Source: Hungatella sp.
GTDB lineage: Bacteria; Bacillota; Clostridia; Lachnospirales; Lachnospiraceae
Reading direction: 5' to 3'
Length of the DNA: 64,000 nt
NCBI GenBank assembly: GCA_022792815.1
Contig: JAAWBS010000038.1
Location: 1 to 64,000, forward strand
The position numbers were made by a program, and so were the translations under genes. Of the stretch, positions 1 through 64,000 are shown piece by piece. The notes beneath the pieces are model-generated. The model was not told the origin of the DNA, did not search any database, and saw only the letters and a program-made list of their open reading frames with translations. The first letter of the stretch is position 1; every line of letters starts with the position of its first letter.

Positions 1-44
1 GCCGCTGCAGATAACACTGCAACTAATTTCGTCTGCTTTCTCAT
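1..44 (-). CDS. Start of a secreted protein (partial, leaves window)
   Basis: Only the first 14-15 codons are present, read leftwards from an ATG at 44. They encode MRKQTKLVAVLSAAA, a basic start followed by a hydrophobic run, the usual beginning of a Sec signal peptide. A GGAG ribosome site lies about 11 bases before the ATG. The segment resembles signal peptides of clostridial cell-wall-repeat proteins such as the one at 47228-48586, but the mature part is outside the window, so the identity is a guess. A TATAAT-like box on the same strand at 120-115 could be its -10 element. Confidence 0.6.
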   Translation of the reverse strand, partial: MRKQTKLVAVLSAA

Positions 45-275
45 AATGAATGCACTCTCCTTTTTCCTTTTTTGGGCCTCTTATTTCGAAAACCCTGCTT
101 GCATTACGAGGTCAATTATACTTCCTATAATGGAAATTATCGATCGGCCAGAGAATACTGGAAAAATAGGGGGAAAACGGAAAGATAACCAATTGAAAAC
201 GCCAACAAATTCAGGCCAGAGAGGAGGCAGCAGAGTGTCCCAAGAAACATCTCAGAAATATTACAGACATTTACA

Positions 276-377
276 GAAGTTCTTTCCATTAGCATACGCC
301 AAAGCCGGCGTGGGAGCCGGTGATGAAATGATAGAGTTGTGTGGAAGTTCTTTCCATTAGCATACGCCAAAGCCGGC
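276..377. repeat. 34-bp direct repeat, two copies
   Basis: An identical 34-bp sequence beginning GAAGTTCTTTCCATTAGC and ending AAAGCCGGC occurs at 276-309 and again at 344-377, so the copies are offset by 68 bp. Neither copy lies in a convincing gene. They sit in the gap between the divergent gene at 44 and the operon at 820. They could be a duplication scar, a binding-site pair or remnants of a lost gene. Confidence 0.85.
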
Positions 378-399
378 AGGAAATCAAGCTCTTTTCGTT

Positions 400-425
400 T
401 TCCATAATCCGCTTCCATAATCCGC
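400..425. repeat. 13-bp perfect tandem repeat
   Basis: The unit TTCCATAATCCGC is repeated head to tail at 400-412 and 413-425, just upstream of the first promoter candidate. Its function is unknown; slippage duplication is the simplest explanation. Confidence 0.8.
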
Positions 426-539
426 TCAATTCAGCCCGCATCGGCTTCTCCAGGCAGCCGGATGAGAACCTTATAGCCGTGAATCTCAAGGTTAAGCAAA
501 AATTAAGAGAAAAAAGAAAACTTTACACATTTCACGGAG

Positions 540-568
540 TTGTAATGTTTATCCATCAGTGATATACT
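540..568 (+). promoter_or_regulatory. Sigma-A-type promoter for the 820 operon
   Basis: A -35 box TTGTAA (540-545) and a -10 box TATACT (563-568) are separated by exactly 17 bp. Transcription would begin near 575 and leave a leader of about 245 nt before the sugar transferase at 820. Long leaders are common in exopolysaccharide operons controlled by antitermination, but I see no clear terminator hairpin in this one. Confidence 0.6.
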
Positions 569-646
569 TTCAGACGAGGGTTCGGGAGCGGGAAAGACCG
601 GTCCGAATCGATGAGGTCAGCGAGAGGAGCACCAGGAAGGCACAGA

Positions 647-784
647 ATGGATAAAACGGATAAAACTACATGGTTTCGGGAAGTTGCAGCCCCAACCATT
701 GGATGCTATACTATACGAAAGCAAGAGACGATCCTTTACCAGAACCGACAGGCGGATGACAGGCCGCCGCGGGAATATGGATAA
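647..784 (+). CDS. Possible 45-aa leader ORF
   Basis: An ATG at 647 follows AGGAAGG by six bases, a good ribosome site, and opens a 45-codon frame ending at TAA (782-784) inside the 820 operon leader. The product starts MDKTDKTTWFREVAAPTIG. It has no membrane segment and no family I recognise. It could be a translated leader peptide that couples translation to downstream transcription, or chance. The second promoter candidate overlaps it, which argues against both being used together. Confidence 0.25.
   Translation: MDKTDKTTWFREVAAPTIGCYTIRKQETILYQNRQADDRPPREYG
684..712 (+). promoter_or_regulatory. Second promoter candidate before 820
   Basis: TTGCAG (684-689) and TATACT (707-712) are spaced by 17 bp. 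The -10 box is strong but the -35 matches consensus only at its TTG. It would give a leader of about 100 nt. Confidence 0.4.
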
Positions 785-819
785 GATAGATTGCTGCAGA
801 GAAATACAGAAGGGCAGGA

Positions 820-2271
820 ATGAGAGTGAAAAGATACGACCAGTACAAGCGCCTGATCCGTTTTTTGGCAGGCATAAGCTTGATAGCCATAGAATCTGTA
901 ATATTTATGTATGTGTGGATTTACTGTTACAATGATCAGATGGAGATGCCATATCAGCGCATGGGACATTACTTTCTGGCAGCTGTGTATGCGGTGATTC
1001 TGTACGTGTTCAGCTCCATGTACGGCAGTCTGAGGCTGGGATATTTAAGAAGCGGAGAGTTGATCTATACCCACACCCTGGCTACCACCTGCGCCAATGC
1101 GGTGGCCTATATCCCCATCGTCCTGCTGGTAAAACATTTTCGCTCTCCCATGCCATTGGTGTGGCTGACAGTGGGGCAGTTTGTGGTGATCGCGGCATGG
1201 GGGTACGTGGCCAATGGCCTGTACAGGCGGGTCTATCCCCCAAGAAAAGTAATCATGGTCTATGGGGAGCGGCCTATGCAGGAGCTGATGGAGAAGATCT
1301 ACAGCAGAGCTGACCGATTCGTCATCAGTGCCAGCGTCCGCATTGAGCCGCAGAAGATGGAGGAGGTAAAAAAACTCCTGCTGAAATATGAAGGGGTGGT
1401 AATATGTGATCTGCCATCCGTGGTCCGCAATGAATTGCTGAAATTCTGTTACGGGCATTCCCTGAGGGTCTACACCATGCCTAAGATTTCCGACATCATC
1501 ATCCGAGGCGCCGAGAATATGCATTATTTTGACACTCCTCTTCTCCTGGCCAGAAATGACGGATTGTCTGTGGAGCAGGCGGTGATCAAGCGGATGATGG
1601 ATATCCTGGTGTCAATGTGTATGCTCATCATCACATCGCCGATTTTTGCCCTTACGGCTCTGGCCATCAAACTCTACGACAAAGGGCCGGTGTTCTTCTA
1701 TCAGGAGCGGTGCACAAAGGACGGAAAGATATTTTCCATCTGCAAATTCCGCAGCATGATTGTGGATGCGGAGAAAGAGGGAAGGTCTATTCCTGCGACC
1801 CAGAGAGATCCCCGTATCACCCCGGTAGGTTCCTTTATCAGAAAGGTGCGTATCGACGAATTGCCTCAGCTGCTGAACATTTTAAAAGGTGAGATGAGTC
1901 TGGTGGGGCCCAGGCCTGAGAGGGTGGAGCATGTCAGGCTGTATTCCCAGGAGATACCGGAGTTTGCCTATCGGCTCAAGGTCAAAGGCGGTCTCACCGG
2001 ATACGCTCAGGTCTATGGAAAATACAATACCACGGCCTATGATAAACTGAAGCTGGACCTGATGTATATTCAGAACTATTCCCTGCTTCTGGACATAGAG
2101 ATCTTGTTTAAGACGGTAAAAATCCTCTTTGAAAAAGAGAGCACAGAAGGGTTTTCCGAAGCGGTTTCAGCCAAAGTGGGACAGGAGACGAACGGCTATG
2201 GGGCGACGGAGATATTGGCAGATTCCGAGGCGGAAGCAATCCGGAGAAAAGGAGAATCAGAGGCCATATGA
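820..2271 (+). CDS. Polyprenyl glycosyl-1-phosphate transferase (initiating enzyme)
   Basis: This 483-aa membrane protein would transfer a sugar-1-phosphate from a nucleotide sugar to undecaprenyl phosphate, the first step of glycan repeat-unit assembly at the inner face of the membrane. The N-terminal half has several hydrophobic segments (about residues 12-120). The C-terminal catalytic domain (about 250-450) shows the family signatures: the membrane-dipping KRMMDILVS segment, the basic KFRSM motif, DPRITPVG, RIDELPQLLN and VGPRPE. A Gly/Glu-rich tail of about 35 residues follows. The start is the first ATG after GGGCAGGA. Its stop overlaps the next ATG, so the two genes are translationally coupled. 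The sugar specificity cannot be read from sequence. Confidence 0.9.
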   Translation: MRVKRYDQYKRLIRFLAGISLIAIESVIFMYVWIYCYNDQMEMPYQRMGHYFLAAVYAVILYVFSSMYGSLRLGYLRSGELIYTHTLATTCANAVAYIPIVLLVKHFRSPMPLVWLTVGQFVVIAAWGYVANGLYRRVYPPRKVIMVYGERPMQELMEKIYSRADRFVISASVRIEPQKMEEVKKLLLKYEGVVICDLPSVVRNELLKFCYGHSLRVYTMPKISDIIIRGAENMHYFDTPLLLARNDGLSVEQAVIKRMMDILVSMCMLIITSPIFALTALAIKLYDKGPVFFYQERCTKDGKIFSICKFRSMIVDAEKEGRSIPATQRDPRITPVGSFIRKVRIDELPQLLNILKGEMSLVGPRPERVEHVRLYSQEIPEFAYRLKVKGGLTGYAQVYGKYNTTAYDKLKLDLMYIQNYSLLLDIEILFKTVKILFEKESTEGFSEAVSAKVGQETNGYGATEILADSEAEAIRRKGESEAI

Positions 2272-3419
2272 GAGCAGTGATCGTGACCAGTTCCAGCAGC
2301 TACGAACCGAGAGCAGACTTGGCGGCAGATTGTCTGAAAAAACTGGGATGGCAGACCGTGATAATCAGTACGGACTTTGTCCACAGGGAGAAAAAGAGAA
2401 GGCGGGAGTCCAGAGAGGGCTATCGCTATCTAAAGACCATACCATATCAGAAAAATCTATCCGTAAAGAGATTGTGGTCCCACCGCGTATTCTCCGAAAA
2501 AGTCTTAAAAGAGCTGGAATCCATGGAGCCGGATCTTCTGTATATTCTGGTTCCCGCCAATTCCCTGGTTCGCTGCGGAGATATTTATAGACGAAACCAT
2601 CCCAAGGTAAAGGTCATTTTTGATGTGATTGACCTGTGGCCCGAGGCTCTTCCATTTCGAAACATGAGCGGCAGCCTGCCGGTGCGGATGTGGAGAAGTC
2701 TGAGAGATGACCACCTGAAGGCCGCGGACTTGGTCGTGACCGAATGCCGGCTTTACAGGGAGATCCTGGGCCCCAGGCTGAAGGGGATCGAGACCAGAAC
2801 CATCTATTGGCCGAAAATGGGAGAAAGCCAGGCTTTCACAGAAGAATCACTTCTTTGGCAGAGTGAGACAGAGGAGCTGCGTCTGTGTTATCTGGGGTCC
2901 ATCAATCATATCATAGACATTCCGTTTATCGTGAACATGACAGTGGAGATGAAAAAAGCCTGTGATGTGGTATTCCATATCATCGGAGACGGTGAGAGCA
3001 GGCAGGAATTACTTGACAGACTGAGGGCGCAGGGGGTCACGGTAAAATACCATGGAGCCACCTACGAAGAAGAAAAAAAGAGGGAGATTCTGTCACAATG
3101 TCACTACGGAATCAATATGATGAAGCCGGAAGTAACCGTGGGCCTGACCATGAAATCCGTGGAGTACCTGTACTGGGGCCTTCCGCTGCTCAATACGATA
3201 GGGGGAGATACATGGAGATTTATAGAAGAGAGTCAGGCCGGATTTAACTGCGCAGAAGACAGGTGGGGGGAACTCGTCCCCAGGATTAGGGCAGGAAGAC
3301 AGGACACCCGGATGCGGGTCAATGCCAGGAAATTATATGAACAATATTTTTCACCGGAAGCATTTGCGGCGGAGATGGAAGCGTGTATCGGACAAGTGGT
3401 AAAACAGAGCGGAGAATAG
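2268..3419 (+). CDS. Glycosyltransferase, GT4-like
   Basis: A 383-aa soluble protein with a two-Rossmann GT-B outline. The N-terminal half opens with MRAVIVTSSSSYEPRADL, and the C-terminal half carries the nucleotide-binding stretch with YLGSINHIIDIPFIV, FHIIGDGESRQELL and KSVEYLYWGLPLLN, the usual position of the GT4 E-x7-E region. It would add a sugar to the lipid-linked intermediate made by the preceding transferase, whose stop codon it overlaps (ATGA). It is the last gene before a convergent terminator, so this operon has only two genes. Acceptor and donor are unknown. Confidence 0.75.
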   Translation: MRAVIVTSSSSYEPRADLAADCLKKLGWQTVIISTDFVHREKKRRRESREGYRYLKTIPYQKNLSVKRLWSHRVFSEKVLKELESMEPDLLYILVPANSLVRCGDIYRRNHPKVKVIFDVIDLWPEALPFRNMSGSLPVRMWRSLRDDHLKAADLVVTECRLYREILGPRLKGIETRTIYWPKMGESQAFTEESLLWQSETEELRLCYLGSINHIIDIPFIVNMTVEMKKACDVVFHIIGDGESRQELLDRLRAQGVTVKYHGATYEEEKKREILSQCHYGINMMKPEVTVGLTMKSVEYLYWGLPLLNTIGGDTWRFIEESQAGFNCAEDRWGELVPRIRAGRQDTRMRVNARKLYEQYFSPEAFAAEMEACIGQVVKQSGE

Positions 3420-3441
3420 ACGCCGCTCTCAGCCGATTTTT

Positions 3442-3480
3442 ATAGGAAACGACAGATAACTTTGCCGTTTCCTATTTTTT
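3442..3480. terminator. Bidirectional intrinsic terminator
   Basis: ATAGGAAACG (3442-3451) pairs with CGTTTCCTAT (3466-3475) across a 14-nt loop and is followed by a T run on the + strand. On the - strand the same hairpin is followed by a weaker T run. It lies between the convergent genes ending at 3419 (+) and 3472 (-), and its right arm overlaps the stop codon of the latter. Confidence 0.8.
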
Positions 3481-4905
3481 TGCCAGAATGAGGCGGACGA
3501 TTTCCGTAGTCAGAGGTTCTTTGGTTATGAGAAGAAATACTCCGTAAAAGGAAAAGAACAGGAGTGCGGACAGCACCAGAGTCACGAAACTTCCAAGAGA
3601 CAGAAGAGGGACCCAGAGGGAAGCGGCACATCCCAGCATGAGGGCAGGCAGAATCTTAGCCACGCGGATCTGGCGCAGGAGGCCGGAGATCTCCGACTTA
3701 AGGGCCTGGTATTGCATGATGAGCACCAAAAATTCTGCCGTCACGGTGCCGATGGCGGCTCCGCTGGCCCCGAAGGAGGGGATGAGAAGCATATTTAAGA
3801 TCAGATCCGCCATGGCGCCTGCGGACACGGAGGCCAGAACCACATGCTCCCGGCCCAGAGGCACCAGGATCTGCAGGCCCATGATATTAGTCAGGCCGAT
3901 CAGCAGCAGAGTGGGCATGATGATCTGCATGGGGCGGACGGCGCTCTCATAGGCGGGTCCGGAGAGAAACAAGATGCCCTCATGGGCGAAGAGCGCAAAA
4001 AACACGGCCAGAGGAGCGGCGGACAATACTACGAAATTCAAGGCTTTTGCGCAGATCCTGCGGAATTCCTCCATCAGACGGTGCTCCACATAATAGGTAC
4101 ATCGAGGAAGAAGGACGGCGCCCAGGGAGGTCACGATGCTGACCAGAATTGATTTGATATTCATGGCAGCGTTGTAATAGCCGACTTCCATATCATCGGT
4201 CATAAAGCCCAGCATGACCGTATCCAGATTGGTGTAGATGGTGGTCGCGCAGGACATGGAAAAGAAGATGGCGATGGCCCGCCCATGCCGCTTCAGATGA
4301 TAATTACCGACAGGCTTAAAATCGATCAATCTCCGTGCTGCGATCAAATTCACGATGTTGGAGGCACCGGCCGCAAAAACAGAGATCCCTCCATAGATCA
4401 CATAATCCTCCTGCCGATGGATCAGCAGAAAGATAGCCGCGAGAGCGGCCAGTTTAAAGATAATGGCCCGGACCGTGATATAGGTGTACTGCTCTAAACC
4501 CTTGTACAGCCATTCCATGCCGATAGCGGACAGCAGGATGGTGGAGCTGATGATGACATAAAGACAGCGCTCCTCCCGAAGCCGCGGGACCGTAAACAGC
4601 ATGACAAACAGTACCACATAGGAGAGAAGCCCCATAGCCAGGTTGATAAAGAGCAGTTCATGGGCAGTCCGAGTCAGCTCCCTGCGGTCATCCCGGACCC
4701 TGGCGCAGGCCCGGATCCCATAAGTCGGAATCCCCAGCTGGGCAAACATATTGAAATAGGTGACCAGCGATGTGGCAAAAGACACTTTTCCGGTGCCCGC
4801 CGGCAGCAGGATCCTTGAGACATAGCGGAAGGTGATCAGCGGAAAAATGAATGAGGACATCGTCAGGATGATGTTCATCACAAAATTAAATTTAATGGAT
4901 TTCAT
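3472..4905 (-). CDS. Polysaccharide flippase (Wzx/MATE-like)
   Basis: A 477-aa, almost entirely hydrophobic protein with about 12-14 predicted membrane segments. It begins MKSIKFNFVMNIILTMSSF, typical of the polysaccharide-specific transporter family that flips undecaprenyl-linked repeat units across the membrane. FPLITFRYVSRIL near the N-terminus and the ATTIYTNLDTVMLGFM segment in the middle match the family pattern. It overlaps the end of the upstream DUF4422 gene by 14 bp, so the two are co-transcribed on this strand. A second flippase at 14817 serves the larger cassette, so this copy may belong to the 820-3419 genes despite the opposite orientation. Confidence 0.88.
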   Translation of the reverse strand: MKSIKFNFVMNIILTMSSFIFPLITFRYVSRILLPAGTGKVSFATSLVTYFNMFAQLGIPTYGIRACARVRDDRRELTRTAHELLFINLAMGLLSYVVLFVMLFTVPRLREERCLYVIISSTILLSAIGMEWLYKGLEQYTYITVRAIIFKLAALAAIFLLIHRQEDYVIYGGISVFAAGASNIVNLIAARRLIDFKPVGNYHLKRHGRAIAIFFSMSCATTIYTNLDTVMLGFMTDDMEVGYYNAAMNIKSILVSIVTSLGAVLLPRCTYYVEHRLMEEFRRICAKALNFVVLSAAPLAVFFALFAHEGILFLSGPAYESAVRPMQIIMPTLLLIGLTNIMGLQILVPLGREHVVLASVSAGAMADLILNMLLIPSFGASGAAIGTVTAEFLVLIMQYQALKSEISGLLRQIRVAKILPALMLGCAASLWVPLLSLGSFVTLVLSALLFFSFYGVFLLITKEPLTTEIVRLILAKK

Positions 4906-5800
4906 AATTTTTCAATCTCTCATAAGAAGGTTTTCGGAAGATTTTGTATAACTTTAGCATGAGGGGATAACAGCCATGGTCATACAGAAATTCATGGAGC
5001 CGATGAAAATGCCTCAAAAGAAAAACCTTACCCCTGTTTTTCACGGAAAAGTCCTGCTCCAGGAACCCGGCTTTGCAATAAAAGCATTTTAGATGCTGCC
5101 TTTTCACATAGACATTGAGAAGCACCTCCCCCAAGTATCCAAACAGTCTCTGATGCTGCCGGTCATACTGTGTGATATCCACCGAGTCCTCAACCAGCTT
5201 AAGGACATCAAACAGCCATTGACAGTAATCATCAAAAACCTTCCCGGAGGCAATGAACATGTTGTAGTAGGAAAGATTCCGGCTGTCCAGCACCTGCCCG
5301 AGACACTGGGAATACTCCGGGAAATATTCCCGTATCACATGTTCCATAGCAGAAATATCCTGTTGATAGACATATTTTTCCAGCTCCTCCCTTGCGGTAT
5401 CCGGATAGGGCCCGTAGGGCTTAGTCAAGATGATATCATATGGCCCCTCCAGCGCGGCTCGGATCGCCGCCGCCTCGAGACACTCGTCTGCCAGAAAATC
5501 CCTGTGCAGCTTGAAGATGGGGATCATGGTATCTGAGGTGAATCTGGTAAAAAACCTTCGATAGTGGCACAGCCCCTTGATGGCGGCATCCGAATTCTTC
5601 CAGGCCCAGTAGAGCGCTGTCAGTTCACTATAGCAATAATTTTTATCTGAAATATTGTCGCCGAAATTATCATGCAGATATCCGTCCCACAGCTCCTTCT
5701 GCGCGCTGCAGTTGACCTCCAGCTTCTCGCAGTATTCCGGAAGCCGCCAATCGATGGGCCTGTGGGCGGCGACAAATATACATATGTTCGATCTGTTCAT
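4892..5800 (-). CDS. DUF4422 capsule glycosyltransferase
   Basis: A 302-aa protein of the DUF4422 type found in capsule loci. The signature parts are visible: N-terminal NICIFVAAHRP, then NISDKNYCYSELTALYWAW, GLCHYRRFF and, further on, DIILTKPYGPY and YNMFIASGKVFDDYCQWLF. The family is thought to act as retaining or inverting glycosyltransferases on repeat units; exact chemistry here is unknown. I chose the ATG at 5800 over an in-frame one at 5839 because AGGAGA lies seven bases before 5800 and the conserved domain begins at once. Confidence 0.8.
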   Translation of the reverse strand: MNRSNICIFVAAHRPIDWRLPEYCEKLEVNCSAQKELWDGYLHDNFGDNISDKNYCYSELTALYWAWKNSDAAIKGLCHYRRFFTRFTSDTMIPIFKLHRDFLADECLEAAAIRAALEGPYDIILTKPYGPYPDTAREELEKYVYQQDISAMEHVIREYFPEYSQCLGQVLDSRNLSYYNMFIASGKVFDDYCQWLFDVLKLVEDSVDITQYDRQHQRLFGYLGEVLLNVYVKRQHLKCFYCKAGFLEQDFSVKNRGKVFLLRHFHRLHEFLYDHGCYPLMLKLYKIFRKPSYERLKNYEIH

Positions 5801-5860
5801 ATATCGTCTCCTGATAGTTGGTAACCAATACAGAGCCATTGATCGTTTGACCCCAACATC

Positions 5861-5889
5861 ATTATATAGACTTTTCCAGGGGGTTACAA
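5861..5889 (-). promoter_or_regulatory. Promoter of the DUF4422-flippase pair
   Basis: Reading leftwards, TTGTAA (5889-5884) and a perfect TATAAT (5866-5861) are 17 bp apart. The leader to the ATG at 5800 would be about 55 nt. It is divergent from the promoter at 5995. Confidence 0.7.
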
Positions 5890-5994
5890 GGGATTTTCGA
5901 CCTGAATCTGCGGTTTTTCGGCCTATTTTAGGGCAGATGGAGCCTTGGAAGCGGGAAATTAGAGATAATAGTTAAAAATGGGATAATAAAACTA

Positions 5995-6023
5995 TTGACG
6001 GAAGGGAGATATGAGGGTATACT
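5995..6023 (+). promoter_or_regulatory. Strong promoter of the phosphonate-capsule cassette
   Basis: TTGACG (5995-6000) and TATACT (6018-6023) are exactly 17 bp apart. A leader of about 140 AT-rich nt runs to the first gene at 6169. No other equally good promoter was seen before 24384, so this one may drive the whole 18-kb cassette. The rest of the 5801-6168 gap contains only this and the divergent promoter at 5861. Confidence 0.7.
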
Positions 6024-6168
6024 CAGTACCTAGGAAGAGATGAGAGAGGGAAATGTAAGGTTATTCATTTTTTTTGAAACATAAAGTTCAAATAATATTT
6101 ATTATTTTAATTCAATTTATTGTAAGATGAGTGTCATAGATAAATAAAAAATGTCTGGGAGATAACAG

Positions 6169-7449
6169 ATGGGAAATATGATGTCCGAAAAGAAAAATTT
6201 ACTGATTTATGCACATTACTATATCCCTGATGCCGCCTCTACAGGTCAAATCATTCAAGAACTTGCCGAAGGAATGCTGGGGCGGTTTCATATCACGGTC
6301 ATTTGCGTTGTCCCTTCATACCTTGGAACGATAGAAAAGGAGTACAGAACAAAGAAATATTACAGAGAAGAGATGAATGGGGTAAAGCTTCTCCGTATTC
6401 GTGTTCCTGAGTTTAACAAATCAAATAAAATAAGCCGGATCAGAAATATTTTATCCTATTTTTTCGGATCGATACATGCCACATTGAAAGTGGGAGAAAT
6501 GGATTATATTCTCTCCATCTCACAACCCCCCATCTTGGGAGGACTTTTGGGTGTATGGGGGAAATGGATAAAACATGCCAAGCTGATCTATACGATTCAC
6601 GACTTTAATCCGGAGCAAATCCTTGCTACAGGCTATAGTAAGAATAGGTTGTTGCTGAAAATGATGATGTCTCTTGATAAATTCAGCTGCAGGAAAAGTG
6701 ATCTTATTATCACCGTAGGACGTGACCTTGTAGATACGATACATAACCGTTTTAGAGGAAAGGCGATTCCAAACACGGTAATGATTAATAATTGGATTAA
6801 TGAAAGAGAAATTTATCCCATAGCCCCGGATCATCCGAAACTGATGAATTTTAAACAACAATATGGTCTCTGCGGAAAATTTGTCTTTATGTATTCCGGC
6901 AACATGGGCCTCTACTATGATCTTGAAAATTTGATGAAAGTGATCGGGAAGATAAAACCGGGAACGATGACTCCTGACGGCCGTGAAGTGATATTTGCAT
7001 TTGTCGGTGCAGGTTCCATTCTGGAAAGGCTGGTACAGTATAAAGAACAAAACCATCTGGATCATGTAACGTTTATTCCGTATCAAAATAAAGAAGATTT
7101 GATTTACAGCTTAAATGCAGGAGATGTGCACTGGGTGGTCAATGCCAGAGGGATAAAAGGAGTTTCCTGTCCAAGCAAATATTATGGGATAGGTGCCTGT
7201 GCAAAGGCCTGTCTCTGTGTCCTTGAGTCGGGGTCGGAGGTACGATCGATCATAGAAGAAGTAAAAGGAGGACTATGTTCTGAGCCTGGCGATTATGCTG
7301 CAGCGGAAGAAAATCTCCGGTGGTTTATCAATCATGGGGACAGTGGGGAAGTTGCTGAGATGGGAAAGAGAAATCGAGAGAATCTGTTGAAGAATCTGAC
7401 TTGTGATATATCCATAAAGAAGTACATGGAAGAAATCTTAAAATTGTGA
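6169..7449 (+). CDS. Glycosyltransferase, GT4 (WcaI-like)
   Basis: A 426-aa GT-B enzyme. The N-terminal domain opens NLLIYAHYYIPDAASTGQ, the usual start of WcaI-type GT4 proteins, and the C-terminal donor-binding domain shows FMYSGNMGLYYDLENLM, FAFVGAGSILERLV and CPSKYYGIGACAKACL. It would add one sugar to the growing repeat unit. GGGAG about seven bases before the ATG supports this start, though an in-frame ATG at 6178 is also possible. First gene of the AT-rich cassette. Confidence 0.82.
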   Translation: MGNMMSEKKNLLIYAHYYIPDAASTGQIIQELAEGMLGRFHITVICVVPSYLGTIEKEYRTKKYYREEMNGVKLLRIRVPEFNKSNKISRIRNILSYFFGSIHATLKVGEMDYILSISQPPILGGLLGVWGKWIKHAKLIYTIHDFNPEQILATGYSKNRLLLKMMMSLDKFSCRKSDLIITVGRDLVDTIHNRFRGKAIPNTVMINNWINEREIYPIAPDHPKLMNFKQQYGLCGKFVFMYSGNMGLYYDLENLMKVIGKIKPGTMTPDGREVIFAFVGAGSILERLVQYKEQNHLDHVTFIPYQNKEDLIYSLNAGDVHWVVNARGIKGVSCPSKYYGIGACAKACLCVLESGSEVRSIIEEVKGGLCSEPGDYAAAEENLRWFINHGDSGEVAEMGKRNRENLLKNLTCDISIKKYMEEILKL

Positions 7450-7459
7450 GGCCAATAGG

Positions 7460-8425
7460 ATGGGTGAAAAGATACTGCTGACGGGAGCTTCTGGTTTCAT
7501 CGGAACGAATCTTTTGGAAGATCTGATCAGTAAGGGCTATACCGTTAGAAATATAGATTTTAATGAACCGAAACGGTCAGAGCGAAGGAATGTATGGAGC
7601 AGCATAGATATTACACAATATAAACCGTTCAAGAAGGCGGTGCTGGATTTTGCCCCTGATTATATTATCCATCTGGCAGCGCGCACCGATTTAGACGGAA
7701 AGACGTTGGAAGATTACTCGGCCAATATTATTGGGGTAGATAATCTTTTAAAGATTGCTGATAAGCTTTCCGGGTTAAAAAAGATTATCATCACTTCCTC
7801 AAAGTTTGTCACACGAAATGGGTACTTAATTAAAAATCAATTCGATTATTGTCCACACACAAAATATGGGGAGAGCAAGGTGGAGACAGAAAGGTGTGTC
7901 TGGAGAAACCCTCCCAAATGTGATTGGTGTATCATCCGCCCGACTTCCATCTGGGGACCATGGTTTGGTGTCCCTTACCGCAACTTTTTTGACATGGTTA
8001 TGCACCGTTTGTATTTTCATATAGGACATATCAAGTGCCGCAAAACATATGGCTATATTGGCAATGCAGTGTATCAGATTGAGAGACTTCTATTTACGGA
8101 AACCTCAGATGAAGAGAACAAGGTATTTTATATCGGCGACGAGCCTGCATATGAAATCAACGAGTGGGCCGACGAGATTGCTCATGAACTTGGATTTAAG
8201 ATCCCGGTTATGCCGGTTTGGCTTGTAAAGGGTCTGGCAGTATTTGGGGACTTTTTAGGATTGTTTCATATTCATTTTCCGATGCAGTCATTTCGTTTTG
8301 AAAATATGACAAACGACGGAATAAACGATATGGCAAACACGTATAAAGTGGCACCGGAAACGCTCTTCACAAGGCTTGAAGGAACAAGGGAAACTCTTAA
8401 ATGGATTAAGGAACACTCGAGGTAA
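7460..8425 (+). CDS. NAD-dependent sugar epimerase/dehydratase (extended SDR)
   Basis: A 321-aa extended short-chain dehydrogenase. The Rossmann glycine motif GASGFIG is at residues 9-15 and the catalytic YGESK (Y-x3-K) lies near residue 135. It probably epimerises, reduces or dehydrates a nucleotide-bound sugar in the cytoplasm. The gene sits ten bases after the preceding glycosyltransferase and six before the next, within one operon. Substrate not predictable. Confidence 0.82.
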   Translation: MGEKILLTGASGFIGTNLLEDLISKGYTVRNIDFNEPKRSERRNVWSSIDITQYKPFKKAVLDFAPDYIIHLAARTDLDGKTLEDYSANIIGVDNLLKIADKLSGLKKIIITSSKFVTRNGYLIKNQFDYCPHTKYGESKVETERCVWRNPPKCDWCIIRPTSIWGPWFGVPYRNFFDMVMHRLYFHIGHIKCRKTYGYIGNAVYQIERLLFTETSDEENKVFYIGDEPAYEINEWADEIAHELGFKIPVMPVWLVKGLAVFGDFLGLFHIHFPMQSFRFENMTNDGINDMANTYKVAPETLFTRLEGTRETLKWIKEHSR

Positions 8426-8430
8426 TTGTC

Positions 8431-9483
8431 ATGTCAGAAAGCAGTTCCATGCTCAGATTAATAAATCCCAAGCCATATACCACAGTGATGATATATGATG
8501 TCCATGCCAGCGAATCAGGTGCTCTGGCAATTTTAGATGATTTATATCACCAAGTATGTGTGTATCCGGACAAGACGATAAATTGGATTTTTATAGTCAG
8601 CACACCTGAATATGAAGAAACAGACCATATCAAGGTCAGAAGATTTCCATGGGTAAAAAAGAATTGGGGATACAGGTATTTTTTTGACACAGTCATGACA
8701 AGGGGACTTTTAAGAGAATTTAAACCAGATCAAGTGTTTTCTCTGCAGAATAAAGGGATTTCATTTTATAAAAAGGAACAGCTGGTATATCTGCACTTAC
8801 CCTTTATTTTGACAGATCATAAATTCGATCTCAGGACAGACGGAAAGAAATTGTGGCTCTATCAAAACGTGATAGGCAAGAGTATATTCCGATCTCTCCG
8901 CAAGGTCAACAGGACCATCGTCCAGACCCGCTGGATGAAGGAGGCGCTGATGAAAAAGGCAGGAGTGCCTGATAAAAAGATTACTATCCTGCAGCCTGAT
9001 ATTTCAAATAATCATATTATGCAGTACACAGACACGTATGAAAACAGAAAAAGATTATTTTATCCGGCCACAGCGTTTACCTATAAGAATCATATGACGA
9101 TCCTTAAGGCATTGGACTGCGCACAGAAATCAGGATTCGAAGACTATGAGATGATATTTACGATCACAGCCCATGAGAACAGATATACACAGGAGCTTAA
9201 CAAATTTGCTTTGGCACATGGATTAAGGGTGACATTCAGCGGTCAAATACCACGGGAACAAGTCTTCAAAATGTATGCGCGGTCGATCCTTATCTTTCCG
9301 TCCTATGTGGAATCTTTTGGCCTTCCTCTTCTTGAGGCAAGGCTCAGCGGCACCTATGTGCTTGCAAGTGACTGCCCCTTTAGCAGAGAAATTTTGGATG
9401 GATATGATAGAGCAGATTATTTCCCGGAGACGGATTATAAGTGTCTTGCTGCAAAAATAATTGGGGTTGTAGGGAGAGGATAA
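8431..9483 (+). CDS. Glycosyltransferase, GT4
   Basis: A 350-aa protein with a GT4 C-terminal domain: FYPATAFTYKNHMTILKAL, then VTFSGQIPREQVFKMYARS and FPSYVESFGLPLLEARLSG, which contains the E-x7-E catalytic/nucleotide-binding motif. The N-terminal half has IYDVHASESGALAIL, fitting the family's acceptor domain. It ends shortly after the motif region at GVVGRG, so it is a little short at the C-terminus, but the next ATG follows two bases later behind a ribosome site embedded in this gene's end, so I think the end is real. Confidence 0.83.
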   Translation: MSESSSMLRLINPKPYTTVMIYDVHASESGALAILDDLYHQVCVYPDKTINWIFIVSTPEYEETDHIKVRRFPWVKKNWGYRYFFDTVMTRGLLREFKPDQVFSLQNKGISFYKKEQLVYLHLPFILTDHKFDLRTDGKKLWLYQNVIGKSIFRSLRKVNRTIVQTRWMKEALMKKAGVPDKKITILQPDISNNHIMQYTDTYENRKRLFYPATAFTYKNHMTILKALDCAQKSGFEDYEMIFTITAHENRYTQELNKFALAHGLRVTFSGQIPREQVFKMYARSILIFPSYVESFGLPLLEARLSGTYVLASDCPFSREILDGYDRADYFPETDYKCLAAKIIGVVGRG

Positions 9484-9484
9484 T

Positions 9485-10639
9485 ATGAATAGGAAGATCG
9501 GGATTTTATCTGTCTATAATCACAATTACGGCAGTATTCTCCAGGCCTATGCGCTGCAGCAGGTTCTTGAGAATATGGGACATGACACGGAGATTTTAGT
9601 CTACAAAAAAACAAATTATGTTAGCCAGGCAGCCAGGCTGCTTTATTACCCGCTTCTGAAAGCCACGGCGAAAAGAGTGTGGAAAGATATTTATTGTAAG
9701 TTTTTTCACAGAGACATATATGGCGGCGTATTAGCCGGCAGGGAGACAGCCTTCTGCGAGTTCATACGGAAGAATATGCATTTTTCTGAAACCTATATAG
9801 GGAGAAGTGCGTTGATTCGTGCCTGTGATAATTATGATTGTTTTGTGTTGGGGAGTGATCAGGTATGGAATCCCATGAACCTCGGCGGTGATTATTATAC
9901 CATGACTTTTATTGGAAGTGAAAAGAAGAAAGTAACCTATGCTCCCAGTTTTGGCGTGGCAAGGATTCCTAAAAATCAGGAGAAGAAGACAAAACAATAT
10001 TTAGAAAGAATTGATTTTATTTCTGTAAGGGAACCAGAGGGGCAGAAGATCGTGGCCGACTTAACCGGCAGGACCGCAGAGGTTGTAGTTGATCCGACGT
10101 TGCTGGTTGATAGGGAATTTTGGGATTTGAGAAAGGGAGGCCGGCTGATCAGTGATTCCTATATTTTGTGCTATTTTATAAGTCCAAACCCTTCCTACAG
10201 AAAGTTTTCGGAAAATCTCAGGAAGAAAACCGGTTTAAAAATTGTGAGTATACCTCATGTGGATGAGTTTGTCAGAGCTGATGTAGGATATGCGGATTAT
10301 GAACCGACTGAGATCGGCCCATTCCAATTCATTAATTTGATCGCCAATGCTGCCTATGTCTGTACAGATTCTTTTCATGGTTCTGTGTTCTCTGCTATAT
10401 ATGAAAGAACATTTTTTACATTTACTCGATACCAAAATGATGAAAAAGATTCGACGAATTCGAGACTATATTCCTTTTTAAAAATGACCGGATTGGAAGA
10501 CAGATTGTTCAGACCGGATCAGCCGCTTCAGGACAGAGATTTCATTTCGATGGAATTTTCCTCTGCGAAGGAGAGAATGGAAGGATGCAGAAGGAGATCT
10601 ATGGATTATTTAGAACATGCATTAAAGGATGAGAGATAA
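9485..10639 (+). CDS. Polysaccharide pyruvyl transferase family protein
   Basis: A 384-aa protein with the family outline: N-terminal GILSVYNHNYGSILQAYAL, then FVLGSDQVWNP, APSFGVARIP, ISVREPEG, and near the C-terminus CTDSFHGSVFSAI. The last contains the conserved D-S-F-H-G motif of the WcaK/CsaB superfamily. These enzymes transfer pyruvate from PEP to sugar hydroxyls as ketals, adding negative charge. The gene is tightly followed by the ferredoxin/F420-hydrogenase-beta-like gene, a pairing I know from many gut-bacterial capsule loci. The actual acyl or pyruvyl product is inferred. Confidence 0.85.
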   Translation: MNRKIGILSVYNHNYGSILQAYALQQVLENMGHDTEILVYKKTNYVSQAARLLYYPLLKATAKRVWKDIYCKFFHRDIYGGVLAGRETAFCEFIRKNMHFSETYIGRSALIRACDNYDCFVLGSDQVWNPMNLGGDYYTMTFIGSEKKKVTYAPSFGVARIPKNQEKKTKQYLERIDFISVREPEGQKIVADLTGRTAEVVVDPTLLVDREFWDLRKGGRLISDSYILCYFISPNPSYRKFSENLRKKTGLKIVSIPHVDEFVRADVGYADYEPTEIGPFQFINLIANAAYVCTDSFHGSVFSAIYERTFFTFTRYQNDEKDSTNSRLYSFLKMTGLEDRLFRPDQPLQDRDFISMEFSSAKERMEGCRRRSMDYLEHALKDER

Positions 10640-10651
10640 AGGATGAGAGAT
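10624..10651. repeat. 14-bp tandem repeat across a gene junction
   Basis: AAAGGATGAGAGAT occurs twice head to tail (10624-10637, 10638-10651). The first copy forms the last codons of the pyruvyl transferase; the second supplies the ribosome site and first bases of the next start codon. Slippage here would alter the C-terminus and spacing. Confidence 0.8.
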
Positions 10652-11918
10652 GATTGAACTTATTCGGAAAGAAGATTGCTGCGGATGCACTGCCTGTGTT
10701 TGGGCATGTCCCAAATCGTGTATAACAATGACAGCAGATAAGGAAGGTTTTTTATACCCGAGTATAGCTGAAAAGGAATGCGTTCATTGCCGAAAGTGCC
10801 AACAGGTGTGTCCGATTTTGCATAATGAAAATAGACAGATAACCGTCAGCGGAAATATGAGTAAAGAGGAATATACCCGCAATCGGATAACCGCTGAAAA
10901 GAAGATACCAGACAGTTATGTACTGTATTTACGGGACAGTTCTGTCCGCAGAGACAGTACAAGTGGAGGGGCTTTTTCCCTGTTTGCAGAATCTGTGCTG
11001 TCCAGGGACGGAGTCATTTATGGTGCTGCCATTGATCGGAATCATCAGATCAAGCACATGAGAGTCAGCTGTCCACAGGACCTGGACAAACTGAGAGGGG
11101 CAAAATATGTACAATCCCAGCAGGACGGAATTTATGAGCAGGTCAGAGATGATCTGGCAGTCAACAGGACTGTGCTATATACAGGGACTCCCTGTCAGGT
11201 TGCCGGCTTATATAAATTTTTAGGGCGGGAGTATGGCAATTTAATTACCATAGATATTTTTTGTCATGGCGTCGGCTCTCCTGGTTATTGGAACAACTAT
11301 CTTTCTTATATGGAGGATCACTATAGATCATCGATTCGAAGGATCAAGTTCAGAGAAAAAACATACGGATACCACAGCGCCTGTATGGCCGTATCTTTTT
11401 CTAATGGCAAAAGCAGTCGTAAGGATCATGACAATGATCTGTTTTGGACGGCGTTTTCCAAATGTTATATCTTTCGGCCCTCCTGCTATGAATGCCGTTT
11501 CAAGCAGATTTTGCACAAATCAGATTTTTCCATTGGAGATTTTTGGGATGTCTCCGGGCTGCCCCGTCAGTATGAGGAGGCAGACGGATGTTCTCTTTTA
11601 TTATGCCATACACAGAAGGGCAGAGACCTTCTTTCCCAAATGGGGGAAAAGGCAGAGATGGAACCGATAGACTTGGAAAAGGCATTGATAATAAATGGAG
11701 GTCATCAGGTTTCCATGCTGATAGGCAGTTCCCACAGGCCGGAGAAGAGAGAGGCTTTTTTGGAGGAAATGGGGGAGACACAGATCGATGATCTGGTAAA
11801 AAAGTATATACCTGTCTCATGGAAATATAGGATAAAAGCGTTGATAAAGCCGGTTTTGTATAAAACGGGAACCCTTGACAGAATCAAGCAGTTGAGAAGC
11901 AGACTGATTAGGAGCTGA
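10650..11918 (+). CDS. Ferredoxin/F420 hydrogenase-dehydrogenase beta-like protein
   Basis: A 422-aa iron-sulfur protein. Residues 10-21 (CCGCTACVWACP) and a second set near residue 43-54 (CVHCRKCQQVCP) are two 4Fe-4S ligand motifs. The remainder matches the coenzyme F420 hydrogenase/dehydrogenase beta-subunit C-terminal type, with TSGGAFSLFAESVL, GTPCQVAGLYKFL and DIFCHGVGSPGYWNNY. In capsule loci this family usually sits beside a pyruvyl transferase, as here. Its redox reaction on glycans is not established; F420 itself is not expected in clostridia, so flavin is the likely cofactor. Confidence 0.85.
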   Translation: MIELIRKEDCCGCTACVWACPKSCITMTADKEGFLYPSIAEKECVHCRKCQQVCPILHNENRQITVSGNMSKEEYTRNRITAEKKIPDSYVLYLRDSSVRRDSTSGGAFSLFAESVLSRDGVIYGAAIDRNHQIKHMRVSCPQDLDKLRGAKYVQSQQDGIYEQVRDDLAVNRTVLYTGTPCQVAGLYKFLGREYGNLITIDIFCHGVGSPGYWNNYLSYMEDHYRSSIRRIKFREKTYGYHSACMAVSFSNGKSSRKDHDNDLFWTAFSKCYIFRPSCYECRFKQILHKSDFSIGDFWDVSGLPRQYEEADGCSLLLCHTQKGRDLLSQMGEKAEMEPIDLEKALIINGGHQVSMLIGSSHRPEKREAFLEEMGETQIDDLVKKYIPVSWKYRIKALIKPVLYKTGTLDRIKQLRSRLIRS

Positions 11919-11923
11919 TAAAG

Positions 11924-12709
11924 ATGTTACCGAAGATATCTGTTATTACCATATCTTACAATAGTGTCGGGACGATCGAGGAGACCATTAAAAGTGTTGT
12001 GAATCAGGGGTATGAGAATTTAGAGTATATCATAGTCGACGGAGGTTCGACAGATGGGACCATCGAAATCATAAAAAAGTACGAGCCTTTTATCCATCGT
12101 TGGGTTTCAGAGAAGGATCATGGGATCAGCGATGCGTTTAACAAGGGAATCCGTCTGTCTACAGGGGATATCATAGGCATTGTAAATAGTGATGATCAAT
12201 ATCTTCCGGGGGCATTATGGAAGATCGCCGAGAGCTATTCTCAGGAAATCGATGTATACCGAGGCTCGATTCTTATCGTGGATAGCAAAGCCAGTGAATC
12301 CTATACCTATGAGCCGTCTATGAAATTTGGCATGTTACCGATTTATATCAATGTATGCCATTTGCCCACATTTATTGCAAAAAGGGCATATGAGATTTAT
12401 GGGGATTACGACAGAGATTTTAAATTGGCTATGGATTTGGATTTGCTTCGGAGATTCTATAGAAAAGGGGCAAAGTTTAAGAGGATTAATGCGGTTTTGG
12501 GACAATTTAATGTGGGAGGGCTTTCCACAAAGGCCGGAATTGAGAATGCTTATAAAGAGCGGGAGAAAGTCATATTAAAGAATGGAGGAAATCACTTTTG
12601 GGTGCTTATATACAGGTGGTGTCTGGCAGCCATTGATTGTTTTAAGTGGATAATAAAAAAGATGCCTCGAATTAATTATAAGGCGATACGCTATGGAAAC
12701 AGGTTATAG
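11924..12709 (+). CDS. Glycosyltransferase, GT2
   Basis: A 261-aa GT-A enzyme. The N-terminus KISVITISYNSVGTIEETI, the YIIVDGGSTDGT segment and the metal-binding NSDDQYLPG (a D-x-D variant) are the standard GT2 landmarks, and DLDLLRRFYRKGAKFK near the C-terminus fits the acceptor side. The short length matches small WcaA-like GT2 proteins. Adds one sugar to the lipid-linked intermediate. Confidence 0.88.
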   Translation: MLPKISVITISYNSVGTIEETIKSVVNQGYENLEYIIVDGGSTDGTIEIIKKYEPFIHRWVSEKDHGISDAFNKGIRLSTGDIIGIVNSDDQYLPGALWKIAESYSQEIDVYRGSILIVDSKASESYTYEPSMKFGMLPIYINVCHLPTFIAKRAYEIYGDYDRDFKLAMDLDLLRRFYRKGAKFKRINAVLGQFNVGGLSTKAGIENAYKEREKVILKNGGNHFWVLIYRWCLAAIDCFKWIIKKMPRINYKAIRYGNRL

Positions 12710-12720
12710 GAGAGCACAAT

Positions 12721-13950
12721 ATGGCAAAAAAATATGAGACGAGATTCTTTGAGTATTTTGTGGTATGGGCTATGATTATGTGCTCAGGAACCGTTGTATT
12801 TAATATAAAATATAATTCGGAGTTTATCCCTTTGTTTGCTGTGCTTTCTGTGTTCTTGTGTATCAGAAAATATGGGATTCGAATCAGAGCAGTAAATATC
12901 AAACACTTTATTGTGCTGCTTGCCATCATTTTGACTAACTGCTGCGCACATATTTTCAGCGGTATGGCATGGAACGGAATTATTCAGATTTTATTGTATA
13001 TTGTCGGGACATGGATGGTATTGTCTGCTATGGATTTAGAGAGATACCGATCCGTGTATATTAACATAGTAGTTGTCATGGCGCTGATATCAATACTTGT
13101 CTTATTCGCAGGAGATTTTAATCTCATTCCGACAGAACAAAAAAATATAAACGGAAAATTTTATTTAATATCATTACTGCATGTAGTAGGGTGGGACACT
13201 ACTCGTTTCAGCAGGATTTGTGGCTTGTTTCACGAACCGGGAATGTATCAGATCATTTTAAATACGGCAATTCTGTTTTGTGGGAATCGGCTGTTAACCA
13301 AAGTTGACAACATCACAATCATTCAGACATTGATATTGACAGGTACTCTCTTTTTAACTCAGTCAACCAGCGGCTATATCGCATTTGCTGTTATCGTATT
13401 TGCTGTTTGGTGGAAGATTAAAGATATCAAAATGAAAAAGCAATGGCGATTTTTTTATCTTTTATCCTTTCCGATGCTCTGTGCAGCGCTGTTAAAAATA
13501 TTGACAAGCAATACGATTATCAATAAATTCAGTACAAAAAATATTTCCTTTCGAATTCGGTCAAATGATCTGCTTTCCGGAATCAAGGTCATATGCTCCA
13601 GGCCTATTCTGGGATACGGATATTCGTCAGAATCCTATTTGAAAGGGATATCGGCTTTTGGAATAGAAGATATGTCCAATGGGATGATCGGATTTGCAAT
13701 TATGTTTGGGGTATTAGCGCTGACAATTGTGTTGAGCTGTCTGCTTGTTAATGTCAAAAAGCAGCATTGGAATATAAATAGTAATTTTGTGGTTTTATTC
13801 TACTTGATCGAAGCGTCGGTTGAGAGCTGGATCTTTTTCCCGGTTTCGCTGGCAATGATATTTTGGAGGGAGGACAAAATTGGAAAAGCAGATAGAGGTA
13901 AGCAGAGAATCTTTTTTACAAAAGGAAGTCAGAGACGACTTCATTGTTGA
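12721..13950 (+). CDS. Wzy-like O-antigen/capsule polymerase
   Basis: A 409-aa integral membrane protein with about ten hydrophobic segments and no soluble domain. The central loop VGWDTTRFSRICGLFHEPGMY and the following RPILGYGYSSESYL resemble the R-x-x-G-x-x-x-E-P and G-x-G-x signatures seen in Wzy polymerases and EpsG/EpsK-type proteins. It would polymerise flipped repeat units on the outer face. It is the only polymerase candidate in the cassette. Its last 71 bp overlap the TTG-started licD-like gene. Confidence 0.72.
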   Translation: MAKKYETRFFEYFVVWAMIMCSGTVVFNIKYNSEFIPLFAVLSVFLCIRKYGIRIRAVNIKHFIVLLAIILTNCCAHIFSGMAWNGIIQILLYIVGTWMVLSAMDLERYRSVYINIVVVMALISILVLFAGDFNLIPTEQKNINGKFYLISLLHVVGWDTTRFSRICGLFHEPGMYQIILNTAILFCGNRLLTKVDNITIIQTLILTGTLFLTQSTSGYIAFAVIVFAVWWKIKDIKMKKQWRFFYLLSFPMLCAALLKILTSNTIINKFSTKNISFRIRSNDLLSGIKVICSRPILGYGYSSESYLKGISAFGIEDMSNGMIGFAIMFGVLALTIVLSCLLVNVKKQHWNINSNFVVLFYLIEASVESWIFFPVSLAMIFWREDKIGKADRGKQRIFFTKGSQRRLHC

Positions 13951-14803
13951 TGAACAGAGAAAAAAGCTTTGGAAGACCATGCTGGATATCTTTGAGTGCA
14001 TCACATCTGTCTGTGAGAGACATGACATCCGCTATTTTTTAATCTCCGGTTCTGCTCTCGGTGCGGTGCGTCATAAGGGATTTATCCCGTGGGATGATGA
14101 TATGGATCTGGGGATGCTCAGAGATGACTATAATCGTTTTATACAGTATGCCAGAGATGAGATTAAGGAACCCCTGTTCCTGCAGGATGGATTCAATGAC
14201 GGAAATCATATCTGCGGACTGCTGAGGATACGCGACAGCCGCACTACAGCGATCATAAAAAACGATTTTTATAAGGAGTGCAATAATGGGATCTATGTGG
14301 AAATCTATCCCTTTGATAATGTCCCATCCAATGTCATAAAGGCAAAAGTTCAGGCTTTCCTCAGCCATTTGTTATATCATGGACTCCTTGCAGATTATTA
14401 TGGACCTGCAAGTAAGATGCAGTATGTAGGCCGCGGACTCGTTCGAATGATAGGAATCCGAAAAGCCTATCAGCTTTGGCAGGGTGTCTGTCAGAGATAT
14501 AATGGAAGGAATTGCCGTGACGTTGATACGGTCGCTTTGCCGCGCTGGTATGCAGAAGGCATTTATCGCATGCCGAGAGAGTGGGTTTCCCAAAAGAGAA
14601 TGGCGTCCTTTGAATACTTGACAGCCTGCATTCCAAACGAGGCAGAACGAATGCTGAAACTGCAGTTTGGCGACTATATGGCTCTGCCGCCGAAGGAGAA
14701 ACGGGGCGCTGAACATGAGCACCAGGTCTATTTTGATCCGGATACTCCCTACACGTCTTACAGAAATTCGGATACGGTAAAGAAATATTTGGATCTGAAA
14801 TGA
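13880..14803 (+). CDS. licD: LicD family phosphotransferase
   Basis: A 307-aa protein of the LicD family, which transfers phosphocholine or similar groups from CDP-/CMP-activated donors onto glycans. The signature is clear: FLISGSALGAVRHKGFIPWD at about residues 53-71 followed by DDDMD (72-76), the metal-binding nucleotidyltransferase-fold core. The start is TTG at 13880, seven bases after GGAGGGAGG. It lies in the same operon as AEP biosynthesis and a LicC-like cytidylyltransferase, so I infer that it places AEP rather than choline on the capsule. No choline kinase or choline transporter is in the window. Confidence 0.88.
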   Translation: MEKQIEVSRESFLQKEVRDDFIVDEQRKKLWKTMLDIFECITSVCERHDIRYFLISGSALGAVRHKGFIPWDDDMDLGMLRDDYNRFIQYARDEIKEPLFLQDGFNDGNHICGLLRIRDSRTTAIIKNDFYKECNNGIYVEIYPFDNVPSNVIKAKVQAFLSHLLYHGLLADYYGPASKMQYVGRGLVRMIGIRKAYQLWQGVCQRYNGRNCRDVDTVALPRWYAEGIYRMPREWVSQKRMASFEYLTACIPNEAERMLKLQFGDYMALPPKEKRGAEHEHQVYFDPDTPYTSYRNSDTVKKYLDLK

Positions 14804-14816
14804 AGCGGGAGTCTTT

Positions 14817-16241
14817 ATGAGTAAAAATAAACTTATGAAAGCAGGTTTGGGATATACCATAGGGAATTATCTGCTGAAGGGTCTGGCCTTTTTTTCTATC
14901 CCGGTGTTTACCCGATTGATGAGCACCGAGGACTATGGGTTATTCAATACCTTTGCCGCATATGAGTCCATTAGCTTTGTATTGATTGGCTTGGCTCTCC
15001 ATTCTTGTATAAAAAATGCAAAGTATCGATTTGCAGAGACATTTGATGATTTCTTGTCAACCTGTATGACATTGATGATGATGAGTTTTGTGTTTTGGCT
15101 GATGCTCCTCAAACTTTTTGAAGATGTGATACAGGTAAAACTGCGGCTTTCCGGGTTAGAATCTCACCTGCTTGTGGTCTGCAGTATGGGAAATGCCTTG
15201 GTCACCTTTTATACGACGTATCAGGGGCTGGAATATCGATACAAATCTTTTTTGGCTGCCTCATCTATGAATGCAGTCCTAAATTTGGTATTGTCTGTAG
15301 TTCTCATGAAGACAGTGTTTATAGATAATCCCTATTTAGGACGTGTATTTGGTACCTGCATTCCGTTGGTTCTGCTTTCCGTTTTTGTGATTCTATATTT
15401 TTACAGAAAGTCTCCCCCGAAGCTTTCTAAAATATATGCTGACTATGCGCTTAAGATCAGTATACCGATTATCCCTCATGGGATTTCTCAAGTGGTTTTG
15501 TCACAGTTTGACCGCATTATGATTCGGACGCTTTCCGGTGCTTCTCAGGCAGGCCTGTATAGTTTTGCATATAACATTTATATGATCATTCAGGTAACCG
15601 CTTCCTCGTTAAATAATGTTTGGGAACCCTGGTTTTTTGAAAAGATGAACGGCGATGACCATAGTTCCATTAAAAAATATGCAACGCTGTATTCCACATT
15701 TATTATGTGGATGTCGTCTTCTGTTTTGATTGTTTCTCCGGAACTGATCAAGCTGTTAGCCGCAAAAACTTACTGGGACTCGATCTATGTTGTGGTTCCC
15801 ATTGTCATTGCCGGGTACTTTTCATTTCTTTATACCATACCGGTGGCGGTTGAATATTATTATGAAAAGACAAAGTATATTGCATTGGCTACGGGGAGCG
15901 CTGCCCTTATCAATATTGTGCTGAATGCGGCGTTTATTCCATGTTATGGCTATATCGCCGCGGCATATACAACATTGGTGACTTACATGTTGTATTTTAT
16001 GTTTCACTATATTCTTTCTGTAAAACTTTATAAGAGATCCATATTGGAAGCCAGGATCCTGCTGATTAATATCCTGTTTGTGTTTGGAGCAGGGATATTT
16101 ACATTGATGGAATTAAATTCTTTTGTCATCCGGTGGGGGAGTCTGCTCGTTATTTACCTGGTCACATTTGGGGTTTTAGAGAAAAAGTTTCATTTCATAA
16201 GGCGGGGAATGAAGATTTTGGAAAGGAGAAAAGATTTATGA
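14817..16241 (+). CDS. Polysaccharide flippase (Wzx-like), second copy
   Basis: A 474-aa protein with about 12-14 hydrophobic segments. The start MSKNKLMKAGLGYTIGNYLL and IPVFTRLMSTEDYGLFNTF are typical of Wzx/RfbX flippases, as is PHGISQVVLSQFDRIMI. It would flip the lipid-linked repeat unit of this cassette. It shares the family but not close sequence with the flippase at 3472. Its TGA overlaps the ATG of the next gene. Confidence 0.9.
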   Translation: MSKNKLMKAGLGYTIGNYLLKGLAFFSIPVFTRLMSTEDYGLFNTFAAYESISFVLIGLALHSCIKNAKYRFAETFDDFLSTCMTLMMMSFVFWLMLLKLFEDVIQVKLRLSGLESHLLVVCSMGNALVTFYTTYQGLEYRYKSFLAASSMNAVLNLVLSVVLMKTVFIDNPYLGRVFGTCIPLVLLSVFVILYFYRKSPPKLSKIYADYALKISIPIIPHGISQVVLSQFDRIMIRTLSGASQAGLYSFAYNIYMIIQVTASSLNNVWEPWFFEKMNGDDHSSIKKYATLYSTFIMWMSSSVLIVSPELIKLLAAKTYWDSIYVVVPIVIAGYFSFLYTIPVAVEYYYEKTKYIALATGSAALINIVLNAAFIPCYGYIAAAYTTLVTYMLYFMFHYILSVKLYKRSILEARILLINILFVFGAGIFTLMELNSFVIRWGSLLVIYLVTFGVLEKKFHFIRRGMKILERRKDL

Positions 16242-17110
16242 GTCACGTGTTGTCAAGGGAACAGTTTGAGATTCTCGAACTGCTTATTACAAAAGGACAG
16301 AGTGTTCCCCAGGATCCAATGAAGGATGAGGTTCTGAGCGCTTTGACTGAGATGGGCTATGTTGAGAATGGGATCATTACCGCGGCAGGGAGAAATGCTA
16401 TGGAGCCCTATCGTGTGAAACGGGCAGTCTTTATTGCGGCCGGAGTGGGAAGCCGGCTCACACCGATTACAGTGAATACACCGAAACCTTTAGTCCGTGT
16501 AAATGGGAAGAGAATGATTGACGGCCTGATCGATGCCTGTCTGGCGGCCGGAATTCAGGAGATTTATATTGTCCGCGGATATCTTTCCGAGCAGTTTGAT
16601 CAACTGTTATATAAGTATCCTATGATAAAGTTTATCGAAAACCCGGCGTATGGGGAAGCCAATAATATTTCTTCTTCCGTTTGCGCCAGATATTTACTTA
16701 CCGGCGCCTATGTGTTTGAGGCAGATTTACTGATCAGAAATCCCAAAATTATCCGCCCTTATTGTTATTCATCTAATTTCTTGGCCATCAAAAAGGATAA
16801 AACCGATGACTGGTGTTTTTTGGCGGAAGGAAATGTGATTGTAGAGGAAAAGGTCGGCGGTACGGACTGCTGGCAGATGGTAGGTATCTCTTACTGGGAC
16901 GAGACGGACGGCCGTAAACTGTCTGATGACATCCAAAAGATATATGATGGTCCCGGAGGAAAGAGCCTTTATTGGGAACAGGTACCGTTGGTATGCTGCA
17001 AGGATCGCTATCGGGTAGAAATACGTGAGTGCCATGAAACAGATATCGTCGAGATCGATACCTTTCGGGAACTGACGGTGATCGATCAGACTTATCAGGT
17101 TTCAATTTAG
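16238..17110 (+). CDS. LicC-like nucleotidyltransferase with N-terminal winged-helix segment
   Basis: A 290-aa protein that probably activates a phospho- or phosphono-amine with CTP. Residues 1-58 (SREQFEILELLITKG onward) look like a small winged-helix domain. Residues 62-290 are a nucleotidyltransferase with the signature AAGVGSRLTPITVNTPKPLV at 67-86 and FIENPAYGEANNISSS further on, as in LicC-type CTP:phosphocholine cytidylyltransferases. The ATG at 16238 overlaps the stop of the flippase and has AAGGAG before it; an earlier in-frame ATG at 16133 would lie inside the flippase and is rejected. The next gene is the AEP transaminase, so CMP-AEP formation, as described for PntC enzymes, is the likely role. 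Confidence 0.8.
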   Translation: MSHVLSREQFEILELLITKGQSVPQDPMKDEVLSALTEMGYVENGIITAAGRNAMEPYRVKRAVFIAAGVGSRLTPITVNTPKPLVRVNGKRMIDGLIDACLAAGIQEIYIVRGYLSEQFDQLLYKYPMIKFIENPAYGEANNISSSVCARYLLTGAYVFEADLLIRNPKIIRPYCYSSNFLAIKKDKTDDWCFLAEGNVIVEEKVGGTDCWQMVGISYWDETDGRKLSDDIQKIYDGPGGKSLYWEQVPLVCCKDRYRVEIRECHETDIVEIDTFRELTVIDQTYQVSI

Positions 17111-17124
17111 ATGAGGAAGGGGAC

Positions 17125-18270
17125 ATGATGATGGAAATAAAAAGAAACATTTTGTTGAACCCAGGGCCGTCTACAACGACGGATACGGTAAAATTGGCAC
17201 AGGTGGTTCCTGATATCTGCCCGCGGGAGCAGGAGTTTGCCGGAATGATGAAAGGATTGAGGGAGGATTTGTTGAAAATCGTTCATGCAGATCCCGCAAA
17301 GTACACGTCCGTGCTGTTTTGCGGATCAGGAACCATCAATATTGATGTCTGTATCAACAGCCTTCTTCCGGAGGGAAAAAAGGTCTTGGTGGTCAACAAC
17401 GGTGCGTACAGTACCCGGGCCGTTGAAATATGTCAGTATTATGGTCTGCCTCATATTGATTTAAGGTTTCCTGTTGATCGGCTTCCTGATCTTTCTCTGG
17501 TAGAGAAGACATTGCGGGAGGATCCTGACATTGCTCTGGTTCATACGACACACCATGAAACGGGAACTGGGATCCTGAACCCGATCCGTGAAATCGGTGC
17601 TTTAGCACACATGTATGGCGCTGTCTTTACCGTTGATACAACATCGACTTTGGCCATGCTGCCGATCGATATGGAGGAGAGCCATATTGATTTCTGTATG
17701 GCCTCAGCGCAGAAAGGGCTGATGGCTATGACCGGGCTGTCCTTTGTCATCGGAAACAGAGCGGTCATTGAGGAGTCAAAACATTATCCGAAGCGTTCTT
17801 ACTACTGCAATCTCTATCTCCAATATGAGTTCTTTGAGAAGACAGGGGAGATGCATTTTACGCCGCCGGTACAGACGATCTATGCCTCGATCCAGGCCTT
17901 GAAGGAGTATTTTGCAGAGGGAGAAGAAGAAAAATGGAAACGGCATACCCGCGTATTTCGTGCAATCCATGATGGTCTTGATGAGCTTGGATTTCGGGAT
18001 GTGATCAGGCGGGAGTGGCAGAGCGGTCTTGTCGTCTCTGTGCTCTACCCGGATGATGTCAACTGGGATTTTGAAAAGATCCATGATTATTGTTATGACT
18101 GCGGCTTTACGATTTATCCCGGAAAAATCTCGACAACCAATACATTTCGCCTCTGTGCGTTAGGGGCCATCGACGAGCAGGATATCAAAGACTTTTTCGT
18201 GGTTCTAAAAGAGGCGTTACATACGTACCACATACAAATACCGGTACCATATAAGGAGACGATGGGATGA
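17125..18270 (+). CDS. phnW: 2-aminoethylphosphonate transaminase
   Basis: A 381-aa PLP enzyme of the class V aminotransferase fold. It begins RNILLNPGPSTTTDTVK, the typical AEP transaminase start. LFCGSGTINID near residue 64, Asp171 in FTVDTTSTLAM and the PLP-binding lysine K197 in MASAQKGLMAM are all present. In the biosynthetic direction it converts phosphonoacetaldehyde to AEP. With the next two genes it completes the route from PEP. No phosphonatase (PhnX) is nearby, which argues for synthesis rather than degradation. It ends overlapping the next ATG. Confidence 0.92.
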   Translation: MMMEIKRNILLNPGPSTTTDTVKLAQVVPDICPREQEFAGMMKGLREDLLKIVHADPAKYTSVLFCGSGTINIDVCINSLLPEGKKVLVVNNGAYSTRAVEICQYYGLPHIDLRFPVDRLPDLSLVEKTLREDPDIALVHTTHHETGTGILNPIREIGALAHMYGAVFTVDTTSTLAMLPIDMEESHIDFCMASAQKGLMAMTGLSFVIGNRAVIEESKHYPKRSYYCNLYLQYEFFEKTGEMHFTPPVQTIYASIQALKEYFAEGEEEKWKRHTRVFRAIHDGLDELGFRDVIRREWQSGLVVSVLYPDDVNWDFEKIHDYCYDCGFTIYPGKISTTNTFRLCALGAIDEQDIKDFFVVLKEALHTYHIQIPVPYKETMG

Positions 18271-19562
18271 AAAAAGTGTATACATGTTTTTGTACGGATG
18301 TGATTCACGAGGGTCACCGGAATATCATTCATGAAGCCGGAAAGTATGGGGAAGTGATCGTAGGGGTTCTCAGTGATGAGGCCATGATTCGGTTTAATCG
18401 TTTTCCTACTGTAAGCTTTGAGGAGCGAATGCAGATCGTGAAGGATATCGGGGAAGTCAGCCAGGTAATGGTGCAGAACGACGTCATGTATGACAGGGTT
18501 GTCAGAGAGATTCGGCCGGATTATGTGATTCATGGGGATAATTGGCTGGAAGGCCCCATGAAAGCCATTCGGGATAATGTCGCTTCTCTTTTAAGCACAT
18601 ACGGCGGACAGATTATCGATGTTCCCTATACCTGCAATGAACGGGTGAAAACCATTGACGATCGGATCAAAGCGAAGCTGGCTATGCCGGAATACCGCAG
18701 AAAAAGGCTGCGTCAGCTGATTGAGATCCGTCCCATCGTCAAGGCGATCGAGGTTCACAGCGGTATTACAGGCTTAATTGCAGAAAAGACCATTGTAGAA
18801 CATCAGGGTGAGCTGGATCAGTTTGATGCCATGTGGATCAGCTCTTTGTGTGATTCTACGGCGAAGGGAAAACCGGATATTGAGCTGGTGGACATGACCT
18901 CCAGATTTCGAACCATCGATGATGTGACGGAAGTGACCACAAAGCCTATTATCTTTGACGGTGATACAGGAGGACAGACAGAGCATTTTGTCTATACCGT
19001 GAGGACTCTGGAGAAGATGGGGGTATCTGCGGTTATTATTGAGGATAAGACCGGTTTGAAAAAGAATTCCCTGTTTGGGACTGAAGTGGAGCAGACTCAG
19101 GATTCCATCGAGGGGTTTAGCGCGAAGATCGCGGCCGGCAAAAAGGCTCAGCTGACCGATGACTTTATGATTATCGCCAGGATAGAGAGTCTGATTCTGG
19201 AGAGGGGGATGGAGGACGCTCTAAACCGGGCACAGGCATTTGTGAGTGCAGGAGCGGACGGGATTATGATCCACAGCCGGAAGAAATCGCCTGCAGAAAT
19301 TATAGAGTTCTGTGATCGGTTCCGTGAGGAGGATAAGAATACCCCGATCGTGGTGGTCCCCTCCTCGTTTAACAGCATTACCGAGGCAGAGCTTGCAGAC
19401 CATGGGGTGAATATCGTGATTTATGCCAATCAGCTGACCAGGAGTGCATTTCCGGCCATGCAGAAGACGGCAGAGGATATTTTGAGATATCATCGGGCAC
19501 AGGAAGTAGACAGCAGACTTCTTCCGATTAAGGATATTATCACCTTAATTGATGAGATTTGA
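18267..19562 (+). CDS. pepM: PEP mutase with N-terminal cytidylyltransferase-like domain
   Basis: A 431-aa fusion. Residues 1-135 form a TagD/RfaE-type nucleotidyltransferase domain with the HxGH motif H14-E-G-H17 and a VIHGDNW segment near 87-93. Residues 140-431 are phosphoenolpyruvate mutase: DGDTGG (231-236) supplies the metal-binding aspartates, and EDKTGLKKNS (259-268) is the EDK-x5-NS motif that separates true PEP mutases from isocitrate lyase relatives. It makes phosphonopyruvate from PEP, the step that forms the C-P bond. The start overlaps the transaminase stop. The fused domain is a second candidate for CTP activation in this cluster, alongside the gene at 16238. Confidence 0.94.
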   Translation: MKKVYTCFCTDVIHEGHRNIIHEAGKYGEVIVGVLSDEAMIRFNRFPTVSFEERMQIVKDIGEVSQVMVQNDVMYDRVVREIRPDYVIHGDNWLEGPMKAIRDNVASLLSTYGGQIIDVPYTCNERVKTIDDRIKAKLAMPEYRRKRLRQLIEIRPIVKAIEVHSGITGLIAEKTIVEHQGELDQFDAMWISSLCDSTAKGKPDIELVDMTSRFRTIDDVTEVTTKPIIFDGDTGGQTEHFVYTVRTLEKMGVSAVIIEDKTGLKKNSLFGTEVEQTQDSIEGFSAKIAAGKKAQLTDDFMIIARIESLILERGMEDALNRAQAFVSAGADGIMIHSRKKSPAEIIEFCDRFREEDKNTPIVVVPSSFNSITEAELADHGVNIVIYANQLTRSAFPAMQKTAEDILRYHRAQEVDSRLLPIKDIITLIDEI

Positions 19563-19617
19563 GGAAAGGTTGACACAAAGATGATTTTATGTTCAGAAGA
19601 AGGGGGAAATAGATAAA

Positions 19618-20739
19618 TTGAAGGCTGCAAAATTGACAGAAATTATCGGGGCTGATTTTTATACAGGGGTTCCGGACTCACAGCTCAAGGCATTGTGTGA
19701 TTATTTGATGGATACCTATGGGATTTCTTCCAGACATCACATAATCGCTGCCAATGAAGGAAACTGTGCGGCCCTTGCCGCAGGCTATCATCTGGCTACG
19801 GGAAAGGTACCTGTGGTATATTTGCAGAATAGCGGGGAGGGAAATATAATCAACCCCCTGGCGTCGCTCTTAAATGAGAAGGTATATGGGCTCCCTGTCA
19901 TTTTTATCGTTGGCTGGCGCGGCGAGCCGGGGCGCCATGATGAACCCCAGCATATTTATCAGGGAGAGGTGACATTGAAACTTCTTGAAGATATGAATCT
20001 TAAAACATTTGTTATCGGAAAAGAAACATCGGAGGATGAATTGACAGCAGTTATGTCAGAATACCGCGGGATTCTCTCTTCCGGCAGAAGCGTCGCATTT
20101 GTTGTACGCAGGGGTGCAATTTCTTTTGACAGAGAGATTACGTATAGAAATAATAACACAGTGGTTCGGGAAGAGGTTATCAGACATGTTGTAAAGGCGG
20201 CCGGGGAAGATCCGATTATTTCCACTACGGGAAAAGCCAGCCGTGAACTGTTTGAAATACGCACGGGAAATGGACAAGGTCATCAATGCGACTTTTTGAC
20301 CGTCGGCTCTATGGGCCACAGCTCATCTATTGCCTTGGGAGTGGCGCTTCATAAGCCTCAAGCGAGAGTTTGGTGTATCGACGGAGACGGGGCCGTGCTG
20401 ATGCATATGGGCGCCATGGCTGTCATGGGAGCGGTGAAACCTGAAAATGTGATTCATATCGTAATCAATAATGGCGCTCATGAGAGTGTGGGCGGCATGC
20501 CGACAGTTATGGCTCAGATCGATCTGATCGGGATTGCAAAGGCATGTGGTTATCCGAACGCCGTCAGCGTCAGTAGATTGGAGGAACTGGACTCGGCATT
20601 GGAAGCATGTAAGAAACGGAAAGAACTGAGCTTTCTTGAAGTGAAATGTGCTGTCGGTGCAAGAGAGGATTTGGGCAGACCAACGACTACGGCGCTGGAG
20701 AATAAGGAAAACTTTATGAGGTATCTGGAATCTCTGTAG
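19618..20739 (+). CDS. ppd: Phosphonopyruvate decarboxylase
   Basis: A 373-aa thiamine-diphosphate enzyme that decarboxylates phosphonopyruvate to phosphonoacetaldehyde, pulling the unfavourable PEP mutase reaction forward. The N-terminal half has YTGVPDSQLKALCDYL and the catalytic glutamate E47 in NEGNCAALAAGYHLATG; the C-terminal half has GSMGHSSSIALG and the TPP motif GDGAVLMHMG...NN, followed by GAHESVGG. The length matches single-chain Ppd enzymes. The start is a TTG about eleven bases after AAGGGGGA; the in-frame ATG at 19591 runs into a stop. Confidence 0.93.
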   Translation: MKAAKLTEIIGADFYTGVPDSQLKALCDYLMDTYGISSRHHIIAANEGNCAALAAGYHLATGKVPVVYLQNSGEGNIINPLASLLNEKVYGLPVIFIVGWRGEPGRHDEPQHIYQGEVTLKLLEDMNLKTFVIGKETSEDELTAVMSEYRGILSSGRSVAFVVRRGAISFDREITYRNNNTVVREEVIRHVVKAAGEDPIISTTGKASRELFEIRTGNGQGHQCDFLTVGSMGHSSSIALGVALHKPQARVWCIDGDGAVLMHMGAMAVMGAVKPENVIHIVINNGAHESVGGMPTVMAQIDLIGIAKACGYPNAVSVSRLEELDSALEACKKRKELSFLEVKCAVGAREDLGRPTTTALENKENFMRYLESL

Positions 20740-20820
20740 GAAAGCTCATCTGAGTGACAGGGGAAGAGAGGTATGGATAAAAAACTTAAATTGGAGAGAA
20801 TAAAATAGACGGAGGCTTTC

Positions 20821-22315
20821 ATGATTTTTAATTCGGTACAGTTCTTGATTTTCTTTCCAGTCGTATTTATGGTTTATTTTTTACTCCCACCTGGAATAAG
20901 ATATATTTGGCTTCTGGTAAGCAGTTATTATTTTTATATTTGTTGGAATCCCAAATATATTATTTTGATTTTATTTTCCACTGTAATTACTTACATAAGC
21001 GGCATTGTTATGGAGATATTGAGGGAAGGGAAAGGGGACATTCGGTTAAAGGGACATGATCTTAAGATATGTGCTGCCATAAGCTTTATACTCAATTTAT
21101 CAATGCTGTTCTATTTTAAATATTTTGAGTTTGCGGTATCCACACTCAACAGGATCTTTGGGATAATCGGAGCGGAGGCGGAAATCTCATCTGGAGATAT
21201 GATACTTCCGGTAGGGATTTCTTTTTATATTTTTCAGGCATTAGGATATACGATGGATGTGTACCGAGGAGAGATAAAGGCAGAAAGAAACTTTTTGCGG
21301 TATGCGCTTTTTGTGTCCTTTTTTCCGCAGCTGGTAGCGGGTCCTATTGAGCGTTCGAAAAATCTCTTAAGGCAGGTGGATAGTCCTACTTATTTTGATT
21401 TAGAAAATGTCAGACAGGGATTGCTTACCATGGCTTATGGACTTTTTATGAAGGTGGCAGTCGCTGATCGTCTTGCCGGTATCATTGATCCGATTTATGG
21501 TGATTGGATTAACCACACAGGAATGGACCTTGGGGCTGCAACAATGCTTTTTGCGGTTCAGATCTATTGTGATTTTGAGGGATACTCCCAGTTGGCTATC
21601 GGCAGCGCGCAGGTTTTAGGCTTTCGGATAAACCAGAATTTTAAAACGCCATATCTCAGTACCAATATTCGGGAGTTTTGGAAAAGATGGCATATCTCTC
21701 TGACAAATTGGTTTCGTGATTACTTGTATATTCCATTGGGAGGAAGCAGAAAGGGACGAGGTCGGAAATATATAAATACTATGATAGTATTTCTTATTTC
21801 CGGTTTATGGCATGGAGCCAGTTGGCATTTTGTGGTATGGGGGGGTAAATGGTTTTTATAGTATCATACAGGACAGTACAGAATCTGTGAGAAAAAAAGT
21901 CTATCGTTTTTTGAAGATAGATACAGAAGCATTATTCTGGAAATGTTTCTGTGGATTTGTTACGTTCTTTTTGATTGATATTTCATGGCTGCTTTTCCGA
22001 TCGCCAGGAGTACGTCAGGCTATATCCATATTATATAAAATATGTAATGGCTTTAATCCCTGGTATTTTTTCTCTGACGATTTTTATAATATTTTCGGCT
22101 CGGCAAAAAATTTCTCCATAATTGTATTTTCATTGGCAGCTGTTGTGGGTGTTGATATGGTTCGAAAAAAAGGTGTCAGCCTTAAAGAATACCTGCTAAA
22201 GCAGCAAATTGTTTACCGCTGGTCGATTTATTTAATTCTTATTTTTATCATTATGCTGTGGGGAGCATATGGAAATGATTATGAGCAGACACAGTTTATT
22301 TACTTCCAATTCTAA
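20821..22315 (+). pseudogene. MBOAT O-acyltransferase, frameshifted at a poly-G tract
   Basis: Two frames together encode one membrane-bound O-acyltransferase of the AlgI/DltB/PatA type. The first frame (20821-21861) gives SVQFLIFFPVVFMVYF, LPVGISFYIFQALGYTMDVYRG, FFPQLVAGPIERSKNLL, CDFEGYSQLAIGSAQVLGF, REFWKRWHISLTNWFRDY and GLWHGASWHF with the catalytic histidine. It then stops at TAG (21859-21861). The C-terminal part (NGFYSIIQDSTESV...) continues in another frame to 22315. The break is a run of seven G (21839-21845). Nine G would restore a 498-aa protein with W-G-G-V-N-G, matching the usual W-G-x-x-H/N-G spacing; six G would also be in frame. Either a phase-variable OFF state, a real pseudogene or a sequencing error. 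Predicted role: acylation of the capsule outside the membrane, with the SGNH-like protein that follows. Confidence 0.88.
21839..21845 (+). repeat. Poly-G tract (7) at the MBOAT frameshift
   Basis: Seven consecutive G bases lie just after the WHGASWHFVV codons, exactly where the reading frame breaks. Adding two G or removing one restores the frame. Confidence 0.9.
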
Positions 22316-23240
22316 AGGAAAAGTCATATTCGGCTGCAAGGCAATTCTTATGTTTTTTATGATTTGGATATTTTGTTTTCATTTTGTGATGCCGCAGTAT
22401 TCGGGCGGATATGATGCGTCGCTGATTGATAAGGTTGACCGATTGAAATCCATAGATGGTCCCAAGATTGTATTAATCGGAAATTCTAATCTGTCCTTCG
22501 GGATTGATTCAGAAAAATTGGAACAGGCTTTTGACATGCCGGTCGTGAATATGGGACTCCATGGAGCTTTGGGGAATGCATTCCATGAAAATATGGCAAA
22601 AATAAATATACATGAGGGGGATATCTATATCATTTGCCATTCGAATTTTTCAGATAATGGGATGATTGATGATAAGGTTCTCGCCTGGAGCACGATTGAA
22701 AATCATTTTGGTCTATGGCGCCTCTTAAGCCGTGAGGATCTTTATCCCATGGCTAAGGAATATCCCGTGTATCTAAAGAAATGCTTAGAGCTTTTTATAT
22801 CAGGAGGCGGAAATCAACTGCCAGGAGGCTGCTATTCCAGAGACGCTTTTAATCAATATGGCGATATTTCATTGGATCGCACAGAATCTTTGTATACATT
22901 TGAATCACCAGTAACTCCGCCATCCATTAACGATACTGCTGTCAGCAGAATCAACCGATTAAATGTATGGATGGCTGAAAGAGGAGCAGTACTTTTAGTC
23001 GCCGGATATCCTATTGGAAAAGGGGAGCTGACGGATCCGGAAGAATCCTTTATGAAAGCGCAAAAGGAATTATCAGAACGTTTATCATGCCCGGTGATCT
23101 CTGATTACAGAGATTACATGTTTGACTACAGCCTGTTTTATAATACGGATCTTCATCTGACAACAGAGGGAGCCGCATTGAGGACAAAACAGCTGATCGA
23201 GGATTTGCATAGGTGGATGAATCATAACAGTGAGAAATGA
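22275..23240 (+). CDS. SGNH/DltD-like membrane-anchored acyl-transfer partner
   Basis: A 321-aa protein with one N-terminal membrane anchor (about residues 18-38, ILMFFMIWIFCFHFV) and an extracellular domain. IVLIGNSNLSFGIDSEKL resembles block I of SGNH hydrolase-like proteins (serine after G-N), and near the C-terminus LFYNTDLHLTTEGAALRT supplies the D-x-x-H pair. Such proteins pair with MBOATs (AlgI with AlgJ/AlgX, PatA with PatB, DltB with DltD) to move acyl groups onto glycans. I prefer the ATG at 22275, nine bases after GGGGAG, to those at 22269 or 22281. The gene overlaps the end of the MBOAT frame. Confidence 0.72.
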   Translation: MIMSRHSLFTSNSKGKVIFGCKAILMFFMIWIFCFHFVMPQYSGGYDASLIDKVDRLKSIDGPKIVLIGNSNLSFGIDSEKLEQAFDMPVVNMGLHGALGNAFHENMAKINIHEGDIYIICHSNFSDNGMIDDKVLAWSTIENHFGLWRLLSREDLYPMAKEYPVYLKKCLELFISGGGNQLPGGCYSRDAFNQYGDISLDRTESLYTFESPVTPPSINDTAVSRINRLNVWMAERGAVLLVAGYPIGKGELTDPEESFMKAQKELSERLSCPVISDYRDYMFDYSLFYNTDLHLTTEGAALRTKQLIEDLHRWMNHNSEK

Positions 23241-23270
23241 TGCGTTCAGAAAAGGGAGGGGGAGAGGAAT

Positions 23271-24361
23271 ATGCAAGTAACAAATGATCAAGGAAATAAA
23301 AAAGCAAGATATGCATATATAGATGTACTGAGATTTCTGGGGATTTTTGCTATCTATTTAGGACATATAAGTTCTCCGTCAGGACCGGTAAACAAATTTG
23401 TATTTTTGTATCACGTTCCGCTGTTCTTCTTTGTCTCTGGATGTATGGATATAAATAGAGAAATGGTACTTGAGGGGCAAGGAGAGAATCCTTATTCGTA
23501 TAAACGGTACATAAAAAGTATTGTCCATGATATTAAAACATTAGTATTTCCGTGGCTATTCTTTTCAATATTTTCCATGATCGTGTATGTTTTAAACAAT
23601 GGATTTGATAAAGAAAAGGTAATTTTAAATTTAGAAATTATTATGAAAGGATGTATCAGAAATCAATTTTTTGCAGGTTCATTATGGTTTTTTACATGTC
23701 TGTTTATTGTGAAAATAATATTTGGCTTAATAAAATTATTAAAAAACAGACTCCTGATATTTGTCATCTGTTTGCTGCTTTTTTATATTTCTGAGTATGG
23801 ATTGCCGCACAGGCCATTGGTTAATCCGCAATGGTATTGGAATACAGATAGTGCCATGTACTATATAATCTATTATGGAATAGGATTTTGCCTCTTTCCG
23901 AAATTTAATAGTTTGTTGGCGGGAAACGATAGAAGTGAGGGAAGAAAAATAAAAAAGGCTATGTTTTATGCGATTTTCGTCTGGGGGGGGTATACTCGGC
24001 ACTGGCCTTTTTGGGAAAAGATTTATTGAGAATGTGGCAGAATCTGTATCTGTTGGGAAATTTTATCATAGTAATAAGAAGTCTGCTGATTATTTGCTTT
24101 CATATTGGCCTGGCTCATGTGTTACAGAGTGTGGAATTTTATAAAGATATAGGAAGGAAAACCTTATATATGTGCGGGAACGAATACATAGTTAAAATAT
24201 GCATATCCGCATTAACGGGTTTGTTTGGATTCTCCATAAAGGGCGGAAATTATATAGCGGAGATTTTATATGTTTTGATTCTGCTATATATGGTCGACCG
24301 ATTTTTAGTACCTGTGGAGAGTTTATTGATTGGAGTAAAAAGGAAATTAAAAGATAGATAA
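23271..24361 (+). pseudogene. Acyltransferase-3 family protein, frameshifted at a poly-G tract
   Basis: The first frame (23271-24029) starts like an OafA/NodX-type acyltransferase, with RYAYIDVLRFLGIFAIYLGH, then KFVFLYHVPLFFFVSGCM and several membrane segments. It ends early at TGA (24027-24029). The remaining membrane segments (LLRMWQNLYLLGNFIIVIRS through YMVDRFLVPVESLLIG) continue in another frame to 24361. The break is a run of eight G (23983-23990). One more G joins the halves into a 363-aa protein reading FVWGGVYSALAFLGKDLL, the normal family length. It would O-acetylate a sugar using acetyl-CoA. As with the MBOAT gene, this may be a reversible OFF state or an assembly error. Confidence 0.87.
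23983..23990 (+). repeat. Poly-G tract (8) at the acyltransferase-3 frameshift
   Basis: Eight consecutive G bases lie at the point where the acyltransferase frame is lost; nine (or six) would keep it open. Confidence 0.9.
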
Positions 24362-24383
24362 GACTGAGCAGAGTTACGATCTG

Positions 24384-24410
24384 TTCAAGTCTCCCCTCCT
24401 GTGCTATGAT
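24384..24410 (+). promoter_or_regulatory. Extended -10 promoter of the NACHT gene
   Basis: TGCTATGAT (24402-24410) is an extended -10 box, with TTCAAG (24384-24389) as a -35 at a slightly short spacing of 15 bp. The leader to the ATG at 24531 would be about 115 nt. It suggests that the NACHT gene is transcribed independently of the capsule cassette. Confidence 0.5.
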
Positions 24411-24530
24411 AGTCATTAATACATACCATCTTTGCCCAGCCGCAGGCAAAAGCAGCCGGCGTTCACGCAGGCCTGCCGCAGCACGAGTTGCTGTTGTATG
24501 GGACTTTACAGATGAACCGGGAGGAGGAAT

Positions 24531-27218
24531 ATGGAAGCGATGCAGGTGATCGATTTTATTAAGGCAGTGGTCCAGCCGCCGGGCCAGCTGATAGTGGACG
24601 GCTTCCTGGCAGAGAAGGGGGCCAGGATTCAGGAGGAGATGCGCCGGAGGGCGCTGGACAAGAAGATCGAGGATCTCTGCCTGCGTCTGGAACAGGACGG
24701 TGTGGGAACGGTCATTGAAACCGATGCATTTCAAAACTTCTGCAGGAATTACCGTGTCTGTGAGCAGATCGGTCAGTATGTTTGGCATCCGGAAACCCAA
24801 GTTTCCCGAGAGAAGTTTTTCGAGGAGCTTCTGAGCCGATATGCAGACAGCGGGGCAGGGGAGAAGAGGAGAACTGTCTCTTCCGGCGAGGAGAGACAGA
24901 TTCTTCGTTTTTTTGATGCCGTTATGACATGTTACAAGGAGGCTCTGCATGAACTGATGTCTGACAGTGACCGGGCGGCTGTGGGCATGGTCAATGAGAG
25001 GGTCTTTGCGCTCGAAGGGCAGATGGAGCAGGCACTGTCTTTGCAGACCGGGCAGATTAAGGAGCTATTGTCTTCTCAGACCGAGAAGATAGGACAGATG
25101 TTGGCTTCGAATGACGGGCAGGGGCGGATGGAGTCCGTGCAAAGCGCACTGAGAAACACGGCGGCCGGAAGTGAGGCCGCAGAGCCGGAAAGCCCGTCAG
25201 CAGCTGTGTTTCGGAGAAGATTCAGAAGGCGGTTGTTTCTTGAGGAGAAAGACAAGCCTGCGCTGAATCAGGTATTTCTCTGGCCGAAGTGCCGGGCCGG
25301 AGGGCCGGAGACGGTCGACGGGCTTGAGGCGACGGAGGCCTTTTTGAGGGGGTCAGAACCCTGGCTTTTGGTGGTGGAGGGTGTGGCGGGAAGCGGAAAG
25401 AGCAGCTTTCTTTCAGCGCTTTCAGAAAGATATCACACATCTCAGTACATCTATAAATCTCTTCGGGACTTAGGGGGTGGAGAGAAAATAGATTTCCGCA
25501 GGGAGCTTCTCGCGGAATGCAGTCTGACGGCAGATGATATGGATAAGATTCTGATCTTAGACGGTTATGATGAGATCCACCATCGGGTGAATCAGACTGC
25601 ATTCTGGGCGGATATGAAATGGTTTGAGGAGCATGGGTATAAAGTCATCCTGACCACCCGCCCGGGATATCTGAAAGTGCCTGAGACGTGGGGAGATTAT
25701 GCAGAGATCAGCTTGAGACTGTTTGATGAGGAGCAGACTAAGGAGTGGCTGTCCCGCTATCAGGAGGCGGGAGGGAGGATTCTTCCCGAGACGTTCCGGG
25801 CATTGACCGAACCCCAGCCCGATGAAAAGTACGACGAGATCAGGCGGATTCCCATCATGCTCTATGTGATCGCCAACCGCAATATCAATGTGCAGACAGT
25901 GACTTGTATGGGTGAGCTGTATGAGAGGGTGTTTGAGGGGATGAAGCGGGACAAGGCAGGCCTGACTGCCGAGACCCTGGACCGCCACTATCTCATCGCC
26001 CAGAAGATTGCCTACGAGATGGAGCGAAAAGGGGTGCTGGCGGTATCCTCCGAGACGGCCAGGCAGTGGTGCGGCGACCTGTTTGATGAGACCTTTTTTT
26101 CTTCTGTGTACATTGAAAACAGTATTATCGAGGGAAGATGGCTTCTGGAATTTGTCCACAGATCCATCCTGGAATTTTTTGCGGCCAGATGGATCTTCGG
26201 GCAGCTGAGAGGGGAAGAAAACTTGAGGATTTTCGGGCAGGCGGGAGGAAACGGGGCTCTGGAGATTTTGGGACAGGCGGGAGGAAACGGGGCCCTGGAG
26301 ATCCTGGGGCGCAGCTATCTGTCGGATGAAGTGCTGGAGTATCTGAAGTATTTTATGGATGTCACCCGTCATACGTCAGCCGAGGAGGCGAGGCAATGTG
26401 TCAGGAAGGCATTTCACGATTTTATGGAGATCGGGATCCTGACTGACGGTTCTCTGTCAACAGAACTGGCGGAAGCAGAATATGATATGTTGTTCTGCAA
26501 TCTGGCTGTCCTCACCAAATTTGCCCTGAACCAGAACATATTGGGAGAGGTCCTGGAACCGGAATATTACGGAAAGAATCTTTCTTTCCTGATTCGGAAT
26601 TATTTACATAATGGCCTGGCAAAGCCCTGGTCCATGAGGAACATATTTGAGGGAGAGGATCTCTCTAAGCTCTACGAGCCGACTCATCTGGGATTTGCAG
26701 GACATAACCTGGAGCGGGTCAGATTCTGCAATTGTACTCTGCGCCATGTGGATTTTTATGAATGCCGGCTTAAAGGGGCCCGGTTTGAACATGTAATATT
26801 CAGGCGATGTGATTTTGTTGTGGCTAATTTGACGGACGCCCGGTTTGTCGGTGTGGAGTTTGACCTGGTATCCCTCGATAAGATTCGATTTTGCGGCGTC
26901 TGGCTCTGTCAGGTTAAGATGCCGCAGGGAGCTTTGGAAATCCGGTATTTTGATCATGCGCATCTGTCAGAGGTTCAGTTTTCCTACAATACATTGAAGA
27001 AAGTATCTTTCGAAGAGTCTGAGCTGACGGATGTGGTCTTTGACCACTGTTTTCTGAATCGCTGCACGTTTCGCGGCGCCGTGTGGAATCAGGTGGAATT
27101 TCGAAATGTGACACTGAAAGGATGTGATTTTTCTGAGGTGGATGCAGAGCGGGGGTGCTTTAGACACTGCAAGATAGATGGGGAAACCAGGGCTTCCAAT
27201 CCGGGGCTGTTTTTGTGA
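24531..27218 (+). CDS. NACHT-type STAND NTPase with C-terminal pentapeptide-like repeats
   Basis: An 895-aa multidomain protein. Residues 1-210 are mostly helical and unassigned; they could be an effector or signalling domain. The NTPase core has Walker A GVAGSGKSS near 284-292, Walker B ILILDGYDEIH near 339-349 with the small-residue/D-E pattern of NACHT proteins, VILTTRPGYLKV as sensor region, and FVHRSILEFFAARWIFG typical of the winged-helix end of NACHT modules. A repeated segment rich in G-N-G-A-L-E follows. Residues of about 725-885 carry degenerate pentapeptide repeats (HVDFYECRLKGARFEHVIF, GCDFSEVD). Bacterial NACHT proteins include anti-phage sensors, so defence is a reasonable hypothesis, not a conclusion. 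RBS GGAGGAGG precedes the ATG. Confidence 0.82.
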   Translation: MEAMQVIDFIKAVVQPPGQLIVDGFLAEKGARIQEEMRRRALDKKIEDLCLRLEQDGVGTVIETDAFQNFCRNYRVCEQIGQYVWHPETQVSREKFFEELLSRYADSGAGEKRRTVSSGEERQILRFFDAVMTCYKEALHELMSDSDRAAVGMVNERVFALEGQMEQALSLQTGQIKELLSSQTEKIGQMLASNDGQGRMESVQSALRNTAAGSEAAEPESPSAAVFRRRFRRRLFLEEKDKPALNQVFLWPKCRAGGPETVDGLEATEAFLRGSEPWLLVVEGVAGSGKSSFLSALSERYHTSQYIYKSLRDLGGGEKIDFRRELLAECSLTADDMDKILILDGYDEIHHRVNQTAFWADMKWFEEHGYKVILTTRPGYLKVPETWGDYAEISLRLFDEEQTKEWLSRYQEAGGRILPETFRALTEPQPDEKYDEIRRIPIMLYVIANRNINVQTVTCMGELYERVFEGMKRDKAGLTAETLDRHYLIAQKIAYEMERKGVLAVSSETARQWCGDLFDETFFSSVYIENSIIEGRWLLEFVHRSILEFFAARWIFGQLRGEENLRIFGQAGGNGALEILGQAGGNGALEILGRSYLSDEVLEYLKYFMDVTRHTSAEEARQCVRKAFHDFMEIGILTDGSLSTELAEAEYDMLFCNLAVLTKFALNQNILGEVLEPEYYGKNLSFLIRNYLHNGLAKPWSMRNIFEGEDLSKLYEPTHLGFAGHNLERVRFCNCTLRHVDFYECRLKGARFEHVIFRRCDFVVANLTDARFVGVEFDLVSLDKIRFCGVWLCQVKMPQGALEIRYFDHAHLSEVQFSYNTLKKVSFEESELTDVVFDHCFLNRCTFRGAVWNQVEFRNVTLKGCDFSEVDAERGCFRHCKIDGETRASNPGLFL
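26238..26309 (+). repeat. 36-bp in-frame tandem repeat in the NACHT gene
   Basis: Two near-identical 36-bp units (26238-26273, 26274-26309) encode QAGGNGALEILG twice, between the NACHT module and the repeat domain. Being a multiple of three, unit number can change without breaking the frame, altering linker length. Confidence 0.85.
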
Positions 27219-27336
27219 GTACGGGGCCTCGAGAGGAAGTATGTCAGCCAAGCTGGCCGGGGCACGGCGCGGCGAGTAGGGAAGAAGGACCTTCTTTACT
27301 CGATTGAAGGCAGTGACCTCACAGCGGACAAATCTA

Positions 27337-27365
27337 TTGACATGCCCACCGGATTGGCATACAAT
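27337..27365 (+). promoter_or_regulatory. Near-consensus promoter before the HipA-like gene
   Basis: A perfect TTGACA (27337-27342) and TACAAT (27360-27365) are separated by 17 bp, 39 bases before the ATG at 27404. This is one of the strongest promoter matches in the window, although the gene it serves appears damaged. Confidence 0.7.
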
Positions 27366-27403
27366 ACTTGTACAAAAAGCTGATTGAAGCAAAGGGTGAT
27401 GAG

Positions 27404-28203
27404 ATGGCGGGGAAAAAGATATATGAGATTATGCATATTGACAGAAGAGTTGCCAGGATCAGCGAAATGAGGTGAATCTGTATGAAAACCATCTGGATGC
27501 CACGTTTGTGGATATCGCTCTGAGAGGGAGACAGTATACGGTTCAGAATGAGTATTTGGCAAGGGACCTATCTACCGGCGGCTGTTTTCCGAAAGCGTGG
27601 CAGAGGACAGAACATGGTTTCCGATTGATGAAAGGCGGCGGAGAGGATTCGGTGGAGAGAGAATTGCTTGCCAGTCAGATATGTCGATGCTTTCAGGTGT
27701 CTCAGGTGCTGTATGAGAGGGATCATTTTGACGGAGAAAAGGTCAGTGTCAGTGATAATATGACATCGAGAGAATACTCCATCGCCTCGATGGAAGCTTT
27801 TGCAATCTATGCGGCAAACCAGGAGCGGGATGTGAAAAAGTGGATTCTTTCGCTGGATGAGCATAACTATTATATGATGAATATTGTGGATTATCTCATC
27901 GGAAACACGGACAGGCATTGGGGGAACTGGGGAGTGTTGGTCCAAAATTCCAATCATAGACCGGTAAGGCTTCATGATCTTATGGACTTTAACCGGGCAT
28001 TTCACTCTTATGGGGACTTAGACGGCGCCAACTGTCAGACTGTGTTTGGTCAGCAGATGAGCCAGAGGGAGGCGGCTGTATGGGCAGTAGCGAGAATTGG
28101 TCTGAATCAGATCAGAGAGGTAAAAAGAGATGCGTTTTCTCAGCTGCCTCAGTTCTATGAGATGTTTTGCAGAAGGTTGGAATTATTGGCTGTAAAGGGG
28201 TAG
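27404..28203 (+). pseudogene. HipA-like kinase, apparently decayed (internal deletion and frameshift)
   Basis: An ATG at 27404 behind GGGTGAT starts MAGKKIYEIMHIDRRVARIS, the start I expect for a clostridial HipA-like protein, but it stops after 23 codons (27473-27475). The remainder continues one frame over from a GTG at 27472: NLYENHLDATFVDIALRG, then FPKAWQRTEHGFRLMKGG (ATP-binding side), DYLIGNTDRHWGNWGVLVQ (catalytic loop) and LHDLMDFNRAFHSY (metal-binding DFN). From memory, intact relatives have roughly 80 more residues between these pieces, so a deletion with a frame change is likely. A shorter protein of 243 aa from the GTG could still be made. Relatives are toxin-like or regulatory Ser/Thr kinases; no antitoxin-like partner gene is seen here. 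Confidence 0.65.
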
Positions 28204-28209
28204 GCGGAT

Positions 28210-29816
28210 ATGGAAAAACGTGTTTTTAATGTGAGCGGTGACTGCAAACCGGATCTTCACTATATGGTAGATATCACATCCAAACTTGAGCAGATCAGGG
28301 CTATGGTGGACAATGGGCAGTATTTTGCGATCAATCGAGCACGCCAGTTTGGCAAGACCACGACCCTGCGGGCCTTAAGCGGGTATCTGAGACATGATTA
28401 TTATCCGATCTCTATGGACTTTCAGACATTCGGGGCCGGAGAATTTGAAAATGAGAACATTTTTGCACTGTCATTTGCAAGGTCATTTTTGCGCATATTA
28501 AAAAGAGTTTTTGATCCGGAGGAAAGGAAGCGGACGGAGGCTGTCAGAAATCTTGAGAACATCGTGGAGGCAGAGAATCCGCGTTTTAGGCTGCAGAGAC
28601 TGTTTGAGGAGCTGAGTGATATCTGTGGGACTGCAGATAAGCCTGTCGTACTGATGATCGATGAAGTGGACAGCGCTTCCAATAATCAGGTTTTCCTGGA
28701 TTTTCTGGCGCAGCTGCGCGCATATTATATCGACAGAGATGTCCGGCCCACCTTTTGGTCTGTTATCTTGGCAGGGGTATACGATGTGAAAAATCTGCGG
28801 CAGAGGATCCGCCCCCAGGAGGCCCATAAGGTAAACAGCCCATGGAATATTGCCGCCGATTTTAAGGTGGAGATGAGCTTCTCAAAAGAAGAGATCAAAG
28901 GGATGCTGAGACAATATGAGAACGATTGGGATACAGGGATGGACGTGGAGAAAATAGCCGGACTGCTCTATGACTATACCTCGGGATATCCGTTTCTTGT
29001 GTCAAGGCTGTGTAAGATCATAGATGAAGACGTCAGCAGGGAAAAGCTCTTTTATTGTAAAAGTGCAGCGTGGACAGAGGCGGGGTTTCATGAGGCGCTT
29101 CGCATGCTGATGGCGGAAAAAATACCCTGTTTGAATCCCTGGCCGGAAAGCTGACAGGCGATACGGAATTAAACGCTATGCTGCAGGCCCTGCTTTTTAA
29201 CGGCAAGAGTATTGTCTACAACGCGGATGACCCGGCCACTGATATGGCTGTCATGCTGGGCTTTGTCAAGAATCATCATGGAAATGTGGTGATTGCAAAT
29301 CGTATTTTTGAGACACGGCTTTATAATATGTATTTGTCGGCGGGAGAGCTTCAGAGGCAGGAGATTTATAAAGCCTCCCTGCTGGATAAGAGCCAGTTTA
29401 TTGTATCCGGACATCTGAATATGAGACGGGTTCTGGAGAAATTTGCGGAGCATTTTGATGAGCTTTACCATGACAGTGATGAGACATTCGTCGAAGAGGT
29501 TGGAAGAAAATATTTCCTGCTCTATCTCAAGTCTATTATCAATGGGACAGGGAATTATCATATTGAGACAAGGACCAGAAGTCTTGGACGGACTGACGTA
29601 ATTGTAGATTATTGTGGGCAGCAGTTTGTGATAGAGCTTAAAATCTGGCATGGCAATGAGTACCATATGCGCGGGGAAAGGCAGCTGCTTTGTTATCTGG
29701 ATGACTATCATATTGATAAGGGATATATGCTCAGCTTTAACTTTAATAAAAAGAAGCAGATTGGGGTTCATGAGATCGTAATCGGCGATAAGATCTTGAT
29801 CGAGGCGGTTGTATAA
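28210..29816 (+). pseudogene. AAA-ATPase-like/PD-(D/E)XK nuclease-like protein, single frameshift
   Basis: Two frames (28210-29154 and, continuing, to 29816) form one protein of the AAA-ATPase-like (PF09820) plus C-terminal PD-(D/E)XK (PF08011) family. The first frame has the degenerate P-loop NRARQFGKTTTLRAL (42-56) and VVLMIDEVDSASNN. The second has RIFETRLYNMYLS and the nuclease core GRTDVIVDY...QQFVIELKIWHG, with D and E-x-K. The break is at six A (29117-29122): seven A would read AEKNTLFESLAGKLTGDTEL and give about 535 aa, the usual family length. Role unknown; the family is very abundant in gut anaerobes and is often suspected of mobile-element or defence function. Confidence 0.82.
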
Positions 29817-29830
29817 GGAGGGTAAGACGG

Positions 29831-30823
29831 ATGATAAAGGAACCTTTAATCTCCATCATCATCCCGGTGTATAAAGTAGAGAAATATCTGGGACAGTGCA
29901 TGCAGAAGGTATTGTCACAGACATATGGCAATCTGGAGATCATCCTTGTGGACGACGGCTCCCCGGATTCCTGCGGACAGATGTGTGAGGATTTCGCCGA
30001 AAAAGATTCCAGGGTCGTGGTGATTCACAGAGAAAACGGCGGGCTGTCGGAGGCGAGAAATACGGGGCTTGATGCGGCAGGGGGAGAGTATGTGGCGTTT
30101 ATCGACAGCGATGACTATGTGTCGGATTACTACATCGGGAACCTCTATAAAGCGCTGAACGGGTTGGACGCTCAGATGGCAGTCAGCTGTTATGAGGCGG
30201 TCTATGATCAGACGCCGCCTAAGACCTGCGCTGCCGCTGTGAAGGATTCGGAGATTCACTTAGGCTCGCCCAAGGAGTGCCTGAAGAGAATCTGTTATCA
30301 GAATTCCGGCATCGAGATATCGGCGTGGGGAAAGCTGTATCATCGTAGCCTGTTTTCGGATATACGCTATCCCAGAGGTCTGCTATACGAAGATATCCCT
30401 GTGACACCGCAGCTGCTCCATCGCTGTTCCCGGATCGCGGTGATTCCCAATGTGGATTACTATTACCGCCAGCGCCGGGAGAGTATTCGATCCAACTCCT
30501 TTCACCCCCAAAAATTAGTTGCAGTAGAGAACACCAGAGAATTGATGGAATTTATCAATGCAGCTTATCCTGAGATCCAGCTGGCAGGGGAGTGCCGGTA
30601 TTTCAGCACGGTATCTAATATCCTTTTCCATATTGACAGCTCCGAATATCAGGATGTCAGAAGAAAACTGTGGGCGGAGATATGCAAGTATCGGCGGGAT
30701 ATTTTAAAGGATCCGGAGGGACGAAAAAAGGCGCGAATCGCTGCCGTCATCTCATATTTTGGATATGATTTTATGAAGTTTGCTTTTGGAGTCATGAATG
30801 CTATGGGAGGAAAATCACATTGA
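29831..30823 (+). CDS. Glycosyltransferase, GT2
   Basis: A 330-aa GT-A enzyme with all GT2 landmarks: ISIIIPVYKVEKYLGQCM, EIILVDDGSPDSCG, HRENGGLSEARNTGLDAA and the D-x-D-like FIDSDDYVSD. About 100 C-terminal residues follow with GLLYEDIPVTPQLL and a YYRQRRESIR segment as in capsule EpsJ/CpsJ-type enzymes. It follows AAGGAGGG. Its last bases overlap the TTG start of the next gene. It resumes glycan biosynthesis after the accessory insert. Confidence 0.9.
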   Translation: MIKEPLISIIIPVYKVEKYLGQCMQKVLSQTYGNLEIILVDDGSPDSCGQMCEDFAEKDSRVVVIHRENGGLSEARNTGLDAAGGEYVAFIDSDDYVSDYYIGNLYKALNGLDAQMAVSCYEAVYDQTPPKTCAAAVKDSEIHLGSPKECLKRICYQNSGIEISAWGKLYHRSLFSDIRYPRGLLYEDIPVTPQLLHRCSRIAVIPNVDYYYRQRRESIRSNSFHPQKLVAVENTRELMEFINAAYPEIQLAGECRYFSTVSNILFHIDSSEYQDVRRKLWAEICKYRRDILKDPEGRKKARIAAVISYFGYDFMKFAFGVMNAMGGKSH

Positions 30824-33102
30824 GTAAGATAAAAGACCGAAATATCTATATCTGTATGCTGCTGTGTCTTTTGACAGCTGCAGCTTCTCTTGGATATTAT
30901 ATGATTTCTGACAGAGGAGTTTTCACAGTAGTGGCAGATTTTAATACACAGCAGATCCCATTCCTGACAGCGATGAACCATTATTTGAAAAATGCGTCCG
31001 GCACATGGTGCTGGAATGCGGATTTGGGGACTCAGCTTATTGGAGGGTACACATTCTACAATATCGGAAGTCCCTTTGTATGGCTCACATTTTTATTCCC
31101 CAAGACATTGGTTCCATATCTGACAGGTTGGCTTTATATATTGAAATATATGGTTGCCGGCCTGACTGCTTATCTGTATTTGCGGATGTTTATTAAGAAT
31201 AAAGAGTATGCGGTTGGGGGAGCTCTGGTGTATGCATTTTCGGGATTTCAGAGTACCAATTTGCTGTTTTTTCATTTTCACGATGTGGTGGCATGTTTTC
31301 CGCTGATGTTAATCGGTTTGGAAAAGATGATTGCAGAGAGAAAAAAGGGGCTGTTTATTTTTGCAGTATTTCTGAACTGCATGGTCAATTATTTTTTCTT
31401 TATCAGCGAAGTGATTTTTTTGATCTTATACTATATCGTAAGATTTTGGAAAAAGGATGTGGTTTTGTTTTTTAAAGATGCCGTTCTCTGCATGTTCTGC
31501 GGAATCGTGGGGACAGGGATGGCGGCGTTCCTTTTTCTGCCCTCGGTGCTTTTTATTATGGGAAATCCCAGAACTCAGTCTTCCTTCCATCTCAGGACGC
31601 TGATGTATTACGGAGGCCATCTTCTGCTGGCCGTGAAAGGGTTCCTGCTCCCGGGAGAATCTATGGGGAATCAGTCCTGTATTGTGCCGGAGCACTGGTA
31701 CTCTGCCGATTGCTATCTGCCTATGATCGGAGGTGCACTGGCCTTTGCTTATATGCTGAAAAAGAGAAAAGACTGGCTGACAAAGTTTTTGCTGATTTTA
31801 TGGATTATCTCCTGTTCGCCGCTGCTTGATTCTGCCTTTTATCTGTTTACGGAGCCCTATAAACGATGGTGGTTTATGTTTTCTCTGATGTTGGCGGCAG
31901 CGTCAGTAAAAGTACTGGATGAAAGGGAAGAATATCCTGTGAAAGCGGGAATCTTGATCAACCTGACCTTGTTGATTCTGTTTGGATTATCGCTGCTATA
32001 TTTGGAGCGGTCTTCTTGGATGGAGACAACTGTGATATTAAGAAAACAGGTATTTATCATAAACTATGTGATCGCCTATCTGGGGCTTGGCTTAACCTGG
32101 ATTTTTTGTCTGGGAAGACGGCAGATGAGAGGAAATGTGTGGAAAGCATTTCTTGTATGTTGCTGTGTTTTTTGCGTTGCTACTACGTTTTATGGGTTAT
32201 CCCTTTACCGACAGAACGCAGAAACAGGGAGGGACTACTTAAAGCATTATCAGGCAGGGCTGCAGCTGAAAAAGTTAGATGATCAATATCGATATAACCT
32301 GACAGACAATGTCCTTACCCTCACTGGGGAGGCAAGTGGAGTCGGATCATTTAATTCAACTGTCAGCAGCTCTATCAATGAATTTGATCAGTTGTTCGAC
32401 TTTGAACGGCAAAATGTCAGCATGATTCCGGATTCTGTGCCTGGAGTGAGAGAACTGTTGGCTGCCAAATATCGACTGACCAGAGAGGCTCCTTCTGTTG
32501 GGGAAGCGGCAGATGTATTCAGTGTGGATGAGACGAAATACTATGTGGCAGAAGATCCTGTCTGCCCCATCGGCTTTATGCTGGATACCTATATTACCAA
32601 AAGTGAATTAAAAGCGCTTCCTGTCAGCAAACGGGGTATGGCTATGATGGACAATCTAGTTGTCAGCGATGATGATGAATCTGTTGTGGCAGACTATTTA
32701 AGACACAATTCAGATGTAACTGATACAGAAGGCAGCGGTGAGATTTCAGCGATGGTCGCCGCTGCTTTGGAAAACAGGGTAACCGACTTTCACCGTCTTC
32801 AGTCAGGATTTGAGTGTACGGCTAGTCTTGATTCTAAACGGGCTGTCTTTTTCAGTGTCCCATATGATTCCGGCTGGTCTGCCTATGTGGGGGGGGACAA
32901 GGTGGAAATCCTTGACTGCGGCGGTTTGATGGGGATTCTACTTGAACCCGGGGAATATAGGATATCATTTCAGTACCAGGTTCCAGGATTTAAGACAGGA
33001 ATAGGCATAGCGATTGTCTGCTTTGCCGTATTTGCATGGTCGATTTGGGATACCAGGAAAAAAGGCGTGTATCTTCCCCTTGCACAATTCATCGCGGATT
33101 GA
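30820..33102 (+). CDS. YfhO family membrane protein
   Basis: A 760-aa protein with about 12-14 membrane segments in the first 430 residues and a large extracellular C-terminal part closed by one more membrane helix. The N-terminus (FTVVADFNTQQIPFLTAMN, AFSGFQSTNLLFFHFHDVV) and VFFSVPYDSGWSAYVGGDKV near the end are typical of YfhO proteins, which resemble GT-C glycosyltransferases and have been tied to teichoic-acid glycosylation in Listeria. The start is TTG at 30820, overlapping the stop of the GT2 gene. Codons for VGG near residue 690 lie in a run of eight G (32889-32896), here in frame. Confidence 0.85.
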   Translation: MSKIKDRNIYICMLLCLLTAAASLGYYMISDRGVFTVVADFNTQQIPFLTAMNHYLKNASGTWCWNADLGTQLIGGYTFYNIGSPFVWLTFLFPKTLVPYLTGWLYILKYMVAGLTAYLYLRMFIKNKEYAVGGALVYAFSGFQSTNLLFFHFHDVVACFPLMLIGLEKMIAERKKGLFIFAVFLNCMVNYFFFISEVIFLILYYIVRFWKKDVVLFFKDAVLCMFCGIVGTGMAAFLFLPSVLFIMGNPRTQSSFHLRTLMYYGGHLLLAVKGFLLPGESMGNQSCIVPEHWYSADCYLPMIGGALAFAYMLKKRKDWLTKFLLILWIISCSPLLDSAFYLFTEPYKRWWFMFSLMLAAASVKVLDEREEYPVKAGILINLTLLILFGLSLLYLERSSWMETTVILRKQVFIINYVIAYLGLGLTWIFCLGRRQMRGNVWKAFLVCCCVFCVATTFYGLSLYRQNAETGRDYLKHYQAGLQLKKLDDQYRYNLTDNVLTLTGEASGVGSFNSTVSSSINEFDQLFDFERQNVSMIPDSVPGVRELLAAKYRLTREAPSVGEAADVFSVDETKYYVAEDPVCPIGFMLDTYITKSELKALPVSKRGMAMMDNLVVSDDDESVVADYLRHNSDVTDTEGSGEISAMVAAALENRVTDFHRLQSGFECTASLDSKRAVFFSVPYDSGWSAYVGGDKVEILDCGGLMGILLEPGEYRISFQYQVPGFKTGIGIAIVCFAVFAWSIWDTRKKGVYLPLAQFIAD
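32889..32896 (+). repeat. Poly-G tract (8) inside the YfhO-like gene, in frame
   Basis: Eight G bases within GTG-GGG-GGG-GAC. Gain or loss of one base would truncate the protein before its last extracellular segment and terminal helix. Confidence 0.85.
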
Positions 33103-33157
33103 TATGATGATACTAGGATCAAAAGTTTAAAATCTAACTACAAGGAGGCTGTGAATT

Positions 33158-34459
33158 TTGAAGTCTTTAAAATCGTTATATCTGAGGAATCTGATGTCGG
33201 ATCTGTACCGCAGACGCGTTCCTGTGGTGTGTTTTGCCGTTCTATGTACGCTGTTTTTTCTGTTTCTGGGTTATCGGAACGTGAATCCGGAGGTTTTTTT
33301 ATCGGAGGAGCAGCGGCAGGAGCTTGAGGAATATAATACGAAGATAGAGGAGTATGACACGGCGCTGACCGAGGTGGCGGAGAGCCTGAAGCTGGCCAAT
33401 ACCCAGGTGGAGCAGCAGCAGCGGTATGTGGATCAGTCCATCTATATGAGACTGGATTCCCAGAACATCCAGGTGGCGGCAGCCCAGTATGCTGTGGAGA
33501 CAGGCGGCAATGTGGGGAATATTCTCTCGTCCATTGTCTATTTTATCAATGAAGGAGGCCTGAAGGCGGCTCTTTCCGAGGAATACGGAGATCTGGACGT
33601 GGAGTACTGGAGAGAGATTTTAGGCTGTGGGACCAGCGGCAATGTGCTCAACATTACGGTTCTGCATTATGACGTGGAGACGGCCAAGAAGATCTTGGAA
33701 ATTGCGGAACAGAGGATCATGGCTTATGTACCGGAAGTAAGTAAGGCTCAGGGAGAATTTAAGCTGAATCGGATGGATATGTCCAGTTATTCCAAGGCGG
33801 ATGCCGGTGTCACATCTAACCAGAATAATCATTTGAATACCCTGAAGAATTACCGCAGCAATGTGGCGGATTTTAACACGAAACTGATCTCTACCAAGAC
33901 CAGCAAGGAGAATTACATCGAGAAAAATGAACCCGATTTTCTGACCGAGGCCAAGGCTACGAAAAAGGATCTGGTAAAATACGGACTGGTCGGTATGATC
34001 TTCGGCGCTGTTCTTCCATGCTTTTTCTTTGCTATGGGTTATATTTTGGACAACCGACTGAGGAGTAAGGATGATCTGGTGGAGTCAAGGCTTAATGTTT
34101 TGGGATGTTACCGATCGAAAGCACAGGACCAGAAGGACCTGGAACGCAGCAGGATCGCCGTGCAGCTTCTGGCAGGACAGCAGAACATTTCTTCTATTTA
34201 CCTGGACTGTCTGAATGACGATGAATTGACTTTGCAGGTGGCAGAAGGTTACCGCAAAGATCTGGAGAACGAAGAGCTGTCTGTAGTTGTGGGAAAACAT
34301 GTGTGTGAGGACGGGGAGGAGCTGAAAAATATGGTGTCCGGTCGCACCGCGATCCTCATCGCTCAGACCGGAAAGACCACCTATACCCAGTTGGAACAGC
34401 ATATGGAACTGTGCTGCCGGTTTTCTGTGGAGATCCTCGGTTGTCTTGTGATCGAATGA
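33158..34459 (+). CDS. Wzz-like chain-length/export protein
   Basis: A 433-aa protein with the layout of a polysaccharide co-polymerase: membrane helix near residues 22-42 (VPVVCFAVLCTLFFLFLGY), a long extracytoplasmic, partly coiled-coil region (EEYNTKIEEYDTALTEVAES), a second helix near 272-295 (LVGMIFGAVLPCFFFAMGYI) and about 135 cytoplasmic residues. The tail (KDLENEELSVVVGKHVCED) has the shape of a BY-kinase domain but no Walker A motif, so it cannot be a functional kinase as seen. It strongly resembles the protein at 44318 in plan. Start: TTG, nine bases after AAGGAGG. Likely controls chain length of the glycan made by the neighbouring polymerase-like gene. Confidence 0.75.
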   Translation: MKSLKSLYLRNLMSDLYRRRVPVVCFAVLCTLFFLFLGYRNVNPEVFLSEEQRQELEEYNTKIEEYDTALTEVAESLKLANTQVEQQQRYVDQSIYMRLDSQNIQVAAAQYAVETGGNVGNILSSIVYFINEGGLKAALSEEYGDLDVEYWREILGCGTSGNVLNITVLHYDVETAKKILEIAEQRIMAYVPEVSKAQGEFKLNRMDMSSYSKADAGVTSNQNNHLNTLKNYRSNVADFNTKLISTKTSKENYIEKNEPDFLTEAKATKKDLVKYGLVGMIFGAVLPCFFFAMGYILDNRLRSKDDLVESRLNVLGCYRSKAQDQKDLERSRIAVQLLAGQQNISSIYLDCLNDDELTLQVAEGYRKDLENEELSVVVGKHVCEDGEELKNMVSGRTAILIAQTGKTTYTQLEQHMELCCRFSVEILGCLVIE

Positions 34460-34482
34460 GGGAAGGCCCGGAAGGTGAAGGA

Positions 34483-35688
34483 ATGAACACTGTAAAAACA
34501 ATGTTGAAAGACTGTCGGAATATCAGCGGAGAGAGTCTGTTTCTTTTGGGATATATGATCTATCTGGGAAGGGCGGTGTGGACCAGTACCATGTTCCCGT
34601 TTCCCGGAAGGATCAGCACCCTCTGTCTGCTGTCCGCCATGGTGCTCATCACACTCAAGATCGTTTTTTTTGACCGGTATTCAGTGACGCTGCTGTTTGG
34701 AATCATAGCCCTTGTGCTGTGTGCCGGCGGGGTACTGGCTTTGGGTCATTATATGAATGCCGTATTCTGGCTGCTTGTGGTGATGGGAAGCAAAGATGTG
34801 GATTTTGGGAAAATGTTAAAGAGCTATCTTTTGGTGGCAGGTACTATCGTGTTTTTGGCATTTTGGTCTTCTATCATCGGGATCATTGAGAATCTGAGAT
34901 ATCATGGAGGCAGAGGAGTCCGCAATTCTTTTGGAATCATCTATACCACCGATTTTGCTGCCTACATCTTCTTTCTGCTGCTGATCTATTTCTATTTGAA
35001 AGGCCCTGCCCTGAGAGTATATCATTATCTGGGAGCGGCTGTGCTCTCTGGAGTGGTATACTATTTCTGCAGGGCAAGGGTCGACTCGATCTGTATTCTT
35101 ATGGTGGCCGTAGTCTTTGGAATCCACGGATTTCTGGAACACACCAAATATGCTCTTCCAAGAGTCCGGCGCGGATGGAGATGGATATGGAGGACATTCG
35201 GCCTGTTCTCCATTCCGTTTTGGGCTGCCATGTCTGTAGCAGTGACATATTACTTTAAAGAAGAAAATGCCTTGCTCGTTTGGCTGGATAAGTGGTTTTC
35301 AAACAGACTGACGCTGGGAAAACAGGGGTTAGATGAGTTCGGTTTCACGCTGTTCGGTCAGACCATAGAGATGAACGGAAATGGAGGCAGCACTGAGTGG
35401 CCTGAGAATTATTTCTTCATCGACTGTTCCTATGTCCATGTGCTGCTGCGGTTTGGAATTGTATTTCTGCTGATTCTGGTTAGCGCCTATGTGGTCTGTT
35501 GCTGGAGAAACCGTTGTGATATCTATTTCCTGTTTGCTATCGCGCTGGTGGCGATCAACTGTGTGATCGCACACCATATTCTGGAGGTGGCCTACAATCC
35601 CTTTGCCTATGCGCTCCTCACGGTTCCTCTGGGTAGAGCGGCGGCAGACAGCCTGCTCTGGAAGGATATAGGAGGGAGAAATGGGTAA
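34483..35688 (+). CDS. Polymerase/ligase-like membrane protein (Wzy-like)
   Basis: A 401-aa protein with about ten hydrophobic helices and no soluble domain. WPENYFFIDCSYVHVLLRFG near residue 305 resembles the periplasmic-loop D-S/C-Y...L-x-x-G pattern of EpsG/Wzy-like polymerases. The ATG at 34483 follows AAGGTGAAGGA; the longer frame from 34411 would overlap the Wzz-like gene by 49 bp and is not preferred. Coupled position after a Wzz-like gene supports a polymerase role. Confidence 0.65.
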   Translation: MNTVKTMLKDCRNISGESLFLLGYMIYLGRAVWTSTMFPFPGRISTLCLLSAMVLITLKIVFFDRYSVTLLFGIIALVLCAGGVLALGHYMNAVFWLLVVMGSKDVDFGKMLKSYLLVAGTIVFLAFWSSIIGIIENLRYHGGRGVRNSFGIIYTTDFAAYIFFLLLIYFYLKGPALRVYHYLGAAVLSGVVYYFCRARVDSICILMVAVVFGIHGFLEHTKYALPRVRRGWRWIWRTFGLFSIPFWAAMSVAVTYYFKEENALLVWLDKWFSNRLTLGKQGLDEFGFTLFGQTIEMNGNGGSTEWPENYFFIDCSYVHVLLRFGIVFLLILVSAYVVCCWRNRCDIYFLFAIALVAINCVIAHHILEVAYNPFAYALLTVPLGRAAADSLLWKDIGGRNG

Positions 35689-35854
35689 AGAACGGATGGC
35701 GTATCTCGATATCGCAAGGGGGATCGGCATGGTCTGTGTGATTTTGGGTCATCTTATTCTCTGCTTTCATCTGACCCAGGAGGAGATCCCCTCCGCGATC
35801 CCCCTCTCCGCCTGTGCCGCCGCTTCTCGGCTGTCTTCGCAGACTGAGATATAG
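35681..35854 (+). pseudogene. Truncated acyltransferase-3 fragment
   Basis: An ATG at 35681, seven bases after GGAGGG, opens MGKERMAYLDIARGIGMVCV followed by ILGHLILCF. This is the hallmark N-terminus of an OafA-type acyltransferase (Y-L-D-x-x-R-G-I...L-G-H). After about 33 residues the similarity ends and the frame runs into the antisense of the pgm 3' end, stopping at TAG (35852-35854). The rest of the gene, normally about 300 more residues, is missing. The simplest reading is that a recombination event joined the capsule cassette to the pgm operon at about 35760. Confidence 0.75.
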
Positions 35855-37530
35855 ACCTTAAGCTTCGGTTCGGTTCCGGAGGGCCTCACGACGACAGAGC
35901 AGTCTCCCTCCAGCAGAAACCGGACCACATTGGATGGCGGAAGCCCGTCCAGTCCGTCCCGGTAATCCAGAAGCTTTACGATCCTTTTGCCGCCCAGATG
36001 GGTGATTTCACCTCGCAACTTCTCCATAATCAGTATCATCTGCCCTGCTCCGTCTGCCCCCTCGAAGTGATAGCAGTGCTGAGTGTCCAGACAATACCCG
36101 CAGGTGCGGTACAGTTCCTCCAGCTTTTCCCATAGACTGAGACCTTGAGCCTTGTAAAAGGCTGCCATCTCGCAGATCAGCAGGGAGGCCACCACGCCGT
36201 CTTTATCCCGGACATAAGATCCGCTTAAGTATCCATAACTCTCCTCAAAGGCAAAGAGAAACGAGTCTGTCCGTCTGTCCTTTTCCAGGATTCCCAGCTG
36301 TTCCCCGATAAACTTAAACCCAGTCAGCACGTTGACGGTCCTCACCCCGTAGCGGGAGGCAATCTTCTCCGCCATGCCGGTGGTGACGATGGTCTTCATG
36401 AAGATCGGATCTTTGGGCATGGTGCGGTCGGCCGCACGGCTGGCGCAGATGTAGTCTAAAAGCAGCAGCCCAGTCTGATTGCCGGACAGAAGGCGGTAGA
36501 CTCCGCAGCCGTCGCGGACCGCGATGCCTGCCCGGTCACAGTCAGGATCCGTGGCGAGAACCAGATCTGCCTCTCGCTCTGCTGCGCAGCGGATACCAAG
36601 TTCCATGGCCTCCGCTACCTCCGGGTTAGGGTAGGGACAGGTGGGGAAATGTCCGTCAGGCTCCCGTTGTTCCTCCACCACCATCACATCCTCATATCCG
36701 CTTTCCCGGAGGGCACGGATCACCGGTTCCAGTCCGGTTCCATTTAAGGGGGTGTAGATGACGGAGAGAGGGCTGGAAGACCTCAGAGACTGGCCTTTCA
36801 CGGCTTCCACATAGGCCGTGAGGACTTCCTCGGGGATATAGCGGATAGAGCCGGTGCGGATTCCATCCTCAAAAGATATGGTTTTGCAGTCCTCAAAGAG
36901 ATCCAGCTTTTCGATCTCCTTAAGGATCGCCTTCGCTGCTTCGGTCGTGATCTGGCAGCCATCCGGCCCATAGACCTTGTAGCCGTTGTAGACGGCCGGA
37001 TTGTGGGAGGCAGTGATCATAATGCCTGCCCTACATCCAAGCTCCCTGACTGCAAAGGACAGACATGGGGTGGGCATCAGCCTGGGATAGAGAAAGACCT
37101 CCAGGCCATTGGCTGCCAGCACGGAGCAGGCAGTCCTGGCAAATAAGTCCGACTTGATCCGGGAGTCATAGCTGACGGCGACCCGAGGCGTTCCACTGTC
37201 GCCCTTTTTTCTGCCCGCCGCACCTTTTCCGCTTTCAGCCGCACTGGCCGCTGGTGCCACGACTTTCTGGCCGTCCATCTGCCTTCCCGCCGCCGCACGG
37301 ATATAATCCGCCAGTCCTTGGGAAGCCTTGGACACGGTGTAAAGGTTCATCCGGTTGGTTCCTGCGCCGATGATACCTCTCAGGCCGCCGGTTCCGAAGG
37401 CCAGATTTTGGTAGAAGGCATCCGTTACGGCCTTTTGATCGCCTTTCATGGAAATCAGTTCCCATATCAAATCCGGATCGGCTGTGGCGCGGAGGCACCA
37501 CTGTTCATACTGTTGCGTAATCGTATCCAT
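35767..37530 (-). CDS. Phosphoglucomutase/phosphomannomutase
   Basis: A 587-aa alpha-D-phosphohexomutase that interconverts hexose-6-phosphate and hexose-1-phosphate in the cytoplasm. The four active-site parts are visible: GIMITASHNPAVYNGYK (phosphoserine loop), TDPDCDR (metal loop, with Cys where Ala is commoner), FEESYGYLSG (sugar loop) and VRPSGTEPKLKVY (phosphate loop). A low-complexity Ala/Gly/Lys insert lies near residues 75-100. Start ATG at 37530 with GGAGAGG before it; the longer frame is rejected. Last gene of the GDP-sugar operon, so phosphomannomutase activity feeding manC is likely. Confidence 0.92.
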   Translation of the reverse strand: MDTITQQYEQWCLRATADPDLIWELISMKGDQKAVTDAFYQNLAFGTGGLRGIIGAGTNRMNLYTVSKASQGLADYIRAAAGRQMDGQKVVAPAASAAESGKGAAGRKKGDSGTPRVAVSYDSRIKSDLFARTACSVLAANGLEVFLYPRLMPTPCLSFAVRELGCRAGIMITASHNPAVYNGYKVYGPDGCQITTEAAKAILKEIEKLDLFEDCKTISFEDGIRTGSIRYIPEEVLTAYVEAVKGQSLRSSSPLSVIYTPLNGTGLEPVIRALRESGYEDVMVVEEQREPDGHFPTCPYPNPEVAEAMELGIRCAAEREADLVLATDPDCDRAGIAVRDGCGVYRLLSGNQTGLLLLDYICASRAADRTMPKDPIFMKTIVTTGMAEKIASRYGVRTVNVLTGFKFIGEQLGILEKDRRTDSFLFAFEESYGYLSGSYVRDKDGVVASLLICEMAAFYKAQGLSLWEKLEELYRTCGYCLDTQHCYHFEGADGAGQMILIMEKLRGEITHLGGKRIVKLLDYRDGLDGLPPSNVVRFLLEGDCSVVVRPSGTEPKLKVYISVCEDSREAAAQAERGIAEGISSWVR

Positions 37531-37567
37531 CTTTTTCCTCTCCAGCCGGGTATTCTGCGAAAAGGAA

Positions 37568-38881
37568 TTATCCCAAAGAGAATTTCTCCTTGTCATGTAC
37601 ATTAATGTCTTTTCCCAGCTGTACTTCTATCAATTTTAATTCGGTCTCCGCAATCACCGTGTGGCGGCAGCCGGCCTTCATGGAGATCACATGGCCCGCC
37701 TCGATCTCCTGGTTCAGCCCGTCCACCACGGCCCGGCCTTTTCCCGAGATCACATGCCACACCTCGTCTCGGTTCTTGTGGCTGTGATAGTTCATGCGGT
37801 GTCCGGCATTTAAGGTGACCTTGATGGTCATACTCTCCGTCTCCACATCCAGAACGCGGAAACTGCCCCAGGACTTGTCGGCAAACATGATCTGCTGGTC
37901 GATCTTGTCCACAAAGGGCTTGATATAACTGGACTGGCCCTTGTCGGAGACAAGGATTCCCTCCGGGCTGGCGGAGATCACCACATCCTGGAGCCCCATG
38001 GCGAGGACAGGTACGTCCAGCTCATTGATGACGTGGACATTTTGGCAGTCTTCATCCATCATGGCCTTTCCTATGCTGCTCTCTTCCATGGCCTCTGTCA
38101 GAGTGTTCCAGGTACCCAGATCCTTCCACTGGCCGGCGAACCGCATCACCTGGATGGCCGGTTCCTTTTCCACCACCGCGTAGTCAAAGCTGATCTTTTC
38201 AAGGGTCTCATAGCGGTCAAACAGGCTCTGATAATCCGCAAAGCCTATGAGCTCTCTGGCTTTGTCCAGGACATAGTTCAGCTTGTACGCAAAGACTCCG
38301 CCGTTCCAGAGCGCTCCCTGGCGGATGTATGCCTCGGCGGTCCGGACATCCGGTTTCTCCTTGAAGGTAGAGACAGGGCTGACCTTGTGACTGTCTGCCG
38401 GTATGATATATCCGTATTTCTCGCTGGGGTAGGTGGGTTCGATTCCCATGAGCACCAGATTGGCCTGGCCTTTCGCTGCCTGTGCTCCCAGTTCCTTTAA
38501 TGCAGTAAAATAATCGTCTTCCACATAGGGGTCCACCGGACAGACTATAACCGCCTCGTCTTCAGAGACCTTCCGGACATCATGAAGATAGGCCGTGGCC
38601 AGCGCAATGGCCGGAAAGGTATCCCTTCGGCAGGGCTCCACGGAGATGCCTGCCTTTTCCCCCAGCTGATTGTGGATCGAGGAGACCTGAGCCTTGGAGG
38701 TGGCGATGGTCACCGTGGCAGACGGGTCCGCCTTGATGATCTGCCGGTATACCCGCTGCACCATGGACTCATATTCCTCGGTCTGAGTCTTAAATATTTT
38801 GATAAACTGTTTGGAGCGGATGTCGTTGGAAAGGGGCCACAGCCGCTTCCCGGATCCGCCGGACAATAAAATAATATTCAT
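37568..38881 (-). CDS. manC: Mannose-1-phosphate guanylyltransferase with C-terminal cupin
   Basis: A 437-aa enzyme making GDP-mannose from GTP and mannose-1-phosphate. The nucleotidyltransferase signature LSGGSGKRLWPLS starts at residue 6 and FKEKP lies near 160; residues of about 330-430 are a cupin of the type II mannose-6-phosphate isomerase kind (MNYHSHKNRDEVWHVISGKG). Both activities could thus be in one chain. I start at ATG 38881, about nine bases after AGGAAGG, rather than the in-frame GTG at 38890. Followed by pgm after 37 bases. Confidence 0.93.
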   Translation of the reverse strand: MNIILLSGGSGKRLWPLSNDIRSKQFIKIFKTQTEEYESMVQRVYRQIIKADPSATVTIATSKAQVSSIHNQLGEKAGISVEPCRRDTFPAIALATAYLHDVRKVSEDEAVIVCPVDPYVEDDYFTALKELGAQAAKGQANLVLMGIEPTYPSEKYGYIIPADSHKVSPVSTFKEKPDVRTAEAYIRQGALWNGGVFAYKLNYVLDKARELIGFADYQSLFDRYETLEKISFDYAVVEKEPAIQVMRFAGQWKDLGTWNTLTEAMEESSIGKAMMDEDCQNVHVINELDVPVLAMGLQDVVISASPEGILVSDKGQSSYIKPFVDKIDQQIMFADKSWGSFRVLDVETESMTIKVTLNAGHRMNYHSHKNRDEVWHVISGKGRAVVDGLNQEIEAGHVISMKAGCRHTVIAETELKLIEVQLGKDINVHDKEKFSLG

Positions 38882-38894
38882 AGGATTCACCTTC

Positions 38895-39839
38895 CTACCG
38901 CTCTGCCCTCATGGGATTATTCAGGAAATCTTCGTAAGCCAGGCGGATGCCATCCTCCAGCTCAGTCTTGTAGGTCCAGCCCAGGGCAGCGCTCTTGGAC
39001 ACATCCAAGAGCTTCCTTGGGGTGCCGTTGGGCTTGGAGGGATCCCAGCGGATCTCGCCCTCATAGCCGATCACTTTGGCTGCCAGTTCCGTCAGCTCTT
39101 TGATGGTCAGCTCCTTGCCTGTGCCTGCGTTGACGGTCTCGTTGCCGCTGTAATGGTTCATCAGGAAGACGCAGAGGTTGGCCAGGTCATCTACATAGAG
39201 AAACTCCCTTAACGGGCTGCCGTCCCCCCAGCAGGTCACGTAGGGCAGGCCTGCCTCCTTGGCCTCATGGAACCGCCGGATCAGGGCGGGCAGGACATGG
39301 CTGTGGGTGGGGTGGTAATTGTCGTTGGGGCCGTACAGATTGGTGGGCATGACGCTGATATAGTCGGTGCCGTACTGCCGGTTCAGAAACTCACAGTATT
39401 TCAGACCGGAGATCTTAGCCAGGGCATAGGCCTCGTTGGTTTTCTCCAGTTCGCTGGTCAGAAGACAGCTTTCCTTCATAGGCTGAGGCGCCATGCGGGG
39501 GTAGATACAGGAGGAACCGAGAAATTCCAGCTTTTTGCATCCGTTTTCCCATGCGGAGTGGATCACGTTCATCTCCAGGATCATGTTGTCGTACATGAAG
39601 TCTGCCAGTGCGCTCTGGTTGGCCTCGATTCCGCCTACCTTGGCGGCGGCCAGGAACACATACTCCGGCCTTTCCTGTGCAAAAAAGTCCTCCACCTCCT
39701 GCTGACGGCACAGGTTCAGCTCCCTGTGAGTCCGGGTGATCAGGTTGGTATAGCCCTGACGGTTTAATTCCCTGACGATGGCAGAACCCACCATTCCCCG
39801 GTGTCCGGCTATATATATTTTCGAATCTTTTTCCATCAT
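38895..39839 (-). CDS. fcl: GDP-L-fucose synthase
   Basis: A 314-aa extended SDR that epimerises and reduces GDP-4-keto-6-deoxymannose to GDP-L-fucose. [19 protein letters not shown] at the start gives the G-x-x-G-x-x-G nucleotide site, [16 protein letters not shown] carries the catalytic Ser/Cys region, and [15 protein letters not shown] the Y-x3-[13 protein letters not shown] is characteristic of WcaG/Fcl. The ATG at 39839 overlaps the TGA of gmd, so the two are coupled. Confidence 0.95.
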
Positions 39840-40879
39840 AACGTCTTCTTCCCTTCCCTCTTTGCAAGTTCCCGGTCGTGTTTGGCCATGATCTCCACCA
39901 GCTGCTCGTAGCTGGTCTTCTGGGGATTCCATCCGAGAACCGTTTTCGCCTTGGTCGGGTCTCCCCACAGATTGTCCACGTCCGTGGGACGGAAATAGTC
40001 GGGGTTCACGCAGACCAGCATCTTCCCGGTCTTGGCGTCATAGCCCTTTTCCTGGAGCCCTTGGCCCTCCCAGTATAGCTCATAACCGTTGGCTTTAAAA
40101 GCCCTTTCCGTGAAATCACGGACCGTGTGCTGCACCCCGGTGGCGATGACGAAGTCTTCCGGTATCTCCTGCTGAAGCATGAGCCACATACACTCCACAT
40201 AGTCCTTGGCATAGCCCCAGTCTCTAAGAGAGTCCAGATTGCCCAGCTCCAGATGATCCTGAAGGCCCTCCGCGATCCGTCCCGCGGCCAGGGTGATCTT
40301 TCTGGTGACAAAACTTTCTCCCCGTCTCTCGGACTCATGGTTGAAGAGGATGCCGTTGACGGCGAACATGCCGTAGGCTTCCCGGTATTCCTTGGTGATC
40401 CAGAAACCGTACTGCTTGGCCACTGCATAGGGACTGTAGGGGTGAAAATGGGTGTTCTCGTTCTGAGGCACCTCCTCCACCTTGCCGTACAGCTCGGATG
40501 TGGAGGCCTGATAGAACCTGGTCTTCTTCTCCAGCCCCAAGACGCGGATGGCCTCTAAGGCGCGCAGTACTCCTATGGCATCCACATCGCCGGAGTATTC
40601 CGGCACATCGAAAGATACCTGGACGTGAGACTGAGCTGCCAGGTTATAAAATTCGTCCGGTTGGACAATATTGGTGATTCGGATCAGGGAGGAGGTATCA
40701 GACAGATCTCCGTCATGGAGCGTGATCCTCCCGGACCGAAGGAGGTGATCGATCCTGGATGTGTGGGAGATAGAGGCTCTCCTGGTTATTCCGTGGACTT
40801 CATATCCTTTTTCTAAAAGAAATTCCGCCAGATAAGAGCCGTCCTGGCCGGTAATTCCTGTAATCAATGCCTTTTTCAT
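39836..40879 (-). CDS. gmd: GDP-mannose 4,6-dehydratase
   Basis: A 347-aa SDR that forms GDP-4-keto-6-deoxy-D-mannose. [19 protein letters not shown] is the near-invariant Gmd N-terminus; [23 protein letters not shown] (Y-x3-K) and [20 protein letters not shown] are also diagnostic. First gene of a four-gene operon gmd-fcl-manC-pgm. AAAGGAATG precedes the ATG, and a good promoter lies 37 bases upstream with AraC-type sites behind it. Confidence 0.96.
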
Positions 40880-40915
40880 GGTCTTTCATTCCTTTCAAGA
40901 GTTGTCATAGGTCAC

Positions 40916-40944
40916 ATTGTAAACAACCTGCCCCTCCATTTCAA
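40916..40944 (-). promoter_or_regulatory. Promoter of the GDP-fucose operon
   Basis: Reading leftwards, TTGAAA (40944-40939) and TACAAT (40921-40916) are 17 bp apart, giving a leader of about 30 nt before gmd. Confidence 0.7.
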
Positions 40945-40949
40945 TCCAC

Positions 40950-40981
40950 AATCTTGATTTATACTGGTATAATCTTGACTT
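40950..40981. promoter_or_regulatory. Tandem direct-repeat operator, AraC-type spacing
   Basis: AATCTTGATTT (40950-40960) and AATCTTGACTT (40971-40981) are direct repeats offset by exactly 21 bp, two helical turns, the arrangement of AraC-family half-sites. They end six bases upstream of the gmd -35 box, a position from which an AraC-type protein can contact polymerase. The right copy also abuts an extended -10 box TGCTATGAT (40985-40993) pointing at the araC-like gene, so autoregulation is possible. A 14-bp palindrome TTATACTGGTATAA fills the space between. Confidence 0.65.
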
Positions 40982-41117
40982 GTGTGCTATGATGATACCA
41001 GGGGAAAAGGTTCCGTGTGACATGCCTCCATGGCAAACCAGGATTTTGAGAGTCCCGGAATACCTTTCCGACCTGCCAAAACCATGAAAAGGACAGCCCG
41101 ACAGAGAGGAGGATTTT

Positions 41118-41987
41118 ATGGAACCGCTGTTTCAGGGAACGCTTGTGAACGCCAATCGAATCATCTATACCCCGTCCGGTTTTGCCAGGACGAACCTGCT
41201 TCATCTGCAGGAGACAGGGGAGCTGGAGGCTATAAAACCCCACACCAGCAGCCGAAACAACCTGGCCTCGTATCTGTTTCTTCTAATTATAAGGGGGTCC
41301 GGAACTTTGACCTATAACGGTACTTCCTACGGTCTGAAAGCGGGTGACTGCGCCTTTATCGACTGTAAAAAGGCTTACTCCCACCGGTCTTCTAAAGAGA
41401 CCTGGACGCTTAAGTGGGTGCATTTTTACGGGTCTAATATGAACGGAATTTATGAGAAATATGCACAGCGGGGGGGGAGAGCGGTGTTTCACCCGGAGAA
41501 GCCCCAGGTGTTTGCGGACCTTTTGGAGCAGCTGTTTCGCATCGCCGGTTCCGAGGACTACATTCGGGATATGCGTATCTGCGAGAAGCTGACCAGTCTT
41601 CTGACTCTCCTCATGGCAGAGAGCTGGCATCCGGAGGACAAGGTCCGGGTGGGGGCGAAGCGGCAGTCTCTCCTGCACGTGAAGGATTATCTGGATCAGA
41701 ATTACAGGGAGAGAATCACCTTGGACGGCCTTGCCGGCCATTTTTTCATCAATAAATTCTACCTTGCCAGGATCTTCAAAGATCAGTTCGGACTATCCAT
41801 CAACAACTATCTGTCTCAGATCCGGATCACACACGCCAAACGTCTTTTGCGATTCAGCGACATGACGGTGGAGCAGGTGGGGCATCAGTGCGGAATCGAC
41901 GAACCGGCCTATTTTGCCAGGGTGTTTAAGAAGGTGGAGGGGATCACTCCGGGGGAGTTTCGCCGGATGTGGCAGGCAATCGAGTAG
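41118..41987 (+). CDS. AraC family transcriptional regulator
   Basis: A 289-aa protein with an N-terminal cupin-like ligand domain (LFLLIIRGSGTLTYNGTSYG, GDCAFIDCKKAYSHRS) and a C-terminal double helix-turn-helix (KDYLDQNYRERITLDGLAGH, then FFINKFYLARIFKDQFG, and VEQVGHQCGIDEPAYFARVF). It follows AGGAGG. It is divergent from gmd, and tandem repeats with AraC-type spacing lie between. Probably a sugar-responsive activator of the GDP-fucose operon; ligand unknown. A run of eight G (41470-41477) lies in frame within QRGGR. Confidence 0.9.
   Translation: MEPLFQGTLVNANRIIYTPSGFARTNLLHLQETGELEAIKPHTSSRNNLASYLFLLIIRGSGTLTYNGTSYGLKAGDCAFIDCKKAYSHRSSKETWTLKWVHFYGSNMNGIYEKYAQRGGRAVFHPEKPQVFADLLEQLFRIAGSEDYIRDMRICEKLTSLLTLLMAESWHPEDKVRVGAKRQSLLHVKDYLDQNYRERITLDGLAGHFFINKFYLARIFKDQFGLSINNYLSQIRITHAKRLLRFSDMTVEQVGHQCGIDEPAYFARVFKKVEGITPGEFRRMWQAIE
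41470..41477 (+). repeat. Poly-G tract (8) inside the araC-like gene, in frame
   Basis: Eight G bases encode the glycines of QRGGRAVF in the linker between the sensor and DNA-binding domains. Slippage here would remove the DNA-binding domain. Confidence 0.85.
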
Positions 41988-42133
41988 GGAAGAGTTTTCC
42001 CCTACTCGCGCGCCGGGTCCTGGTCAGCTTTGCTGACAAAATTCATCTCTGGGCCCGTGTGCATAAAAAGAGGAGCCCGATTGATCGGACTCCCACTCAC
42101 AAGATGCCGCTATGTTTTGTCACTGGCTGTCTA

Positions 42134-42391
42134 TTATATTTCGTTAACATGATGGTCATACATCTCCGGTGTAGGGAATGCGTACTCGCTGTTGTCCATG
42201 CGAAACTCCATAACCTCCTCCACCGAACAGTTTAAGATGGTGCACAGCACGCCGATGGTGTGTGTCGATACATATTGATTCTTCTTTAAGCGGTTGATCT
42301 GACCGGAACTGAAGCCATATTTGGTGATCAGGCGATATTGGCTCACGTTTTTCTCCTTCATGGTTTTCCACAACGGCTCATAAGTAATCAT
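42134..42391 (-). CDS. Small XRE family HTH regulator
   Basis: An 85-aa protein that is almost entirely a Cro/C1-type helix-turn-helix (MITYEPLWKTMKEKNVSQYR, YGFSSGQINRLKKNQYVST, IGVLCTILNCSVEEVMEF), with about 18 extra residues at the C-terminus. GGAGGG precedes the ATG. It converges on the AraC-like gene and may regulate the polysaccharide genes to its right, but there is no direct evidence. Confidence 0.85.
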   Translation of the reverse strand: MITYEPLWKTMKEKNVSQYRLITKYGFSSGQINRLKKNQYVSTHTIGVLCTILNCSVEEVMEFRMDNSEYAFPTPEMYDHHVNEI

Positions 42392-42516
42392 TTGTAATCC
42401 CTCCTCCCTAGATTCTATTTAAACGCCCTTGTTAAGATAAACATATTGTCCACAATTGGAATATAATGGAAATATTGGATAAGAAAGGGTATTCATTAGC
42501 CCCTGGAGGGGGGGAG

Positions 42517-42547
42517 AAAAAACCCAGGCTGAGAAAATGCCCGGGTT
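42517..42547 (-). terminator. Intrinsic terminator on the minus strand
   Basis: Reading leftwards, AACCCGGGC (42547-42539) pairs with GCCTGGGTT (42529-42521), with one G-T pair and a nine-base loop, and is followed by a T run. It lies upstream of the XRE gene and would end any minus-strand transcript coming from about 42600. Confidence 0.6.
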
Positions 42548-42596
42548 TGGAACTATCATAGCATGAAATTCCACCTCCTGCCACCCCTTCAAATAA
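42517..42596 (-). ncRNA. Candidate ~80-nt small RNA or attenuated leader
   Basis: A minus-strand promoter TTGGAC (42630-42625), 16 bp, TAGAAT (42608-42603) is followed about 80 nt later by the intrinsic terminator at 42547-42517. Nothing between looks like a solid gene; a 61-codon frame from 42604 crosses the hairpin. The arrangement suits a short RNA, or a leader whose read-through controls the XRE gene. This promoter overlaps the divergent promoter at 42619. Confidence 0.3.
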
Positions 42597-42609
42597 TTCC
42601 CCATTCTAT

Positions 42610-42616
42610 TTCGACA
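42610..42616. promoter_or_regulatory. Spo0A-box-like site TTCGACA
   Basis: TTCGACA is the complement of the 0A-box TGTCGAA. It sits between two divergent promoter candidates (42603-42630 on - and 42619-42647 on +). A seven-base match can occur by chance. Confidence 0.35.
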
Positions 42617-42618
42617 TT

Positions 42619-42647
42619 TTGTCTGTCCAATCCCCTTAAAATATGAT
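42619..42647 (+). promoter_or_regulatory. Upstream promoter of the 42876 operon
   Basis: TTGTCT (42619-42624), 17 bp, TATGAT (42642-42647). The leader would be about 220 nt. Confidence 0.5.
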
Positions 42648-42829
42648 AGAATGGTAGTTGACTTACGGCTGCAAAGCTTGTAAAATAAAGAAACCTGCGT
42701 AATTTACGGGAAATTTCCATAATTGAGGCGATTTCCGGCGGTGAGAGAAGCTAATTGCGAAAGAAATCTTTAATAAAATCGTAAAAATATATGAAGTGCC
42801 GGAAAAGTAAGGTATTGAGACAAAATCTA

Positions 42830-42838
42830 TGCTATAAT
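42830..42838 (+). promoter_or_regulatory. Extended -10 promoter close to the 42876 gene
   Basis: TGCTATAAT, a perfect extended -10 box, lies 37 bases before the ATG. No good -35 accompanies it. Apart from these sites, the terminator and the candidate RNA, I see nothing else in 42392-42875. Confidence 0.55.
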
Positions 42839-42875
42839 TGATACCGTCAAATACGGCAATTGCAGGAGTAGAGGG

Positions 42876-44291
42876 ATGTATCAAAAGAGAAAGGCCTTTG
42901 AGAATATACTGATTTTAGGTTTGGACTCCATGAGTCTGGCCGTCAGCCTGGCTATCGCGTCATTGCTGCGGTATGGGGTGATTTTTGGAAGATTTGAACA
43001 CGGAGACCAGATGTGGCTTATGGTGTTCATGCTGGTGCTGTACGCAGCCATCAATATTTTTGTGGATTTTAACGATCACTTTTTCCGTCGAGGGCTGTTT
43101 CAGGAAGCAGAGAATGTGATCAAAGCGGAGGTGCTGTTCAGTCTGGTGCTGGTACTGGTGCTGTTCCTGATTCATCGGTCCGGCGAGTTGTCCAGAATGA
43201 TCTTCGGTTATTTTGTCATCGTGGATACGATCTTAAAACTTGCGGCGAGAGTGATCTTCAAGCAGTGTATGGTGAAGGGATACCGGATGAGCAAATACAG
43301 CAGCCGGCTGCTGATTGTGACCACATCGGATCGGGCCCAAAGCGTGATCAAGGATATCCTGGATTACAACGAGTGGAACCGGCTGATCGTGGGGATCGCT
43401 CTGACAGACGGGACGGTGAGGGGGGAGATCGAAGGAATCCCGGTGGTGGCAGACAGAGACTCTCTTTTGGATTATGTGATACATAACGGTGTGGACGAGG
43501 TGTTTATCATCGATGAGGAGATGAGAAGAAGCCCTCTTCTGGAGACCTGGATTCGAGAGATGGAGCAGATGGGGACTATCGTGGATGTCAATATCGACGT
43601 GTTTGACATCGCCCATTCCGGCAAGAAGACCCTGAACCGGGTGGGGAAGTATGCGGTGGTGACATTTGCCCGAAATTTGTTTTCCACCAGGGAGATGGCG
43701 GCCAAGAGGGCGTTGGATGTGGCAGGAAGTCTGGTAGGCATGGTGATTTTGGGAATCGCCACCATCTTTGTGGCACCGGCCATCAAGCTGGATTCTCCGG
43801 GACCGGTATTTTTCGGACAGACCAGAGTCGGGAAGAACGGACGGAAGTTTACTTTCTATAAATTCCGTTCCATGTATCAGGATGCGGAGGAGCGGAAGAA
43901 GGCTCTGATGGCCTCCAATGAGATGAAGGGCCTGATGTTCAAGATGGAAGATGATCCCCGTATCACCAGAGTGGGCAAATTTATCCGAAAGACCAGCATC
44001 GACGAGCTGCCTCAGTTCTGGAATGTGCTGAGAGGCGATATGAGTCTGGTGGGAACCAGGCCGCCGACGGTGGACGAGTTTGAGCAGTATGAGGCAAAGC
44101 ATAAATGCCGTCTGAGTATGACTCCGGGACTTACAGGGATGTGGCAGATCAGCGGCCGCAGCGATATCAAGGATTTTGACGAGGTGGTGAAGCTGGACAT
44201 GCTGTATATTGACAACTGGTCTATTTTGAAGGATATTAAGATATTGTTGCTGACGGTTTGGGTGGTGTTCACCAGACGTGGTTCCAAATAG
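42876..44291 (+). CDS. Polyprenyl glycosyl-1-phosphate transferase, second copy
   Basis: A 471-aa initiating enzyme with four or five N-terminal membrane helices, a CoA-binding-like middle region (RLLIVTTSDRAQSVIKDIL, VDEVFIIDEEMR) and a C-terminal catalytic domain: KRALDVAGSLVGMVIL, FYKFRSMYQDAEERKKALM, DDPRITRVGKFIRKTSIDEL, DMSLVGTRPPT and MTPGLTGMWQISGRS. The last two suit the galactose/GalNAc/GlcNAc-phosphate type more than the WcaJ type, but specificity is uncertain. AGGAG precedes the ATG. Followed after 26 bases by a Wzz-like gene, forming a two-gene operon ended by a strong terminator. Confidence 0.9.
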   Translation: MYQKRKAFENILILGLDSMSLAVSLAIASLLRYGVIFGRFEHGDQMWLMVFMLVLYAAINIFVDFNDHFFRRGLFQEAENVIKAEVLFSLVLVLVLFLIHRSGELSRMIFGYFVIVDTILKLAARVIFKQCMVKGYRMSKYSSRLLIVTTSDRAQSVIKDILDYNEWNRLIVGIALTDGTVRGEIEGIPVVADRDSLLDYVIHNGVDEVFIIDEEMRRSPLLETWIREMEQMGTIVDVNIDVFDIAHSGKKTLNRVGKYAVVTFARNLFSTREMAAKRALDVAGSLVGMVILGIATIFVAPAIKLDSPGPVFFGQTRVGKNGRKFTFYKFRSMYQDAEERKKALMASNEMKGLMFKMEDDPRITRVGKFIRKTSIDELPQFWNVLRGDMSLVGTRPPTVDEFEQYEAKHKCRLSMTPGLTGMWQISGRSDIKDFDEVVKLDMLYIDNWSILKDIKILLLTVWVVFTRRGSK

Positions 44292-44317
44292 AGGAGAGAA
44301 GAAAAGGAGAGCGGGAT

Positions 44318-45709
44318 ATGGATTACAATCAATCGTATGAGCAGGAGATCGATCTGAAGGAGCTGATGTTTGCGGTACTTCGCAGATGGCGGCCGATTTT
44401 GGCGGCAGCGGTGATTCTGGCAGTGCTTCTCGGCGGATATAAGGCGTTTTCTGCCTACAGGGCGGCCAATGACGAGACAGTCCTTAAGGAGGCCAGAGAG
44501 AATTATGAGAAGGATTTGGAGCTCTATGAGAAGAATAAGGCGACCAGTGAGAGAGAGATCGAGAATCTGACCAAAGAAAGCGCAGACCAGGAGGAGTATC
44601 TGGAGAAATCAGTGCTGATGAATATGAGTCCCTACGATGTGTGGGAGGCCAAGGCGGATCTTTTTGTCAAGACGGATTATGAGATCATGCCGGATATGGT
44701 GTATCAGAATATCGATTTTACCGGAACTGTGCTGCAGTCTTACCAGTCAGCTCTGACCAATGCGGAGTTTATGGAAAAGGTGGCCGCCTCCCAGAAACTG
44801 GACAGCCGCTATCTCAAGGAACTTGTGAGTATCAGTATCGGGCACAGTGACAATAAGATCAATAACCTTTTGACCATTTCCGTGAAGCATGAAAGTGAAG
44901 CCAAAGCTAAGGCGGTAATGGATGAGTTTCTGGCCGGAGTGAATCAGAACAAGAGCAAGATCAGATCAAGCATCGGCGACCATACGGTGACTGTGGTCAA
45001 CAACAGTCTGGGTTCTCTGGTGGATTTGTCCCTGGCGGACAGACAGAAAAATGAAAATGAACGTCTCACGAACCTGAACACCACTTTGGAGGACAAGCAG
45101 ACCCAGCTAAGTGAGATGGAGCAGCCGGAGGAGGTGGTTTCATCCGGCAACGCAGCGGCCAAAAGCGGAATCAAATACGGAGCCATCGGCGGTGTGCTGG
45201 GCGCCTTTGCGGTGTTATTTTTCGTCTGTGTAGGCTTTGTGATGAGTGATAAAGTGTATTCGGCCAAAGAACTGAAATACCGCTTTAAGGTGAAGATTCT
45301 CGGTATCCTGCCCCAGACCGGGAACAAGAAAATCGGCCGGATCGACCGCTTGATCAGCCGGATGGAAGGCCGGATTTTGGACAGGGATGTAGAGAGAGAG
45401 TACGGCCTCATCGCGGCCAATATCTGCAATTATGCGGAGGGGGCCAAGTCCCTTCTGGTGGTGGGCAGCGGTGCCGAGAAGCTGATTCAGGAGGTGGGAG
45501 AGAAGCTGCAGGGCAGACTGCCGGATGTTAAGATCGTGTCCGGCGGCAATCTTCTGACAGAGGCGGAAAGCTTAAAGAAGCTGTCGGGGTGTGACAGCGT
45601 GCTACTGGTAGAGCAGTGCGGGATATCCCTGTACAGCTTGGTGGAGCAGGAGATCGAAAAGATCCGTGATTTGGATAAAAAGGTAGTAGGGTGTGTGGTA
45701 TTTGAATAG
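44318..45709 (+). CDS. Wzz/YveK-like chain-length protein
   Basis: A 463-aa co-polymerase. An N-terminal Wzz domain starts EIDLKELMFAVLRRWRPIL and leads into a helix (ILAAAVILAVLLGGYKAF). A long extracytoplasmic coiled-coil region follows (ENYEKDLELYEKNKATSERE), then a second helix (AIGGVLGAFAVLFFVCVGFV) near 290-312, and about 150 cytoplasmic residues including SLLVVGSGAEKLIQEVGEKL. That tail resembles a BY-kinase partner fold but lacks a Walker A lysine loop. It ends KKVVGCVVFE, much as the 33158 protein ends. The ATG at 44318 is chosen for AAGGAGAG eight bases upstream; the frame is open back to 44258. Confidence 0.82.
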   Translation: MDYNQSYEQEIDLKELMFAVLRRWRPILAAAVILAVLLGGYKAFSAYRAANDETVLKEARENYEKDLELYEKNKATSEREIENLTKESADQEEYLEKSVLMNMSPYDVWEAKADLFVKTDYEIMPDMVYQNIDFTGTVLQSYQSALTNAEFMEKVAASQKLDSRYLKELVSISIGHSDNKINNLLTISVKHESEAKAKAVMDEFLAGVNQNKSKIRSSIGDHTVTVVNNSLGSLVDLSLADRQKNENERLTNLNTTLEDKQTQLSEMEQPEEVVSSGNAAAKSGIKYGAIGGVLGAFAVLFFVCVGFVMSDKVYSAKELKYRFKVKILGILPQTGNKKIGRIDRLISRMEGRILDRDVEREYGLIAANICNYAEGAKSLLVVGSGAEKLIQEVGEKLQGRLPDVKIVSGGNLLTEAESLKKLSGCDSVLLVEQCGISLYSLVEQEIEKIRDLDKKVVGCVVFE

Positions 45710-45715
45710 GGGATA

Positions 45716-45756
45716 CGAAAAACCGGGATACAGTGAAGCTGTATCCCGGTTTTTCG
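45716..45756. terminator. Strong bidirectional terminator
   Basis: A perfect 18-bp stem, CGAAAAACCGGGATACAG (45716-45733) with its complement at 45739-45756, and a five-base loop. It has A/T flanks that give a U tract in both directions. It ends both the 42876-45709 operon (+) and the gene at 45762-46082 (-). Confidence 0.95.
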
Positions 45757-45761
45757 TAAGG

Positions 45762-46082
45762 TCATCTGGTACCCTTCCATTTGCCTTCTGAATTCACATA
45801 ATAGTTATCAATCCAGGTGTCTGATGCCATGATGCCGTCCTCGTCAAAGTAATACCAACATCCCTTTGATTTAAACCATCCGGTGATCTTGTAACCGTCT
45901 TTGTCGAGATAGTAGTGATTCTCGCCGTCCTCGATCCAGCCGTCTACGCTTTCACCCTCGTCGTTCAGGTATGTCCACGTTCCGTCATCATGTTCCGTCC
46001 ATGTGCCGGCGTAAACGGGGAATATGGACAGGAGCATCAACAGGAAGGAAACTGCGACCACGGTAACTGTTTTTCTATGCAT
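45762..46082 (-). CDS. Small secreted cell-wall-repeat protein
   Basis: A 106-aa protein with a signal peptide (KTVTVVAVSFLLMLLSIFPV, cleavage near AYA/G in PVYAG) followed by four cell-wall-binding-type repeats rich in W-Y-Y and G-W (WTYLNDEGESVDGW, HYYLDKDGYKITGWF, WYYFDEDGIMASDTW). Such repeats bind choline or other wall-polymer residues in pneumococcal and clostridial proteins. There is no catalytic domain, so it may be a small wall-attached ligand or adhesin. AAGGAGG precedes the ATG. Confidence 0.88.
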   Translation of the reverse strand: MHRKTVTVVAVSFLLMLLSIFPVYAGTWTEHDDGTWTYLNDEGESVDGWIEDGENHYYLDKDGYKITGWFKSKGCWYYFDEDGIMASDTWIDNYYVNSEGKWKGTR

Positions 46083-46116
46083 GCCATCACAACCTCCTTC
46101 TCTTATAATCAGCTAT

Positions 46117-46125
46117 ATTATAGCA
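46117..46125 (-). promoter_or_regulatory. Extended -10 promoter of the 45762 gene
   Basis: On the minus strand TGCTATAAT (46125-46117) is a perfect extended -10 box, about 28 bases before the start site region of the gene. No strong -35 was seen. Confidence 0.5.
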
Positions 46126-46226
46126 TAGGAATCGCGGGTTTTCCAGAGAAAAACAGGCTGTAAATCTTACGATTTTGAAACAAGTTTCTTACTGGACGGA
46201 AAGAAATCCAAATTTTTATAAGACAA

Positions 46227-46377
46227 AATTCGACAAAACGACTGTGCGCTGAAGAACAAAAGAAGAACCACAAATAGTGGGTGGAAAGAGACGAAGGTGG
46301 CATATCTAGTGAAAAAGAAGAACCGTGTAAAATAAGGGGATTTTCTGTCTCGGGATTTGGCATAACTTTGTCGAATT
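46227..46377. promoter_or_regulatory. Inverted pair of Spo0A-box-like sites
   Basis: AATTCGACAAA (46227-46237) and its exact complement TTTGTCGAATT (46367-46377) flank a 129-bp stretch. Each contains the 0A-box heptamer TGTCGAA or its complement. The right copy lies about 17 bases before the -35 of the promoter at 46394. The stretch between them has no gene and nothing else I recognise. Confidence 0.4.
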
Positions 46378-46393
46378 GTGCGTTTGAATCTTC

Positions 46394-46422
46394 TTTTCAA
46401 ACAATCAGAAATAGGGTATAGT
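46394..46422 (+). promoter_or_regulatory. Promoter of the 50-aa gene
   Basis: TTTTCA (46394-46399), 17 bp, TATAGT (46417-46422), giving a leader of about 30 nt. Confidence 0.5.
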
Positions 46423-46457
46423 TAAGGCATTCCATAAAAACAGAGGAGGGACATCAG

Positions 46458-46610
46458 ATGAACAAGGCAGACATTATCTCCGAACTGAAGGCAGAGAACG
46501 CCAGACTGAAAAATGACAATGACGCTTTACAAGATATCGTGGCTCAGATGCGTGTGACGCTGAATCGTTTAATTGTCCGTTATGTATCCGATTCAAAAGA
46601 GGCCGTATAG
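46458..46610 (+). CDS. 50-aa charged, helical small protein
   Basis: An ATG seven bases after GAGGAGGG opens a 50-codon frame, MNKADIISELKAENARLKND and on to YVSDSKEAV. It has a heptad-like leucine pattern (I-x6-L-x6-L) and reads as a short coiled coil. It has its own promoter-like sequence, a hairpin right after its stop and Spo0A-box-like sites upstream, so I take it as real. No family recognised. It converges on the zinc-ribbon gene at 46646, whose C-terminal half is also coiled coil, so an interaction is possible but speculative. Confidence 0.65.
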   Translation: MNKADIISELKAENARLKNDNDALQDIVAQMRVTLNRLIVRYVSDSKEAV

Positions 46611-46640
46611 GCAGGTGGGGAGCGTTAGCTCCCCGCCTGC
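46611..46640. terminator. Hairpin between convergent genes
   Basis: GCAGGTGGGGAGC (46611-46623) pairs with GCTCCCCGCCTGC (46628-46640) around a GTTA loop, with one G-T pair. It starts right after the stop of the 50-aa gene. There is no T run on either side, so it may stall or protect rather than terminate. Confidence 0.5.
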
Positions 46641-46645
46641 AGCAG

Positions 46646-47065
46646 TCAGCGGTCTTCCTGCTGAATATCCAATAATTTTTTGAGATGCCGAACCTCCTCT
46701 TTTAGCTCCTGCTTTTTGCGCAGTTCGTCCCATATGGTAGAATGCATCCATTCGACCGTCTCATTTAACTTTGCGATTTCTTTTTCCAACTCCAGAACAT
46801 GTTGAGTCAGGGTACCTACCAGTTTTCTCTGACAGTATAATTTCTCAGGGGCAGTGATGCGGCTGGCCAGAGTAGGGGCTGCCGCCACCATCTTTAGGGC
46901 GATAAGCCTGTCACGGTCTTCGTATCCCAGGCTGGTAAAATCCCGATGGTTCATATCCAATCGAATCATCGGGCGGGCGCACAGATGACAGACAGCATTC
47001 TTCGGAAGCTGAAAGTAGGCGTAATACCCACATTTGTCACAATAATAAACCGATAGTTCCCTCAT
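46646..47065 (-). CDS. Zinc-ribbon and coiled-coil protein of unknown function
   Basis: A 139-aa protein. The N-terminus has two C-x-x-C knuckles (CDKCGYYAYFQ, then CHLCARPMIRLD) that suit a zinc ribbon. From about residue 75 to the end it is a charged helix with coiled-coil character (VLELEKEIAKLNETVEW, KKQELKEEVRHLKKLLD). I do not recognise a named family. The ATG at 47065 follows GGAGGA; the longer frame is rejected. Cytoplasmic, no signal peptide. Confidence 0.7.
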   Translation of the reverse strand: MRELSVYYCDKCGYYAYFQLPKNAVCHLCARPMIRLDMNHRDFTSLGYEDRDRLIALKMVAAAPTLASRITAPEKLYCQRKLVGTLTQHVLELEKEIAKLNETVEWMHSTIWDELRKKQELKEEVRHLKKLLDIQQEDR

Positions 47066-47158
47066 AGTGATTCCTCCGTATGTAAGTTGGTATGCGCACC
47101 CGCGCACACTCCTGCCTTATAAACGCAAAAAACGGGGATTTGTAACAGAATATATGAA

Positions 47159-47194
47159 AAAAACTGCCAAAATATTCCTATTTCGGCAGTTTTT
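47159..47194 (-). terminator. Terminator of the 47228 gene
   Basis: On the minus strand AAAAACTGCC (47194-47185) pairs with GGCAGTTTTT (47168-47159), with further pairing inside the loop, and the T run continues. It lies about 35 bases past the stop codon. Confidence 0.85.
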
Positions 47195-47227
47195 GAACGG
47201 ATGAATTGTTTTAAAGGGGTTTTCGGG

Positions 47228-48586
47228 TTACTGAATGATACCGTTTACGTCCACGGTCCAGATATTCTCGCTGGTATCCTTGTAGTCGCGGAAGCCGTTT
47301 CCAAGCTCCGGGCGTGAGGAGGACTTGGAGGAGGAGGAAGCTTTCTGGATGGTTCCGGAGGCGTTGACTAAATAGGTCTTGCCGTCGAACTGGGCCGGGG
47401 CATACCGAAGGTCGGAGTCCGCCTGCTTTCTGAGACCGTTCTCGTAGATCACATTGTCACGGATTCCATGGCATCCCTGGCCTCTCTTGGGGCCTTCGTT
47501 GAGGAAGAACCAGGTCTGGTTTACACCCTCATCTTCGTTGAAGATCGTCTGCTTGCCTGTTTTCATCGCTCCCTCGTCTCCGAAGTAGTAGTTGGCTGTG
47601 GTGCCATCCTCTAAGGTCACGGACTGAAGACCTGTCTGCATCTCGCCTTTGATGTTGAAGCCATATTTGTTGGAGCCTACAGAGAATACCTGGATGCCGG
47701 TCTGGGCATAGTAGGGCTGTCCGTTCTTGAAGTAGAAATTGTACAGTTCGCCTTCCTCGCTGACGCCGGCGATTCCCTCGATGGTCCTCCAGCCGGAAGC
47801 ACGCTTTCCGTCTTCGTCGTAGAACTGATATCCGGCGGCGGATTTTGCGGCGTCTGTGTTCTCGGCAGCTTCGTCGGATGCCGCCTCGGAGGCGGTGGCA
47901 GTGTCGGAAGCCTCCTTGGGCAATTTATACCATCCGGTCTGCATCTTGCCGTCTACAAAGGTGTAGTAGTTTCCGTTTATCTTCTTGTCCAGCTGATTTT
48001 CTACCATCTTTCCGTTGGAATCAAAGTAGTGCCAGACGGTTTCGTCCTCAAAATCGTCGCTGTCATTTTCCAGCTGAACCCATCCCTTTTTCATGACACC
48101 GTCATCGTGGTGCCCGAAGTAGTAGGTGGCTCCGTCGATCTCCATGAGACCGGTGACCATGCGGCCGTCGCCGTCAAAATAATATTCTTTCTCTTCAATG
48201 GTCTTAAATTTGGACACGATGGCTTTGCCGTCTTTTCCATAATAGTACCAGTAGAATTCCGGCTCGTCCTCGGAGCCCCAGTCGTCCTCGTTGGCCACCT
48301 TTACCCACTGATTGGAGACTCTCTTTCCGTCGGTGCCTACATAATATTCATCGATCTGGCGGTCGAAGCTCAGCATTCCGTCTTCGTCCAGATAATACCA
48401 CTGTCCGTCGTGCTTCTTCCAGGAGTCAGTCATACGGTAACCATCTGTGTCGTAATACATCCAGGAACCGTCCTGCTCTACCCATCCGGTAGTCTGTGCC
48501 ATAACCGGAGCGGTGAGAGTGGGGGCCAGGGCTGTCATCATAGCTGCTGTGGAAATTGCTGCGGTCCATTTGATCTGTCTCTTCAT
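47228..48586 (-). CDS. Secreted cell-wall-repeat protein (choline-binding type)
   Basis: A 452-aa exported protein. Residues 1-31 are a signal peptide ending near PVMAQ. The mature protein is about eight to ten degenerate wall-binding repeats (GSWMYYDTDGYRMTDSWKK, QWYYLDEDGMLSFDRQ, FYWYYYGKDGKAIVSKF), interrupted near 240 by an Ala/Ser/Asp-rich spacer, and ends in a Ser-rich stretch. No enzymatic domain, LPxTG motif or transmembrane tail is seen, so attachment should be non-covalent through the repeats. ATG 48586 with AAGGAGAG; terminator follows. Confidence 0.88.
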   Translation of the reverse strand: MKRQIKWTAAISTAAMMTALAPTLTAPVMAQTTGWVEQDGSWMYYDTDGYRMTDSWKKHDGQWYYLDEDGMLSFDRQIDEYYVGTDGKRVSNQWVKVANEDDWGSEDEPEFYWYYYGKDGKAIVSKFKTIEEKEYYFDGDGRMVTGLMEIDGATYYFGHHDDGVMKKGWVQLENDSDDFEDETVWHYFDSNGKMVENQLDKKINGNYYTFVDGKMQTGWYKLPKEASDTATASEAASDEAAENTDAAKSAAGYQFYDEDGKRASGWRTIEGIAGVSEEGELYNFYFKNGQPYYAQTGIQVFSVGSNKYGFNIKGEMQTGLQSVTLEDGTTANYYFGDEGAMKTGKQTIFNEDEGVNQTWFFLNEGPKRGQGCHGIRDNVIYENGLRKQADSDLRYAPAQFDGKTYLVNASGTIQKASSSSKSSSRPELGNGFRDYKDTSENIWTVDVNGIIQ

Positions 48587-48643
48587 AAATTGATTCTCTC
48601 CTTTTTGTTTGTTGGTGAAAATCCGCATTTGCATTACTCCTGC

Positions 48644-48672
48644 ATTATAACCGAATGGGGGTGCCCGGTAAA
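48644..48672 (-). promoter_or_regulatory. Promoter of the 47228-48586 gene
   Basis: On the minus strand TTTACC (48672-48667), 17 bp, TATAAT (48649-48644), leaving a leader of about 50 nt. Confidence 0.6.
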
Positions 48673-48711
48673 GTGTAGGTTCGTGGCAGAGATGCCAGGA
48701 TTTAAAAAGAC

Positions 48712-48740
48712 TTTTATACCACTGGCATTTGTGGTATACT
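48712..48740 (+). promoter_or_regulatory. Promoter with embedded 8-bp inverted repeat
   Basis: TTTTAT (48712-48717), 17 bp, TATACT (48735-48740). A perfect inverted repeat, TATACCAC (48715-48722) and GTGGTATA (48731-48738), with an 8-bp spacer, covers the space between -35 and -10 and touches both boxes. This is a typical place for a repressor operator. It precedes the 48815-57437 operon. Confidence 0.6.
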
Positions 48741-48814
48741 TATGAAAATATGCCATAGCGGCTGGTGCGGCGTCAGGCGCTGTACAAAAGTTTAGAAAAG
48801 GAGCGGCAGAATTT

Positions 48815-50707
48815 ATGAAGATAAAAGTTTCCGACTATATTGCACGGACTCTGGTGGAGCATGGACTTACTCAGGTGTTTACGGTGACAGGCGGAGGAGC
48901 CATGCACTTAAACGATGCTCTGGGACATGAGCCGGGACTGCACTGTCTGTATGAACACCACGAGCAGGCCTGCGCCATGGCGGCAGAGAGCTACGGAAGG
49001 CTTCACGACCGGCCGGCAGTCCTCTGTGTGACCACAGGCCCCGGGGGTACCAACGCCATCACCGGCGTGCTGGGCAGCTGGCTGGATTCCATCCCTATGT
49101 TGGTGCTGTCGGGACAAGTGCGCTATGACACGACTGCCCGATGGTCCGGTGTGGGAATTCGGGCTATGGGAGATCAGGAGTTTGACATCGGAAAGGCAGT
49201 GGGATGCATGACCAAGTATACGGAGATGGTGACAAACCCTCTGCGGATCCGATACTGTCTGGAGAGAGCTCTGTATCTGGCCTCTTCCGGCCGGCCGGGG
49301 CCTGCGTGGCTGGACATCCCTCTCGACGTCCAGGGGGCTTATGTGGAGACCGAACAGATGGAGGGGTTTGACCCGGAGGAGTTTGAGGCGGGGCCGGAGG
49401 GGCAGCGGCTTCCCGGCAGAGTCAGCGACGAGACGGCAGAGGAGATCCTTCGAAGGATCAGAGGCGCTTTGCGGCCGGTGTTTAACGGGGGGAACGGCAT
49501 CCGCATCGCCGGGGCATTTCCTGTGTTTGAGAGAGTGGTGAGGAAACTGGGGATCCCGGTGGTGACCGGATGGAACAGCCTGGATCTGATGTGTGACGAT
49601 GATCCCCTGTACGTGGGCCGCGCAGGGGGGATGGGAGACCGGGCAGGCAATTTTGCGGTTCAGAACAGCGATCTGGTGTTTTCCGTGGGAAGCCGTTTAA
49701 GCATCCGTCAGGTAGGGTACAATTACCATACCTGGGCACGGGAGGCGTACACCATCATCAACGACATCGATGAGGAGGAACTGAAAAAGCCCAGCATCCA
49801 TGTGGATATGGCAGTCCACGCAGATGCAGGGGACCTTCTGGAAGCCCTGGAGCGGGCCATAGACCGAGAGGCGGGAGGGATGTCCCGGCAGGAACCGAAA
49901 GATCAGAAGCCTGTATTCGGCGGAGGAACGGGCCTGGACGGGATGACCTGGGTGGAGACCTGTCGGATGTGGAAGGAGAAGTACCCGGTGATACAGCCCA
50001 AGCACCTGGAGGATGACGACAGCAAGGCGGCCAATGTCTACGGGCTGGTGAAAGAGCTGAGCTTTCGTCTGCCTGAGAATCAGATCACCGTGGTGGGCAA
50101 CGGCTCGGCCTGTGTGGTAGGCGGCCACGGATATCAGATCAAGAAAGGCCAGCGCTTTATCACCAACTCGGCCGTGGCATCCATGGGATATGACCTGCCG
50201 GCGGCCATCGGAGCCAGTGTGGCGGCCCCCGGCCGGGATATCATCCTTCTGACAGGGGACGGGAGTATCCAGATGAACCTGCAGGAGCTGCAGACCATCA
50301 TCCATCACAGGATGCCGATCAAGATCTTTCTGATCAACAACGGAGGATATCATTCCATCCGTCAGACCCAGAAGAATTTCTTCGGAGAGCCTCTGGTGGG
50401 AATCGGTGTGGACAGCAGGGACTTAAGCTTTCCCTCCATGGAGAAGCTGGCGTGGGCCTACGGGTATCCATATTTAAGCGCCCGGCACAACGGGGAGGTG
50501 GGGGAGGCGGTGGAGAAGACTCTGGCTGCCGAGGGACCAATGATCTGTGAAGTGTTTGTGACCATGGACCAGAATTTTGAGCCCAAGTCAGCGGCCAAGC
50601 GGATGCCGGACGGCACGATGGTATCGCCGCCGCTGGAGGACCTGGCGCCTTTTCTTTCGGAAGCGGAGATGGATGCCAATATGTTGATTCCCCGGATTCG
50701 GGGTTAG
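48815..50707 (+). CDS. Acetolactate-synthase-like thiamine-diphosphate enzyme
   Basis: A 630-aa enzyme with the three-domain layout of acetohydroxyacid-synthase relatives. The N-terminal Pyr domain has VFTVTGGGAMHLNDALG and the catalytic glutamate in YEHHEQACAMAAESYGR. The C-terminal PP domain has ASMGYDLPAAIGASVAA and the TPP motif GDGSIQMNLQELQTIIHHRM ending in NN. There is no small regulatory subunit, and the neighbours are an SDR and glycosyltransferases, so branched-chain amino-acid synthesis is unlikely. Related enzymes in O-antigen loci attach two-carbon branches to keto-sugars (YerE type) or make unusual acyl groups. Which applies here cannot be told. RBS AAAGGAG. Confidence 0.85.
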   Translation: MKIKVSDYIARTLVEHGLTQVFTVTGGGAMHLNDALGHEPGLHCLYEHHEQACAMAAESYGRLHDRPAVLCVTTGPGGTNAITGVLGSWLDSIPMLVLSGQVRYDTTARWSGVGIRAMGDQEFDIGKAVGCMTKYTEMVTNPLRIRYCLERALYLASSGRPGPAWLDIPLDVQGAYVETEQMEGFDPEEFEAGPEGQRLPGRVSDETAEEILRRIRGALRPVFNGGNGIRIAGAFPVFERVVRKLGIPVVTGWNSLDLMCDDDPLYVGRAGGMGDRAGNFAVQNSDLVFSVGSRLSIRQVGYNYHTWAREAYTIINDIDEEELKKPSIHVDMAVHADAGDLLEALERAIDREAGGMSRQEPKDQKPVFGGGTGLDGMTWVETCRMWKEKYPVIQPKHLEDDDSKAANVYGLVKELSFRLPENQITVVGNGSACVVGGHGYQIKKGQRFITNSAVASMGYDLPAAIGASVAAPGRDIILLTGDGSIQMNLQELQTIIHHRMPIKIFLINNGGYHSIRQTQKNFFGEPLVGIGVDSRDLSFPSMEKLAWAYGYPYLSARHNGEVGEAVEKTLAAEGPMICEVFVTMDQNFEPKSAAKRMPDGTMVSPPLEDLAPFLSEAEMDANMLIPRIRG

Positions 50708-50724
50708 AAAGAGACGGTGGACAG

Positions 50725-51714
50725 ATGAATGTGGTAGTGACCGGAGCGACCAGTTTTCTGGGAGCGGCCCTTGTGAAGGAACTGCTGGGGCGTGGGCATG
50801 AGGTGTACGGGGTGCAGCGGCCCCACTCCCCAAACCGGCAGGTTTTGGAGCGCCTGAGAGAGAGAGAAGATGGGAAGGGAAGGAACCTTCATATCATAGA
50901 GCTGGAGTTGGAAGAGCTGGACGGGATCGATCGGATGATACCGGTTCCCTGTCAGGTGTTCTTTCACTTTGGCTGGGGCGGTTCCGGGAGTCAGAGCCGT
51001 CTCATGAATGAGGTGCAGAGGAAGAATGTGGAGGACAGCGTAAAGGCTCTCTGCGGCGCCAGACGTCTGGGATGCCGCCGGTTTCTCTTCAGCGGCTCCC
51101 AGGCAGAGTACGGAGTTTATCGGACCCCCATGAGAGAAGACATGCCTGTAAGCCCGGTGTCGGAGTATGGGAAAGCGAAAGTGGAGTTTGGGCTTCGGGC
51201 AAAGAGTATGTGCCGGCAGTGGAGGGAGACGGGGGAGTGGGAGATGGAGTACATCCATATCCGGATCTTTAGTGTCTATGGGCCGGGGGATCATCCCTGG
51301 TCTCTGGTGAACACCTGTCTCGACACATTCCTTAAGGGGGGAGTCATGGAGCTGGGGGCCTGCAGCCAGCAGTGGAACTTCCTCTATATAGAAGATCTGG
51401 TGGAGGGCGTGATGGCTTTGGCTTTCTGCGATAAGCCTGCCTGCGGGGAGACGGTCTACAACCTGGCAGGTGGGGAGGAGGACACCAGAGTACTGAAGTC
51501 CTATGTGGAAGAGATGCATCGGCTGTGCGGGGGAGAGGGCACCTGCGTGTACGGGATCCTTCCTCCCAACGCGGAAGGATCCACCAACCTGATCCCGGAT
51601 ATCGGCAGGATCAGGGAGAGGACCGGATGGGAACCCCGGGTTTCCTTTGAGGAGGGAATCAGACATATGATAAACAGGCGTTTGGACGCCGAGAGACCGA
51701 TACAAGGAGATTAA
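50725..51714 (+). CDS. NAD-dependent sugar epimerase/dehydratase
   Basis: A 329-aa extended SDR. VVVTGATSFLGAALVKELLG gives the N-terminal nucleotide site, FLFSGSQAEYGVY the catalytic Ser region and SEYGKAKVEFG the Y-x3-K. It likely works on the same nucleotide sugar as the preceding TPP enzyme, 17 bases away, for example by reducing or epimerising a keto-sugar. Confidence 0.87.
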   Translation: MNVVVTGATSFLGAALVKELLGRGHEVYGVQRPHSPNRQVLERLREREDGKGRNLHIIELELEELDGIDRMIPVPCQVFFHFGWGGSGSQSRLMNEVQRKNVEDSVKALCGARRLGCRRFLFSGSQAEYGVYRTPMREDMPVSPVSEYGKAKVEFGLRAKSMCRQWRETGEWEMEYIHIRIFSVYGPGDHPWSLVNTCLDTFLKGGVMELGACSQQWNFLYIEDLVEGVMALAFCDKPACGETVYNLAGGEEDTRVLKSYVEEMHRLCGGEGTCVYGILPPNAEGSTNLIPDIGRIRERTGWEPRVSFEEGIRHMINRRLDAERPIQGD

Positions 51715-51720
51715 ATCAGA

Positions 51721-52707
51721 ATGAAGACAATCAGCATCGTGGTTCCCTGCTTCAATGAAGAGGAGAATGTGGAACCTATGGCCGAGGCCCTGCGGGAGGT
51801 GTTTGGGACACAGCTGCCGGCATACGACTACGAGATTATTTTTATCGACAATGATTCCCGGGACAAGACCAGGGAGATCATCCGCAGGATGGCCGCGGAG
51901 GACAGGAGGATCAAGGGAATCTTCAACGCCAAGAATTTCGGACAGTTCAACTCACCTTATTACGGGATGCTTCAGAGCACGGGGGACTGTACCATCCTGG
52001 TGGCAGCGGATTTTCAGGACCCGGTGGAGATGATCCCCAAGTATGTGGCGGAGTGGGAGAAAGGCTATAAGATCGTCATAGGAATCAAGAAATCCAGCCA
52101 GGAGAATCCGGTCATGTACTGGCTTCGGGGCTGTTACTACAAGGCCATCAAAAGACTGTCGGACGTGGAGCAGATCGAGCAGTTTACCGGTTTTGGCCTC
52201 TATGACAGGCGTTTTGTCCAGGTCTTGAGGGAGCTTGATGACCCGACGCCGTTTCTTCGGGGAATCGTGGCGGAGCTGGGATTTCGGCGCAAGGAGATCC
52301 CCTATGAGCAGCCCAAACGCCGGGCGGGGAAGACCAGCAACAATTTTTACAGGCTCTACGACGCGGCCATGCTCAGCGTCACTTCCTATACCAAGGCAGG
52401 GCTGCGGCTGGCCACCATCCTGGGAGGGGTCAGCTGCGGCCTGAGTATGGCAGTGGCCCTGGTGTATCTGGTGATGAAGCTGATGTACTGGGACCGGTTT
52501 GTTGCAGGTATGGCGCCCATGCTGATCGGTATGCTTTTTTTGGGATCGGTTCAGATATTTTTTATCGGTATGGTGGGAGAGTATGTTCTTGCCATCAATT
52601 CCAGAGTCATGAAAAGGCCTTTGGTCATCGAGGAGGAACGGATCAATTTTGAGACCGACCTTCCCGGACAGAAGGATCAGAAAGAGGTGACAGAGGATGA
52701 AGCATAA
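51721..52707 (+). CDS. GT2 glycosyltransferase, GtrB/DPM-like
   Basis: A 328-aa membrane-attached GT2 enzyme. TISIVVPCFNEEENVEPMAE, IFIDNDSRDKTREII and VAADFQDPVEMIP mark the catalytic domain, and two hydrophobic helices near 228-250 and 262-288 complete the polyprenyl-phosphate glycosyltransferase type (GtrB, ArnC, DPM). Such enzymes charge undecaprenyl phosphate with one sugar for use outside the membrane. AAGGAG precedes the ATG. It overlaps the next gene by 11 bp. Confidence 0.88.
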   Translation: MKTISIVVPCFNEEENVEPMAEALREVFGTQLPAYDYEIIFIDNDSRDKTREIIRRMAAEDRRIKGIFNAKNFGQFNSPYYGMLQSTGDCTILVAADFQDPVEMIPKYVAEWEKGYKIVIGIKKSSQENPVMYWLRGCYYKAIKRLSDVEQIEQFTGFGLYDRRFVQVLRELDDPTPFLRGIVAELGFRRKEIPYEQPKRRAGKTSNNFYRLYDAAMLSVTSYTKAGLRLATILGGVSCGLSMAVALVYLVMKLMYWDRFVAGMAPMLIGMLFLGSVQIFFIGMVGEYVLAINSRVMKRPLVIEEERINFETDLPGQKDQKEVTEDEA

Positions 52708-54952
52708 TGTGGACGTGGTTCGGATTCGGGAGAATTCCATCCAGCTCAACGGCTGGGTCATCGGGAAGACTCCGGATTCCGCGGCCTCATTTCGAGTGAT
52801 AGACGGGGATCATAAGCGGGTGAAGTGCCGGTATGTGGCTACCCGGAGAGACGATGTAAGCCAGATCTACTACGGGAAGGTATATGACAGGGATTTTGGC
52901 TTTGATGTCCGGTTTCCCTATGAGAGGGGGAAGGACTATTACCTTCTGATCAAGTGTGACGGCCGCGTCCGGCGGATCAAGTACAACGAGAAGCTGATCG
53001 AAAAGCGGGCCAGTGTGGCTTACAAGCGGATGCAGAAGATCAGAGACCTGATGAATATGGAGACCGTCCATGTGGCCATGGATTTCTGGAAGGAGAACGG
53101 AATCCGCGCCCTGTTTGTCAAGTCGCTCCACAAACTCCAGGGCCTGGACAATGATTATGACTACGGGGAGTGGTATGCCCTCACCAGACCTGACGAGAAG
53201 GAGTTGGAGCGCCAGAGAGGTCAGGTCTGGGAAGACGGCCCCAAGTTCTCCGTCGTCATCCCCCTCTACCGGACACCTGAGCGGTACTTGAAGGAGATGC
53301 TGGACTCTGTCCTGGCCCAGACCTATGGGAACTGGCAGCTGTGCCTGGCGGACGGAAGTCCAAAGGGGGAGGACGTGGCAGGGATCGTAAAAAAATATGC
53401 GAGCCGGGACAGCCGGATCCTCTATAAAAATCTGGGGGGAAACCGGGGATTTTCCGACAATACCAACGAGGCCATAGCCATGGCAGACGGGGATTACATC
53501 ATCCTGGCAGACCATGACGATGTGCTGCCGGAGTACGCTCTTTATGAATGTGCCATGGCCGTGAAGGACCATCCGGAGTGCGATGTGTTCTATTCGGATG
53601 AGGACAAGATGGACATGGACGGAGGGGCATTGTTTGACCCGCATTTTAAACCGGATTTCAACCCGGACCTGCTCACCAGCGTCAACTATATCTGCCATCT
53701 GTTTGTGGTGAAGCGCCGGTTATTGGACAAGGTGGGTGGACTGAGAAGGGAATTTGACGGTGCCCAGGACTATGACTTTATCTTTCGCTGTACAGAACAG
53801 GCCGGCGGCATCTGGCATATCCCCAAGGTTCTGTACCACTGGCGCTGCCACCAGGATTCTACGGCCAGCAATCCCGAGAGCAAGCTGTACGCCTTTGAGG
53901 CCGGTTCCAGGGCTGTCATGGAACACTACCGCAGGGTGGGGATTTCGGCCGAGCGGGTGGAGAAGGGGGTGGATTACGGGATCTATCACACGGTCTTTCA
54001 AATCCAGGGTGATCCTCTGGTATCGGTGATCATCCCCAACAAGGATCACCGCGAGGATCTGGATCTGTGCATCCGCTCTATCCTGACCCGATGCACCTAC
54101 AAGAATCTGGAGTTTGTGGTGGTGGAGAACAACAGTACCAAGAAGGAGACCTTTGAGTACTACAGGGCGATTCAAAAGGAATTTCCCCAGGTCCGGGTGG
54201 TCACATGGGAGCGGGAGTTTAACTACGCTGCCATCAATAATTTCGGGGTGTCTCATGCGAAAGGAGAATATCTTCTCTTTTTAAACAATGACACAGAGCC
54301 CATCGCCGACGATTTCATCCAGGAGCTGCTGGGATTTTGCCAGAGGGAGGACGTGGGAGCCGTGGGAGCCAGGCTTCTCTACCAGGACGACACCATCCAG
54401 CACGCCGGGGTGGTGGTGGGCTTCGGCGGAATCGCGGGCCACACTTTCATCGGGCTTCACAAGGCGGAGAACAGCTATTTTCATCGGGCTATGTGCGCCC
54501 AGGACTACAGTGCCGTGACGGCGGCCTGCATGATGAGCCGGCGGTCTGTGTTTGAGGCTGTGGGAGGATTCAGCGAGAATTTTGCGGTGGCCTTCAATGA
54601 CATCGACTACTGCATGAAGGTGAGGAGTCTGGGGAAGCTGGTGGTCTACGCGCCCTATGCTCTTTTGTACCACTATGAATCTAAGTCCCGGGGGCTGGAG
54701 GACACACCGCAGAAGGTGGCCAGGTTCAACCGGGAGGTGGCCAAATTTGCGGTCAAATGGCCGGATATTCTGCGGGCCGGGGATCCTTATTACAATCCCA
54801 ACCTGACTCTGCGCAAGTCCAATTTTGCTCTGAGGGACTTGAAGAAGGAGAAAGTGGGAGAGCCTTATGAGTTAGATCAGGCCATCAGAGAGCTGATGGC
54901 AGCGGAACAGGGAGGACAGGATGAGGGAGAGATCAGGAAAGACGGGCAGTAA
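52697..54952 (+). CDS. Large GT2 protein with two glycosyltransferase domains
   Basis: A 751-aa protein. Residues 1-165 form an N-terminal domain without a clear name (INGW-type beta segments, then helices). A first GT2 domain spans about 175-430 (FSVVIPLYRTPERYLKEMLD, YIILADHDDVLPEYALYEC, YSDEDKMDMDGG). A second spans about 440-715 (VSVIIPNKDHREDLDLCIRS, FLNNDTEPIADDFIQELLG, NDIDYCMKVRSLGK). Two-domain GT2 proteins like this are common in rhamnan and O-antigen loci and may add two sugars or extend a polymer. Both D-x-D-like sites appear intact. Confidence 0.88.
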   Translation: MKHNVDVVRIRENSIQLNGWVIGKTPDSAASFRVIDGDHKRVKCRYVATRRDDVSQIYYGKVYDRDFGFDVRFPYERGKDYYLLIKCDGRVRRIKYNEKLIEKRASVAYKRMQKIRDLMNMETVHVAMDFWKENGIRALFVKSLHKLQGLDNDYDYGEWYALTRPDEKELERQRGQVWEDGPKFSVVIPLYRTPERYLKEMLDSVLAQTYGNWQLCLADGSPKGEDVAGIVKKYASRDSRILYKNLGGNRGFSDNTNEAIAMADGDYIILADHDDVLPEYALYECAMAVKDHPECDVFYSDEDKMDMDGGALFDPHFKPDFNPDLLTSVNYICHLFVVKRRLLDKVGGLRREFDGAQDYDFIFRCTEQAGGIWHIPKVLYHWRCHQDSTASNPESKLYAFEAGSRAVMEHYRRVGISAERVEKGVDYGIYHTVFQIQGDPLVSVIIPNKDHREDLDLCIRSILTRCTYKNLEFVVVENNSTKKETFEYYRAIQKEFPQVRVVTWEREFNYAAINNFGVSHAKGEYLLFLNNDTEPIADDFIQELLGFCQREDVGAVGARLLYQDDTIQHAGVVVGFGGIAGHTFIGLHKAENSYFHRAMCAQDYSAVTAACMMSRRSVFEAVGGFSENFAVAFNDIDYCMKVRSLGKLVVYAPYALLYHYESKSRGLEDTPQKVARFNREVAKFAVKWPDILRAGDPYYNPNLTLRKSNFALRDLKKEKVGEPYELDQAIRELMAAEQGGQDEGEIRKDGQ

Positions 54953-55949
54953 GAGGGTCACGGTGATCATACCGAATTACAACGGGCTGGCATTTTTGGA
55001 GCCGTGCCTGGCTGCCCTTGAGAGACAGACCTATGAGAATTTCGACATTCTTGTGGTGGACAACGGGTCTGGGGACGGGAGTGTGCAGTGGCTGAGGCAG
55101 AGGGGCATCCCCGTGATCCCTCTGAAGGAGAATCTGGGATTTGCCGCTGCGGTGAATGCGGGGATTCGGGCCGTGAAGTCTCCCTATGTGCTGCTCTTAA
55201 ATAATGATACGGAAGCAGAACCGGAATTCGTGGAGGAGCTGGTGAGGTGCATCAGCCGCTCGAAACGTATTTTTGCGGTCAGCAGCAAGATGATCCAGCT
55301 GCACCACAGGGAGCTTATGGACAGCGCGGGGGATATGTACTGTGTCCTGGGCTGGGCCTTTCAGAGAGGAGTGGGGCAGAGCAGCAGACGATATAATCGG
55401 ATGGGGGAGGTGTTTTCCGCCTGTGCCGGGGCCGCTATCTATCGGAGGGAAGTGTTTGAGGTCATCGGATATTTTGACGAGAAGCATTTTGCCTATCTGG
55501 AGGATGTGGATGTGTGCTATCGGGCCAAGCTTTTTGGCTACCATAATCTGTACTGCCCCAAGGCGGTGGTATATCATGTGGGAAGCGGCACCAGCGGATC
55601 TAAGTACAATGAGTTTAAGGTGAAGCTGGCGGCCAGGAATCAAATCTATCTGAATTACAAGAATATGCCGTGGCTGCAGCTGGCAGTCAACAGCCTGCCT
55701 CTGGCGGCGGGGGTCCTGGTGAAGTATGGGTTTTTTAAGAAGCTGGGCTTTGAGAAGGCCTATTTAGAGGGGCTCAAGGAGGGCTTTTCCACCGTCTCCT
55801 CCTGCCGCAGGGTGAAGGTTCCGAGAGGAAAGGCGGTTGACTGCATGGCGATTCAGTGGGAGCTTATGGCCGGGACCTTTCTCTATGTCTATGAGTTTTC
55901 CAGACGCCAGATCGGCAAGGGCATGAGGAAAATCTTAAGAGAATTTTAA
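54921..55949 (+). CDS. GT2 glycosyltransferase, rhamnosyltransferase-like
   Basis: A 342-aa GT2 protein of the WbbL type. VTVIIPNYNGLAFLEPCLAA, ILVVDNGSGDGSVQWLR, LLLNNDTEAEPEFVEELV and FAYLEDVDVCYRAKLFGYHN are the usual blocks, and the C-terminal third has a hydrophobic segment. The family includes rhamnosyltransferases but no dTDP-rhamnose genes are in the window. It overlaps the preceding gene by 32 bp; GGGAGGACAGG before the ATG supports the start. Confidence 0.88.
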   Translation: MRERSGKTGSKRVTVIIPNYNGLAFLEPCLAALERQTYENFDILVVDNGSGDGSVQWLRQRGIPVIPLKENLGFAAAVNAGIRAVKSPYVLLLNNDTEAEPEFVEELVRCISRSKRIFAVSSKMIQLHHRELMDSAGDMYCVLGWAFQRGVGQSSRRYNRMGEVFSACAGAAIYRREVFEVIGYFDEKHFAYLEDVDVCYRAKLFGYHNLYCPKAVVYHVGSGTSGSKYNEFKVKLAARNQIYLNYKNMPWLQLAVNSLPLAAGVLVKYGFFKKLGFEKAYLEGLKEGFSTVSSCRRVKVPRGKAVDCMAIQWELMAGTFLYVYEFSRRQIGKGMRKILREF

Positions 55950-56018
55950 TGTCACTTCCAGGATTTTCATGTATAATGTATGAAATGCGGCATCACATTA
56001 ACACTAAGGTGAAAATTC

Positions 56019-57437
56019 ATGATAAAAGATAATCAGAAAAAACTGAACGGGCTTCATGTTCTGCTGGACGGACTGATGATCATCCTGTCCTACTCCCTGG
56101 CATGGGCGCTTGTGTATGTGGGGAATCACCTGTTCAGTCCTCATAAGGGGCTGCTTCCCACCAGGTTCTACTTCTCCGTGCTCTTGGGAGTCGTGCCCAT
56201 GTATCTTGTGCTGTACGCCTGCTTCCACCTGTATACACCGAAACGGGTGCAGCAGAGGCGGTACGAATTTGCCAATATCTGCAAGGCTAACCTGACAGGG
56301 CTTTTGATCAATTCCCTGCTGCTTTTGCTGCTGAAGAAGAATCCGTATTTTCGGGAGTTCTCCAACCGGATCGTGTTCTATTTCTTCGCGGTCAACGTGA
56401 TGGCGGAGACGGCGGAGCGAAACGGGATCCGCATGATCCTCCGCTCCATGAGAGCCAAGGGCTATAACCAAAAGCATGTGCTTTTGATCGGCATGAGCCG
56501 GGCAGCGGAGGGGTTTATCGACCGCGTCCGGTCGAATCCGGAGTGGGGATATCATGTCTACGGGCTGCTGGATGATGAGAGTCCTAAAGGGAAAGAATAC
56601 AAGGGAGTCAGGGTGTTGGGCAGGATCGCGGAGCTGGATTCGATCCTGGAGCTGAATACTCTGGATGAGATCGCCATTACCCTAGGGCTCGGCGAGTACG
56701 CGAAGCTGGAGAACATCGTGGCTTCCTGCGAGAAGTCGGGTGTCCACACCAAGTTTATCCCTGATTATAACAATGTGATTCCCACCAGACCTTTTATGGA
56801 GGATCTTCAGGGGCTTCCCGTGATCAATATCCGTCACGTTCCCCTGAACGACTCTCTGAATAATTTCCTTAAGCGGGGAGTGGATATCCTGGGCGCGGCG
56901 GTGGGTATCCTTCTCTTTTCCCCGATCATGATGATCACGGCCTGCCTGATCAAGCTGACCAGCCCGGGCCCCCTGATCTACAGTCAGGAGAGAGTGGGAC
57001 TTCACAACCGCCCTTTCAAGATGTACAAGTTCCGCTCCATGGAGGTTCAGAGCCCCGGTGCGGAGAAGAGCAGATGGACCACACCCGGGGATTCCAGGGT
57101 GACGCCCATTGGCCGTTTTATCCGGAAGACCAGCATCGACGAGACCCCTCAGTTTTTTAATGTTCTGATGGGGGACATGAGTCTGGTGGGTCCCAGACCG
57201 GAACGGCCGTTTTTTGTGGAGAAATTCAAGGAGGAGATCCCCAGATATATGATCAAGCACCAGGTTCGCCCCGGGATGACAGGATGGGCACAGGTCAATG
57301 GCTATCGGGGGGATACGTCCATCACCAAGAGGATCGAACACGATCTTTACTATATCGAAAATTGGACCATGGGGCTGGATTTTAAGATTTTATTCCTGAC
57401 AATTTTTAAAGGGTTTATCAACAAGAACGCCTATTGA
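56019..57437 (+). CDS. Polyprenyl glycosyl-1-phosphate transferase, WcaJ-like (third copy)
   Basis: A 472-aa initiating enzyme. Four or five membrane helices occupy the first 140 residues, then a Rossmann-like middle part (HVLLIGMSRAAEGFIDRVR, VYGLLDDESPKG) and the catalytic domain: KRGVDILGAAVGILLFSPI, YKFRSMEVQSPG, DSRVTPIGRFIRKTSIDETP, DMSLVGPRPERP and RPGMTGWAQVNGYRG. These last motifs are nearer to the glucose-1-phosphate transferases WcaJ/CpsE than those of the 42876 copy. AAGGTGA precedes the ATG. Last of the 48815 gene run. Confidence 0.9.
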   Translation: MIKDNQKKLNGLHVLLDGLMIILSYSLAWALVYVGNHLFSPHKGLLPTRFYFSVLLGVVPMYLVLYACFHLYTPKRVQQRRYEFANICKANLTGLLINSLLLLLLKKNPYFREFSNRIVFYFFAVNVMAETAERNGIRMILRSMRAKGYNQKHVLLIGMSRAAEGFIDRVRSNPEWGYHVYGLLDDESPKGKEYKGVRVLGRIAELDSILELNTLDEIAITLGLGEYAKLENIVASCEKSGVHTKFIPDYNNVIPTRPFMEDLQGLPVINIRHVPLNDSLNNFLKRGVDILGAAVGILLFSPIMMITACLIKLTSPGPLIYSQERVGLHNRPFKMYKFRSMEVQSPGAEKSRWTTPGDSRVTPIGRFIRKTSIDETPQFFNVLMGDMSLVGPRPERPFFVEKFKEEIPRYMIKHQVRPGMTGWAQVNGYRGDTSITKRIEHDLYYIENWTMGLDFKILFLTIFKGFINKNAY

Positions 57438-57490
57438 GCGGGGCGTTTGGCGGGCAGTTAACGAGAAAAGGTGAAAATGAGGTTGTCTGT

Positions 57491-59920
57491 ATGAATTATG
57501 AGCATGGTGACGGGCATGGCACGCCTGACAGAAATCAGAATCCATATAATCAGAAGGCAGGTTCCCAGAAAAGACCGGATCCGGGCAGAGACTCCGCTTC
57601 TTTCAGACAGAACAGAGAGCCTGTAGGGCGAGGCGGAGGCCGGCCTGCGGGCGAGGCGGGAGCCAGAGGCCGTGACCAGACAGGCCCGGCAGGTGCGCCG
57701 GGAGAAAGGAGCCGCGGTCAGACAGGCCCGGTGGGAGCGCCGGGAGCCGGCGGCCGGTCACAAGCAGGAGGTCCGATGAGCAGAAACGGCGGCCAGACAG
57801 GTCCTGCGGGAGTGCCGGGAGCCGGCGGCCGATCACAGGCAGGAGGCCCCAGAGGCGGCCAGACAGGTCCGATGGGAGTGCCGGGAGGCGAGAGCCGGTC
57901 ACAGGCAGGAGGTCCCCGAGGCGGCCAGACAGGTCCGATGGGAGTGCCGGGGACTGGGAACCGGTCACAGACCGGGAGTACGGTGAGAGCGGCAGGCCGG
58001 ACGGAATCCGGACAGACTGCGGAGGCAAGAACTCCGAAAGTGTTAAAGGCGGACAGGGCGGGGGACAATCCCAGGGAGATGGTGGCCCAGGCCAAGATCG
58101 AGAGAGTCAAACAGAAGAAGCGGAGACGGCGGATTATAACTATGATCGTGCTGGAGTGCTTTACGCTGTTTCTGATTTTCGGATATGCTTATTTTGCGAG
58201 ACGATGGAACATGATCCAGCGGGAGGAATTCAACCCCAAGGCTGTGCAGAACGAATATCTGTCTGTGGATGATATCAAGAAGATGAAAGGTTACCGGATG
58301 ATTGCCGTGTTCGGCGTGGACAGCCGGAGCACCGATGTAGGTGCAGGCAATCAGTCGGATGTGAATATTATCTGCTGTATCAATGAGGATACAGGAGAGA
58401 TCAAATTGGTGTCCTTGTATCGTGATACCTACTTAAACATCAATGACAGCAATTCTTATCGCAAGTTTAACGCCGCTTATGCCAACGGAGGACCGGAGCA
58501 GGCTTTGAAGGCGCTGAATAAGAATCTGGACCTGGATATCACTGAGTATGTCACATTCAGCTGGAAGGCAGTTGCCGAAGGGATCAATATTCTGGGCGGA
58601 GTGGACATTGAGATTACCCGGTCAGAGTTTAAGTTTATCAACGGATTCATCACCGAGACGGTGAAGGCCACCGGAATCGGATCCCATCAGCTGACCGGCC
58701 CGGGGACCCATCACCTGGACGGAGTGCAGGCGGTGGCTTATGGCCGTCTGCGTCTGATGGATACGGATTATGCCAGGACAGAGCGGCAGAGGAAGATCAT
58801 CGAGCAGGCATTCAGCAAGGCCAAACAGGCGGATTATGCGGCTCTCAATAATATCCTGGTGACCATATTGCCCAGCATCAGCACCAATCTGACCTTTGCG
58901 GATATGACTACCATGGCTTTGGGCATCGGAAAGTACCATATCGGGGAGACTGCCGGGTTTCCTTTCGCCAAAGGCAACGCCAATCTTCCGGGAAAAGGCG
59001 ACTGTGTCATACCTCAGACCCTGGAATCCAATGTGAGTCAGCTTCACACCTTCTTGTTCGGCGACGAGAGCTATACCCCTACGGATCAGGTGAGGCAGAT
59101 CAGCGGCAAGATCGCACAGGACAGCGGCATGCACAGGGAGGGAAAGCCTTCCACGGGAAGCGCTCTGTCCACAGACAGCTACGTCCCCGAGGAGACGAAG
59201 ACCAAGGCAGCCACAGAAGCAGAGACCGGCAGGGAGGAGTCTCAGACGGACGAGAACGGCGACCTTATTATCAGAGAGCCGGAGACGGACGAGAACGGCG
59301 ATCCTGTCGAGACACTGCCGGTGATGACCGATGAGTACGGGAATCTCATAGACGGTCCCATCGATGATTGGCCGGAGGGACCGGACCCCAACTATCCGGG
59401 AGGTCCGAGCAGTGTGAATCCGACTAATCCGGGGACTGCGCTCCCAAGCCAGCCGGGAAACGGACGGTTTCCGACAACTCCCGGCGGAGAGCCTTGGGAG
59501 AGCGAGGGTCCCGTCGGTCCCGGTACATTGCCCCAGGGAGGCAACGCAGAGCAGCCGGGAACCAATCCTTCCGGCAGCGTGACTCCGGGAGAGAGCCAGG
59601 ATCAGAACATCGGTCCGGGAACGAGCACGCCGGCGGGAGGCCCGGCTGAGCCGGGCGGAGATCATCAGGGCCAAACTGGGTCTTCCGGAACCACTTCTCC
59701 CGGGACCACATCCCCCGGCACAACCTCACCGGGCACCACGTCTCCCGGAGGGAATTCCCAAGATGGAACCGGCGGCCCCGGAAGCGGAGCCGGTTCTGGG
59801 GGAGTCGTCAATCAGGGAGATCAGAATCGTCAGCCGTCAGGCGGTCAGACAGGTTCAGGGACACAGGGAACCGGAGGCGGCCCTGGGGAGAGTCAGGGAC
59901 CTCAGGGGCCCGGTCTGTAA
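57491..59920 (+). CDS. LytR-CpsA-Psr (LCP) protein with collagen-like and P/G/T-rich tails
   Basis: An 809-aa membrane protein. Residues 1-195 are a cytoplasmic Gly/Pro/Gln-rich region with collagen-like GQTGP-x-G-x-PG repeats. A helix follows near 212-235 (MIVLECFTLFLIFGYAYFA), then the LCP domain of about 260-520 (MIAVFGVDSRSTDVG, SDVNIICCINEDTGEI, LVSLYRDTYLNI, VAYGRLRLMDTDYARTERQR). The last 280 residues are an extracellular tail rich in Glu/Asp then Pro/Gly/Ser/Thr. LCP enzymes transfer lipid-linked polymers to peptidoglycan, so this is the probable attachment enzyme for the glycans here. The ATG at 57491 is chosen for GAGG eight bases before it. Confidence 0.88.
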   Translation: MNYEHGDGHGTPDRNQNPYNQKAGSQKRPDPGRDSASFRQNREPVGRGGGRPAGEAGARGRDQTGPAGAPGERSRGQTGPVGAPGAGGRSQAGGPMSRNGGQTGPAGVPGAGGRSQAGGPRGGQTGPMGVPGGESRSQAGGPRGGQTGPMGVPGTGNRSQTGSTVRAAGRTESGQTAEARTPKVLKADRAGDNPREMVAQAKIERVKQKKRRRRIITMIVLECFTLFLIFGYAYFARRWNMIQREEFNPKAVQNEYLSVDDIKKMKGYRMIAVFGVDSRSTDVGAGNQSDVNIICCINEDTGEIKLVSLYRDTYLNINDSNSYRKFNAAYANGGPEQALKALNKNLDLDITEYVTFSWKAVAEGINILGGVDIEITRSEFKFINGFITETVKATGIGSHQLTGPGTHHLDGVQAVAYGRLRLMDTDYARTERQRKIIEQAFSKAKQADYAALNNILVTILPSISTNLTFADMTTMALGIGKYHIGETAGFPFAKGNANLPGKGDCVIPQTLESNVSQLHTFLFGDESYTPTDQVRQISGKIAQDSGMHREGKPSTGSALSTDSYVPEETKTKAATEAETGREESQTDENGDLIIREPETDENGDPVETLPVMTDEYGNLIDGPIDDWPEGPDPNYPGGPSSVNPTNPGTALPSQPGNGRFPTTPGGEPWESEGPVGPGTLPQGGNAEQPGTNPSGSVTPGESQDQNIGPGTSTPAGGPAEPGGDHQGQTGSSGTTSPGTTSPGTTSPGTTSPGGNSQDGTGGPGSGAGSGGVVNQGDQNRQPSGGQTGSGTQGTGGGPGESQGPQGPGL
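57651..57970 (+). repeat. Collagen-like repeats in the LCP gene
   Basis: Imperfect units of about 63-75 bp encode GGRSQAGGP then GGQTGPMGVPG several times, ahead of the membrane helix. Adjacent units are nearly identical at the DNA level, so copy number is likely to vary between strains. Confidence 0.8.
59687..59746 (+). repeat. 15-bp tandem repeat (x4) in the LCP tail
   Basis: Four units encode GTTSP each (59687-59701, 59702-59716, 59717-59731, 59732-59746) with synonymous differences between copies. It is a flexible extracellular spacer. Confidence 0.9.
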
Positions 59921-60040
59921 GAGCGGTTGGAGTTTCATATTTTTATTATAATTCGGTCACAGTTTCATCACAAACCGTTGATATAGTAGGCTCATGAATC
60001 ACAAAGAAGACCGATGAGTCATAAGAAAGGGGATAATCAT

Positions 60041-61783
60041 ATGTACGAAGACAACAGAGATCAAGGTTTTGACGGCAATGTGACTCCTGATCATCATAGA
60101 GTTGACGAAAACGTGCCGAATTTTATCATGAAAGAACCGGAGAATCAGCCGGGACAGTCTCAGGAACCTGCCCAGAACCAGGACCAGTTCCGCGGCAAAC
60201 GGGAACCGGAACGTCTGAGCCCGGTCCAGCCCTATGGTCCGGTCCAGTCCCAGAGTTCGGTTCGGCTTCAGGGCCCGGCTCAGTCCTATGGTCCGAGCCA
60301 ATCCCAGAGTCCCATTCAGCCTCAGAATCCGGTTCACTCCCAAGGGGCGGGAGGATATACCTCCACTCAGGGCCCCGATTTTGCCGGCGGGGACAATAGA
60401 GGATATCAGGGTACCGGCTATCAGAATCCGCCTTATGGGCAGATGGGCGGCAGCCCTTCTGAGCCTGTGGATCACGGCAGGGGAAAGAAAGCCAAAAAGG
60501 GTGGAAAGATGGTCAGAAAGGCGGCAGGGTTTACGGCGGCAGCCCTTCTGTTCGGTGTCATCTCCGGCGGCACTATGGTAGGTGTCAATATGTTGGCAGA
60601 TTCCATGAAAGAGGAGACCTATCCTCAGGTGAGCCAGTCAGAGACCGTAGGTGAGACCCAGGGTGAGCCAAGTGCCGTACCGCCGGAGGGGATCGTGAGG
60701 CCGGACAGTTCTGTGGGCGGTCAGGCTTCCTCTGCTCTGGCCATGGATGTATCCGCCATCGTGGAGAACGCCATGCCTTCCATTGTGGCGATCAACAACA
60801 CCATGCTCTATGAGAGCGGCGGATGGCCGTGGGGACCGAGTCAGACTTATGAGGTTCCCAGCAGCGGTTCCGGGATCATCGTGGGACAGAACGAAGAGGA
60901 GCTTCTGATCGTCACCAATAACCATGTGGTGGAGGATGCCAACAATCTGTCCGTGGTCTTTATAGATTCCACACCGGTGGATGCGGCTATCAAGGGGACT
61001 GACGCGGATTCAGACCTGGCCGTCATCGCCGTGCCTCTCAAGGACATTCCGGCAGATACCTTAAGTCAGATTACGGTCGCCACTCTGGGCAATTCCGATG
61101 ATCTTAAGATGGGCCAGAGCGTTATCGCCATCGGCAACGCCCTCGGCCACGGCCAGTCCGTAACCGTGGGCTGGATCAGCGCTCTTGACCGGGAGGTGAC
61201 CACAGAGGGAACCGTCACGAGAAACCTCCTTCAGACGGATGCGGCCATCAACCCGGGCAACAGCGGAGGCGCTCTTCTGAACATGAAAGGGGAAGTGGTA
61301 GGCATCAACGCGGCCAAGTACTCTTCCACAGAAGTGGAGGGAATCGGCTACGCCATCCCGATCTCCAAGGCACAGGATATCATCAATTCCCTGATGACCA
61401 AGAGAACCAGAAACAATGCCGTGGAGGAAGGAAAAGAGGGATATCTGGGAATCCAGGGAATCACTGTGGATGACAGCATGGCGAGACAGCTGGGGATGCC
61501 GTCGGGAGTCTTTGTGTCGGGAATCATAGAGGACGGTGCGGCTTCCAGGACCGATCTTCGGGAGAAAGATATCATCACCAAGTTTGACGACCAGACTGTC
61601 CGCACCATGGCAGCACTTCAGGATCTGTTAAAGTATTACAGGGAGGGTGAGACGGTGACCATGACGGTGCAGTCTCTGGAAAACGGTCAGTATGTGGAGA
61701 GAACCATAGAGATCACTTTGGGAGGCAGGGCTACCCTGGGTGACGACAATCAGGTTTCTCAGGGCAGGAGGCCCAGAAACTGA
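60041..61783 (+). CDS. Membrane-anchored HtrA/DegP-like serine protease
   Basis: A 580-aa protein. The first 150 residues are a cytoplasmic Gln/Pro/Ser-rich region (repeats such as YGPVQSQSSV). A single helix lies near 164-187 (AAGFTAAALLFGVISGGTMV). The trypsin-like domain has its triad at about His295 (TNNHVVED), Asp325 (DSDLAVIAV) and Ser408 (NPGNSGGALLN), and a C-terminal PDZ domain (YLGIQGITVDDSMARQLG, LREKDIITKFDDQTV). It degrades or guards misfolded proteins outside the membrane. ATG 60041 is eight bases after AAAGGGG; an in-frame ATG at 60014 is less well placed. A terminator follows. Confidence 0.93.
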   Translation: MYEDNRDQGFDGNVTPDHHRVDENVPNFIMKEPENQPGQSQEPAQNQDQFRGKREPERLSPVQPYGPVQSQSSVRLQGPAQSYGPSQSQSPIQPQNPVHSQGAGGYTSTQGPDFAGGDNRGYQGTGYQNPPYGQMGGSPSEPVDHGRGKKAKKGGKMVRKAAGFTAAALLFGVISGGTMVGVNMLADSMKEETYPQVSQSETVGETQGEPSAVPPEGIVRPDSSVGGQASSALAMDVSAIVENAMPSIVAINNTMLYESGGWPWGPSQTYEVPSSGSGIIVGQNEEELLIVTNNHVVEDANNLSVVFIDSTPVDAAIKGTDADSDLAVIAVPLKDIPADTLSQITVATLGNSDDLKMGQSVIAIGNALGHGQSVTVGWISALDREVTTEGTVTRNLLQTDAAINPGNSGGALLNMKGEVVGINAAKYSSTEVEGIGYAIPISKAQDIINSLMTKRTRNNAVEEGKEGYLGIQGITVDDSMARQLGMPSGVFVSGIIEDGAASRTDLREKDIITKFDDQTVRTMAALQDLLKYYREGETVTMTVQSLENGQYVERTIEITLGGRATLGDDNQVSQGRRPRN

Positions 61784-61824
61784 CATTGGGTGTGAACAGT
61801 TACACGGATATCATAAAAAAGTGT

Positions 61825-61865
61825 AAATTCAGGCTTCGGTCTTGTGCCGGAGCCTGAATTTTATT
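61825..61865 (+). terminator. Intrinsic terminator after the HtrA gene
   Basis: AAATTCAGGCTTCGG (61825-61839) pairs with CCGGAGCCTGAATTT (61847-61861), with one G-T pair and a seven-base loop, followed by TTATTATAA. Confidence 0.88.
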
Positions 61866-61927
61866 ATAATCGGTATGTCACTTTACCCTGAGGGGCCATA
61901 TTACCAGCAAGAATAGGAGAACCTGTT

Positions 61928-63310
<1,383 letters not shown>

Positions 63311-63315
63311 GAAGG

Positions 63316-64000
63316 TTACTCCCTGAGGGAGAGGAAGGCGCTGTACAGATTCAGAGTACCGTAGCCCCATTCCTGGTTGGGGTAGATGTAGTTGGGGTTC
63401 CGGTCTGCCCCGCGGATGAGGGAGGCTTTCACCAGGTCGCTGCCGATGTCGGGATAGGAGGCAGCAGGATACTGGAGGGAGTAGATGTTGGCTGCGGCTC
63501 CCGCCACATGGGCGGCTGCCACGGAGGAACCGGTCATGCGGCGCATGGGGTAGTCTCCGGGGACGGAGGAGATCCCCGGGCCGTATACATCCACGCCGGG
63601 AGCCGCCAGCTCCGGCTTGATCCTTCCGTCTCTGGTATAGCCACGGCTGGAATGGATGTAGAGACTGCCGTCTAAGTGATTGTAGGTGCTGACGGTGATG
63701 GGGAAGTCCGCGTTGCCGGGGGTGACGATGGTGGTATAGGGGTCTGACCGGAGAAAGTAGGTGTCAGGGGAGACGAACCCCTCGATGGGAAGCCACATGT
63801 GGTAGACCCCGGAAAATACGATAGTGGGGTACACCCGGATCCGCCAGATACCGGGGACAGGGTCCTGAAAACGCAGAAAGGCCAGATAGCTGCTCTGGGA
63901 GCCCAGTGTGGTGGAATAGGCCACATCGATGGTGGTCGGCTCCAGGGAGAAGCTGACAGTGGTCTGACTGTTGATGGACAGCGGGATGCGCTGGATGGTC
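63316..64000 (-). CDS. S8 (subtilisin-like) peptidase, C-terminal part, leaves window
   Basis: About 228 residues are inside the window and the frame is open to base 64000, so the N-terminus lies beyond it. TRDGRIKPELAAPGVDVYGP and RMTGSSVAAAHVAGAAANIY carry the conserved G-S/T-S-x-A-x-x-x-x-x-G block with the catalytic serine. The catalytic Asp and His should lie outside. WGYGTLNLYSAFL near the end is the usual finish for clostridial S8 peptidases of the Csp-like type. It converges on the ClpX-like gene five bases away with no terminator between. Confidence 0.88.
   Translation of the reverse strand, partial: TIQRIPLSINSQTTVSFSLEPTTIDVAYSTTLGSQSSYLAFLRFQDPVPGIWRIRVYPTIVFSGVYHMWLPIEGFVSPDTYFLRSDPYTTIVTPGNADFPITVSTYNHLDGSLYIHSSRGYTRDGRIKPELAAPGVDVYGPGISSVPGDYPMRRMTGSSVAAAHVAGAAANIYSLQYPAASYPDIGSDLVKASLIRGADRNPNYIYPNQEWGYGTLNLYSAFLSLRE

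Follow-up and report, generated by a model that had tools for sequence, protein, structure and literature searches.

The MBOAT gene in the window (the whole 64,000-nucleotide stretch of Hungatella sp. DNA that was analysed) loses its reading frame within a run of seven G, and we put at about 0.7 the probability that this copy is the OFF allele of a poly-G contingency locus that varies by slipped-strand mispairing. Such switching had been proposed in the initial annotation and is supported by the comparative evidence: copies of the gene occur both in and out of frame at the same codon, the broken copy has no sign of decay, a second acyltransferase gene in the locus is broken as well and long G runs are in excess. 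The pattern appears to span many loci and several species, which goes beyond what had first been noted.

The MBOAT gene and its locus

Run counting and the ORF coordinates confirmed the seven G at 21839-21845 and the break of the MBOAT frame exactly there, in a pure repeat inside the ORF. The upstream piece matches PF03062 in a profile search and carries the WHG motif, aligned with that of DltB, whose histidine we take to be catalytic. The alignment with DltB (6bug) covers residues 120-341, and the tract starts nine residues past the WHG histidine. Internal stops number 0 in both the upstream and the downstream part.

20821-22315, + strand: MBOAT gene overall, broken at the G7 tract (ORF list)
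20821..21861, + strand: MBOAT upstream piece, 346 aa (PF03062, E=7e-30; DltB alignment up to the tract)
21839..21845, + strand: G7 tract, where the MBOAT frame is lost (run counting, ORF coordinates)
21848..22315, + strand: MBOAT downstream piece, 155 aa, stop-free, in a different frame that is open from 21812

The genes on either side are as follows.

13880..14803, + strand: LicD-family protein (PF04991, E=9e-36)
14817..16241, + strand: polysaccharide flippase-like protein (weak match below cut-off)
16133..17110, + strand: sugar-1-phosphate nucleotidylyltransferase-like protein (matches below cut-offs)
17125..18270, + strand: 2-aminoethylphosphonate (AEP) aminotransferase (TIGR03301)
18267..19562, + strand: phosphoenolpyruvate mutase with an N-terminal nucleotidyltransferase-like part (TIGR02320)
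19618..20739, + strand: phosphonopyruvate decarboxylase (TIGR03297)
22269..23240, + strand: SGNH-like partner protein, which starts within the end of the MBOAT gene; 56% identity with the Schaedlerella partner
23271-24361, + strand: acyltransferase-3 gene overall, broken at a G8 tract, two genes downstream of MBOAT
23271..24029, + strand: acyltransferase-3 upstream piece (PF01757, E=3e-14)
23983..23990, + strand: G8 tract, at which acyltransferase-3 goes out of frame (run counting, ORF coordinates)
24011..24361, + strand: acyltransferase-3 downstream piece, in a different frame (ORF list)

With its AEP enzymes and LicD protein, the locus is most likely to be read as making a phosphonate-bearing surface polysaccharide. 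The PF03062 match, the DltB alignment and the adjoining SGNH-like protein resemble the DltB/AlgI type of MBOAT with an AlgX-like SGNH partner. Unlike in AlgI/AlgX, the partner in the window matches the AlgX profile PF16822 below the curated cut-off (E=0.014), its SGNH-like motifs being recognised by eye. The break of the acyltransferase-3 frame at the G8 tract is absent from the initial annotation. By the ORF coordinates the two neighbouring broken genes shift in different directions, one from frame 1 to 2 and the other from frame 0 to 2. The other G8 runs in the window, at 32889 and 41470, are in frame.

We propose that slipped-strand mispairing at replication would alter the number of G within the Trp-Gly-Gly motif of this AlgI/DltB-like MBOAT. 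With the run out of register, translation would stop soon after the presumed catalytic WHG motif, the last third of the membrane protein would not be made and the overlapping SGNH-like partner may lose its translational coupling. The G run of acyltransferase-3 would be a second switch, likewise out of register, and since two genes are involved the AEP/LicD-type surface polysaccharide could have several acylation states.

Elsewhere in the window an AAA_35-type ATPase gene (28210-29816) is apparently split near 29154 into pieces of 314 and 212 aa in different frames, with a six-A run nearby and no long G run. It looks like a pseudogene or an error, and it spoils a clean picture, in that the breaks in the window do not all look to be of the poly-G kind.

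Intact copies and the same codon in other genomes

The window's own genome (G000) holds two MBOAT paralogs, on its contigs C14 and C65. The C14 paralog is intact, with nine G at the same codon as the G7 tract, and its 498 aa and W-G-G-V-N-G motif agree with the initial annotation, according to which nine G would restore a 498-aa enzyme with the spacing W-G-x-x-H/N-G. The C65 paralog and the syntenic ortholog in G003, another species of the same genus, are also intact. The downstream piece of the window gene is 64.5% identical to C14, 65.8% to C65 and 71.0% to the G003 copy. By eye, a similar SGNH-like gene comes next in line after the C14 and C65 MBOATs. The gene order in G003, judged by eye from the translations, matches that of the window: flippase, nucleotidyltransferase, AEP transaminase, PEP mutase and phosphonopyruvate decarboxylase, then MBOAT, the SGNH-like gene and acyltransferase-3. 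G003 has an additional 205-aa gene with a G8 run between phosphonopyruvate decarboxylase and MBOAT. Its acyltransferase-3 gene is fragmented, with a frame change at a six-G run in the same place and a second lesion farther upstream.

In a tree of MBOAT sequences the window and G003 copies form a pair (support 92), as do C14 and C65 (support 86), and in both cases a pure G site stands beside an interrupted one. The interruption is silent, GGA and GGG both encoding Gly. Because the intact C65 and G003 sites read GGGGAGGGG, a single silent change in a Gly codon separates the pure from the interrupted tract.

Between the window and G003 copies dN/dS is 0.13 upstream of the tract (339 codons) and 0.15 downstream (155 codons). 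With C14 and C65 as reference, unique amino-acid changes in the window and G003 copies number 13 vs 21 before the tract and 9 vs 10 after it, and the broken gene appears to be evolving no faster than its intact ortholog. Both halves would seem to be constrained, mainly on the comparison with G003, since dS between the window copy and the two paralogs reaches very high or saturated values. The initial annotation had named further inactivating changes in all relatives as evidence against switching; these were not seen, the syntenic ortholog in G003 being intact.

Across 84,980 species genomes, a search for the MBOAT motif with nine or more G behind it yielded 18 loci with the tract at this codon; the frame is kept in 12 and lost in 6 (the 18 include L083, which is shortened at its upstream end, and L094, which is the copy of G023, a genome listed under the window's genus). 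In the 6 out-of-frame loci the remainder of the gene (61-156 aa) is open in another frame, and the single genome MGBC000175 contains one in-frame and one out-of-frame MBOAT tract. By record labels, 13 of the loci belong to Lachnospiraceae or its genera, 2 to one Clostridia MAG and 1 each to Oscillospiraceae, Selenomonadales and Prevotellaceae. Among the 13, the family placement of Schaedlerella and Eisenbergiella was checked, while Roseburia is assumed to be a Lachnospiraceae genus.

Within 397 genomes of the window's family at least six G were found at the site in 14 matches from 12 genomes, with a pattern that required a non-G base 22 places on and missed some sites. Read by eye from the printed strings, the W-G-x-x-x-G frame is kept in 12 of the 14 and lost in the window copy; the match in G344 is without the motif. 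At least nine G were present in 2 of the 397 genomes, the window's being one, by the same pattern that misses some. Apart from this survey, among the MBOAT matches listed, those in G015, G032 and G012 have internal stops, and the MBOAT of G015 has no long tract; like the AAA_35 gene, these look to be broken in some other way.

For the tree, 61 of 66 candidate loci had a usable piece, and 55 rows remained once 6 duplicates were dropped. In this quick tree, where most tract-bearing rows were sampled for having the tract, the tract needs at least 14 changes, at least 5 of them forced by the starred branches, and it is no more clustered than in shuffles (mean 16.0 changes). These sequences suggest that the MBOAT switch site is rare but recurrent, and not general.

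Long G tracts in the window's genome and its relatives

In the window, matches to G7 number 8 against a mean of 17.7 in dinucleotide shuffles. Exact-length counts with extrapolation were chosen because such shuffles predict more G runs than are observed. Four genomes were counted in this way, as a non-random set in which G003, G023 and Schaedlerella arabinosiphila were picked after tracts had been seen there. The exact G runs of length 6, 7, 8 and at least 9, followed by the number of at least 9 expected from the G6-to-G7 ratio, are:

G000: 735, 55, 8 and 6; expected about 0.3
G003: 652, 47, 15 and 20; expected about 0.3
G023: 176, 31, 7 and 8; expected about 1.2
Schaedlerella arabinosiphila DSM 106076: 765, 41, 18 and 21; expected about 0.1

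The nine-to-ten-G tracts of the MBOAT paralog and homologs and the tracts of at least nine G in the four genomes are longer than chance would give. The length of the G7 in the window is by itself unexceptional, the gene break there being the unusual part. Runs of at least ten A or T number 0, 4, 1 and 2 in G000, G003, G023 and Schaedlerella, respectively, none of them with an open frame of at least 40 aa upstream.

All 55 G7 runs of G000 were classified (53 runs in 52 stretches, together with two in the window). For 49 of them (37 read as G and 12 as C) the run falls in an open frame of 100 aa or more, counting both strands. Another 4 are in non-coding sequence or short frames, and the remaining 2, the MBOAT run and L221, carried a split flag. 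At L221 a long frame also passes straight through the run; this was judged a false flag, which looks like an antisense artefact. Only the MBOAT of the window is convincingly split among the 55. The 8 runs of G8 comprise 5 in frame, 2 non-coding and 1 that splits a gene, acyltransferase-3. Among the 6 runs of at least nine G, an open frame is split by 4 and continues in frame through 1; the last is non-coding.

Across an even sample of relatives, runs of at least ten G occur in 26 of 61 genomes. They are present in 12 of the 26 members of the genus (G009 at a contig end only), in 3 of 11 other members of the family and in 11 of 24 genomes from other families of the order. Not every genome of the genus has such runs, and they also occur outside the family. 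The 55 tracts of at least nine G in the four genomes are intragenic in 36 cases (open frame extending 40 aa or more to each side), near a 3' end in 8, near a 5' end in 7 and non-coding in 4. Of the intragenic tracts 21 are out of frame, with L126 and L206 being gene junctions, and 15 in frame, with L123 and L181 being doubtful ORFs; this division is near that expected of random register.

Genes carrying at least nine G include, by Pfam, a glycosyltransferase family 2 gene with GtrA parts, a hexapeptide acetyltransferase, a methyltransferase, a response regulator, a BTAD regulator and a polysaccharide lyase 8 with choline-binding repeats. For several more, Pfam gave no match. In the window's genome, outside the window, the tracts include:

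L070, contig C49, 5372-5381: G10 about 144 aa past the start of a very large, secreted-looking protein that it splits; the protein has polysaccharide lyase 8 domains together with choline-binding repeats
L071, contig C66, 9896-9906: G11 that splits a surface protein with Ig-like and choline-binding repeats
L072, contig C16, 4457-4465: G9 that splits a BTAD regulator
L073, contig C11, 4558-4569: G12 that splits a DUF1796 protein
L074, contig C37, 8649-8657: G9 in a promoter-like spacer

Runs of G9-G10 lie between TTGACA and TAnnnT, with spacers of 17-20 bases, at L074, at L130 and L135 in Schaedlerella and at L109 in G033, by a loose pattern of our own making that was applied without a null. 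Each of these four tracts is 5' of a gene whose product, by eye, has a secreted-like start. The arrangement is like that of Neisseria porA/opc-type promoters, in which a homopolymer in the promoter spacer is the switch, here as a feature of the sequence only.

At L106 (G021), L107 (G025) and L102 (G023) tandem epimerase-like and glycosyltransferase-like genes, recognised by eye, each have G9-G11 near the 3' end, and the tails that follow the runs are short and similar. C-terminal switching or a repeated element are both possible there. A surface-polysaccharide locus in G003 (L205, C1:126000-141000) has an MBOAT without a tract; neighbouring acetyltransferase, SGNH-like and acyltransferase-like genes, named by eye, carry G8-G9, and both in-frame and out-of-frame cases occur.

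We lean towards the view that some Lachnospiraceae gut commensals have a poly-G phasome of Campylobacter scale (6 to 21 tracts of at least nine G per genome in the four genomes), which would span polysaccharide acylation, glycosyltransferase, methyltransferase, secreted polysaccharide lyase, regulators and promoter spacers. A repeatedly arisen switch site, made and unmade by one silent base change, would then lie in the Trp-Gly-Gly codons of capsule MBOATs.

Alternative readings, known systems and significance

The main rival is a fixed loss of function, in which a single break at a short G run has left a young or decaying pseudogene. Seven-G runs are indeed short and common in G000, the two intact paralogs on C14 and C65 are present, and the module can decay, because the acyltransferase-3 of G003 carries another lesion besides its G-run frame change. 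Against this, the pieces of the window MBOAT are stop-free and both are constrained relative to G003, the adjacent acyltransferase-3 is broken in the same way and 6 of the 18 long-tract homologs are out of frame at this very codon, and we consider a fixed loss unlikely. Seven G would probably slip slowly, and as a contingency allele the window copy may be stably OFF.

An error of sequencing or assembly in the homopolymer is more improbable still. The assembly is fragmented (73 contigs, 89% complete), homopolymers are error-prone on some platforms and the AAA_35 gene is apparently split near its six-A run, but general undercalling would break far more G7 and G8 genes than the few found split in G000, and tract-broken surface genes are also present in Schaedlerella, a named strain with 'quiver_pilon' in its record title. 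Some full-length enzyme might instead come from recoding at the G run, by programmed ribosomal frameshifting or by transcriptional slippage, since a G run permits tRNA re-pairing and the downstream MBOAT frame is open and conserved. The two broken genes change frame in different directions, which disfavours one recoding event, and in the homologs the frame is kept by nine G or by an A interruption; such recoding we regard as very improbable.

Slipped-strand switching of the MBOAT has close counterparts. In Campylobacter jejuni, out-of-register lengths of poly-G loci such as cgtB truncate the enzyme, as part of PMC6437147 describes, and several such loci occur per genome (parts of PMC8437040 and PMC8355987). 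The likeness to these capsule and LOS loci, as far as those parts describe them, lies in G homopolymers within surface-glycan enzyme genes; the differences are the host, Lachnospiraceae of the Bacillota, the enzymes, MBOAT and acyltransferase-3, and the fact that the present loci are known from sequence alone. Phase-variable sugar O-acetylation is described for OafA of Haemophilus and OafB of Salmonella in part of PMC9558356, and is likewise a switching of a membrane-bound sugar O-acylation enzyme, as predicted here. Unlike the window MBOAT, OafA and OafB come from Gram-negative hosts and belong to the acyltransferase-3 proteins; according to the same part of that source, S. Typhi represents an epigenetic case. 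Invertible promoters (Jiang 2019, as cited in part of PMC11868660) also provide phase variation in gut commensals, by recombination and not through homopolymers. A cross-prokaryote survey of homopolymers included Clostridia, with Lachnospira* absent from its main text (PMC2831843, in part). In the open-access literature searched, mostly by title and start of abstract, no paper was recognised as describing poly-G phase variation in Lachnospiraceae. The novelty lies in the taxon, in the MBOAT site and in how many loci the commensals carry, the mechanism being already known.

Among the gut-type Lachnospiraceae with poly-G loci is the cultured Schaedlerella arabinosiphila, a member of the altered Schaedler flora (part of PMC11352710), and Illumina reads of its strain MD300 (ASF502) are public (part of PMC7453283). 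Out-of-register alleles can be mistaken for pseudogenes in strain-level metagenomics. If the switching is real, the surface glycans of commensals would vary between cells through the same simple mutation as in Campylobacter, which would bear on phage receptors, on immune recognition and on strain-level metagenomics.
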